This document shows, piece after piece, positions 1 through 64,000 of a stretch of 64,000 nucleotides of DNA; position 1 is the first letter of the stretch; the number at the start of each line of letters is the position of its first letter. The position numbers and the translations under genes are program-made. Below the pieces are notes generated by a model that worked only from the letters and a program-made list of their open reading frames with translations, was not told the origin of the DNA and did no database searches. The stretch comes from Rhodamnia argentea (Eukaryota; Streptophyta; Magnoliopsida; Myrtales; Myrtaceae), in NCBI RefSeq assembly GCF_020921035.1, contig NC_063154.1:2542001-2606000 (forward strand). The letters are read 5' to 3'.

Positions 1-1165
1 CTCGACCTTTGTGGTCTTAGGCCGGGTGTTGGGGACTAAAAAATGAGCACTAGGGTAGAAGGACCGATCTTGATGGACCAAAGCATGAGCATCGGGGTCC
101 AAACCTCGGCCTTGACGGACCCAAGCTCGGCTACGGGATATCCGGGCATAGGAACCCGGGCACCCGGGACTTGGGCACGAGCACCCGGGTCCTTGGCTAG
201 GCTAATCTAGCCTTCTGAGGACCCGAGTCCGAGCACCGAGGACCCAAGTTTGGCTGTCAAAGTCTTGAACGCTTCATCTCTCTGTTCTTTAGTGTTCAAA
301 ATAGAGAGATAAAGCACTCACGTTGGTAAATTTCACCAACCACCTTCTCTCTCTAATAGCGACTCTGGCTTGCTTGAAGCCAACGATGTGAGATCCAAAC
401 TTAGCGACGTTGAATCTGAAGTCCCGAGCTCAACTCCGACCTCAACGGCGTTGAATTTGACATGAGCACCATCGCCTCGATCGTGATTGATGAAGACTCG
501 GTCATCTTCCTTGACTTGACCGTTGGTTCATAAACTCAATCTTCTTCCAGCGGGGCTTTAGGGTTTAGAACAGAGAGATAATGGGAGAAGAAACGTGGAG
601 AGGGAGAGGGGAGAGTGAAGAGAGATATCCATTTGGGTGTTGGATAGGAAAAGAAGGTTACCCAATACGATGTCGTTTTGCTAACGCATATAAGTTGGGC
701 AAGTATTTTTGCCACGTAGGAAAGAGAAATGATTAAAATATGCCAACATTTTTTGTAAGCCACATTAGACGGACTTAACGGAAGGGCTCGATTGAACCTA
801 TTTGATAAGTGTTAGGATTTAGGTGACAAGTTTTAAAATTTTTTAGTGAACGTATCCCTTAAAAGAAAAATCAATGTCTGATCTGGCCTAAGTTGAAAGC
901 CCAAATCGGCAAGATCTATTTCTGGCAATGTCAATGGGCCTTTGAGGCCCATTATAAGCCAATATCAACTACGATTTCGCAAATCACAGAATTCAAGCGA
1001 GCGAAGCCTTTCAAAACTTTGGCCTTCCTTGCTCCTCCAGTTCTCATACTCTTTATACCTTTTCTTCCTCGCAAGCAACTCCTACTCAGACGCCTGAACA
1101 AGGAGCAAGCGCCGGGAACAATCGCGAAGAAGTCAGGCTCCGGCGATCGCGTTTCGGAGCGAGCG
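1..1165. other. Window edge and upstream region of RPN8
   Basis: No gene is recognised here. The first 250 bases are GC-richer than most spacers and carry loosely repeated runs built on 'gacccaag' and 'cacccggg', which may be the edge of an unidentified repeat. From about 780 the sequence becomes AT-rich, and the last 250 bases are probably the promoter and 5' leader of the proteasome gene. An open frame continues upstream of the RPN8 start (from 893), but nothing in it resembles a protein family, so I treat it as chance. Confidence 0.5.
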
Positions 1166-4100
1166 ATGGACGTGATAAAGACGCAGCAGATATCAGCAAG
1201 GCCGATAGAGAAGGTGATAGTCCATCCTCTGGTCCTTCTCAGCATCGTCGACAATTACAATAGAGTCGCCAAGGACACTCGCAGGCGCGTCGTCGGGGTC
1301 TTGCTCGGTAGCACCTTCAAAGGCACCGTCGATGTCACCAACAGCTATGCAGGTTTCGTGTCGGCTCTCTCTTTTTGATTTTCGGCTTCCCTGATTTGAT
1401 TGGGGATTTTTGCTTTCTCCAGTCGGATTTAGATCTGGATGCATTGGGAATGCTAGTGAGAAACAGTTCATCTCTTGACGTGATTGGTATGGCGTAACTT
1501 GACTTGGTATTGGCGAGAGTGCAATAGGTTCTGTTGAAGAATGAGGTTTAGGATCTTGATTGAGCAAATTTTGGAGAGCTCGCAGCTCAATATTTTGCAA
1601 CGTGGCTTTAGTTTGATCACTAAACGCTTAGGACTATAGTTTCTTTGAGGAAACAAGCTTCAAACTTGTCTACCTTGGCTTTTGGAGGATAAATTAGTTT
1701 GCCGAGTTTGAAGCAGAGCATTCAAGTGGACCATCTGTTATCTCTGACCCTTCAGCGGTGGTTTCTTAAGTGAGGATAAAATTAAAACGAAGATGCAAGG
1801 TGTTGAGTTATGGAAATCATTGAAGGGAAGGCCATAGGCAACTAGAGAGGCATTTGACTTAGTATTTTCTTCCTGAAATTTCTGCCATTTAATGAGGGGA
1901 GCCATCGCAGAAATGGTTTAGTCTGGTGTTTCTATAAAATTGATACCGCTGTTGCTTATTTGAATCTATTAGCTAGCATTTGTCTGGTATTATATGAGTA
2001 TTGGGCTTAGTTTGGTGGCGATGTAGATATTATGTTGTTATCTACAGTCTGCTCGACATGTGATTCATACGAAGATCTCTGCTTATTGATTTTATCTTTT
2101 TTCTGACCTTCAGTACCTTTTGAGGAAGATGAGAAGGATCCGAGCATCTGGTTTCTTGATCACAACTACCATGAATCAATGTTCTCCATGTTCAAGAGAA
2201 TAAATGGTACTTACTTATGGAGTCACCTTTTTATTTCAGTAACTATTTGAAGTGGTAATTGTCTAGTAACGTGCTCTGTGTATTATTTTACAGCGAAGGA
2301 GCATGTTGTTGGATGGTATAGCACTGGTCCCAAGTTGCGAGAAAATGACCTTAATATCCACACATTGTTTGATGAGTAAGACTTTCTGCTGGATTTGTGC
2401 ATGAGATTGAATTATTGCAGTTTCGTGATCGCCCTCTCTATATGTCCCTAAATGTCTAATTTTGTTTTTATTTATGAGTTAGGTGGTCACTTTGTCATAA
2501 GGAAGATAGCGACACAAGTTCCTGTTGCCTTTCTTTTCTTTTAGCATCCTAATTAGGCACATCGTTGTTGAATTCTGTACTGTGCTACGGGTTTCAGATG
2601 GGTTCTGTTGTGGGAGAGGCCTTGTTAATCTTATTTATAAAATCTTCGCTGGGGAAGATCACTTACCTTTGGCGTAGAACATGGGCAAATGTTTGCATTT
2701 GATAGAATAATGAAATGAGTGTAACCGGTACTCTTAGGATGAAGTTGATCAAAAACTCCTTTTTCTTGCTACTTCTAGCATCTTTATATTCAGTCAAACT
2801 AATCTAGTTGTACTTCTATTTCACGGACTGGTCACTCAAACTGCATATGCTACTAATCAAGTTTTACCTCTTGTGTTCAGTTATGTCCTGAACCCTGTGC
2901 TGGTTATAATTGATGTTCAACCCAAGGAACTTGGAATACCAACAAAGGCATACTATGCTGTTGAAGAAGTCAAAGAGGTAAGAGTAGGTAGTTTCCCACC
3001 ATAGCTGCCTCTTGTTGTCAAAATTTAAGCTCAGTGTGCTTTCCATATAACACATATGAGGTTCATTTAAATTTTCTAGGGTTAACCTCTCTTTTTTTTC
3101 CCCCAGAATGCAACTCAGAAGAGCCAGAAAGTATTCGTGCACGTTCCTTCAGAAATTGCTGCCCATGAGGTTGAGGAAATAGGTATGTTTTTGAGATGGG
3201 AAGATTCCTGTCTTGAAATGGTGATGTCATTATTAATCCCAGTCCTAGAGGTCACTGTGACTACATACTGTACCATGAAATGCGTCAATGATTCACTTAT
3301 TGACAGGTGTGGAGCACTTGCTACGTGATGTAAAGGATACAACCATTAGCACCCTTGCCACAGAGGTAACATGTCCTGACACTTTTTTCCTCTTTTTCTT
3401 TTCTTTTTGATACAGTGTCCCGACACTTTTTTAGGCTAATATCTGTATGAGTTTCAATTGTAGAATGAAGATCCACAGATAAAATCTGATTGCTGGTTCT
3501 CCTTAACTCGAGAGTTCATTATTACGTACAGGTCACTGGAAAGCTCACAGCCTTGAAGGGATTGGATGCTCGACTTAAGGAGATAAGAAGTTATCTTGAC
3601 CTCGTCATTGATGGAAAGCTCCCATTAAATCACGAGATCCTGTATCATCTTCAGGTTCATTATCGTCATCTATGAAGAGTGTGGGGATATTTTTCATCTG
3701 TGAGATGCATGCCGACTTCTATGAAATCGATTATTAAAGGACTCATATGGATGATACCTTAAGAATAACTGCATTTGTTGGCAATGAAGTTTATTCTGTT
3801 GGATGCAAAATAGAACCTGGCTCTCTGCTTCTGCTGTATCGGCAGTTAATGTTGCTGACCTGCAAAACTTCTATATTAAGAGCTTCAAGCTTTCTAGCCA
3901 TGTCTTTCTTGTTCATTTAAAGCTTATAGTTTCAGATGGAAATGAAGGAGAGCAGTCTTATTTTTTATTAGCAATTAGGCTGATGGGCTAATGGCCTGTC
4001 TTAGAAAATTCTCAGTTCCGTGCTTATTCATTATCAGAGTTGATAGATAACTTCTCATGTATTTGGGATTATTTAATTAGTTGCAGTTATTTTGTTATTC

Positions 4101-4941
4101 AATCTGTATTGCTTTTGTTGGCCTGTCCTCTCCTTGCTTGCATAATAGTTTAATTAGAAATTACAGATTGCAAACTCATTATAGAATATCAATTATCATT
4201 TATTTTGGACCTTACACTTTTTTTCTTCTGTGGATCCTATAGGATGTCTTTAACCTCCTTCCGAACCTGAATGTCAATGAGTTGATAAAGGCTTTTGCAG
4301 GTAATGGAAGGATATCTTGGGATTTTAATTTTGCCTACTATGCTTACATATTTCCACTTTATCCTTACTGGATAATTTCCTCTTCACAGTTAAAACGAAT
4401 GATATGATGCTAGTTATATATCTCTCTTCCCTCATCCGAAGTGTGATCGCTCTCCATAATTTGATCAACAATAAGGTTCGTCAGCTGCCTTCATTCTAGC
4501 TTATTCTGCTTCCGGTTATTATTCTCCTTCCGGTTGTTGCATGACCACGCAGTCTTCTAGTACTGATTCTACCAGTTCAACTCCTAAGAAAAATTATTTT
4601 TAGGCTTTTAAATGAAGAACCCATGATTACGCTTCCTTTTAGTACAAGATGAGTTACTGACCAGTTTCCTTATTATCAGTACTGAGAGCTTGCTTTTATT
4701 GTCCTACTGACCATCAGTTAATGTAATTGTGCGCGCGCCTTGTTCGTGGACCTGACTAAGCTCCTCTCGAAGTTGCATTTGGGTTTTACTTGTTTCATGC
4801 GATAATCATGCTTATTTATGCTCTATCATTCTTGGACACTTGGATGATATCACTGATTTCTTTTTACAGATTCTCAACAAAGAACACGAAAAGGCTGAAG
4901 ACTCAAAACCTGTCGCCGTACCTGCTGCAGCTGGAAGCTAG
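1166..4941 (+). CDS. RPN8: 26S proteasome non-ATPase regulatory subunit 7 (RPN8), MPN-domain lid subunit
   Basis: RPN8 is a non-catalytic MPN subunit of the 19S lid; it pairs with the deubiquitinase RPN11. I place ten exons at 1166-1352, 2114-2206, 2294-2375, 2881-2977, 3107-3182, 3307-3365, 3532-3654, 4243-4300, 4390-4475 and 4870-4941. All are bounded by GT–AG and keep frame, giving 310 residues, close to the usual plant length of about 308. The start [10 protein letters not shown] matches plant RPN8 and is the first in-frame ATG of that block. The MPN domain covers roughly residues 15-150 ([19 protein letters not shown], then the [13 protein letters not shown] block). The metal-binding HxH of active JAMM enzymes is absent, as expected. 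The C-terminal part ([44 protein letters not shown]) forms the helical lid-interaction tail. PXN begins 1.3 kb downstream on the same strand. Confidence 0.95.
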
Positions 4942-6237
4942 ATGGAAGGATAAAATAACCCTCAAACTCGCCGCAGGTTTTGTTTCAACGATGAATTGTG
5001 TCGTGGGTATTTTGTTATCCTAGTTTTGAGATCGACAAGAATGGGGATGAGCGGGACACGGGAATTGGATATTCTTTGGAAAAATTGTCATTTGATCGTT
5101 AGTTTGTTATATCCCGTGACTTTTAGTAGGTTAATGATGACAACTCTGCAAGTGCCAAAATTCAAAACAACTCAGGTTACCCTTTAGCGTTCTTGATCAT
5201 TTTCTTCTTTTGCCCTCTTTTTTTTCTGAGACAATGTTTAATCGAACTTAACGAGAGGCTTGACTGAGCTAAACTCATCCACATCAAGAGCATACGAGTC
5301 TTGCTACTTATAACGCGTCCCTTTGATTTATACTGCAGTGTTTTTCTAAGTGTAGGTACCTAATCGAGCAAGGATTGATTTTTTTTTTTTTTTTTTTGAA
5401 AGCAAGGATTGAGTTTGGGACCAAGCATTAGAGTTGAATATAATGGACTGATCAAATCGGAAATCGGCTAGATCTGAAATTGGCCAGTTTGGTTCAATTT
5501 TCGGCTCCAATGAGAATTGGACCGATCAGACCGGATCAAATAATATTTTTTTTGTAAAAATAAAATTCATCTAAATTTAAGATGTTTAGGATGATTTTCA
5601 GATTTAGCGATAACGTGACGTAATTAACGAAAGATAATTTAATAAACATATTGTTAATGAGAAAAATTTAATGAAAAATCATAAAAAAAAATGCGATCGA
5701 TTTAATTATTATAGCGCTCGAGAGTCGGTCCTTTCAATTCGATTCTTTTAGGGTACGATCGGATCGGGAGCTGCTCCCTTCCAAGCACCGTGCCAAACTA
5801 TATTTCCATCTTCAATTCCCCTACCAAGACGCCGAAAAAGTTTCGCCAACTCTAAGTAATCCATCACTGTCAAGCTTCAAGAATTCTTAAATGCGCTTTT
5901 TTTCTCCTTTTTCGAGGGAAGGGCATATTCCCAACAAAGGCGTCCTCATCAAGGGGCAAATTGGTCATTTCAGCAACTCCATCCGCTTCCTTGAACGGAA
6001 CGATCACCGAAACCCAAAAGCGAACGTGGGAGATGGATGGTGTGGCGTTTCTGTAACCAATCGCCATCACGCCTACAACACACGTCATTATTCCGCTACA
6101 GCCAAACTCACAGATACTCTCTCTCTCTCTCTCTCTCTCTAGAGGGAAAACCTTGACTCCATTTTCCCGAGAAAACCAGTCGGGAAAAGGAGGCGCGATC
6201 ATTTTCCCGGAAAAAAAGAAAAAGAAAAGGAGGAGCA
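4942..6237. other. Spacer between RPN8 and PXN
   Basis: This holds the 3' end of the RPN8 transcript, a T tract at 5379-5397 and an AT-rich stretch (about 5440-5760). In that stretch short 'gaccgatc/gatcgg' motifs occur in both orientations near its ends, so it could be an old unclassified repeat. The last 350 bases, including (CT)n at 6117-6140, are probably the PXN promoter and leader. I see no gene. Confidence 0.5.
6117..6140. repeat. (CT)n microsatellite in the PXN leader
   Basis: Twelve CT units in a row lie about 100 bases before the PXN start codon. Pyrimidine tracts near transcription starts recur at other genes in this window (13571-13591, 29573-29590). Confidence 0.9.
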
Positions 6238-9200
6238 ATGTCGGACGCTCTGATCAACGGCCTCGCGGGAGCTGGCGGGGGCATCATCGCTCAGCTCATC
6301 ACCTACCCTCTTCAGACTGTAATCACATGCGATCCCTGTCGATTCGTTTCGACTGTTTTTTCTTTTTGGGCCTCCGGGTGCTTCGTGTTTGTTGTACGGT
6401 GTAAGTGATCCTGCTAAAAACGTTCGGATCGCCTCCAGGTGAACGCGCGTCAACAGACGGAGCGCGATCTGAAGAAAGAGAGGAGGAAACTTGGGACCGT
6501 CGAGCAAATGTATCAGGTGCGCGCTTTTGTTTCGCTTGTTTCCGAGGAAACTATGAACATGCGAGGTGTGAAATTGCATTTTGAGCTGATTTGGGGTGTT
6601 GATCTGGGTCAACGCGTGCTCGGTGGTTGAAGTCAATAGAGTCTTAGTCGTTTGGTTGGAACGATCTGTGAGTGGAGTTTTTTTTTTTGTCTCTGTTACG
6701 TGTCCATCTGCTAGTGAGCTGATTTTGTTGCTTTGCTTGCTGTTTAGGTGGTCAAGCAAGAGGGATGGGAACGGTTGTATGGAGGCTTAATGCCGTCGCT
6801 CGTAGGCACGGCTGCATCTCAGGTGAGCTATTGCAATATTGTTCCTCATTATCAAATACGAGCTGCTCACACCTCTCTTCAACTTACCTTCTCGTTATAT
6901 CTTTACAAAATTCTCCGAAATTCTTTCGGAGGAGCATTGGAATGAGTGGTTACCGTTTCAACGGGTTTTCTGTTGTTTCATTTGCATAGAAGATAAGGGG
7001 GGAAATGCGGGATCTGAGACTTAACTCGAGTGGAATGAGAGCAGTAAGATTAAATGTGCTTTTGATGTCGTGGGACGAAAATGCTGGACAGGAATTATGC
7101 CTAGATGTTTGTAGCATGACCTTCATTGCTGCTTTCTTCACATAAATTTGGTTGGGCGTGTATCTAAAATGTGTGCTGGGCCTGCTGAAACAGAGCAGCC
7201 GCTATATGAGATTGTGATTTGCAATGCTCTTGCTATGTGGTCCCATGATGGTAAAGTTTGTGCCATTGCTTCACTCATTTTCTTTAGTCTCTTTGCTGAC
7301 TTTCATTATACTTCATAATCAATGGCAGTCTTCCAAGTTCAAGCAATAAGCCTTTATGTTTGTCCCAAGGTCAAGTTCATTAGATATACCCAAATTGTGT
7401 AGGCCTGTCATAGGCAATTCCTCAAGCTTTTAGTTTCTCTGTATGAGATAGGATCAACCCTGTTTAAATGGGAAAAAGGAAAAGGGAAAATTTAACAAGA
7501 AGATGATGAATGTCCACCGAGGGATTTTTGTGTTAACCTTAAAAAAGGATAGATGTTGAGTCTTAATATGCGCAATATGCACTGCTCATCTTGTTGGATT
7601 GGGTTAGCAAGACGCCTCGAGCTGGGTTACTTGGGTTCTTTTTTTCCTGGAAAAAGAAAAGGGAAAGAATACAGTAGCGTAAATTCTGTAGCTGGGTTAC
7701 TAGAGTTCATTTCTTTTAAGTACAAGGCAACTCCTTCAAAGAATGTGATCGATGAACTACCAGCGGTGTTGCTAAGTTTTTGCATGTGGCAACTTCATTT
7801 GTAAACTTAAAAGGTTCTCCCTCTTCGTTGCCATCAGTTTTCAGAAGTTTATGACAGTTAAATATAATTAAATAATTAGATGTGTCCTCATAGTTTGTCG
7901 GATAGTAATTATATCAACACTCACGACTATCATTTTTTCATATCATTGATGAGCTTAACTGTTAAGTTTGCTACTGTTTTGTTAAACTGAAGCCTAACTG
8001 GTTAATTTGTCCAACTACATCCCCCCCAACAAGGAAAAGTCAAAAAAATATAAAAGAAAAAGTACAGCTCCAAAGCTGTACTTGGAGATTATTTAAGGTG
8101 GGCAAAATCTTAGAAAGGTCATTTTGAGAATCTATTGCATGTGAAACATTTTAATTATAAAGTCTGTTGATTTCTTATGTACCTGCAACTTTCATGCTAC
8201 AGGGTGTTTACTATTATTTCTATCAAATATTCAGGAAGAAAGCAGAAGTTGCTGCACTTGAACGAAGGAAGAATGGGATGGGTGATGGAACAGTTGGAAT
8301 GTTCTCATCACTCGTGGTGGCAGCTTTATCTGGGTAATTTACCAAGTATTATATATTTCCTCTACAAAGCATGGGTGAATGCTGTATATTCACCACATCG
8401 TCATTTTAACATACCCCGTTGTTTTCTGGAAATTGTGATCCGGTTGTGAGAATACATGTGTGGTAGCGGGTGGTTGTTTGATACTTTGGCTGCTTTTATT
8501 GCTAAGACAGGTTTTTTCTGCCCCTATTTTAGTTCTCATTGTAGTATAATGTGCTAAGGAATTGGAGAGGTTATTTTTCCCATTCTTTTGGCCGCGACAG
8601 TGTGGACTTTGAACTGAAATTTGAATATTCGTCATTGTTGGGGTCCCAAGCTGGACCTAACTGGGTTTAGACCTGGCACTCCCCACTGATAGTAGTCTAC
8701 TTCTCCCTTTTCCTTTTCAATTTATGCATTGAATTTTCTGTATAGAATATATTATAATTAACTGGTTGGTTCCCCTTTGCAGGTGCATAAATGTCCTGCT
8801 AACAAACCCAATATGGGTAGTTGTGACCCGAATGCAGGTGAGTGGTTTGTCCAGATTATCTGATGGTTCCTTCGTGCACAAAAGCAATGTGTTTTTGTCA
8901 AGTTTTCACAGTCATGATGCCTATCCAAGTTATCCTTTTCATCTTCTTTTTGAGAATTCATGTCTTGCACGCCTTGTAATTGGAAAATCCTTTTTTCCAT
9001 TTGACGGGAAAATATATTTTCCTATGAAGCCATTTGGTTTGTCTCATTGTTGTAACGTAACGATTCAGGAGACATTGCAATAAATTCCTCCAAGATAGTG
9101 CTTTTTGTTTTTGGTTTTTTTTTTTTTTTTTTTTTGGGGGGGGGGGGGGAGGGATAGGGATTGTCTGACGTACTATCTTGTATGGTTCAGAACTTTGAAT

Positions 9201-11744
9201 TAATAGAAGTAAATCTAGCTTGTTTTGTGCATGCGAGTACAGGCGTGTGCTATTTTGCAGTCCTTTTGTCATAAAACTTTGTGTGGACCTGCAGACTCAC
9301 ACAAAAATCTCAAAGAAGTCTGAATTGGATACGGTTGCTCCAGATGATGCAATTCTTGCTGCTGTAGAGCCTCCTCCTTATGGAACTGGCCATGTGGTAG
9401 GTTCTTCTCCTTTTGGGCCTGAGAGGAATCTGTCACTTAAAATGAGTTCCCTTCTCTGTGTCTCGCCTTCTAACTTCTCTCAGTACATACTATAGTAGCT
9501 CATATGCTTTCTCTATCTTTAGCGCATGTATTAAGTGCTAAAATCATTACAGGGGTAAACGTTTTATAGTTTCCTTGTGGGAATTTTGCAACTTTTGCTG
9601 TTGTTAAATCGTAGAATATGGCTATTGGCGTTAGTTGGAACAGGACTCTGTGAGAAAATTTTAGCTGCTGCAGGAGCACGATGATCCCATCTATCCAAGC
9701 CAATCCCCATGCACCATGGGTTATGAATTTCCTTATTTCAATGCTTGGCACGTAGTGATTCGGTTGGATGAAATGGAATGTCAACTCCAGAAGCAGCTAA
9801 ATGTCTCTTCCTTTGTGAACGTGGTCTTTGTAGAGTGTGCTTGTGCCCTTAAATGCATTTTTGTTGTTTATATGTTTGGTAGTTTGACTGTATAGAGCAA
9901 CCTGATGCACAGCGGCATTCTCATGGTTGACTCTCTCCTCCATTGGGTTGTATCTTGCCAAAAGATGACCCTTATGTATAATTTTGCAATGACAGTGCCC
10001 ATTGACGAGCTCTTCTGTCTGGTGGTCTGGAAGAACTAGTTGAACTTAACCTTTAATGCCGATTATGGCAGACTGAGTGATGAAGCGATCACGAGCTTCT
10101 TTTTGGTCTAGTTTAATTATCCATTGGCTGGTTGAAAATCAGATTAACCTTCCTTGGCCCCACCTAATCCATGGACTTGATTTAGGCGGTATTCATATAT
10201 TTTGGAGAGACATATGTTTCATACAAGACCTGATAACCAAGAAAATTACTATGTAATTTATAGATTTATTTATTTAGAAAGGGAATTGGTGGCATTTTCT
10301 TGCCTGTATTTCAATCCGACTTCCTTATCTGAAGATGCGAGGTTTATGCTATAGTTTCTCTTCTGCTTACTTGTCTTCTTTTTCTTATAACATTGAACAG
10401 ATTCAAGAAGTGTACGATGAAGCTGGATTCTGGGGTTTCTGGAAAGGTGTATTCCCTACATTGATAATGGTATGTGAGAGATGACTTTTGTATTTGCAAA
10501 GGTGGTAATATTGATTTTTTCCCTCTGATATGTACAGGTAAGTAATCCTTCCCTTCAGTTCATGCTGTATGAAAATATGTTAAAGAAGTTAAACAAGAGA
10601 CGCGCGCTGAAGGGCAAGAGTGTTCCAACTGCTCTGGAGGTGACTTTGGTCTCGACTTTCTAGCAATACTATGACTCATAGAAGAGCTTTGTTTCTTTGT
10701 ATTGCCTTATTTCTTCAAGCACTCTCTCATCCCCAATCAATAAAAATTTCTTCTTGCCAGATCTTCCTCCTAGGAGCCTTGGCTAAACTTGGTGCCACTG
10801 TTGTGACATATCCTCTTCTAGTTGTCAAGGTGAGTTACCTGGGATTGTAAAAGAACTGAATGAATTGTGCATCTGCTTTTCTTTCCAACCACGAATAAGT
10901 ATTGATGTTTCTATTCTGTCTTTAAGATTTGTGGAATGCGGGCCAAGGCTGAAAAAGAAAAGCCATATCGAAAACGACTGGCTGGCTTTTATACACTGGA
11001 AGAAGATTTTGATTTTGGGTAGGGGAAAATATGATTTACAAACAAACAAAAATTTAGTAATTATGAACGGAAAGCTGCAGAAGATCAAAGGAGAAGTGGA
11101 ACTTAGGAAAGCTAGTCTTCTTTTCTGTATTCCTTTAGCTATAAGCATATTGATGAAGTTCAGATACTGCAAAGTAAATACTAACTACCCCATGTTAATG
11201 TCTCTAAAATATTATGGGATAAAGCTTGAAATCTCTTGACTGTTCCATTTCCTTAAAGATTTCCCTTGTCTTTGCAGGCGAGGCTTCAAGCTAAACAGGC
11301 TACTACTGGAGATAAAAGACATCATTATAGAGGTTATTATTGAGTTATGCTGACATTTCTTGTACTATCCCATTCTTTAATGGGATTGCGAGTTAGTGCA
11401 TCTGCATGATCCAGATATTGTAATGCATTTTATGATCTATGTCAAGGACTATAATCATTCAATCTTATCATGCCTGTCACTCTTTTTAAACTCCCAGTCC
11501 GTGACATGCTATGTGTACTGATGTTGTGCTGTTTCATTTCTCCAATGCAGGCACATCAGATGCCATCTTGAAGATGATACGCTATGAAGGCCTCTATGGG
11601 TTTTACAAAGGAATGAGTACAAAAATTGTTCAGAGCGTGCTTGCTGCAGCTGTGTTGTTCATGGTCAAGGAAGAACTTGTGAGAGGTGCTCGGTTCCTGC
11701 TAGCTGGAGATGGTGTTGATGCCTTGAGGTCGAAACCTCCATGA
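6238..11744 (+). CDS. PXN: Peroxisomal NAD carrier (mitochondrial carrier family, PXN type)
   Basis: PXN proteins import NAD+ into peroxisomes in exchange for AMP/NADH-type nucleotides and support fatty-acid beta-oxidation. Eleven exons: 6238-6318, 6439-6516, 6748-6822, 8203-8333, 8783-8837, 9295-9396, 10401-10469, 10538-10639, 10761-10829, 11278-11332, 11551-11744. All use GT–AG and give 336 residues (Arabidopsis PXN, At2g39970, is about 331). Three solute-carrier repeats are visible, each ending its first helix with a degenerate signature: YPLQTVNARQQ, NPIWVVVTRMQ and YPLLVVKARLQ. The acidic residue of the usual PX[DE]XX[KR] motif is replaced, which is typical of the peroxisomal nucleotide-carrier branch. 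The loop TISKKSELD...EPPPYGTGH between repeats 1 and 2 belongs to the plant protein. The start codon opens the MSDALINGLAGAGGG block. SPC25 follows 1.9 kb downstream, as in Arabidopsis. Confidence 0.95.
9115..9149. repeat. T21–G14 homopolymer junction in PXN intron 5
   Basis: A run of 21 T is followed directly by 14 G inside the intron between exons 5 and 6. It is a low-complexity tract, probably length-variable and prone to assembly error. Confidence 0.9.
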
Positions 11745-11767
11745 CAGGACACATGCGCGCGCTCGCG

Positions 11768-11769
<2 letters not shown>

Positions 11770-11799
<30 letters not shown>
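11770..11799. repeat. (TC)n microsatellite in the PXN 3' UTR
   Basis: About 15 TC units begin 25 bases after the PXN stop codon, preceded by alternating GC-rich dinucleotides (gcgcgctcgcgc). Confidence 0.9.
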
Positions 11800-11802
<3 letters not shown>

Positions 11803-12660
11803 TTGCAGCATTGCTCATTCCGCAACGCATTTAGGTAAGTTATCAATTACACACGAGTAGGAGGGGGAATGCGGAAATAATTCGTGCCAAAGCAGTCTTA
11901 TTATTTGTGTTTCACAAGATGCTAACAATTGATTCCGCTGCGGACAATCCGATTGTGGAATCCATGTGCGATTCCCCATTGTTTTCTTAGTATAGCTAGA
12001 CAGACTTTCCATCCTCTTCTGTTCTCTCTTTTTTTATTTTTTTCCTCGGTTTTCATTCACAAACGAACATGTTGAAGTTCTGGGGTGGTCGACGTTCTCA
12101 TCTTATCATGGGGTTTTATTGCGTCTTTCTTGTGATGTAACCCGGGGCGCACTGCATGTTTTATCATGCTCATAGGACGCTCCACCCCTCCTCGTTCGTG
12201 ATTGGGACAGTGCCATATTAGAAATTTGAAGTGAGTGCCATAAACTCGAAAAAGGAAAGACAAGTGAAGGGAACAAGATTGGAACATTACGTGCCTGCTG
12301 AATTCACTCCACCATCAACTCCAATAAAAAAGAATAATTTCACTGCTAATCTCAGTTGATTGGTTGTCGTTAAGTTATCCAATTTAGGCTGGAGGGAAAG
12401 TATCGTCCTAGAGGAGTGAATGCCCTACACCTATCTGGCACATGCACTGCTGTAGCTATCGTGAAGTATGTCTCCTGGGAAGTATGTTCACAGAATGAAA
12501 CTTAAAGAACTCACTAGGGGCCACAGGTGTGATGATGTATGTAGTTCTATTGAATGCAAAGCAAAGAATCTTACCCGGGTTTGACATGTAAATCCTCTTG
12601 AAAGAGAGGTATGCCTTAAGAACTGTGTACACAAGTGATGCATAGTTATCGTTACCTCAT

Positions 12661-12740
12661 GCTGTAAGGTGTTGGATTGTCACACAACGAGCACAATCCT
12701 GCTGTAAGGTGTTGGATTGTCACACAACGAGCACAATCCT
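12661..12740. repeat. Perfect 40-bp tandem duplication
   Basis: The 40-base unit starting gctgtaaggtgttggattgt occurs twice head to tail (12661-12700 and 12701-12740) with no difference between copies. This points to a recent duplication or an assembly artefact. No coding potential is seen. Confidence 0.95.
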
Positions 12741-12899
12741 TGTGTTTGGTTGCCACAGAGCCTCAAACAACTTGTCGAGTAACTCAACCATTTTCTTTTG
12801 GATAAATAATTTCATGTCTCTCCACAAATTGCAGCCACCGTGGTCCAACTATACATCCACCTAATTCATCTTTGAAGAGTAATAATTACTTTAAAAACC

Positions 12900-13412
12900 C
12901 AGTCTATTGAAAAATGACTCAATTTCCTAAAGATTCTCAATTATATCCTGAAATTTTTGTCTTAAAAAAAATCCTAGTTTCTAGTCAAGTCTATTCTATC
13001 CCGAATTTTTTTATTGAAATAAACCCTGACTTTATATTAAGTCCAAATATCTAAATTTTGACCCTAATCTCAAATCTGTATCATTAACCTTTTGTTCAAA
13101 AAAACATTGTCAGTGGTCCTTAATGGTGATTTTGGCGACTTTTGGATGGAAGGTTAGCGGAGGTTTTTTTGAAATTAGATTGAAAGTTGATTATTCTTTT
13201 TAGACAAGAAAAAGTTCCAGCAAATAAGAGATTAGAGTTAAAGTTGGTCATTTAAAAAAAAAAAATGTCGAGGGCGAATTTTGGACTGAATTTATAGTTG
13301 GAGATTTTTTTTTTTAGATAATAGGAAGTTCATGGAAGAATTAGGATTGTTATTAAATTCGGGACAGAATTGAGACTTGACGTAAATTTTGGGATTTTTA
13401 TAAGGGATTAAG
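12900..13412. mobile_element. AT-rich foldback (long inverted repeat) element, copy 1
   Basis: The left part (about 12930-13110) and the reverse complement of the right part (about 13120-13412) align imperfectly. Shared blocks include 'gtcaagtct' followed by 'attctatcccgaatt' on the left and 'attctgtcccgaatt' on the right arm. The centre carries 'ccttaatggtgattttggcg'. There is no transposase frame, so it resembles a non-autonomous foldback or MITE-like DNA element. Ends are approximate and no target duplication was found. It is old, judging from divergence of the arms. Confidence 0.45.
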
Positions 13413-13570
13413 CAAAAAAAGGAAATAGCGAAAAGAAGAAAACAAAAGGGTATATTTGCCATTTCGCATGCGTTATATCTTCATCGGACTGTAGAAAGTA
13501 GAAACCCCCGCTGACCAGAAAAGAAGAGGTCGCGAGTACGAGTAAGCAAAACCCCTCGGCCCCCCCTCTC

Positions 13571-13591
13571 CCTCTCTCTCTCTCTCTCTCT
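13571..13591. repeat. (CT)n tract in the SPC25 leader
   Basis: A pure CT run about 40 bases before the SPC25 start codon, probably in the 5' UTR. Confidence 0.85.
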
Positions 13592-13628
13592 GCTCTCTGT
13601 TCGGACAAAGCAAACGCTAGGCTCGAAG

Positions 13629-16600
13629 ATGCCGGAAACCAAAGCGGAAAGCCCGAGCAAGAACGCGAAGAAGGCGAATCTCTTGGATCAGCACTCCATC
13701 AAACACATTCTCGATGAGTCCGTCTCCGAGGTACAATTGAGACCCGGCCAATTTGCTTTCTCCGTTCGTCCTTTTCCCAGATCCGTCCTTTAGTCGCTCA
13801 ATTCCTGGAGCAATCGGCTCATTGTTGTGGTTTAATTCTTAAGATCGTCAAGAGCCGGGGGTACGTGGAAGATGTGCGGATGAGCAACGTGAGGCTGTTG
13901 ATCGGGACGGTCATCATCGTCATCGCTCTCTTCGCTCAGTTCTACAAGAAGAAGTTCCCCGAGAACAGGGACTTCTTGATCGCCTGCATCGTATTATATC
14001 CTTTTTTTTTTCTTCTCGCCTTTGTTCTTTCTCGCTCACTTGATGCCCTCTAGCTGTTTGATTTCCGAGAAAGTCGACTAAATATTGCAGATTTTGATGG
14101 AACTGCCGCTTTCTTTTACGTGGAGGTGGAGTGTTTACAATTGAGTGTTTTTTTTTTGGGGGGATTCTTCGAATGCACTGAAAATCGGATTTCAAATGTA
14201 TGATCTTTCAGTTGCTCGTTCAGTAGAAAATTGCGAGGGCGGGGGGGGAGGGGGAGAGGGGGAAGACCGTCATGCTGATTTTCCTCATTCTCTGCCTTCG
14301 TTTTTGTGGGAAAAGTTTACTGTTCTGTTTTTATTTCTCTGAATTGGGCAAGGACTTATAGACTGAAATGCCCAAGGGGGGTGTTGCAGGGTACAAAAAT
14401 ATACTCTTCAAAGTCGGGAATCAAAAAAAGATTTTTGCGTGGAAATTGTCGCATTTCATTTGTTTTAGAGATCGTGATCCTTAATTCTGGCAAGTATATT
14501 GTTTTCAATGGTATGTTGCAGCTGCTCATATATACCAAGGAGAAGAATGCCATTATGTTTACCTATCCACCTGTGGTGAGTTCATTTGTTCCATAGAATG
14601 GACGACTTCTTATACACTGATGTTGCAGACAGTCTACCTTACTCTGCTTTTTTTTTCCCACCCTAGTGTGCTGTGATCTTATTTCTTGACCATGTTTTAA
14701 GTTATGAATTTTAAACTGTGGTTCTTGCATATACTTGTTTATTTTCATCTATATTAGCTATTGGCAAACGTGAAGCCTTGTGTGCATATTTTGGGTTGTG
14801 CCTTGCATGTCAGGTGCATTATCTTTACTTACGATTTTGAAAGATCTAATTCCAAAGAAATATGAAGATATTTACCCTTAGCGGCCAATTTAGTGCTCCT
14901 TTTTTCTTGTTGGTAATGATGGATGAGTAATGCTCGATGATGATGATGAGGAGGCTTTTTAAGTTCAAACTATTTGTTTTTTTTTTTTTATGTTTGGAAT
15001 TCTTTGGCCCTAAATTATCTTTACTTCTTTCTTAACAGAAAATTTTTTTCAATTTTCCAATGAAGAATATGTAGGTCCATTTTGGTTTATTGGCTAGCAT
15101 TGAAACCCATGGTATGCATGAGAGAGAAACTTAATTGACCAACATAACAAACCTATAATTCTGTGTGAGAGGATTGTCTTCAATCAACCTTACTACTCAA
15201 AAAGTGTTGATGAAATGTCTACCCTTTCATGCTTCTTAATATTTAATTTCTCGTTTTACTCAACGTTTGAGCAATAAATTTTATTGCTCAAATGTTTCTT
15301 CTTGTCATACAACTGTATTCCCATTACAACACTTCCTGAACATAAAGAAATTTAAGTTCAAAGATAAATAGTGACAAATTTTCTTTTACATTTCTCTAAA
15401 CTTTTGAAATTGTTGTTATTGGAAAATTGATTTGGGAATTGTGTAAACTTCTATTCCCTCCTTGCCATTTCTGATTTTAGAGTACATATTATATGATTTA
15501 CGACATTTCTGTATTTTCCGGAAACTTCTTATTGGTTTATACTTTGATTGTTTTGGATAATTTGTCTTTCCTCTTGTTTTGGACAATATTTTTGGGTTCA
15601 TTGACCGACGACCCCAACTAGTTTGGGATAAAGGTGATGTTGATGTTGATGTTGAAAAATGTGGGGATGACAGACTCAGCATGTGTTAAATGTCATCTGG
15701 AAGGAATGTTGTAGGGGCATATTGCTTTGATATATGAGCTATATTGATGGACATATGGACCTTCATCATTTCAGCGTATGTATCCCTCCTTTTCTTTACA
15801 TATGCAGAGTCGGGAAAACCCACAGACGTATCTTGGCCAATGGGAGTCTCATTTGATCTATTGATTATTTTAAGACTCTTGCTTTTGCTATGGCAGGCTT
15901 TTTTTCTGCACATATCCGATGGCATTCAAAATTCGACTTCCATTTCCTTAATTCCTGTAAATTTTTTGAATTTGGCTATCCACTCTCAGTATTAATATAT
16001 TATGGATGTTGATCTTGATGGTCGTTACTTGCGTCTTTCTCTTTGGTGAATTGTAGAGATGAAACATGTCTGCTATGCCTATTGTGTTCCATGGTTATCT
16101 TTGAATGAGAGTTGTATCTTCTTTTGCATCTCAATTTGCTATTCCAATATTTACTGTCTTTTTTGGTAATCATATACCTGTTAGTTCATCAGCACATCAT
16201 TCATTTGTTTTGAAATTGTTTGAGTAATGTATCAGATGGGCATTGCATTTAGATGGCGCTAGACTTTTAATGGGCGTCATAGAATTTGCTGTAAACTATG
16301 TCATGTATTTTCCAATCCACAGAGCGTTGGCTTGTCTGGTTTACTTGAACTTTTTGTTAGTTGTAGACATCATTATCAGAATTTTGGTGTTTCTGACTTA
16401 TTTAAATTTAAGGTCCTCTTTTATTTGATGCATCGGCTGGAATATTCTTTGTTCTCCTTTTTTGCTAGGCCTTGGTTGTGAACTTAACCAGAAGAAACCA
16501 AAAACTATATATCCTGAGATTATCCATTCATTACTTGGCGACTGAGGGGATTATCTGAGGCAAAGTATTGTTTTCATTTACTCCATGTAGGGCTCCTTTA

Positions 16601-17052
16601 ACAGCACTGGACTGATGGTGTCTTCAAAATTACCAAGATTCTCCGACTTGTACACACTTACCATAGCGAGTGCAGACACGAAGTCAATTTCAGCAAACAA
16701 GCCAGTGGAATTAACTAAGAGCGTCACTCAGTGGTCTCTCTCTCTCTCTCTGACATGCACGCTCCTGCACACCTGTATTCACAATGCCCCTCTCACGCAC
16801 TTTCCCTCCATTATTGGAGCTTGGAGACAGTGCTTGCTCGTGTGTGTGCACTAACAATTCTGTGCATCTCCACACTAAATATTGCTTTTGCTTTCATGTT
16901 GTTCCTGCTTCAGATAGATTCCGTGGCTGATTTTCTAGTTCTCTTAATGCTTCAGGTTCACCAAGGACGGGATTCTGGTGGAGGGTCTCTTCTGGAAAGA
17001 TGTTGAAGCACTAATAAACGAGTACAACAAAGAGCCAAAGAAGAGCAAATGA
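13629..17052 (+). CDS. SPC25: Signal peptidase complex subunit 2 (SPC25)
   Basis: SPC25 is a small non-catalytic subunit of the ER signal peptidase complex, which removes signal peptides from secretory proteins. Five exons: 13629-13730, 13844-13995, 14494-14575, 16591-16733, 16956-17052, giving 191 residues (Arabidopsis protein about 192). The start MPETKAESPSKNAKKANLLD fits the family. Two membrane segments are visible: LLIGTVIIVIALFAQFY (about residues 53-69) and FLIACIVLY...MLQLLIYT (about residues 79-100). The conserved lumenal/cytosolic block FSDLYTLTI...VTQWFTKDGILVEGLFWKDVEALI and a basic tail (KEPKKSK) follow. Introns 1, 3 and 4 are GT–AG. Intron 2 starts ATATCCTTTT and has TCCTTAAT just before its end, the hallmarks of a U12-type intron. 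A GT–AG alternative (13991-14494) is also in frame but removes two residues conserved in the family. Confidence 0.93.
13996..14493 (+). other. Probable U12-type (minor spliceosome) AT-initial intron in SPC25
   Basis: The 5' end ATATCCTTTT (13996-14005) matches the U12 5' splice-site consensus. TCCTTAAT (14478-14485) matches the U12 branch-site consensus TCCTTRAY and lies about 9 bases from the end. No polypyrimidine tract separates branch and acceptor. Keeping the frame and the conserved LY dipeptide requires the intron to end in AA (…ggcaa|g). The intron splits a leucine codon inside the second membrane segment. Confidence 0.65.
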
Positions 17053-19856
17053 TTGGTAGGCTTGTAGCTTATCACCTCCTTCAACAGGAGAGAGAACTTA
17101 GACAGGAATTTGATTACTTGATTATCCGCAAAGTGAACGCAAATGGTCACTTACAGAATGATTTCGACTTCTGATATTTTTTGGGAGCAAAGTGAAGTAG
17201 ATTTCAAACTTTCCGACTAGTATTAACATGCCAATGCTTTCACCAGTTTGTGAGAACCTGTACATCATGTCTGTCCTGTGGACAGGCGCCGCGTCTTAGT
17301 CCGATGCATTCACTTCTGCTGTCTGCATCGATAGATGCCGTCACATGCTTAATATGATGATTGCAGTTCAAAAGGCGATTCTTCTCAGGATGCTGTCGAG
17401 ACTGTGTCTCACACACGGTGCATTCGCCCAAAGGTCTCCATGATCTGTTGAAGTGGGCACGGATGGAGAGGTAGTGTTGACAGTCATTTTGACCTGGTGA
17501 TGGGTTCACTGTCATTCTGGTTTCGCATTGTTCCCGATCTATGATGCTGTCGTTACCCCCACATTTGCGGAGTTTTGATAGAATGGTTGAACAGCTCTTT
17601 CCCCGCTTTCGTACTCTCCCGGTCGAAGCCGATGGCCATGGGCCATCGGGTACATGATCCTTCAGCACTTACGATTGGGCTACTGGTGAGATTGGTTTGA
17701 TCCTTCAATTGTTTACCTTTTTTTTTTTTTTTTTTCTGTTTTCCTGGAGCAACTTCAGCGAAAATTACTCGATTCCGAATTTCGTTACTGATAACCGGGC
17801 CTGGGCGAGCTGAAGCGGGCCTGATGGAGAAAATTGTCCCTAACGGGCCAGGCCCACCCGAATCGTCCGTCGAGCCTTGTTGGGATCCGCTCCAGAGACC
17901 GCGCGGTTCACAAAATTTCTCCAAATCGATTTATACAGGTCTGGTTGGTGACGGGTCCTGACGTCAGCACCCGCGGGGGTAAACGTCACGATCGGGCGGG
18001 ACCCCGCTCGGCAGATATTTTTTCGTTTTCTCCAACTGGGCCCGGCTTCTGTCGTCTCGTGACAGCGACGTCGGGCCCACGTAACCCCCCCGACCCACAC
18101 CGATTTCGTCATCATGGTCCCCCCGTCTTAATGACTCGCCTCGCAATTTCTCCTTTGCTCGACCCAGAAAGAAAAAAAAATAAAAAATTCCCCATTTTTT
18201 CTGTACTTCTCTCTGTCCTGTTGTTGCCGCCCTATCCACCCAAACCACAAACTCCCTCTTATTTTTTTGCCTTTCTGAAATTGACGTCGCCTTTTCTCGT
18301 CACCCGTGGCAGAGAGAAAATGGAAAAATCTGCCTAGCACCTATTTAAATCCAACCTCAATTTTTATTTCGAACTTTTTTCCATCTCCATAAAATAAAAT
18401 AAAAAAAACATAAACTTTTGAATGAACTGCAACTTCGATCCGAATTCCTTTTTCCATAGAAATTAACGGAACCACAACTTTGATCTGAAGTTTTTTTCCC
18501 GTAAAAAACATTGAACTTCGATTAAATCTCATCGCCCGCCTTTTTTTTATCTCATAAGAAAGCATTTTTTTTCTCTATCGATACCCAAATCTAGTCCCTA
18601 TCTAGAGATGCCATTAGAGATGCATGTATATATCTCTCTCTCTCAACTTAAACGAGGGCCGACCTTGGGATCGATTGAGAGTCATTGCAATCCTACGAGG
18701 AAAAAAGAAGCTTGACCTGTGATTGGGAGCCAACTTAACTTGGGTGCTCTTATGAGGAAAATGTTCAAGCTACTATTAAAATCCAAATAAAAGTTGGTAT
18801 ATTTTTACGAGACAAAAAAAGAGCTTGGTTAGATATGTGATCTCATCTAAAGCCAATGCTTTTTAAGAGAATTGAGCCTGGGAAAATCATTTATACAATT
18901 CAATATGAAAAAGGAGTTTTGCAAATTTTCAAACGTGAATTGCAAAATGATTCAAGTTACCGGTTAAAATCATATTAAATTAGTAAGTCAAATTGGCATC
19001 ATGATTCATGAGAGCATTCATTTCACGTGACTAAGATATGTTTCTATCTATCGATAACTTATTAAGAGTTTCCAAGCGACAAAAAAAAAAAAAAAGGAGA
19101 TGGCTTGTAATGACGAACAAAACTACCAATTTATGATTTATAACGCGATTAACAAAGAGCCATTACCCTTAGGTTACGTTGGGTAGTCAACGACAAATTC
19201 AGGATATTTTATCATATTATATGTTTGATTCCCAACTAAGACAGGATAAAGTCGGATATAAGAGAGATATAGTATGGACAAAGTCATCCCATAGATATGG
19301 GATATAGGTGGATAAGATTTCTATTGCAAATGAAATAAAAATTTATTTTTCTCGAATAACAAACTTCTTCAACTAATAAAATTAAAAACATATATGAATA
19401 TAGACAATACTCAAATTCTATTTTAAAAAGAAAAATTCAGGATAACAACAAATTAGTTTTTATTAATTTCTATTCATATTTGTTACGTATTTTAGTATTT
19501 TCTAGTATAGTTTACTATTGAATAAAATTTTATTAGAGAACTATGGAAGAGGAAAATAAGCAAATAAAAAAATGAAGCATATAAGAATGCCATTAGAGAT
19601 TCTTATCATCTCCGTTTACGCAAATTTTATGTTCATTTATACTAATATGCCGTTCATAACGAACAATAGACTTAACGGGATATGAAAATATTCGATTTTA
19701 CGTTTCACGAGATACTGAATTTGATATAACAAAATTTCTAAATTTCATTTCTTAACTCATCCAGTTTTATATTAACCAGAGATCCGGACCAGCAAGAGAA
19801 AGATAACCGTTTTCGGACAATAAATTTCGAGAAAACAGTATATAAAGGTTTGGAAT

Positions 19857-20228
19857 GCCATCATTTTCTCAAATAAAGGCTTGGAGAGATCACGATTATT
19901 TCAAATAAGAGCTTGGTCTCGCCGGCTAGTCAAATATTTTTGCTAATTAAGGGCATTTTCATCCAAAAATAATTTTAGCCTAAAATTTAGTTAATTAGAT
20001 TAAACCAAGCCCTCAACATGTGAATTTTTTCTTTTTTTTTCGTGTTTTCTTTTTAAGTTTTATGTTTTTTATTATCTTTTTTGAGTTTAAACAAAGAAAA
20101 CAGAAAAAATAATTGCAAAAAAAAAAAAAGCCCTTGATCAGCGGATGATGTTAGACACTGACATGATCAATTCAAATTCTTATTTGAAATAAAATTCACT
20201 TAATATTTTTATTTGAGAAAATGATGGC
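19857..20228. mobile_element. Foldback/MITE-like element with perfect 21-bp inverted ends, copy 2
   Basis: Bases 19857-19877 (gccatcattttctcaaataaa) are the exact reverse complement of 20208-20228. A second inverted pair lies just inside: attatttcaaataaga at 19895-19910 against tcttatttgaaataaa at 20178-20193, with one mismatch. The element is AT-rich, about 370 bp, and encodes nothing. This fits a non-autonomous DNA element. True ends may lie a little further out and no target duplication was recognised. Confidence 0.6.
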
Positions 20229-20636
20229 TATTATTAAAAATAAAATTTATTTTTCACGAAAAAAATAAGATATTTGAAATTTTATGCGGTAGGAAATGAG
20301 GTGGGTGATAAACATTTTGAAAATGGAGTCGTGTTAACGGAGCGTTCGGGGATTTTTAATCATCCGACCAATTGTCCGCTAAACCTAATTAGTGGAAGAC
20401 TCACCCGGTTTAGCACAGTGCTCGAATGACAGTTTCACGTGGGACCCAGCACGGACAGAAACAAGATTTGGGCCCCCACAAGCTGACGTGGAGGGCATGC
20501 AATCATGCCCTGGACCTCAAACCCAACTCAAAACTAACCCCATTTCATAAACCGCCTCTCGAGTCCGTCAGGTCTTACTTTATTGGTGATTTTTTTTTTT
20601 CTTCATTCATGTATATTTACGCCTCTGTTTTATGCG

Positions 20637-20644
20637 TATATATA
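20637..20644 (+). promoter_or_regulatory. TATA-like box upstream of the At2g39950-like gene
   Basis: TATATATA sits about 230 bases before the start codon, followed by pyrimidine-rich DNA suitable for a transcription start. It is supported by position only. Confidence 0.4.
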
Positions 20645-20876
20645 TCGTGCTCCTCTCTTTGTCTTACGACCTTCCATTTCTTTGCGCTATCGCCAGGGAA
20701 AACCGAAGCCCCGAATATTCCGTTGCCCAAGTTATTCTCATCTCTCGCTCTCTCGGGGTCTCTCTCGCCGGCGATATTCGCCGTCTCCCAGCTCGGAATC
20801 AGCGTTTTTCCGGTTCGTAATCGCGAGGATCTTCGAGCGGTGTACCTGAATTCGGCTGAGTATATCGAGATTCGCC

Positions 20877-23800
20877 ATGGCCGGCTCTGGCGACAGAGAA
20901 AACGAGGAGAATCGCGGAACACGACCTGACGGCGGCGAGGTCAACGATTCGTCGTCGATCGGCGCGTCTTCGGTGGAGTCCGGACCGAGCTCGAGGGTTT
21001 CGAGGGGGGTCGGCGAGGAGATTGGCATGGCGGAGAGGTTGACGGACATTTTCGTCGGGGAAGGCGACGGAGATCTGTTGATGCAGCGGAGCGATCGGGA
21101 GGATAGGGTTTTGCAGTGGCTGCAGGCGCTCGATATGCAAGTGATCGGCGCTTGTCGCGCGGATGAGAGGTTGAAGCCGTTGTTGAAGTCGAGTGGGTCA
21201 GGCAGTGCGGCTGAGGATCGGTTGTTGGCTCACCTTAGTCAGGTACTTATATTTTCGATCCGGTTTAAGCGTCTATCTGGTTCGTAGCGTGTTAGGGTTT
21301 TCTCTTATATAGAGTGTATGGCTACATTTCGGTGGCCTGTAAGGTGTAAACGCTTTACCGTGCTACTGATAGCACTGGAGTCTGTTTTTAATATTAACTT
21401 TCGTACAGATGGTTCAGAGTTCCTTACGAGATAGTGGATGAGTGGATCGTAATTGAGACGGTGTGGATACTTTGTTCGTGTTATTGTTTTATTTTGGCTC
21501 ATCGGATTTGCTTTTGTTTCTAATCATCAGCACTTTGAGCCTGCGGAAGTTGGAATTCTGGCCAGATGCTTTTGCATGCCACTTGTTTCAATTCGCGTTG
21601 GCAAGATAAACAAGCAAGGGACTCTTCTTTGCCCCACCCCGACAAGGTAAATGAAGTCCTGATCTGTATCTTGCTTTCGGATTCTTGCATGTGAATTGTC
21701 TGTCGGCTTGTGAGCAGCTTATTTGGGTTTCTGCTGATGAGTTGCCAATGTTTTCCAGTAGTATAGATAGTTCAGCTGTGGACTAATTTTATCAGTGGTG
21801 CTCATTGGTTTGCTATTAGAGTTTTGTATGTCATCTGGTGATTTTCCTTGAAGTTTCTCAGTTGCTTTATGGATTCTTACAAAAGCTTAGAATTGGTTTT
21901 ATTAGGAGTTGTATTGTTTATGTTCTGATCTATTGCATACTGGTGCCGCATTTTCTGTCTTTTATCTTGTTCCCTTCATCTGGAATGTAGTTCTTGTAAG
22001 CTTTCATTTTGAAGTGTGAGTGTGTATTATGTGTTCTGATTGAGCATCTGTTAGTTTTGTGTTGTGATAATGGCTCTTCGTACGGTTTTTCTAGATTTGT
22101 TTGAGGAAGGAGTATGTTTGCTGTTTTTATGTTCCTATTGTTCCTTATCCCTGTTCTGTCAAATTTGCTAGTTTTTCTTGCCATTTCATGCGGTGGATTT
22201 GTGTCTCTCTTTTGGTTATTATTAAAGCTAGCTATGTAATGCTAATTGTGGGCACTTTATCGGGAGATCATGTTGTCAGTCTTCTTTGCAGGCAGCCGGT
22301 TTAAAATATTCTAGATGAAAGTATTTGACACACTTTGATATACCAGTAAGTTTGTGTAAAGTAAACCTCAGATGTTGGTCCATAACAGTTTTGTCGTTTT
22401 CTGATGTAGTTCTCTTCCCGTTGGAATTTTTTGGGATATGTATTGATAGAGTTATTGGTGGCAGTGATATTGGCTGATGGACAGTAGTTTATGTGCGCCC
22501 TATGCTTCCTTCGTAATGGGAAATTTATCCTCTTCGACAATTATGTCATAGCATCAGTCTTCGAATTGAGCAGTTCTTGAATGCTGTTTGTGAGATTATT
22601 TTTGAAGAAATGGTGGAGAGTACTTGAATAATGTCAACATTGCAAACAGTCCATGATACCGCTGGAAATAATCTTAAGTTGAGGATTTAATGTTGTAGCT
22701 TCTTGTTGGTAACCATGTTCATCCTTCCCAATAAATATGTCTTTTGACTTGTAGGTGAAGTGGGCCTATCTTATTATGATCTCTGAATTAAGGGGGAGTC
22801 AAGGTAGTTTCATGCTCCTATATTATCGCGTCGACTGTTGCTTTTTGAATGCGTATAGGATATGAATTTTAATTAGTAGAAAATGATAGTGACTGTTTCT
22901 GTTCTTATGCTTGCCATTTAGGTAGGTCTCATGATATTGTAACTCTGATCTCACCAAGTTTCTTCTGTTAATTGGTTGTTGTTGCGTGCGTTTGACAATT
23001 AATAGTTATTTGTACTGATGTTTTATATTACCCTCCTAAGTTGTCACATTTACCTCTCCATTTCCTTGAACATAGATGGTACTTGCTGTTTATATCTATG
23101 TCATCGAATGGTGCTCAATCCTGGAACTGCTTGGTCTTTCGACATGTTGTTAGAATATCTGGAGTTACTTCAGATGCTTGAAAAGTCATGCAAAGGAGAT
23201 ACCTTTTGTAAGATGTCCTGGAATCAAATCATAGGTGCAGCTGATAATGTACAGACATGGTTGCTGTTAGAAGTATACATGATGGATTCTTTTAGGTCTA
23301 AATTTACCTGACAAATTTAGCCAAAGTCTCTTGAGATATGCAGCAAAAAAGAAAAAGAAAAAGAAAAAGAAAAAGAAAAAAAGAACTTGAGATAAATCCA
23401 TTATATATGCGACAGTTGATAAATAATCCCGCTTAGTGATTTGAAAGGAGATTTGCTTGATAGCCGTTGATGCCAAACTTGTACATTGCTATAGTAAACT
23501 TTCCTTCACCAGCTAGTAATTCTCACATTCCTCAGAGGAACTGACGGTTTTCTTTGTTTCTTGGTTATATGCCTGTTTAATTACTGGAGAATAGCAATTT
23601 TTTATTCTTTTCACCTGGGGAAAAAATGAATAGTTCGGCAAGTGCAATTAAGTTTACTAGCTCATGTGATCGCATGTTGCATTGCATAGTCAAATCAAAT
23701 TGAAGAGTTATAATGTTGTACTTTTTATGAATAGGTGGATTCTTTTGTAATGAATATACCAATTTTTTTGCATCCATGCGTTTTTGCATTGATATTTTCC

Positions 23801-25871
23801 TTGGTAGATTTATCTAGCTGGACTATTTCTGAGAATCTGTTTGTTCTGTCTCACTTTTTTATGACACAGGGGGACCTTGAATCTTAGTCTTTTGCCAACA
23901 TCTGATTTGCGCTTGTCATTTGTTGGGGACCATGGTCAGACAGAGAGGCTAGTTACTTTAAGCAGCTCGACCGAATCTTCTTCCCTTGTGATTGAGGAAA
24001 TATCTGAAGATACTTCGGGAAGATCATTTGTTCTCAAAATGCTGGATGGGAATGCATTTTACTTTTGGTGCTCAGAGAAATCAAAGCTCCTGGGAATTGA
24101 ATTGCTTAGAAAGGTAAGAGTTGCATTTAATTGTTGTGGGTACCCTCAACTAATGTGTTGACGACCAGCAGGATAGTGCAAGTGAAAGATGTTCACTTAG
24201 TCATGGTGAACTTAAGAGTGATTAGTTGTGGGGCATTTGTAAATGCTTTGTTGAGGAAAAGCTATTACCTTCAAGTTTTGCATACACCATAATAAGTTGA
24301 AATACCTATCCTGCTGTATTGCGGATATGGAGCACCTAATGAAAAGATTGAATCGTGTCAAGTTTCTGTGGGATGTCAATTTTCAATGGTCATTATTTCT
24401 TTGAAAACTTATATGCTAATCGTATATGTATTTCTTTATTTTGCTGTCACAGATGAGGGATTTACTCAATCAGAGACCTACTGTTGCTGAATTGACTGGA
24501 ATTGATGGGTCACGTCTTGAGTGCTTTGCAATTCACCTTCGAGCATATCTAATGGGACCGGTTGTAAGTAAAAGCCAAGCTAGTTCTTCAGGCTTGCCAA
24601 TCCTGTCAGATGGTATTGCGAATGATGTTCCCAGTGCAAGTGAGAATATGCAAACGTTTGCTTCATCTAATTCCCTTCGCCCCCATTATTCCAGCAGTCA
24701 AGTAGTAAAGTCTAATTCATGCCATCAAGGCCTCAGTCCCAGAGCGACTTCGTTTAAAGAAGGTCTTGCCAAAAACTTGACCGCAAGGAGCACGAGAGAG
24801 AAGTTGAGGAAGCTTGGGGAGAATCACTTTGCAGCAGTTGATAACTTGTCAGCTTCTTTACCAATCGTTGCTGATACTTTCAATTCAAGTTCTTGCAACA
24901 TCCTACAAACGCAAGATTCACAGGGGAACAATTCATTTACTCCTTCCAATGTCCTGGAATCACTAGGGAAATTGACATTCCCACCCTGTTTGAGCACATC
25001 GTCTCAAGTTCCTTCTCTATGTCAACCGATTTTCTCCCCATACTACTGTCTGTGCCCTCCTGGGGCATCGACACTGGAACGCCCAGATCCACCTCCAGCA
25101 CTCGCTTCTGCTTCAAATGGATATTCAGTTCCATCTTTATCTGCTTTACTACCTCCTGTGCCTTCCAGTTTATTAATGACGGCACCACCTTTAAACTTGG
25201 AAGATCTTCCTCCGCTAGACTTTCCAACTATTCTTCAAGATCCGTTGGCCTGTCTACCAATGCCCACTTCTCAACAAATCCCAACCTTTACGCCTCTGAT
25301 GTGCGATCCGATTGTTCACATTCCAGTTATTGATGTCTGTTCTGCAGGACAAGGTTACCTGGTGAGCGCGGGGCCCACCATCACGACTGCTATTGGGCCC
25401 CTGAACCCTAAACTGGTGAGTCCGTTGATTCCCGAGACAAGCTTGGTGGTTGAAGAGGGTGCGAGAGAAACTCTGCGCCTTCTGATTAGCGGTTCAAGCC
25501 CCATGATCACGCAGTCGATTGGCATGTTCCCTGTTGTACTGAGTAGCGCAGACGAGAAGCAAAGTGCCATTGTTGCTGGAAGCAGGGGTCTGTACAGCGG
25601 GATCAGGGATGTTGATGCTTTTTCGAGCGCGGTTGTGGCTGGAAGCAGGGGTCTATACAGCGGAATTAGGGATGTTGATGCATTTTCGAGCAGAGGTCTC
25701 GCTGCCATGGGATTGTTCTCCCTATCCGGTAGATCTGCAGTGGAGAGTGCAGCGAAGAGTTGTGATATTACCAACGTTTTAGATGTTCCACTGAACGGAT
25801 CTAACAGCCTTGGTGAATCAAACGCAGATGTTGATGATTCCCTTTCAGAGAATGCCAGAAAAACAGGTTGA
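20877..25871 (+). CDS. Uncharacterised plant protein, At2g39950-like
   Basis: The function is unknown to me. Four exons, 20877-21242, 21531-21646, 23870-24113 and 24453-25871, join in frame through GT–AG introns to give 714 residues. The N-terminus is acidic and low-complexity (MAGSGDRENEENRG...). Residues about 60-245 are better ordered: HFEPAEVGILARCFCMPLVS and VGKINKQGTLLCPT, then a block with SDLRLSFVGDHGQ and VLKMLDGNAFYFWCSEKSKLLG that reads like a small beta-rich domain. The 473-residue C-terminal part is rich in Ser and Pro and probably disordered. It contains a 21-residue in-frame tandem duplication (25566-25628 and 25629-25691). The assignment to the At2g39950 locus rests on position between SPC25 and COI1 homologues and on exon layout, not on a database search. 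Confidence 0.8.
23345..23383. repeat. (AAAAAG)n tract in an intron
   Basis: Five or six imperfect AAAAAG units lie in intron 2 of the At2g39950-like gene. Confidence 0.85.
25566..25691 (+). repeat. 63-bp in-frame coding duplication (two 21-codon units)
   Basis: Each unit encodes A[IV]VAGSRGLYSGIRDVDAFS plus a final S. By hand count the copies differ at seven bases, six of them synonymous third positions and one a conservative Ile/Val change. Confidence 0.95.
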
Positions 25872-28701
25872 TGATGGTGGATGTTTTCAGTTGTCGATTC
25901 GTCTCCGTCTGTTCGTAGGAAGAGTAGATATATGCCGCAGGTTTTTCCGTATTTTGATCGAAATAAGTTCCCCACCCCCCAAATTGGGGTTTTTGATGCC
26001 TTCGATGCTCTCCGTTTCCACTTCTGTAGTTGGGCATCTTGAAAATGTAGACGTCAAAGGCTACTTTTGTTATTTCGGTAGTTGTTAAATGTGAATGAAG
26101 TTTGTATTTCTTTGTAGCCCACCTCTTTCCGTCAATTCCGGTGTGCGCTTTGTTTCTCCGCACAGTTACACTCGAACGACATACCTACGCAGTTCAGCAA
26201 TGATCTTCTCTAAACTTGGACCAAGGTCATTTCGTCGACCGATTGGACCACGACGGTAACTGGTGAGAATTCGATTTCTTTTATCACGGTTAATTTCAAG
26301 AAAACCACCTTATTGTGCTCTGTTGCGCTTCGCTTACAATATTCATATCACCATTGGTACTCCCAGACCAAGACAACTACTTCAAGGCCCTCCCTGACTC
26401 TAGAACCCAAGAACGGCCGTGACTACTCTGCAGCACACGAGTGGTGATCTTGACGACAGCCACCCTCGCCTCCAATTCCGTTCCTTGTTTTAAAAGAAAG
26501 GCGAAGCAAGCATTACGGGAACGACATTCGGGAGACAAAGGGCATTATCGTCGTTCCACCGCTTATGGCATCGACGCCTTTAATGATGTGTTAGTGTACA
26601 CAGCCTTAGCCTAGCCTAGCCAAGCCCTGCCGTTCGTTCCTAAGCTGATCTAAGAGCACCGCAAATCTTGATGCCGTTCTAATCTCCCTGTCTAGATTAG
26701 ATCCTACTCAATTCGGATAGGGCTTTGCAAGATGGGCCCATACCCATCTCCTCAACCCCCCCAAAAAATAAAAATAAAAAAAGAAAAGAAGAAAAAGAAA
26801 AATTGACGTGCCCATTATTCTTTAATACAGTATTTTAGCTCATCCCACTTTGGTCTTTGGCAGACAGACCACATCAAGTAGCTACAGAAAAACTCAATCG
26901 AAGGTTGAAAAATGGGGGAAAAAACCAGCCTTGTTTTCGTGCGCATTATTGCATCCGGCCAACAGTAGGTGGATGTGTGGCGAGCGAGTGAGTGACCGCT
27001 CTTATTGTCAAAAGAGGGATGAGTACGCAGAAGCACCAGCGCAATCATGTACGCCCTACTCATATAACTTAATTCCTCCTCCCCCTCCTCCTCCCCACAA
27101 CTTGGAATAGCATAATTGCCATTTGCTCTGGCTTGATCACCAGATAAGATATAACTTAGCTTTTGGATCCAACAGCGACTCATCAAGCTCCTCCCGGCCC
27201 GGGGGGGTGGGGTGGGTTTGGGATTTGCCAATGACCTTATCTCCACCCCGGAGACGTTAAGTCAATTCGTTTGCTCTTTCTGTCGGATTCGCAGCTGCCC
27301 GGCTTCAGACCGGTGTGGGGCTACGGTCGGAATCGCGAGCTGGGCGCGCAACTCGATTGCCGACGAGCTCTGTCCCATCGCAACTGCGACACGCGAGGTT
27401 AAATATTTGTTCCGGTGCAGATTTTCACCTTGATGTTTGTAGCTGTACTTTATGTACAAAAGCGCGACACACGAGCCGTGAAAAATTTTCAGATAAGATT
27501 TCCCTTTCAAGGAAGGCACGACTAGGAGGAGAAAGTCGATCGTGGTGTGAATAGAGTCAGGAAGACCAAACATATATAAAATACAATTTTTTTTTTTGTC
27601 TTACATATATGTTTGGCGTATATATATTGCATGCCATCACTTGACATTTGCGGTTGACCTTGCAATGCAACCCACCTGCCCCGGAAAATCACCATCGAAT
27701 AACACGATTCCTATATTGATTGATTCCTTTCCATTTGACGATTCGAAATGATGTGCCACTTCCATGTCCCTGGAAATTCATGAGATATGACTCCACTCCT
27801 TTTTCGAAAAAAAACACGTAGATGCCCTCGAAATATTAAAGAGATGCTCTAATCAATAACCTAAATCGGACGGGTTTTTTTTTTTTTCCATTTTCTATAA
27901 GTGATATCACCATGATAATATATCGTAATCTAATTGTCGTGTTCATGCCGGTCGTTTTCGCGTGCCGGACAACGAGTGCTCGGTTTTCAAAAATCCGATG
28001 TGCGGTGGCGGTTCGTACGAATTCGAATTTTGCAAAAAAAAAAAATAGAATTAAATAAACTCTGTAGGGGGAAGGATCAGCACGAAGTTTTATCTCAAAA
28101 TGGTCTTCTTCTGGTGATTAGTCCCGTCTACTCTCTGTAGAGTTTGCGCAAACAGGGGAGGTTTGAATTTCGAAGGACAGCGATTGGATTTACAGCTGTC
28201 CAACATGATTTTTCTTTCTTTTTTGCAGGTCACTTTGGTCCGTGGAAAGCTTTCCCCGGACGATGGCGTCGACATCCACGATCCATCCAAATCTCGAGTA
28301 ATTTTCATGACGCGATCGAGAAATTGGACCTCGGCGGAATCTCATTCTCATCCGGACTTGTATATCTGGCCCGACCTAATTTGCTCCCCCACACTGAAAA
28401 AAAAAATCTTGTCCTTTTTATTATTATATTTTTTTATTTCTATTTTTGTGTGGATCAAGTTGTATTGAAAAAGCCGGCCGTATGTTATCTCGAATTCCAA
28501 AGGCCATGGGCGGGGCCGTCACCTCTCATTAACTCAAGAAGAAGGGAGAAAAAAAAAAAAAGAAACTCTTTGCAATTTTGGTTATTTGCGAGTCAAATGC
28601 ATCCCGGTGCGTTCTCGGTGCACTCTAGAATGTCTCCAAAGTTTCAATCCCAGCAAGATGTCGTGAGTTTACCGTACGTTTTCCAAAGTAAGCAGCCAGA
28701 T

Positions 28702-28745
28702 GGATTCGAACCCGTGACCTTGCGTTTGGAAAATGCTAAGAGCCA
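28702..28745 (-). mobile_element. Possible tRNA-derived SINE fragment (A and B box)
   Basis: On the minus strand TGGCTCTTAGC (28745-28735) resembles an RNA polymerase III A box. GGTTCGAATCC (28712-28702) matches the B-box consensus exactly. The spacing is short but tRNA-like, and no cloverleaf or acceptor stem is evident, so a SINE remnant is likelier than a tRNA gene. Element ends were not defined. Confidence 0.35.
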
Positions 28746-29572
28746 TCCCATTATGGGATCCGGTGATGGTCCAAAATTCATTTATCATGCTGAGCATATA
28801 GCGTCGTCTAATTTAGGATTAATTTTCTTACCGATATCATGCCATTAATAAAGATGTGCTAGGATTGGAATAAAATGGGAACCACCCACCATAAAATTTA
28901 GCGGTTTACTAGCTCTTGCATCAATTACTATTCAAAACGTAAAAAAAAAAAAAAAAAAAAAAAAACCCACCTCAAAGTTCGAAGAGAAGCTTTCTCGTAC
29001 GTACTTAGTATCGATCAAGCTCCTAATCTCGAAGAGAAAGAGCGGCCTCAATTTCAAATCTTAGTCTTGCATGATTACCCAAAAATCTCGAGAACAAGGC
29101 TCGCGAAAATGAACTAATATTAGAAATCATCATTTATTTCGAACCTTTGTTCGTGCGACAAAAAAAGAAAGTCAGAAGTGAGAGCGGCACTTCAGGACCG
29201 TTAAAAAGCTCGTGGGGCTCTGAGCGGTAAATCCCAGCTGGACGAGAAAGAGGAGAAAAGAAATCTAATCATGAGGCGACACCAACTACCATCCCAAAAC
29301 ATCATAATAACAGCTACCAAGCCTATCACCACCCCCCTATTTTTCCTATTTAAATAAATAAAAATTGATCATTTATAATTTAATGAAGGCCAACTAAATG
29401 TGACGTTGATTTCGATTTGGGTTGCCCCTTAAATCCGGTGCCCTTTTTGTCTTTTCCCCTTTACCTTTCTTAAATTAAAAAAAAAAGCAAAAGATAATTA
29501 TATATCAATTAAAAAAACCGAAAAATTGAATTTTTTTTTTTGTTTTCTCAATAATTGTTTCTGACCACAACC

Positions 29573-29590
29573 CCTCTCTCTCTCTCTCTC
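29573..29590. repeat. (CT)n tract upstream of COI1
   Basis: A CT run within a long pyrimidine-rich region (29570-29900) that precedes the probable COI1 transcription start. Confidence 0.85.
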
Positions 29591-29922
29591 GCTTTGGTCC
29601 TTTTTTGTGATTGGGAGCCGCATTCTCTCTCTTCTCGCAATAAAACTGTCCCCAACTGTCGCCGTCTGATGCAATTTATTCTCTCAATCCTAACCGTCCG
29701 TTCGACTCCCTCTCTTCTTTCTCTCTCTCTCTCTATCTATCTCTACTAGCTCGCGTACACAAGAAGGTCGATGCTCCGTCAGTCGTTATTGGTTTTCGAT
29801 TGGTCTCCTCCTCCTTCTTCTTTACCTCCTCCTCCTCCTCCTTCTCCTTTCTGATACAGTACGTACGCTCTCGCTCAATCTTCGTCGCTCGTCCGGATTC
29901 CCTCTCTCTCTCGATTTGAGAG

Positions 29923-29928
29923 TATAAA
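29923..29928 (+). promoter_or_regulatory. TATA-like box of COI1
   Basis: TATAAA followed by pyrimidine-rich DNA lies 253 bases before the COI1 start codon. If used, the leader would begin near 29955 and contain the upstream ORF at 30046-30129. Confidence 0.45.
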
Positions 29929-30045
29929 GAGTCTTTTTCCGTGCTTCTGCTCGGCTGTGTTCGAGGCTTCGGTTCTTCAGTCTTCTTCTAGACGGGGCCG
30001 ATCTTTTCGGTCCGTGAAGGTGGGTTCTTTCCTCCTCGGCCCTCC

Positions 30046-30129
30046 ATGGATCCGAGCGCCGGCTTCTGTTTCCGGTTCTTCGTCTCCGGTCTGATCCGAT
30101 TAGGGTTCTTGGCCAGCTCCGACCAGTGA
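30046..30129 (+). promoter_or_regulatory. Upstream ORF in the COI1 leader
   Basis: An ATG in the predicted leader opens a 27-codon frame (MDPSAGFCFRFF...) ending with TGA 51 bases before the COI1 start. It is in a different frame from COI1 (its ATG lies 135 bases upstream and the frame is closed by a stop), so a scanning ribosome would have to reinitiate or leak past it. Presence in the mRNA is assumed, not shown. Confidence 0.5.
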
Positions 30130-30180
30130 GTTGGCGGGCGACGGGTTTAGGGTTTTGTTTTCCTCTTTGGATTTGAGTTG

Positions 30181-33100
30181 ATGGACGATCGGAACGTGAG
30201 AGGGATGAGCAGCCCGGGCATGTCCGACGTTGTGTTGACGTGCGTCATGCCGTACATCGACGACCCCAAGGATCGGGACGCCATTTCCCTCGTCTGCCGT
30301 CGCTGGTACGAGATTGACGCCTTGACGAGGAAGCACGTTACCATCGCTCTCTGCTATACGACCAGTCCCGATCGCTTGCGGAGGAGGTTCGGCCACCTCG
30401 AGTCGCTCAAGCTGAAAGGGAAGCCCAGGGCCGCCATGTTCAATTTGATACCCGAGAATTGGGGCGGGTACGTGACTCCGTGGGTGACCGAGATTGCCAA
30501 GTCTTTTGATTGCTTGAAGTCGCTTCACTTTCGGCGCATGATAGTGGAAGATTCGGACTTGGCACTACTTGCGAGGTCGCGGGGACGCGTTCTGCAGGTG
30601 CTCAAACTTGACAAGTGTTCTGGTTTTTCGACGGATGGGCTTGTACAAGTGGGGCGTTACTGCAGGTAATTTAGTTTTCTATGCCCTTGGATAGTAATGA
30701 AAGACTTGCAATCCCGGTAACCCTGTTGATTTGCTTATTGTATTTTGCGTCCTTCTGTTATGATGAATGTATGTGTGGTGCATTTATGAAGTTCTTGTAA
30801 TTTTGTGGCTTTGTTTGACTCCATGATGTCATTTTCTGAAGAAATTACTCAACTCAAGAGATGATTGCAACGTCTTGGTTTATGCACTTCACATGGTTCT
30901 AATGTAATGCTTCAATTAGTCTCGAGGGTACCTGAGATATGTCAAAGTGCAGATTCTTCATCTGTTCATATTCTAAATCTTAAGATTCTGGTCATTATAT
31001 AAGATGGAATCTGATTGCTTCATGCTAGAGATGCAGGGATAATTTGTAAGATGGAATCCTAATTTCAGCAGGTAGTTTGTAGAAAAAATCATAAAGATTA
31101 ACATGACAAAAGCTTTAACTGACAGAGAGAGAGAGAGAGAGAAGGACGATGAGACAACAACGATAGAAAAGCTTTGAATTGCTGGGAGATGCAATTCAAT
31201 CAAGCTGTCGCTTGTGAAGATTCGGCCCATTGTGTCATTCTTAAGCTTATAATGGGATAAAGAGTTTCACCTTTGCATATTCAGTCAATTCCGTTTGCCC
31301 TTACTTTTTCAACTCTTTTTAAATTTCCCCTTTCGTGTCATGCATGATTACTGATTACCATTCTTATATTTTTAAAGTGGCTTCTAATTTTATGAGCAAT
31401 CGGAGATGTAGACATGACAAGGGTGTGAATGAAGAACACGCTTATGTATAGAGAACAGGTGGACCTGTAGGACGATAACAGTTTCATTCGGAGGAGGTGG
31501 GTACTAGGGGAAAAAAAGATGATAAGGGTCTTATTTCTCGGAGGCTAACTCCCTGGTTATTAGTACAACGAGAGATCAACTAGTCAAAGAAGGTTCTTTC
31601 TACCAAAAGAAACCTTGATGCATGATGTCAAATCACCTAAAATAGCTGTGAGCGCATTTGTTAGAGGCACAATGAGAAATAGCAGTCTAAAACTGTTAGT
31701 TTAAGGACACTTCAAGGCCATGCTAATGCATAGCACACCTCTTTGGAAGCTATGAGGAGTTTAACAAGAGAGAATTAGATATGTAATAGTTTCACACTTT
31801 TCTATTCTGTCGATTCCCACAGTTTCTGGGTTCACTCAGATTTATCGTCTGTTTCTGTTTTTTCGAGTATGAAGTGACATTGTTGCTGTTATCCGTGATG
31901 CATTATTTGAGTCCTTATTGCCTGGAGCATGTTACTCAAAGAACATTTATGCTTCTGAGTTTGCACTTTACATATAGCAATATAAAAAAAAGGCTTTTAG
32001 CATAGTCATGTACACCCATGTCATTATTTTTTTTTTATGTGTGTCAATATAGATGCGGTACACATATTTTCTCACAAGCTATGCCATCTTTATTCCAGGA
32101 ACTTAAGAACCTTGTTTTTGGAAGAAAGCATAATCATTGAGAAAGATGGTGCGTGGCTTCATGAGCTTGCTCTGAACAACACTTCTCTTGAGACTTTAAA
32201 TTTTTACATGACAGAGCTCTCCAGATTTAATGTCCAGGACCTTCAAATTATTGCAAGAAATTGTCGATCATTAACATCTGTGAAAATTAGCGATTGCGAA
32301 ATTCTGGATCTTCTGGGTTTCTTTCAACATGCAGCTGCTTTAGAAGAATTTGGTGGTGGTCTTTTTAATGATGAACCAGAAAGGTATGCTACTTTATCGT
32401 TCCCAGCGAGATTATGCCGTCTGGGTCTAACCTACATTTCAGAAAATGAGATGCCTATTGTGTTCCCTTTCGCATCTCGGCTAAGAATGTTAGATCTGCT
32501 CTATGCATTTCTTAGCACAGATGACCTCTGTTTGCTGATTCAGCAATGCCCCATCTTGGAAGTTCTTGAGGTAAGATTACGAACTTCTCTCTTTATCTAT
32601 TACTGTTGTAACAATAAATCTTTGCATTGCCTCACTCTCCAGTTGCTGTGCACCTTTGCCTTTGGGAATCTTGGAGTTTGCGACATATATTAGAGGAGAT
32701 TCTAAAGATCTTCCTCAAATACCTCCTTATCGACACTTTGCGCCCTTTAGTTCAAACTCCTACAATTTGCACACCTATGTTCTAAAGTACATACACTTTA
32801 CATACCGGAATCTTCTAAAAAGTTAGAAAAGGTAAAAGCTGCAAATGGTAGGTTTTCTTTCAGGTTGTAATGTAGAGTCTCTATAATAGAGGATGAAGTG
32901 TGGGTTTTGAAATTGAAGGGTGGAAAATGTAGCTAAAAAAGATGGTCGAGGATAGTTGTGGTATTTTTCTCACTCTATTTAGGTTGTCATAATATTTCAA
33001 TGAAAACCTTCTCTTTAGAACAAGTCACTGTTAAAATGGTTGGTCACTTTCTGCAATTGGTGTTTTAGTCACTGTTCACCAATTTGGTCTTACAAGTTCT

Positions 33101-34076
33101 AACTTATTGTCTAAGTTTCTACTGTTCTAAGGCAGAAGATTTGTCAGGAGAGTATACATATAGAATGGGATTAAGGGAGGATTGTCATACTTAATGTACT
33201 TTAGTGGAGTTTGAATGAGTTTCAAATTTGCATGAAATTCTGATATGTTCTAAAATTTTTATTTACGGGCAGACAAGGAACGTCATTGGAGACAGAGGAT
33301 TAGAGGTTCTTGGTCAAAGTTGTAAAAGGTTGAAGAGGCTTAGGATTGAAAGAGGTGCTGATGAGCAGGGTATGGGGGATGAAGGAGGCCTTGTTTCGCA
33401 AAGAGGATTAATTGCCTTGGCTCAGGGCTGCCTAGAACTGGAATACCTGGCTGTTTATGTATCTGATATCACAAACTCATCTCTCGAATGTATAGGAACT
33501 TACTCGAAGAACCTTTGTGATTTCCGTCTTGTTCTACTTGATCGTGAGGAAAAGATAACTGATTTACCCCTGGACAATGGTGTCCGGGCTCTTTTAAGGG
33601 GATGTGAAAAGCTAAGAAGGTTTGCTCTTTATCTGCGGCCTGGAGGCTTGACGGATGTGGGTCTTGGTTACATTGGGCAGTACAGCCAAAACATAAGATG
33701 GATGCTTCTTGGATATGTGGGAGAGAGTGATGAGGGCATCAGGGAGTTCTCCAGAGGCTGCCCGAGTTTGCAAAAACTTGAAATGCGGGGTTGTTGCTTT
33801 AGTGAACAGGCACTGGCTGATGCTGTGATGCGGTTGACTTCTCTGAGGTATGTATGGGTGCAGGGGTATAGAGTATCTGATACTGGTCGAGATATTCTGG
33901 CAATGGTCCGTCCCTTTTGGAACATCGAGTTGATTCCTCCTAGAAGAACGGTTGTTGCCAACGTGCTAAATGAAGACCCAGCCCATATGCTTGCATATTA
34001 CTCTCTAGCAGGACCAAGAACTGATTGTCCTGACAGCGTGATCCCTTTGGATCCAGCTAGGCTGGTTAACCTGTAG
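30181..34076 (+). CDS. COI1: Coronatine-insensitive protein 1, jasmonate receptor F-box/LRR protein
   Basis: COI1 is the F-box subunit of the SCF-COI1 ubiquitin ligase; with JAZ repressors it binds jasmonoyl-isoleucine and sends JAZ proteins for degradation. Three exons, 30181-30665, 32099-32570 and 33273-34076, join in frame to 586 residues (Arabidopsis about 592), and three exons is usual for COI1. The F-box is at about residues 14-55 (VVLTCVMPYIDDPKDRDAIS, CRRWYEID). Leucine-rich repeats follow to the end. The hormone/inositol-phosphate contact segment LKGKPRAAMFNLIPENWGG (about residues 77-95) is intact, as are AVYVSDIT, DFRLVLLDRE, GYVGESDEG and RGCCFSE. The carboxyl end LAYYSLAGPRTDCP is normal. 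The start codon is the first in-frame ATG before the F-box. I see no damage; this should be a working receptor. Confidence 0.97.
31123..31142. repeat. (AG)n microsatellite in COI1 intron 1
   Basis: About ten AG units in the 1.4-kb first intron of COI1. Confidence 0.85.
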
Positions 34077-37000
34077 AGCTGTATATACAACCTTTTGCGG
34101 AAGATGCCTTTTATCTTCTTAATTGCTCTAGACCCTCTGTCATACGGTTCTGTATTTTATCACTCCTTCCTGAGATGTTTCTCCTATTGCTTTCCTTTTC
34201 ATCTTCTGTTTGTTGGAATTCCTTCTTTTCTCTTTTCTTCTGTCGCAATAAGATTGTGTCCTCTGTAACATTGTAAGAGTTTTGCATCTAATTCCATCCC
34301 TTGTACAGGGCAACTAGTTGTATGGTTTTTCTGCAATACTTTTGTGACTTAGTTTTGAACGGTTCTGCTAGTTGAATTCTTACTATTGTGGGGTGATTCC
34401 ATTGGGTAATATTTGACGGCAAATGGGCAAACAAAATGGTTGGCGACAACAATTCGATTGCCGAGTTACGAGTTGCTGCTGGAACATTTCTGTCTGATCT
34501 GTTGTTGATGGTCCTCACAGACAAGCAATTATCATCGATAGGTGGGCGATTGGGAATGGCAAGTTTGCTCATGAGCAAGCTTTACTCTTTCTTGGAAAGT
34601 TTGGGGTGTACAGCAAGTGTTACTTATGAGGCTTCGTAAAAGTATATGCTATTTATAGAAATAATCCACAAGGTCTTTCTACAACTGCTGTCGGTAGCAG
34701 GTTGGTCCCCATCACATGAGAAATGTATATGCTCGTACGGTCCAATAGGTCCCCAAGGATGATTATATCACTACTTGGCAGCGGGAAGAAGCTGATTTCA
34801 GCCATGACTGACTGTATAAACGATCTTCATCAAGAATTAAGAAGCCTCCACACCTTCCCAGGTAATATTGTGGTGCCACTGCAGCTCAGTTGATATGAAG
34901 CTCTCTCAATCTCAACTCTCAATATGTAACCTTGCAAATTGTGAGAACATGTTTTGCCTGAGCATACGGTTTCTCCAAGCAAAGGCACGACTTTTCATGC
35001 TATCGGATGGAACTTTTGAGAACCATAAACTAGAAATTTGTCCTACACGCAAGAATAGGGACATGAGACGGTATGAATCGCCAGCATACTCGTACCATAG
35101 AGAGATCAGTATCATAGTCCAAGAGTTACCTGATTATGTGTGTGTCTATGACTAGCAAAAGCAATATGGCTGTTGCAACACAACAGTAGTACATGCTGGT
35201 GGGGATTCTGTCTTTTGTATGTTGTGCAAAATGAGGGCAAGGAAGTGAAAGCTAACTTTCTATTTTTCGTTTGCAATGCTCAGGAGTAAGATCAGATCAG
35301 CATAGTTTCCGTGGGAACTCTTCCAGAGTGAACATTCCCGTTGCACTGAGAAGGTCATCACATCTTATGACATTTGAATGCAAACCCACAAGAGGAGAGG
35401 TTGATGCAAGTTCAGATTGACTGATAATTCCCTCTGATTCCATCTTGTCCTATCTGTGATCCTTGAGTCGGGAGTTGGCAGTCCCATTGAAGGCCTTCCA
35501 AATTTCTTAGATGCGCAACATTAAACGAAGTCTTTTTGCAAATTCGACTATTTTCAGTAATCAAACTCATTGTCGTGGTTTCACCTTCCTGATGAGTGAT
35601 GACAGCTATGCATCTGATCTTTGCAATTATCAGTACTTGCTAAACTGCCTAGCGTAAGGAGAAGGCACCTGCTATAAAGGCTTTAAGAAGATCTAATCTG
35701 GATAAGAAATGTCTACGCTTTCTCAATCTTTACGGTCGAAATCTGACAGCAGCTCCCCGTATGTAATATGACCTTGATGTGGCAATAACATAATCTTGTC
35801 TGATGCAAAAAAGTTTTCTCATCCCCCTGATTGGTCCGGTGTTAGTCGATTGCAGAGGAGCCTTGCATGGGAGGGGAGAGGAACTCATCTCCTATTGGTC
35901 CTATTCCAATGGAACCTTTGCTTGTCACTACAACAGCTAATGGATAAGCAATTTGTGGATAAGTTACTATCTTGGCAAAGTTTTGTTACATTAAAGACCC
36001 GATAATCGCCAGCTTTTAAGGATGACCATCCCTTTACAGATCGGTGAAGGACAACTTTATTGTCTTGATGAGCGAGTCCGCTAATGAAGACCCATAAATA
36101 TGCTTGAACATGTCCATCACCAAGATTTTGAGAATCTACAATTAGAATAAGATGGATAGCTTTCCTTTCCGATATGTTCTAACTGTAAACCAAGGGAAAA
36201 TGACCTTTGTAGGCTTAAACAAAGAAACGATAATGTGGTGGCAGAACCTTTGATATACACAACTTGCGAAAAGGCATTCCATTTTGAATTTAATAAGCTG
36301 AGGGACTCTGTTATCTCTTGGAGGGAAAGGAAAAAGAGGGTGTAGATAAGTTTGGACTTGTGGGCTGATGCTTGAATTGCTCGAAAACTTTAATGCATTC
36401 TTTGCGATTTCTACAGCGTCACGATGATGGACACTGGCAACAATTTTCTGCTTAAAATTCCAAGTTTCATTCTCTTTTGTAGATTATAGCTAGATTTTCC
36501 CATTCTTTAATCCTTCGGAATTAAAGGACCGCGCCTTGGAATGGTAAGTTCCTCCTTTGCCTAATTTTTTGAGCTATTACACTTGGTGTACCCTCCAGAA
36601 AATCCATTGCTTAATGGTGGGATGTTTAAGAAGGATCGCTTTCGTCGGCAGCATAGTTCAACTATTGCAATATCTTTGCATCACCTTAATGTGCTTTTCC
36701 AGAAAGGCCTGTCATCAGTGCTCCAACTTTAAAGATGCAACCCTGAAGTCACCCCTTTCAGAAAGAGGAACCATAATGATGGTTTTAGATAAAAGCAGAA
36801 GTCAAAATAAATTTGTCCACCTCTATGAGTAGCATTTGCAATGCCAAACATTGTGGAAATACCAAAGAGATTATTCTAAACCACAGCTGGAGGTTAAAAA
36901 GCAGAGAACCAGGAATCACAGAAGAAAGCGTATGATGGATCCAGAGACTGACGTAGAAGTCAGCAAACAGAGGGCACTCACTACTCTTGCTGATGCAACA

Positions 37001-37995
37001 GTCTTTCCACCATTGATGACTTAATTGGCACAAGGAGGAATATACCTGAAAGAACCATCTTGGTGGAGTGTTTGTTTTTTTTCTTACGTGGACCGTACTA
37101 TATTCCGAGATGGATTGGAGCATGCGATGCCCGAGCAAAGTGGTATGCAGACTCAGATCCGACTGAGCGACGGCATGACACAGTCAAGTTGGGCCATGTT
37201 GGGTGCCTATTAGATTTGATGGCCAAAAGAGTATGAAAGGAAAAGGTGGGCAGTGAGATGCTGAGGAATCAAAAGGGAGTGACCTGTGAATCAGCAAGTT
37301 TGGCCAAATATGATCATCTGATGTGGCTTTGCTTTTGCACTGGTCCAACATCAACAAAGGCATTCACACTTAGCAAAACAGTTCCAATCCAGTTCTCCAT
37401 GACAATTTTAACCACTCAAGACTCTAACTTCTTTCAGTACTACAAATCCCTTATAGGTGGGTTCTGTGTGATCTGGAAATATTGAAGGGACGATCTTCGG
37501 ACTTTCAGATGGTAGATCAAACATCGTCGAGACGACACAAAGCCTCCTTATGAAGAAAGGAAAACTTAATCTTGTACACCGAAGATGGAAATTAAGTTGG
37601 AAGCTAATAGAGCATAAACATGAGAGATGATCCAAGCCAACACCTCATAAATCTCGACGCATTCCCTGCTCCTGCAATGATCACATACGTTAATACGTGC
37701 ACTTATTTAAAGATATGTGTCTATAAACGAGAAAATGGCAGAGCATCCATTCAACATTCCCAACGACCGGTCATAGGACCCTTAAAAATGGCAGAGATCA
37801 ATCCCAAAATAGGACTTCAAATCATTAATAGAGGGCCAAAATTAAGTCAAATCTCTCTTTTATTCCACAGTTACAAACCCAGAGAGACATACTTCACCAA
37901 CATTTTTTGTTCTTTTAAATCATGAGTGCATAATATCACAGGAGCATCAAGCTACTGAATGTACACAAGGTCACTAGTCATCACATTCGACCCTG
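34077..37995. other. Gene-poor spacer between COI1 and the MYB gene
   Basis: A 3.9-kb interval of ordinary unique-looking sequence. The first few hundred bases are the COI1 3' end. I found no frame that resembles a known protein, no repeat ends and no RNA gene. The two flanking genes converge, so most of this is downstream sequence of both. Confidence 0.55.
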
Positions 37996-39585
37996 TCATC
38001 CCTGAATTTGGTGTCTTGAAGAGTGAATTCCAATCAATGAACTGCGGAATCCTGTACTTGGGTAAACACCGTCCGGATTATGCTTTTCCTGCAATCTCAT
38101 TCCATTCAGACCAAACCCATACGCATCTGGCATCAATAGATGCCCATGGCTCGAGTCAAAAAACATAAATCCTCCATAGTTAGAGAGACTATGGTCAAGG
38201 GCCAGCTCTGGTGTGCTGATGAGCTTCTGTTGCGAGGAAAGCACATTGGGCTGATCCAAAGAGGGAGCCCTATTATTTTCGGAAGATGAAGCCGGGTCGG
38301 TGAGATTAACTGTAGTTATGTCATGTATACTTGGTCGCCTCTTGTCTTTCACACCAGAAAGCTGTCTCATGAAGTACTTCTGAGCATGGCTTGCGACTTG
38401 AGTGGGCGTCTTTGACACCACAAACTTGCGCGAGATGTTTCTCCAATCCCCTTTGCCGTACTTAAGGAGCCCCATCAGAAACCGCCTGTTATTTCAGCAT
38501 CAAGCTTACATGTCAAATTCTAAAGACAGGCATTAGCGGCTGAAAAGCATAGTGAATGTCTTCATAAAGTGATTGCAACCTCCCATGAGGATCCCCAAAC
38601 ACACAAGCTGAGAATACCCTACATCTCTACGGGGAACTGTTTTTTTTTTGCTTGGTTTAAATGCCGATTAACATCCAAGTTGCTATCAACTATAAAGTAG
38701 AGATTTGGTGAAGAAGGTAACACAACCATAATGAAAACCCGTAATAATCTATATCGAAAACCATTTGTTCCTTCATCATCCTCCTTACTATCTCTACGCC
38801 TGAAAGAAAAAAGGCAACTTTGGGAGGTTCATATCAGTCATGATGTTCAAAATGCAGCTAATTGATAGCACAGCAGCCGTATACTTCCCATAAACTTCAG
38901 AACCTACCAACGTGTCTTCAAAATAGAAATCATCACCACTAGTTTAGTAGTTATCAAGCAGAACTCAAAAAGAGAATGCTTTCATGAGATCATAAAGATG
39001 AAACCACCTGCAGTATGCAAACTTCCAGTTTACGACATGTATCAACCAAAAAAAGAAAAAAGGGTCGGCCAGTTCTATAAAATCACAGTATAAGAGGCAA
39101 AATTCCCAAGAGAATTAGATACGATGACAACAACAACTACACATAGTTGAGGCCAGCGAGATGAATTCCTTCTCCAACTAATTAGATGTTCTTCGGAAAA
39201 AAAAGACGAACCTGTGCTCCTCCTGGGTCCAAGGCACTCCCTTCTTTCTTTCGTGATCGGCTCCGCGGCCAGCCGAGGATTTCTTCCTACACGCAACGAA
39301 ATCTGTTCCATCGATGGACTCCAGCGCGAAAGTCGAGCACAAGTACCCGTGAATCGGGTCCCGACCCGCTTCGATTTCGCACACATCCTCCTCTAACTCC
39401 CTGTACTTGGTCTCCACATCCAGAACCGACTTCCCGACAATCGCAGCGATCTTAAACCACCGGTCCGGCGTGTCCTTATCGTGTATCGCGAGCGCGCTCT
39501 CGAACCTCTTGTTCTCTTCTTTAGTCCAGCGGGTGCTGAACCAAGTGGAATTGGAAATACAGGATGGTGGGTATAGAGTCTCCAT
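37996..39585 (-). CDS. DIVARICATA-like MYB transcription factor (two MYB/SANT repeats)
   Basis: Two exons on the minus strand, 39585-39212 and 38485-37996, give 287 residues. The start METLYPPSC is the first ATG of the frame and is typical of DIVARICATA-type proteins. The first SANT/MYB repeat (about residues 17-70) reads [19 protein letters not shown]...WFKIAA. The second (about residues 115-170) contains [29 protein letters not shown] and the diagnostic SHAQKYF motif, which defines the DNA-binding, I-box-type repeat. The single intron falls inside the start of the second repeat (codon for Arg before FLMGL), which is usual for the family. The C-terminal region is low-complexity and ends in SRHQIQG. 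These proteins control floral asymmetry, growth and stress responses in various plants; the role here is not predictable. No homologue lies at this place in the Arabidopsis COI1 block. Confidence 0.92.
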
Positions 39586-39825
39586 TGCCACCAGTCGTGA
39601 TACCAGTCGAAACTCCTCTCCCCCCCAAAGATAAGATTTTGGGGGATTCAGCCGAGAGAATGCAGAGATTTTGAGGGTTCCCACAGCTTATAAAGAAGTC
39701 ACCACAAAGGTCGCTTACTGGAAACAAGAATCTCCCTTTATTCTTGATCTTCAGAATTCAAAAATTCAAATTCCAGTTCAAAAGATTATCACTAAGATCA
39801 AATTTTTCTGAATCCAACAGAATCT

Positions 39826-39846
39826 AGAGAGAGAGAGAGAGAGAGG
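39826..39846. repeat. (AG)n microsatellite in the MYB leader
   Basis: An AG run on the plus strand, CT on the MYB sense strand, about 250 bases before its start codon. Confidence 0.85.
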
Positions 39847-40074
39847 GAGAGATATGATCAAGAGGAGTCTGAGCAAGAAAGTTAAATAGTAAGGATTACA
39901 GTAAAGCAACACTCAAATTGCAAATCAAAGCATAATAAAAAAAAAAGAACCAAAGAAAAATCTCTGGGGGGCACAGAATAAAACAAAAACAAAACGACCC
40001 AAAAGGAAAAACAGAACCAGAAGATTAAAGATGGTGGACGAGGAGAGACCTCAGTTGAAAAAGAAAGGAAGGCG

Positions 40075-40095
40075 GAGAGAGAGAGAGAGAGAGAT
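40075..40095. repeat. (AG)n microsatellite in the MYB promoter/leader
   Basis: A second AG run on the plus strand, about 500 bases upstream of the MYB start codon. Confidence 0.85.
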
Positions 40096-41127
40096 TCCTG
40101 AGAATCAGACACAAGAAAAGAAAAAGACGCGGGAAAAGTGAGGATTTTTTTTTGGTTCCCCTCTCTTTCTTCGTTGCTTTGGAGAGAAGAAAAGAAGCTA
40201 AAGCGGAGCTCGGCGGATCGATATACGAAGATGGGTCACTGGCCTTTCTCACTGTAATTCGACGATGAGTCGAGTCCGCGAACGAGTTCAGCGCGTTGCG
40301 AGTGAGCAAGGGGATGAGCGAGTGGGAAAAAAGGCGATGAACAGTGGAGGCCAAGTGGCTGCTTCGTGATTGATTGAGCGTGCGAGCGGAGATCCGTACG
40401 CGATGCGATCTTCCATTTTTGGTTAAAATAGGGAGATTTTTTAGACCCACAAAAAAAAAAAACAAAATAGGTTGATTTTACTCCTTCAATCATCAACAGC
40501 AGATTGGAGATGCTTTTATGAGGTCCGCCAAAAATGATTGCATTTTGAATTTTCTCAAATCTTATTATACACAATAAATCCTTGATTTATCGCCTCTAAT
40601 TTTAGGAAGATATCGGCCTAATAATCGAACACTACTGTCGGTTATTTCTGACTACACGATCTCTCAATCGATGAATGCTTTATACAAAATACACGATGAT
40701 GAAGTGTGGATTTACAATTAAGATTTTACATTCCCGACAGTATTGTTAGGAAATCATTTCTCCCGATTTTATGTGAATTTTTCGCGATAAGTATCTACTC
40801 CATGCCCAAGAAATAAATAATTGTGCAATCAATCACGACTCTTATCATTCGATACAAAAGTATGGATGGATGGCCCGAATGAAATTAAAAATAACACGTC
40901 AACTAAGTGTTTAAGATATCTCATAGTAAAGTACAGTTTAATTGGAGCCAAATTGTAGAAATGACTTTTATTTAACAGATAGATCTTAACAAATATGTTT
41001 TCAATACATTACGCAATTTCCCACATATCTACAATGCGTAATTAATTATGACTTTTTATCGTCGGATGCATAATCATAGAATAACTCTAGCGAGATAGTT
41101 TTCACAAGTTATGATTGAGAGTTACAG

Positions 41128-41323
41128 TGTAACGGCCTAGACCTGCCACCTTGGCGGCACAGCGTCCTATTGTCCGCTTTGGACACACAACTTTCGCGAT
41201 TTTGTTTCTCCAAAAGTCGCTCATACAACCCCCAAAAAACGCGTTTTGCAAGTCTAAGGAGGACCTAGCCATATAAATCATCCCAAGGTCCACTCCTAAG
41301 CGATGTGGGACAAGAGTGTCACA
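41128..41323. mobile_element. Solo LTR of a small LTR retrotransposon (TRIM-like)
   Basis: A 196-bp segment begins TGTAACGGCC and ends GTGTCACA, the TG...CA ends of an LTR. It is flanked by perfect 5-bp target duplications TACAG (41123-41127 and 41324-41328). Its 3' part, with 'gatgtgggac' shortly before the end, resembles short LTRs common in angiosperm TRIM or LARD elements. No internal region or second LTR is present, so it is a fossil left by LTR recombination. The exact duplication and clean ends suggest moderate rather than great age. The family name is tentative. Confidence 0.75.
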
Positions 41324-42377
41324 TACAGTACATAAACAAAGATAAAAAGGTATTTTATTCTAAATCTAAAATTACACATACACAATTAAATGTATTATCA
41401 AGAACACCCATCAATTTATAATTTAGGAAGAGAGTTTTTATCTCTTTATAATTATGAGAATAGTATTTGAATTCATATAACAGCAAAAAAAAAAAAGTCT
41501 CATTATAATGTTTTTTGTTGTTTCATCAAGAGAAAAGTGTAGGAAAGTTGAAATACCATTTCTCTTTTTTTTTTTTGGGCTAAACTTTCTCATAGTCCAC
41601 CTTTTTTTTTTTGGTCCAAATATTCCACTTCACTCGTCCGAATAAGATCCCGCGCCCTTTTTTTTTGGGGGGTCAAGAATTAGATCCTTTACTAGCTGAA
41701 TTTTATGATTGAAATTGGGAATGAGTATCCACTTGGTATAATTCTAAGATAAAAAAGGAATCACTTGGCCTAATTGGACCGACAATTGTGCACAATCATC
41801 CCAAATGGAATAATTCTCATTTGGACTAACTTGTCATTCTTGTCAACTGCTCATTCATTCCCCATTTGACTCCCTTTGACTTCTCTTGGTTGGTGTGATT
41901 GTGAGATCTTCTTGCAGAGAGCAATCTCTTCTCAATCAACCGATCTCCCCTCGGTTTACAGGTGGAGACATGGGTTCAACAGCTTTAAAAGAGCTTCTTG
42001 TCCGCTCGAATTTCTTTATCTGGGTATCGCAAAATTTTTACAAAATCGAGCGACTTTAATCCTCTGATAAAATGAAAAGATGTTACGTGAAATTTCTCTG
42101 AGAGACAAGGACGAATATGCTCGAGTAGGTTCTATTAAATAGAGATGGACACTTGAATTAGTTCAAAGACAACACAGTCTCCATCAACCCACCCCACTAA
42201 ATTAAATTGAAGAAGAATTCTTTAACTCTGTGTTTTTTTTTTTTTTTTTTTAATCGTGAGATCTCATTCTCTTCTTCAGACATTCCCAAATCTCCTGGTC
42301 TAAATAGTGCAACTCCTGATTGGTCAACTGTCCATTCTCAAACCAACAATTGAAAAGCCCCCCACAACAATGTTTTC

Positions 42378-45300
42378 CTAACATTTTGGAAGGTCACTAG
42401 GAGGAGGCAAAAGGGATTCGCTTGGGCCATCACCATCTTCCACTATGAACACCATCTTCAGTCCCCATGTTGTGTGCACTTCCAAATGGCAGTGCAGAAA
42501 CCAAACACCTGCAATTTCATAGCATCGCCAAAAGGGGGGGAAAAAGGTGGAAATAGATTCATCAGACTCAAAAAGGAAATGGGTTTCTGTGAAGTTGTCT
42601 ATAACTTGACACAAGTTCAATCAAAACTCAAGTTAGGCAGCTAAATTGACAGATATATGCTCTTGTCTGGAAAGGATGATACCAGTGCTAAACCAATTAA
42701 GATGACCGAATTGTCCGATATCTGAAACAGAATGCTTTCTTTACCTGGATTATCTGCTCTGAATCTGATCGCGGTCCATCCGCCGGTAGGCACTCCGATC
42801 GTGTTCCTCTCGACCGGGTCGACCAGATTGAAGTTCTTGGGGTCCTTGTTCGGGTCGTAATTCCCCAAGCCTTTCCCGACGGCGAAAAAGTTGAAGCCAT
42901 GCAAATGAGTAGGGTGGTTCTCTGGTGCAATTATAGAAGTGCCCTGAAGAACGATCTGAACTGTGGAGTTGTATGCGAGCTTGTAAACTCGCGTCCCGTT
43001 CATCGTTTGCATGTTACTTGGCGGCGTCCCTGTGTAATTGAACGTCATCGGGGGGTTTCCGGGGAAATTGTCGGTGTAAACCCCTCTTATCTTGTGGTAA
43101 TGTGCTTCGAGGATGTCGGTGCTTGGCATCACGAAACTCACATTGTTCAATGCTGCAACTAGCTTGCTCCCGTTGACACATGTGGAACACGGGTTCACTC
43201 CGACACTCATTGTGAAGAGAAGGGAATGATCGATGGCCAATGGGACGTTCGCGGGGTATCGCTTCGAATTGAGGCTCTGAAGCGAGTTGATGAAGCTGAA
43301 TTCGACCGAGGTGGCATTGATGGCAGGAATGCTGGCTCGAACCGTAGCAGTAGAGACGTGGGTGCCAGAGTATTGCATAATGCCAGTCGCAGTCAAATTG
43401 TCGACTCCAACAATGGTGTCCATGAAGGGAGAGATGGCCATAAGGTAGGTTCCGCCGCTCTGGTGGGCAGCTAGGAGGACGTTGGTGGTCTGTCCCGGGG
43501 CGATAAATATCGTGTCGATGCTGAAGGGTTTGGTGTAGGAAGCATCGACTTCAACCACGGTCAAGTTGTGCCCCGCGATCTTGAAGAAAAGCTCGTCGTT
43601 CACAGCGGCGTTTACGATCCGCAGGAGATAGGTCTTGCCACTTTCCACATGGAGTGTATAGCCTGACAAGTTCAGAAAGCCAAAAATAAGATGGCAGCGC
43701 TGTATTCTGTTGGTTGATAGCAGCATAAGCTAATGAGCATCTTTGGTTGTATTCCAATCCGTATTTCGGTACGACACAGGCAATTCTGCATGGTAAGTCT
43801 GATTTCGAGTTTGATACAATTCAGTTCAAACTGGATGTATGAGATAATGTATACCCCATTTTCAGTACCCTGAGAAGAGCAACTGGGGAAAGGCCCCGGA
43901 TGTCCATTGATGGTGTGCGCATCTGATATATTTGGTGGCAGGCCTGATTGTACAGACTGGCTGATCACGAGCTCGGTATCGGCTTTCCACCATTCACCTG
44001 TCAATTTTCGCAAGACACAACACGTATTTTCAGCCGAACTAGCAAGGCTATCTCAGAGAAATTCCTGGCTGAGAGCGGCCTAAATCAAGGTTTTTAGGAC
44101 AGACCTAAAATGATGATCTTTTCCTTGGAAGGCTTTGGGAAAGGGTACGGGACTCCTCGCTTGGGCAAGATGACGATGGCGCCGTGAAGGGTCGACCTGA
44201 GCCAAGTGATGTGCGCATGCCAGAGCAATGTGCCTCTCTGGCCTGTAAGTGTGAAGTTGTAGACATAGCTTTGTCCCGGCCGAATTGGGCACTGTGTGAT
44301 GTATGCCGGTCCGTCGGACCAGCACGTCCTTAACTGCCTCACCCCATGCCTGAACAAATTACACCCATTTAATCATCTTGAAATGCGACTTTTATCGGTT
44401 AGTTTCACGGGTACGATAATGTTTTAGTTATTAACGACAGCTCCTTGAATAAGTAAGCACATTTACGTTGAATGCAATCCAATTAGAAGGTTCGAAGGTT
44501 CAACAGAACACGAGCCAAGAATCTACAAATGAAGCTTACTGTCGTTATGCAGGTTTCAATACATTCAAAAGACCGGAACAAAAGTTTTAGATCGAAAATA
44601 TCACGGGACTGGAGTCAAGATCTGAACTTTAATCAGCCGAAGAGCTGTATGCAATGATCATGGACATTACAGCAACTTAAAACTAACGATTCGTTGTTAA
44701 AAAAAATGTGAGTTAGTATATCACCGTATCATTTCGAATGCATAAAAATGCAACCAGATTACCAAATGAGCATAATCTAGCAAGTACCAGTGAATGGTGA
44801 CGTTGTAGGAAACGTGGTTGACGACCTGGACGAGGACGGTGTCGTCCTCTCTGGCGTAAAGAGTCGGCCCGGGGAACTTGCCGTTGACTGTCACGATGGG
44901 CTTGCTCGCACACAGCTTCGTCGTGTTCTTCATCACCACCTGCACTCATCACCCACCACCTCACAATATCAGCCTTCTTTGTTCTTCTCATTTGCACTTA
45001 CGTCCGCTCATGGATCGATTTTATCTTCTTCTTTCCTTCAATTAACAGTTCCAGAAAATTCATCTTATACCTATGGAAGGGACAGTATAATTTATTCACT
45101 GCAAATCGTTAATCCAACTTATCGGTCATGCTGATTTGTACGTTGCTCATTGTTTAACCAAATGATCTTGGAAGATCGACCATAACTATTAGAGAAAAAA
45201 AGCTTCTCCTTCATCATGCTATGAAGTCTCGAATATATTTCATGATACTCGTTCATCCTACAGTTCGGACATGAATTATACGGTATTTATACCGATGATT

Positions 45301-45675
45301 CCATATAAAGTTATTCTATGAGCAAGAAACGTATGGTTTCGGACATTGTTCGATTCCAATCTTTTATGTCCTACTAAATCGAAAACTTCATCCGCTTCAG
45401 CATTCTTCTCTCCTGTTGCCGGAATGTTATAAGCATGTTCTTTGCATTCGTTCTGAACGAAAGAACACACTGAAACGAAAATGTGAGAGGAGAAACGGGC
45501 ATGGCCAACGAAGGCCTCGACTGCCCATGCATGGCCTGACACGTACACGGTCTGCCTTTTGACGGCTCATGCACGCGTTACTTACACTGAACTTGTAGTG
45601 GCGGGCCAACCCCTTGGCAGCCGCCGGAAGCATCAGAGCCACCACAAGCATTGCCGGGAACCACCACCGCTCCAT
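42378..45675 (-). CDS. LAC4: Laccase, LAC4/IRX12-like (secreted multicopper oxidase)
   Basis: Plant laccases oxidise monolignols in the cell wall; LAC4-type enzymes polymerise lignin. Six exons on the minus strand, 45675-45586, 44939-44788, 44349-44105, 43997-43869, 43662-42745 and 42508-42378, give 554 residues (LAC4 about 558). A signal peptide covers residues 1 to about 24 ([20 protein letters not shown]). Copper sites are intact: IHWHG (across the exon 2/3 junction), WHAH, HPTHLHG and HCHLEVH. Other LAC4 features are [53 protein letters not shown] and the end DLPKC. Many NxS/T sites suit a glycosylated wall protein. RGTLLWHAH has Leu where LAC4 usually has Trp. The miR397 target region (43596-43616) is poorly preserved. 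I choose LAC4-like from N-terminal and C-terminal motifs; another lignin laccase of the same clade is possible. Confidence 0.9.
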
Positions 45676-47190
45676 CTCCTCTCCACCCTGATCTGGGCGC
45701 GCGCGGCAGAGCAAACTTGAAGACAAAACGCAGGCAGAGACAGAACAATAGACGGCTGATTCACCTGCAGGAGCTCTTTATTAAAGGTGGCCCTGAATGG
45801 AAAAGAAAAGCCAGATAAGGGAGCGATGGGATGTCGTTGTTGGGGAGGTGGTTAGATGACAAGGGCACAATTTCGAGAAGGCGAAAAGCGTTGAGATTTT
45901 ATATCCTCGCGTTTCCTGCAGATGGAACGAGATGAAGAGGACGGATCAACGTCAGCCATCGACTTGCCAGAGCTTCCTTCCATGTTACTTAAAGCTCTCC
46001 CATGTCTTCTCTCCGTTCACGTCTGTATTTGCAAGTAAACCATAAATGCTTACCACCTCTCAAAACACAAGTTGAACGTGCCGTTTTTCATCTTCGATGT
46101 GAACTCGCATGTCAATTTCTCTCCCATTCTTGACACATACTTGCCATCTCTCTGTCTGTCTGTGTGTGTGTTTTTTTTTATTGAAAGGTCTCCGCATGCC
46201 GAAAATACACGCAAAATCAGGGGAGTTGCCACCATGATGGAGGACTATGAGACTCTTGTCCAGAACATGGAACATGTATGTTGGGACTGATAGCGGGCGA
46301 AACAGAAGGAAAAATTGTTACTAGACCCGTATTTCTTATCAAAATAAAAGAAGGAAAAACGGGATCAATCTGTAAACTAAGTCTGCTCAATGTTTATCCA
46401 TTAGTAAAATTTGAGCCAGGACAGAGAATTTAGACTTTAGACAGTGAAGAGTGAAGAAAAAGTAGGGGGAAAAGGAAGAGAGTTGTATCAATGGCATGGA
46501 GGTTTGGAGCAGGACTCCTAGAAGCAAGTGAAACGCAAGATGTGAAATTGGGAAAAAAACTAAGTATAGGGAGAAAGATGGCGGGTCAAAATATTTGCTG
46601 TCTCCAGAGCAAGATAATTCATGGTCGGGACGAGGTTTTCATGGACTGAACAGCGGATGATGTTAGTCCTAGACTTATGCTAACAGCGCAACTCGCCCAT
46701 CCCTCTCCAGGATTCAACTTTCTTTCCTTTTTCTTATTGTTTGCCGTGATTGTCGGTCCGTGCGTTCATGTCGAATCTTGTTTCTATGATTACTATACTC
46801 TGCCTATCTGATTTTCACCTCATTTAGTTTGATGTTAGCCCATGTTTTTGCCCTGTCATCTGGGTTTATTTTCTTTTTCTGTTTTTTCGGTTTTTTACCT
46901 TGTCAAAGAGGCTTTCCTTGACTAAAACTCTGTTGCAGAAAATTAACACTCGTTAAAAATCATCAGTTTTCGCGCTTCCTCTGTTTCTTTTTGTTTGAAC
47001 TCTGCCAAATGTGGGTTCTGTGGCATGATATAGCTCCATCTTCAAATAAATGAGACTGGAGATTTATCGAGACCGAACTTTGTTCTTGTTAAGAGCAAGA
47101 GGAAAATTTCTCTGCTCAGTTGAAATTCATCTTTATAAGACGGATAATCGGATTCTCGTCATGGTTCGATCATGGGATATTATTGCATAT
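45676..47190. other. Laccase promoter region and spacer
   Basis: A 1.5-kb interval between the laccase start and the end of the START-domain gene. It contains a short (TG)n/(T)n run near 46160-46175 and otherwise unique-looking DNA. I looked for AC-element motifs (ACC[TA]A[AC]C) expected of lignin genes near 45676-46100 and saw no exact copy by eye. No gene was recognised. Confidence 0.5.
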
Positions 47191-47757
47191 TCAACAAAAT
47201 ATGTCCTGACATGAAACAAAAAGGGTCATACACTGCATAGTTGACATGGAGTTGCTTTTAACTGATCTTTTAGATGCAGCTTCTATTGCCCCCTCAATCT
47301 TATTTATGCAAGATTTATACAGGAATCCTAGGTAATCTATGATGTTTTCCTCGCATGTTCCTTCCACCGGGTTTATTTCAAAGGACCACTGAACTAGGGT
47401 CGAATCGTCGCCATAGTCGATGAGCATTAGTTTGTTCACAGATCCATCTAATCCCACATTGCTTGCTTCCATTCTGTACACATAAGTGTGTGAGAGGGGG
47501 TCCATAGAAACCAGCATTTCCATGATCCATGACCTCTCTCCATCCGGTTGCGGAAACATGAAGCCTGAGACCAGCCGAACGTACCCCGGAGTGCCCTCTT
47601 CTCCGGCCAGGTTGGTGCACCGTTCGACCATTGGCATCCACTCCGATAACCTCTCTGTTTGGGATGCCACAGGCCACACTTTGTCTAGGGGTGCGTTGAC
47701 GATGCCACTCACCGATCCACGCCATTTTCGGTTCGTTGCCTCAAGTGCCTGAAGCAT
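47191..47757 (-). CDS. Lachrymatory-factor synthase-like START/Bet v 1-fold protein
   Basis: An uninterrupted frame of 188 residues. KWRGSVSGIVNAPLDKVWPV (about residues 10-30), EWMPMVERC, EEGTPGYVRLVSGF and LIDYGDDSTLVQWSFEINP match the plant polyketide cyclase/dehydrase family named after onion lachrymatory-factor synthase, a START-like fold related to PYR/PYL receptors. Most such proteins in plants that make no lachrymatory factor have no known substrate. The start MLQALEATNR is the first ATG, but a consensus acceptor (cttcag|gcacttg, minus strand) lies just after it, so an upstream exon is possible. The last 25 residues (KRSVKSNSMSTMQCMTLFVSCQDIFC) extend past the usual end and are cysteine-rich. 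Confidence 0.8.
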   Translation of the reverse strand: MLQALEATNRKWRGSVSGIVNAPLDKVWPVASQTERLSEWMPMVERCTNLAGEEGTPGYVRLVSGFMFPQPDGERSWIMEMLVSMDPLSHTYVYRMEASNVGLDGSVNKLMLIDYGDDSTLVQWSFEINPVEGTCEENIIDYLGFLYKSCINKIEGAIEAASKRSVKSNSMSTMQCMTLFVSCQDIFC

Positions 47758-50700
47758 GTAATCTAAGGATTAACTAGTGAAAATGAAATGATATGCCATG
47801 ATTAAAGGTATCACAGTATGATTATGATACGATATGCAGTGAATTGATAGCTTTTCAAGAATCTACAGGGGATACATATTCAAAAATCATGTGCAAAAGC
47901 TGTGTTCATCCACCAAAAGTTGATAGAAGGATCTGTATTTCTACATTTAACCTAGTCAATACTTGGGACAATCGAATGTTGAACTGGTCTAGAACCCAGA
48001 AAGAGGACAATAAATTGAAATCTCGATCTAACCATGAATATCTGCTTCTTCTCTTGCGGATAGCTGTATCTGTACTACGCTGATGTATTGCAACTTCCAG
48101 CAGATGTGAGTTTTGAGAACGACCTTCCGATTCAGATCATCTGCAACATGCTATTATGCTGTTGATGAGATTTTTCACATCTTTGTGAGATGTGGAAGCC
48201 AACAAGGTTGCTTATAAGGCAAATGCAATTGGGATGGAATCCCAAGAAGCGTAAGGATGCTTGTCCTTGCTTCTCAAAATGACAAAGGCTGGGGGATAAG
48301 TCCAAGGCTCGCCTTCCTCGTGATTTACAAATTCTGGATCTTCTTGTTGCTGCTCTAATAATATCAATCAGTGGCATTTTCTGTATTAGGGTTAGAATTG
48401 TTGCCACCAATATAAGCATGAAAAACGCATCATGGTTAGTATTGAGGCATGTTTAAAGCATGAAAGTACTCGTATGAGTATGCAAGCTTCAGAAGCCGAA
48501 GTGGCAAATAGACCAAAATAAAAATTTCGCTTTGTGTCCGATCTTTTCTCTGTTTCTAGGAACAGAATGTCTGTCTGTCTGTCCGTCAATGTAGATTACC
48601 TCTCACTTTTGTTCTCGCAGACGGGTGTTCCTTCACTTCTGCACCTATCTCAATAAGAGAAGCTGCTTCAGAAGGTAGTTCGCCTCCATTCTTGCTGCGT
48701 CTTTCCTCTCTTATCGAAAGGAACAATCTGATGGGTGCTTATGCCAATGTTCATAGCCAACCCACTAATTGATTGACAGAAAAGAAACATCGCAGTCATT
48801 GAGAGCGAAAGAGTGGTACATAAGGTAACCGTTTGCTTCAACATCATGGTCAGGCTCATCGTTCGTGGCTCGAGTTTCCTGGACAGAACAATCTTGCCTT
48901 AACCAGTTCCACATGTCAGCCCTTTCCCGAGCGAGCAACCACCGACAAATGATCAGAAAAACGACATGCACATGCTCGATCCATTCTGAAAACAGATTCC
49001 TATTAAAGCAGGCGTTTGTCGTTTCCTGACAGCGTCCATAGACAATGAAGGTTTGTGAAATCTCAAGTATGGTTGCTTCGACTTAGACATGCACACGGGC
49101 AAACCGTTTGCAGGAGCCTCATCTTACAACCTGCACACACTTGATCTCTTCTGTTGCACCGGTTGACTTAATTTGCAACAATGTAACCTGCGTCCATGAT
49201 AGCGGAGCCTGATGAAAAGCGACTCTGACTTGACTTCATTGTTCAACGGGCTCCAAACTGCTGTTCTTTCTAATTCCTATGTACAATACATAAGACTTTG
49301 AGTGAAAAATTATCATGTGAAGACCTTTTCACTGGTCTTGTCCATGTCTTGGAGCTCTAGGACTATGTCCAACCCTTTGCTAACTTCCTAATAAGCAACC
49401 TTGGAGTCATTTGGTATTCATTGAAAATCATATTTGCGCGTAATTGTAATTTTATTATACGAGAGCATTCGGCCGCCATGTTTTTTGGGCGCCACATGAC
49501 GCATGCTTTCATCCAGCATTTGAACTTTGTGATGCACGACCAGATGTGTGATTCGAGGTTCATTCACATAAACCATTGTTGTAGGTTTTAAAAGTCAAAA
49601 AATAGTTTTTTCCACATGAAAATGCTGTTTTTATGGCAAAGGAAAAAACCAATTATTTCAAAACTAAAAATAAATATAATTCAATATTTTGAAAGAGCAC
49701 AATTATTATTTATTACAATTGTTAAATGATCACGGTTATCCCTAATTTTGGGGCCCAATACCCAAAAAAACTCTAACTTTAGCATTTATGACAATTCTAT
49801 CCAATTTTTTTTTTATCTCATAAAAAACCTCAAACTTTTATATTTGTTCGAATTCTACCCCAAACTTTTGCTTTTGTCCAAATTTTACCTACTTAGTACA
49901 AAAAAAACCCTCAACTTTAGCATATGTCCCAATCATATCTAAAATTCTTTTTTTTGACTCATAAAAAACCTCCAACTGTTACTTTTATCCCAATTCTATC
50001 ATCATTAGCCTTCCGTCTATAATCACCATTAGTTAATCCTATTTGAAATTTTTATGTTGTTAATGAATTACACCTCAGTAAAGTTGACATGAAAAAACTT
50101 CCGAACTTCTTTTCTGTAGTTTACTTCCCCTACATATTGTCGAGAGATATAGAGTCACCCAAGACGGTACGTTTCGTATTCCCTTCAGCACTCAGCATTC
50201 CAAAAAAGGCTAGACATGGAGATATTTGGACTAATGATCTTAAACCTCATTTTTCTTGAAACCTATTATTTCTGAATTTCGAAGATTCATTAATAAGTTC
50301 GGTGAGAAAACTCAAGCCATGTAGGATTAACTATTAGTGATTATGGAAGGAAGACTGACGGTGGTAGGATTAGAATAAAATTACAAGTTGAGGGTTTTTT
50401 ATGAGACAAGTTTTTTTTTTTTTTTTTGGGATATAATTGGATAGATGCTAAAGTTAAGGGTTTTTTTTTTGGGTATTAGACCGTAGAATTAGGATAAAAG
50501 TAAAATTTGGGGCTTTTTATGAGACAAAAAAAAGTTTTGGATGTAATTATAACAAATGCTAAAGTTGGAGGTTTTTTTTGGGTGTTAAGCCTTAAGTTTT
50601 GGTGGAATTCAAATTCTACTGAAGCACATTTTCCAAACGTACTTTACCATGGGCCGGCCGAGCCCGTTCGACCCATTAATCTCGGCCCAAAATGACCGGT

Positions 50701-50935
50701 CTTGGACCAAACGAGACAGCCAATCAGATACCCGGTCGTATCAGGTCGCGCTGTGGTGCGACCCACTCAACCGCACACCACTTATCAAATTGGATTAGGG
50801 TTTGTCTTTCTTACCATAACGCACGAAAAGTCGAAAAAGACCGCGAACGAGCTTCTTCGGTCCCGAGCTTAACTGGTACTCCCGCTGCTTGAAGTTCCAC
50901 ACTTTGAGGTCGAGTCTCGCTTCAACAGTGTGCCG
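47758..50935. other. Spacer with foldback element before ADSL
   Basis: 47758-49600 is unique-looking DNA in which I recognise no gene; short minus-strand frames around 48132-48971 resemble nothing known. A foldback element fills about 49751-50606. 50640-50935 is GC-richer and is probably the ADSL promoter and leader. Confidence 0.55.
49751..50606. mobile_element. AT-rich foldback element with long inverted arms made of subrepeats, copy 3
   Basis: The left arm (about 49751-50045) reappears in reverse complement as the right arm (about 50327-50606). Matching blocks are 'acccaaaaaaa' plus 'aactttagcat' at both outer ends and 'ctcataaaaaacc' in the middle. 'cttccgtctataatcaccattagttaatccta' on the left corresponds to a close variant at the inner edge of the right arm. 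Each arm holds two subrepeats, spaced about 139 bp (left) and 111 bp (right). The central 280 bp is unique. No transposase frame and no clear target duplication were found. It looks like a non-autonomous foldback or MULE-like DNA element. Confidence 0.65.
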
Positions 50936-55490
<4,555 letters not shown>

Positions 55491-57995
55491 AGAGGGATAC
55501 TCGGGATTTTGGCTTACTAGTCAGTTCAACAGCATTAATGCCATGCCTTTAGATGTCGTATGTATATTGTCGGCAACTTATTCAACTCGACCTGTATGAG
55601 GTACTTCTTCACTGGGCGAGGATTTTGTTTCCTGCATTATAGAATAAGAGTTGTATTTGGTGCTAAAATTGGTCATGTTACGCATCAAATGAGATTTGGA
55701 GGGTGATGCAGTCGAGGTGTGTTCGACTCGGATGAGATTGTCTTCTCCTGGCAAAGAGGATCCCGGCTTGGATGTTTATTGGCACCATTACATGTCACAT
55801 AAACATGTTGGTAGGTTAATATTTTGTTTCAGACATGTGGAATCTGTTATACTGCTGAACATAGGAATGGAACTACATAAAGAGAATTTCGAGTGTCAAT
55901 AACTAGAATGAGAAAAAAGGAACTGTCAACCCATCCGGAAATAGACGATTGATCTCTATCAAAAGACTTGCCCCCAAACATTTATTGCGTGTGAAAGATT
56001 AAGTGTTAACTTGAAGGAAGTCTCTTTTGCAATGTGTGTTCTACTGTACTGTCTTGAGATTGTCTTACAGGGAGCTTGGACATAAGCTTATTGGAGAAAT
56101 TTCGGCTTGTGCTAATTCTTTCTATATTTGGCAGTCGATGAGGTAATGTATTATGCCGTGACTGTGGCCGATTGCTAGTGTGGGCGACTCTTGCCTAGTC
56201 CTCTTGGATCATCGCTTGAGATTAGCCACCGGCATGAAGAAAAGAGAAAAACAAAAAAAGGAAAAAGATTCAGAAAAAAAGAAACAAATTCAAAAAGTTA
56301 GCAAAAAATGAAAAAATTTAGGATTTTAATTGATACAATTGAAAGGTTCGGGATTGAATTAACATAAATATAATGGGTTTAGAGATTTTTTTTTGTTAGT
56401 TCTTCCATCTGTGTTACAAGATGAAAATAAAAAAGAAACTTTCAAATTCAAATTTTTATAACTACTAATAAAAGAGCATACCTTTATGTGGCTAGTTCTC
56501 ATGCACATGTTAAATTTGTTTGATGATATCACTTTTAGGATAAAATAAGAAAAATATATATTCTAGACAGATTTAAAGTGAGATAAATGGCATTTTTGGC
56601 TCAATGATATCATTTTTTAATTCACGTTTCATATATAAGTTAAGATGACAGAAAGGGTGATTCCTTAACTTTATCAAAATTACTCAGATTTAAATTTATT
56701 ATCTTCTATTTATATTTTCGTTTAATGTATGTTTCACACGCAACGCGGGATGGTCGTTTGTCTCGTCCCCGTTAAGCAGAAAAGTACAATAATTGACTGG
56801 TCCAGTTGTCAGCATCATCGTCGTCGTCGTCATGCAAAAGAAAGCAAAAGACGAACCTTCTCGCGAGAAAGAATGGAGATGGAGTCGAGTCATTCACGAC
56901 GGGATCGATAACGGCAAATATCTATCGCCTTCTGCGAGAAGGTGATTCATCACCACCTCTCCTCCGGCTATCTCCCTCTCAGGTTCCCCGCAAATAACGA
57001 TCCGTTTCTTTTTGGTCCTTCCCATCATTTTTGAAAAATTGTTACACTAGTTTCGTGATCCTTGTATCGACCCATTTGAGATTTTGCTGCTCCCGTTTCG
57101 TATTATTGCTGCTGCATCGTATTTGAACCTTTTTCACGGTGATAAGGATAATTCATACTTAAAATTACCATAATTTTCTTAGTATGTAACGCAGGGGGTA
57201 ACTGGCATGTCTTCAGTGTGATCACTGAGCAATAGTTGATAGGACCCTTCTGTTATTTGGCGATTTGGGCTTCTTCTGCTGTAATTCCTCTGGTACAATT
57301 TGCCAGTGGTTAGACGACTATGTTGAGATTTGGCGCCTTTGTACCGCCGATTGTAGTGGAGCTGTATGAAGATTTTATCAAAGATTGTTTTTACTCGATT
57401 CTTTTCTTAGGAGTGGTCCTATCAAGTGACCTAGAAGGCTCTGCAAGCATGTCTTGATCTTGAATTTAATACATCCTCTAGTGGAATAAGCAAAGCAAGA
57501 TAATCGCATTCCTGATAGCAAAAAACTGAGTAGCTGTCTGCTCTAAGAATAAACGTGACCAATTCATCAAAGAGTAATGAGTCTTTATTCTGATGGTTGT
57601 GTATCTAGCAGTTACGTAACTCAGGGTGTCGTTAAAAGTAGGATTTGCGCTGGAGAACTGGGCTTAGTGAAGGGTTGGTTTCCCACTGCTGAAAATTTGC
57701 CAGGAAAACTGAATCTGTTGTGATATTCCTTCCTGCTTCTTTGCAGATATCGAAGGTAATGTTGTGACATTCCTTACTGCTTCTTTGCAGATATTGTGTA
57801 TGAAAGACGTCCAAGCTAATTTATGTAGTATAGAGGAAGAGGATGTCTCCATTCATTCCCTCAACTGCCAATTTCACAAGGTATCACCTGCTCGTCCAAA
57901 TCCCTGGTGACCCTTATTTGCTCTTATTCTTGGGAGGGATTGAAACGTTCCTGGGAGGGAGTAGTTGAGGTGGGAACTACTAAGGAGTACAAATC
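55491..57995. other. Spacer between ADSL and the HAD-like gene
   Basis: ADSL 3' sequence, AT-rich DNA (56260-56720), then GC-richer DNA from about 56800-57000 that could be the promoter/leader start of the next gene, and a 44-bp tandem duplication at 57716-57803. A 37-codon frame at 57800-57910 would be an upstream ORF if this is transcribed leader. No independent gene was recognised. Confidence 0.5.
57716..57803 (+). repeat. 44-bp tandem duplication carrying two acceptor-like sites
   Basis: Units at 57716-57759 and 57760-57803 agree at all but two of the first 35 bases, and both include gcttctttgcag|atat. The first is followed after nine bases by a donor-like gaag|gtaatg. Confidence 0.9.
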
Positions 57996-60236
57996 ATGTC
58001 TGATAATACCCATCGAATGGAAAGAACCTACTCAATCCGGAGCCTTTCAAGCAGAGGAGGTTCTGGTATGCAGCAACTTCATCTACTGCAATTCCGTATG
58101 TGCGAGTCCCCATCTGTAAAATCTTCTGCATATGTCAATGTGCGAACGGCCAATGGTGTGTTAGCTCCTGTAATGTGATTTTTTATGGATTCAAAAGTTG
58201 CATCACTAGTGCAAATGATAGACTAATCCTTTGTTTCCGTATTTACCTGTTAAAGTTTTTTGGTCTTCCAATCTTTTTTCCTTGCATTCTTACAGAATTT
58301 TTGGAACATGGTAGAAATCACCAATATGCTACTCGAGATATCATAATCATATTGGAAGAATTGGGGTGGGATGGGAGTCCTCTTATTGTTCAGCAATTAG
58401 TGTATTGTTCTTTATACATTGCACTGGAACATTATCTCTCTAGCAAAATTGTGGCAAACTGTTTAATTAGCGATTTTCCTGCATGGTTTCTTTGATGCAG
58501 AGATGAATAGCAGTTATTTGGTGGAATCAGGATTCTTCGTGTCATCTTTCGCTGCTACTATGTTCATAGGTGCACTGGTAACGGTTGGGATCTTGTTAAT
58601 CAGCTTGCTGATTGGGTTAGCAGTGATGTTGCAATCTTGCGAAAGTAAAAATTCGGGGGTTGTTCAAAGTCATAAGTTGATTGATAATCATAGAATTTGT
58701 GACATACATGCTCAGCATGCAGAGCTCAATGGCCTGAAAGCACATAACTGTCCTCCCTTTTGCGGGGATCTTGCAAAGCAATACATCAAAGGAGGTCTCT
58801 ATGCTAGAGAATTAAATATCACGAATGCAGTGATTCAGAGTTATCTCGGTGCTGTTACAGCAGTAGATGGTGGTCTAGATGTGGTTTTAATGGATGCAGA
58901 TGACATTTTATCGCTGCATCCACTTAATGTTGATCTCTTCACAAACAGGTAAGTTATCGTCAGTCCTGTGCTGTTTCTTACTATTGATCCATGCGAAGTG
59001 CCAACAAATTAATTCTGATCGCACGTCCAAGGGGCAAGGGATTGATGATAAGACTCTGATTGTCCATTTTTTTTCCTCTTTTGCTTCTTTGTTTTAGTCT
59101 CCTTAGGAAGTTCATTTTTGTAGTTATTGCCATATAGTGGCTCCTCACATCCCACCAGCAGCAGTTGCATCCTTCTTCTTTACCTAAGTTTCAGATTACC
59201 AACTTTTGAAGGTCAATCTAGGGAAGGGAAGTTAATGAGGCATCAATGTTTACACTCCTCCATCGAGTTCCTTGATTCTCACATTCTTTTTCATGGAACA
59301 GATTTGCCAATTTTGATAGTGAGAGCTTTGAAGAGTCAAATCATTTAAAGCAAAATTATCTCCTTCAATTGTATACGAAGTTGCAAGCAGGTGGGTGGAC
59401 TTTGGTTTTCTTCTCTCGAAAATCACAAAGAGAACAGAATGTTGCCATGGAGATCATATATTCTGCAGGATTCAGAAGTTGGTATTCTTTGATTATGAGG
59501 TACTTCGGTTAATTCAGAGACAACTCTTTTGAAAATGAACGTCTTTTAGTGAAATGTTGGCCCATTATCTCTTAATATATTGTTGGAGTGTTGTGAATTT
59601 CTCCTTCATCATCCCTTCAAGAAAATGGAATATATTAGAAGTCTCATGTGGCTAATTTAGATCCTTGTTCATACTTGCACTAGTGATTACATTAGGCTCA
59701 ATATATCTGCTTTGGGCCATGTTTATTCTTATGTTGCTGTTGTCTCATGGAAAAACGTTTCCACTCTCGAAAATTCTTGCTTCCAAGGTTGCATCCAAGC
59801 CCTTCCACATGTAGAAATGCTTCTGGGTGAGAAGGTCTTATAGACAGAAAGAATGTACATAATGGATCTATTAAGTGATCGGATTCAGCAGATCTGCCAA
59901 GCTCTTGAGCTGTGGGGTTGTGACATGACCATTTTCTCTCTCAGTTCTATGAAAGGCTAATTCTCCATAGCCTTGAGCCTTTATTTACTATTAGGTTGAA
60001 TTGGATATGAATTTTTTCTTATCTGAATTAGTTTACTCTCTGACAGATCCGACGATGAACTGCAAATTGATAGCAGAACATACTTTTCCAGGCGAAGGGA
60101 AGCATTGGAAAAGGATGGTTTCCGAATCGCAGGCATAATTAGTAGCCACATGGATGCTTTAACCGGTCCTTTCTTTGGAAAGTTGATATTCAAGATTCCA
60201 AACCCAATTTGTTACCAGTATTCTTCGGCACACTGA
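57996..60236 (+). CDS. Membrane-anchored HAD subfamily IIIB acid-phosphatase-like protein
   Basis: Four exons, 57996-58155, 58501-58948, 59302-59499 and 60047-60236, join in frame to about 331 residues. The N-terminal exon (MSDNTHRMERTYSIRSLSSR) is basic and Ser/Arg-rich. An alternative donor at 58066 in the same phase would shorten it. One membrane helix follows (about residues 68-97, FIGALVTVGILLISLLIGLA). The HAD domain begins with an Asp motif VVLMDADDIL (about residues 180-190), the place of DIDET in class B acid phosphatases and vegetative storage proteins. TLVFFSRKS matches motif II. The later Lys motif reads YFSRRREALEKDG, and GDQWSDL is replaced by SSHMDAL, so the last acidic pair is missing. 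I therefore doubt phosphatase activity. The position downstream of COI1 corresponds to Arabidopsis At2g39920, which I recall being annotated in the same family. Confidence 0.8.
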
Positions 60237-61476
60237 CATCCAAAAGAAGCAGATTTGGTTTTGCTCCATGGTGGATGATTGTTTCAAGTCGGTGATGCGT
60301 TGAGCGTCAATCCCGCTCAACTTAACCATGCCCAAACTTTTAATCAGCTCCAGAGTCTTTATATGGTGGGTGATTGCTGAAGTGATCAAATTTAGTCTTC
60401 GCCACATATAAGGAGAGTGGAGCACCTATCTTCTTCCATTGTTCATTTGTTGTAGTAGGGTTTTACGTCAGGGAACTCATACACGAATTCAAAACGGGTT
60501 GTGTGCTTGCTTTCGAAACTACGGATGAAGTCGAAGCTCTACGTCAACTGTCTGCTTCCTACAGGATTCCAGCAACTTAAATTGGACCAAGTGTGAATAA
60601 TGTCACAGTCCCTAAAACTAGGATTTCGACCCCCCAAAAAAAAAAACTAGGATAAAGTGAAGTATGCACGACAGCCATTCCTCGAACATGTAAGATTCAT
60701 CCTTTCTCCAAGAAGAAGAAAATTAAGTTGGATTCCAAGGGCCACGTCTTGAAAATAAGGGTCTCTGCGGCAATTCCTTTATAATATGCTATATTTGGAA
60801 AGTATGTAGACCTATTTCCCTTAACTGGATGTCCAGTGAATCCCAACAAAATGCAATTTGAATGCTAGATCATTCATTGGGTTCCTTTGAACTGGGGCTG
60901 GGAGGACTCAGGAGTACTAATTTCACTACCGGCGTGTAAGTAAATAGTCAAAACTCGGAACTAAACACGATAAGCACCATAAATCAAGAGGAACGCACTA
61001 GAGCTGCGAAATGACTTGAGCGATCAGGAAATACAGCAATTTATTTAAGGCAATATCAATGCAAGGGTAGGATTCTGACCGCCATCAGCTCATACAGTAC
61101 ATGACTTGCCTCATAACCGCAGGATTTACCTGCCAAATATACGAGATCCGCACCTGAATGGACAGGCTTACGACACCATTAGAAACTACGGTTTAGTATA
61201 AAAGCTCTGTCTAAGCCCTACCAGTCTTATATACTTACAAAGCCATAGTTCAGTAATACTTCTGGAAGCTAGAGAGCAACTCAATCGCTATCTCCTTACA
61301 CAATCCTATTCCCTCAACGAGTTCTAAACCCAATCGACCTTTATCCTTCGGTCTACATTGGACCAATATGAACAATTTACATGAAGAGGCTCACTACAAT
61401 TGCTACAGATTGAACTTCTAACAGCTGATCCTGTCGTTGCTCACAAAACAAAAAGCACGAAAGAGTTTGGTTGCAC
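60237..61476. other. Convergent spacer after the HAD-like gene
   Basis: The 3' ends of two converging genes meet here. I see no gene, repeat end or RNA. Confidence 0.5.
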
Positions 61477-63041
61477 TTAGCCAATAGATGGATCAACTGA
61501 CTGCAGGCGCTGCAACCATGCAATCCGCACGCCAGGCTTCTTCAGCTGTAGGAAGATTTCCCTATATTCCCTCTTCAGGAAGACCTCCAATGCAAACAAA
61601 TATAGGTCACTTCCCTGCTCCACATCCTCCATCTCATCAAGACACTCGATGCATTCACCAATACTATAATTTAGTTTGTTTCTGCATGACGCAAGACTGG
61701 CAGCGTTCCTCCGCATGGTCGCAGTGCTCCTCGATTCAATGGCATCACTCAAGTGCTCCTTCCTCAGTTCCGATTTGGCAATTTCTGGCTCTGTGGTATG
61801 CACGGTTGAGGTGATTGAATTATTGGTTAGCCTCCTATGTTTCCTTGGAGGTTCTGGCTCTCCGGAGTCTCTTCTTCCACCGAAAAGGACTTCCAGCTGG
61901 TCAGTGAGATAAAGTTCTTTATACCGAAATTGTGCAGATTCCGGGTTTTGCTGCATTGGATACATAGCACTATCAGAAACTCTCTCCACTTCCACATAAG
62001 TAGAACACCTAAAATGAGCTCATTAGAATACCTGTATATAGTCATTCCAATCATCTTCAGTCGCACCAAATCTCTTGGTATTTGGATCCCATTTCATCCT
62101 ACTATCACCAACCAGCTGACACCAGATTCTCCATTGCTGCTTAGTTACGTCCCAATGATTCTTCAATTGCTTCTTATCAAGCAAAAGACCAGTCTTGGGG
62201 TTAAATGATCTGATGACGTGTCTCCAGCCTTCCTTGGTAAGATACATCCTATGTTTATTACCCTTCAATGTCTGTTCTATGCAGAGATCAACAAATATCT
62301 TGTGACAATCAGGTGTCCACTTAACTTTTGGGTTGAGAGCCGGCAAGCACGAGTTTTGTCTACCAGTTGTTTCGCTGAATTTATCTAGGTCACCATCTGA
62401 ACCACTGCTTATACAAAGCTCATGTACAGCCTCAATTTTGGGCACCTTCATTGTTCTGGCTTGACCTTCTGTTTGCAAGGGTGAGGTCACTGAACCACCT
62501 TTTTGCCTACGTTGAGTGAGAAGTCCTGCATCTTTCTTACTTATTGTTCCATCGAATATGATTTCCAATTTGTCTACAAACTGGAGTTCCTTAAACTGAA
62601 ATTGTGCAGCTGCTGGGTTTGCCTGGGACAAATCAAGTAATGTATGACTTTATCTCTCCATTTTCCGAACTGAATGGAAAGGATAAAAGAGTTAATTAAT
62701 TTTTGTACCTTGACATACAGAGCCCACTCTTTTTCACTAGCTCCAAACTTGTTGGAACTCCGGTCCCATTTCATAAAACCAGTACCAGTTAGCTTGCACC
62801 ATACCTTCCACTGTTCCCTCATCACATCCCAGTGGCTCTTCATCTGCCTCCTATCATAACTAATTCCTGTTCTTTCATGAAATAGTTCAATGATATTCAT
62901 CCATCCCTCTCTTGTAAAATGTGTCCCTGGCCTGTTCCCCCCATTAACCTGCTCCAGACAGAGGTTGACAAATACTTTATGGAGGTCTGGTGTCCAGTAT
63001 GCCTTTGACTTTGGCACTGTATGTGATGAGCTCATCCACAT
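61477..63041 (-). CDS. Protein with two Myb/SANT-like domains (L10-interacting MYB-like family)
   Basis: Three exons on the minus strand, 63041-62709, 62622-62032 and 61950-61477, all phase 0, give 465 residues from the first in-frame ATG. The frame stays open upstream to about 63167 without an ATG, so an unseen 5' exon is possible. Two Myb/SANT-like DNA-binding domains (MYB_DNA-bind_3 type) are visible: YWTPDLHKVFVNLCLEQ...HWDVMREQWKVWCKL...KFGASEKEW and KWTPDCHKIFVDLCIEQ...HWDVTKQQWRIWCQL...RFGATEDDW. Each is followed at the next exon by a NPxxAQF(Q/R)(F/Y)KEL...(V/T)D(K/Q)LE block. The last exon ends in a helical region (LYLFALEVFLKREYREIFLQL) typical of the family. The domain is related to the Myb-like protein of PIF/Harbinger transposons, from which plant host genes have been derived. 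No transposase or element ends lie nearby, so I treat this as a host gene of unknown role. Confidence 0.82.
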
Positions 63042-64000
63042 ATCTTCACCGCAGTTGTGATTATTAGCATGAAGTCTAGACTTCTTACTTCCAGCTGCGG
63101 CAACAGCAGGGAGTAAATTTCTCACTTCAGACTCATCATTGATGCTACGGACAACTCCATGGCCCCTTCATGGCCCCACTCATTCAAAAGAAGTAGGAAA
63201 GAAGATTCTGAAAACAGAAGAAACATATAAGAAAATAAGACTTTGTCAAGACATGTATAAGCAGCATAATCAATGCAAACAATGACCGACTTATAAAGGA
63301 ACGAGAAGCGCCGACTGATAAAGACCAAAACTTCAGAGCACAGAATAAACACAGTTTCTACTAAATGATAAAAAAAAAAGGAAAAGGTACATTCCCATTC
63401 CCATGTGTGTGGGAATCTTGGCATGGACATGCCAAATGCAAGTGCATGGAAGGAGGAACTGTGGTTCAATTTGAGCCCAAGGAAAAAAGGGAAGGTTAAA
63501 TTTGAAAATAATAATCGTTCCACGCAACTTATAAGTGTCCACATTGTTAAGCAGCATGTTCAACTAGAGATTCTAGTGTCGCCATGAATAAGGCACGTAT
63601 AGTTTGCTAAGTATACTCTGCAGATATAATTTGTGAACAATGCTCTTCCGGAGCGCAGCTCAGTTATTGGAATCCAACACAGCAAACTGAATGCACTTCA
63701 GATCCTAACTTGGCACGGAACCTCTAGCAAATTCATTTAACGAGCAGAACTTATAAAACCCCAGATCACAGAGTAAAACCAATTCTCCGAAAGGATTGCA
63801 TCGTTTTTGTGTCTTAAAAGACATTCTGGACACGTAGTTCCCAAAGTAATTTGAAAAATGGACACCCTCTCATTGTATTGGCCACGGCTTTAGTCAGAAA
63901 TCTGAAAATCACCAGAAAGCACCCAAAAAACAACTATAACGAAAGACATATAGATTTAAACACGACACATTTGTCCAGGTTGCTCCAATTGAACACAATC
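63042..64000. other. Upstream region of the Myb/SANT-like gene and window edge
   Basis: Probably the leader and promoter of the minus-strand gene, possibly with a missed 5' exon. A short minus-strand frame beginning MELSVASMMSLK (63160) is close to the expected start but in another frame. Nothing else was recognised. Confidence 0.45.

Follow-up and report, generated by a model that had tools for sequence, protein, structure and literature searches.

A probable U12-type intron with AT-AA termini in the SPC25 gene of Rhodamnia argentea

Results

A five-exon SPC25 gene

The window, by which we mean the whole 64-kb stretch of DNA analyzed, contains a five-exon gene for SPC25 (signal peptidase complex subunit 2) that spans positions 13629-17052 on the + strand. 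Its joined coding exons form a 576-nt CDS encoding a 191-residue protein, which the PF06703 profile matches over positions 2-159 of its 159 with 141.8 bits (cut-off, 24.3). The protein also matches two solved chains, 9rjb_C (E 2.1e-15) and 7p2p_C (E 3.5e-15), both named signal peptidase complex subunit 2; we take 7p2p to be the human complex. The gene thus encodes the microsomal signal peptidase subunit and not the like-named kinetochore protein. Its exons, with the support for each, are:

13629-13730, + strand: exon 1, coding part from the ATG (joined-exon translation; exon match in the plant's own genome)
13844-13995, + strand: exon 2, which ends GTATT within a split Leu codon, phase 2 (frame and homology; PF06703 and CDS matches in the own genome)
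14494-14575, + strand: exon 3 (joined translation; exon match in the own genome)
16591-16733, + strand: exon 4 (joined translation; exon match in the own genome)
16956-17052, + strand: exon 5, to the stop codon (joined translation; exon match in the own genome)

We searched the plant's own genome (346.7 Mb in 74 contigs), scoring the best candidates. Among these, PF06703 was found at one place, SPC25 exon 2, and all five matches to the spliced CDS were the gene's own exons in place. With the 576-nt CDS as query, no processed retrocopy that would record the exon junction was present among the best-scored candidates; as only these were scored, a poor copy could escape. Pattern searches for SPC25 relatives gave 12 matching stretches in viral_contigs and 19 in genome_contigs, none of which (0/12 and 0/19) was confirmed.

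Intron 4 (16734-16955) starts GTCTCTCTCTCTCTCTCT, and its donor, GTG|GTCTCT, heads a CT repeat. This is a poor U2 donor, yet it is demanded by both frame and homology.

Other coding sequences lie on either side of the gene. On visual inspection, exons at ~2600-4400 (+ strand) appear to belong to a gene for an RPN8-like proteasome subunit. Downstream, an exon at 30181-30666 (+ strand) contains F-box_5 and Transp_inhibit domains, and we read it as probably exon 1 of a COI1-like gene, encoding a jasmonate receptor. Arabidopsis COI1 (At2g39940) presumably lies near SPC25 (At2g39960), and the SPC25-COI1 gene order may be conserved with Arabidopsis. Peptides encoded at 51526 and 52195 (both + strand) tentatively resemble plant adenylosuccinate lyase; a 73-residue piece of them had no Pfam match.

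Frame and homology place intron 2 between AT and AA

The original prediction described the second SPC25 intron as a probable U12-type AT-AA intron at 13996-14493, starting ATATCCTTTT and carrying TCCTTAATT near its end, and we recovered these coordinates and motifs exactly. The features of the intron are:

13996-14493, + strand: SPC25 intron 2, U12-type, AT-AA termini, 498 nt (frame, homology and motifs)
13996-14005, + strand: U12-type 5′ splice site ATATCCTTTT (no other RTATCCTT on the window's + strand)
14478-14486, + strand: U12-type branch site TCCTTAATT (consensus fit; complementarity with the U12 snRNA gene)
14491-14493, + strand: 3′ splice site CAA (required by frame and homology)

To define the boundaries, we scanned intron starts from 13951 to 14060 against first bases of exon 3 from 14400 to 14559. 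Five boundary pairs (AT-AA, TA-AG, AT-GT, TC-TA, and CC-AT) gave the full SPC25 protein, all of them 498-nt introns that are one-base slides of each other. Only the AT-AA pair has a recognizable splice site, ATATCCTTTT, which follows the U12-type 5′ consensus. The claim that the reading frame requires an AA end holds, with the addition that five pairs keep the full protein. Retention of the intron leads to a stop at codon 104.

Across the intron 2 junction, no gap interrupts the alignment of the protein with 7p2p_C (CIVLYIVFNGML over CVISYFVMMGIL). Intron 2 splits a Leu codon (TT|G) that aligns with the 7p2p_C Ser preceding a common Tyr, and the second hydrophobic segment, CIVLYIVFNGMLQ, is kept whole.

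Since a G follows the AA end, there is an overlapping AG one base on, and choice of the U12 3′ splice site is described as error-prone (PMC3584512). The minor spliceosome might thus cut one base later, making an AT-AG intron, 13996-14494. As the main form this is highly improbable: the cut shifts the frame, with a stop after 35 new codons, in a gene that has one place in its own genome (among the best-scored candidates), and AT-AG termini are described as disfavoured in the same source.

Possible U2-type splices at the same junction

Two further elements could support U2-type splicing:

13991-13999, + strand: putative cryptic U2 donor GTATTATAT, weak; the frame is kept with an acceptor at either 14494 or 14521
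14516-14521, + strand: TTGCAG within exon 3, a putative cryptic U2 acceptor whose use with donor 13991 would delete VLYIVFNGMLQ (11 residues)

That a GT-AG alternative at 13991-14494 is in frame and drops Val-Leu had been part of the original prediction, and it proved correct. Such an intron has GT-AG termini and is stop-free, and its product would be two residues shorter, with CIYIV in place of CIVLYIV. We considered whether intron 2 is mainly this ordinary U2 intron and judge it very unlikely. The PF06703 score falls from 141.8 bits for the AT-AA product to 130.0 bits, and the two lost residues are aligned gaplessly to the solved SPC2 chain. In a comparison by eye with the U2 consensus, the donor (ATC|GTATTATAT) is weak and the acceptor, GCAAG, has 13 pyrimidines in 25 bases and no clear tract. 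An ordinary U2 intron would also leave the exact U12 motifs unexplained.

A different possibility is that the U12-type splice predominates but that U2-type splicing, from donor 13991 to 14494 or 14521, additionally yields shorter isoforms, at least under impairment of the minor spliceosome. This reading is compatible with a U12-type intron 2 and adds to it. Both U2 pairs are in frame, and the acceptor at 14521 has a T-richer lead than that at 14494 (12 versus 8 T in 25 bases), so that TTGCAG looks the likelier U2 competitor. There is also a human precedent: in ~30% of the SPCS2 mRNAs of RNPC3 patients, the U12 splice at intron 3 gives way to cryptic U2 sites (PMC3958305). However, the donor at 13991 is weak, and the hydrophobic segment that the isoforms would shorten, by 2 or 11 residues, is conserved; they may therefore amount to no more than by-products. 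We therefore regard these isoforms as possible, with the odds somewhat against them.

Branch site and 3′ end of intron 2

The branch core, TCCTTAAT, occupies 14478-14485 and is followed by eight bases (14486-14493) to the end of the intron; exon 3 then opens GTATATTG. Taken as TCCTTAATT, the site fits the plant U12 branch consensus TCCTTRATY (PMC5932401) exactly, including the favourable upstream A. Read as ATCCTTAAT from 14477, it has one mismatch to TTCCTTRAY, as the base before TCCTTAAT is A where that consensus has T. The likely branch adenosine is A14484, with A14483 as a possible alternative; they lie 10 and 11 nt, respectively, from the first base of exon 3. This is at or slightly below the stated optimum of 11-13 nt (PMC3584512).

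The intron had been described as lacking a polypyrimidine tract, unlike its neighbors. A distinct tract is indeed absent, and the last 25 bases contain fewer pyrimidines (13, compared to 15, 17, and 18 in introns 1, 3, and 4) and fewer T (8, compared to 13 at the three other introns), although the difference from the neighbors is one of degree. Along with the branch-to-exon distance and the A before TCCTTAAT, base composition counts against a U12-type intron: efficient U12 splicing in plants is tied to high TA content, with ~65% quoted for the CBP20 introns (PMC5932401), whereas SPC25 intron 2 is 58.8% A+T.

The motif pair exceeds chance

The 64-kb window has a single + strand RTATCCTT, exactly at the end of exon 2 as defined by homology, and two on the - strand. 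In first-order Markov sequence derived from the window, the per-base frequency is 1.26e-5 for ATATCCTTT and 7.9e-4 for a branch site that departs from TTCCTTRAY at one position or none. Allowing five possible intron starts and ~20 branch positions (20 being our choice), the product of these rates gives a joint chance of ~1e-6 for both motifs at the homology-defined ends. The pair of motifs in intron 2 thus exceeds chance.

The two - strand occurrences lie at ~4315 and ~3340 (+ strand coordinates). Near 3340, GTATCCTTT lies opposite the RPN8-like gene; as the ~3340 motif is opposite a + strand exon of this gene, we rejected it as a U12 site and took it as chance.

The genome encodes U12 snRNA

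A U12 snRNA gene is present in the plant's own genome, matching RF00007 over its full length (model positions 1-151 of 151) with 87.3 bits. This gene is evidence that the organism has a minor spliceosome. Within the window, an Rfam search gave no match at the gathering threshold. As neither PF06703 nor RF00007 matched any of 14 control genomes, these genomes gave no positive control.

A segment of the U12 snRNA, AGTAAGGA, is complementary to TCCTTAAT at seven of eight positions, the exception being A14484. In this predicted pairing, the unpaired A14484 would sit where a bulged branch adenosine is expected. Because T-rich stretches of intron 2 show equal or better matches elsewhere in the U12 5′ end (8/8 at 14459), the pairing counts by its position and not by its score.

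Discussion

Taken together, the motifs at the places demanded by homology, the gapless homology across the junction, the U12 snRNA gene, and the published U12 introns of animal SPC25 and SPCS2 genes support the claim that SPC25 intron 2 (13996-14493) belongs to the U12 type and, within it, to the AT-AA subtype. On these grounds we hold this reading with high confidence. The intron probably occupies an ancient U12 position in this gene.

From the sequence, we infer that the minor spliceosome removes the intron in the cell. In our model, U11 and then U6atac would recognize ATATCCTTT at the start of the intron, and U12 snRNA would pair with TCCTTAAT, bulging A14484. At its 3′ end the intron would be cut just behind CAA, nine bases past A14484, and splicing would join GTATT to GTATATTG in phase 2, leaving the second hydrophobic segment intact.

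A far more speculative idea is that the AT-AA site, the overlapping AG, and the U2 pair 13991/14521 act together as a switch. In such a switch, the activity of the minor spliceosome would set the amount of intact SPC25, and hence the level of signal peptidase, with the U2 form being made without much of the second hydrophobic segment. We give this little credence.

The U12-type reading has a practical side. Gene prediction restricted to GT-AG introns would set the junction at 13991/14494 or 13991/14521, losing 2 or 11 residues of the hydrophobic segment. As such a prediction would misplace the junction, the SPC25 locus is a useful annotation check. We expect plant minor-intron databases to list the intron; in the passages of open-licence papers that we covered, plant SPC25, including At2g39960, was nowhere described as carrying one of the U12 type.

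SPC25 intron 2 is a good example of a known phenomenon, since the animal genes of this family also contain a minor-class intron. Intron 3 of human SPCS2 is described as U12-type, and the RNPC3-mutant patients contain two novel transcripts made with its cryptic U2 sites (PMC3958305); lariats of this intron have been used as a test of U12 function (PMC11039992). According to these reports, the human intron resembles the one described here in being U12-type, within the coding region of the same gene family, and close to U2 sites, but it is the third intron of its gene, while ours is the second.

The AT-AA termini also have precedents. In the survey of PMC10639083, AT-AA is the commonest non-canonical terminal pair of minor introns in both animals and plants; in plants it accounts for almost 75% of non-canonical minor introns, and non-canonical introns make up ~4% of conserved minor introns. 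SPC25 intron 2 thus shares its terminal pair with plant AT-AA minor introns, although the pair is rare overall. By its termini, the intron belongs to the AT-AN class. In human cells, AT-AN minor introns are reported to require CENATAC and, as a group, to be spliced less efficiently (PMC8280824); in Arabidopsis, DROL1 is cited as required for AT-AC introns (PMC11039992).

A further counterpart comes from Trichinella spiralis, where an AT-AC U12 intron, bounded by ATC and GTA, was found in SPC25 from an EST (PMC2846911). The Trichinella intron resembles SPC25 intron 2 in its start, ATATCCTTTC, and branch site, TTCCTTAAC; it differs in ending AC rather than AA. If the Trichinella intron is in phase 2, the reported junction reads TCG TA, or Ser-Tyr, the same place as here and similar to ISY in the solved chain. 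In phase 0 the letters would instead read Ile-Val, and in phase 1 the middle codon would be Arg. The position of intron 2 is thus likely to be common to Trichinella SPC25, provided that the phase is 2 and bearing in mind that we noticed the fit after the fact. On this comparison, the intron may descend from an AT-AC intron that plants share with animals. If its position is truly common to human SPCS2 and Trichinella SPC25, a U12 intron has been kept across animals and plants, while in the lineage described here its 3′ end has drifted from AC to AA.
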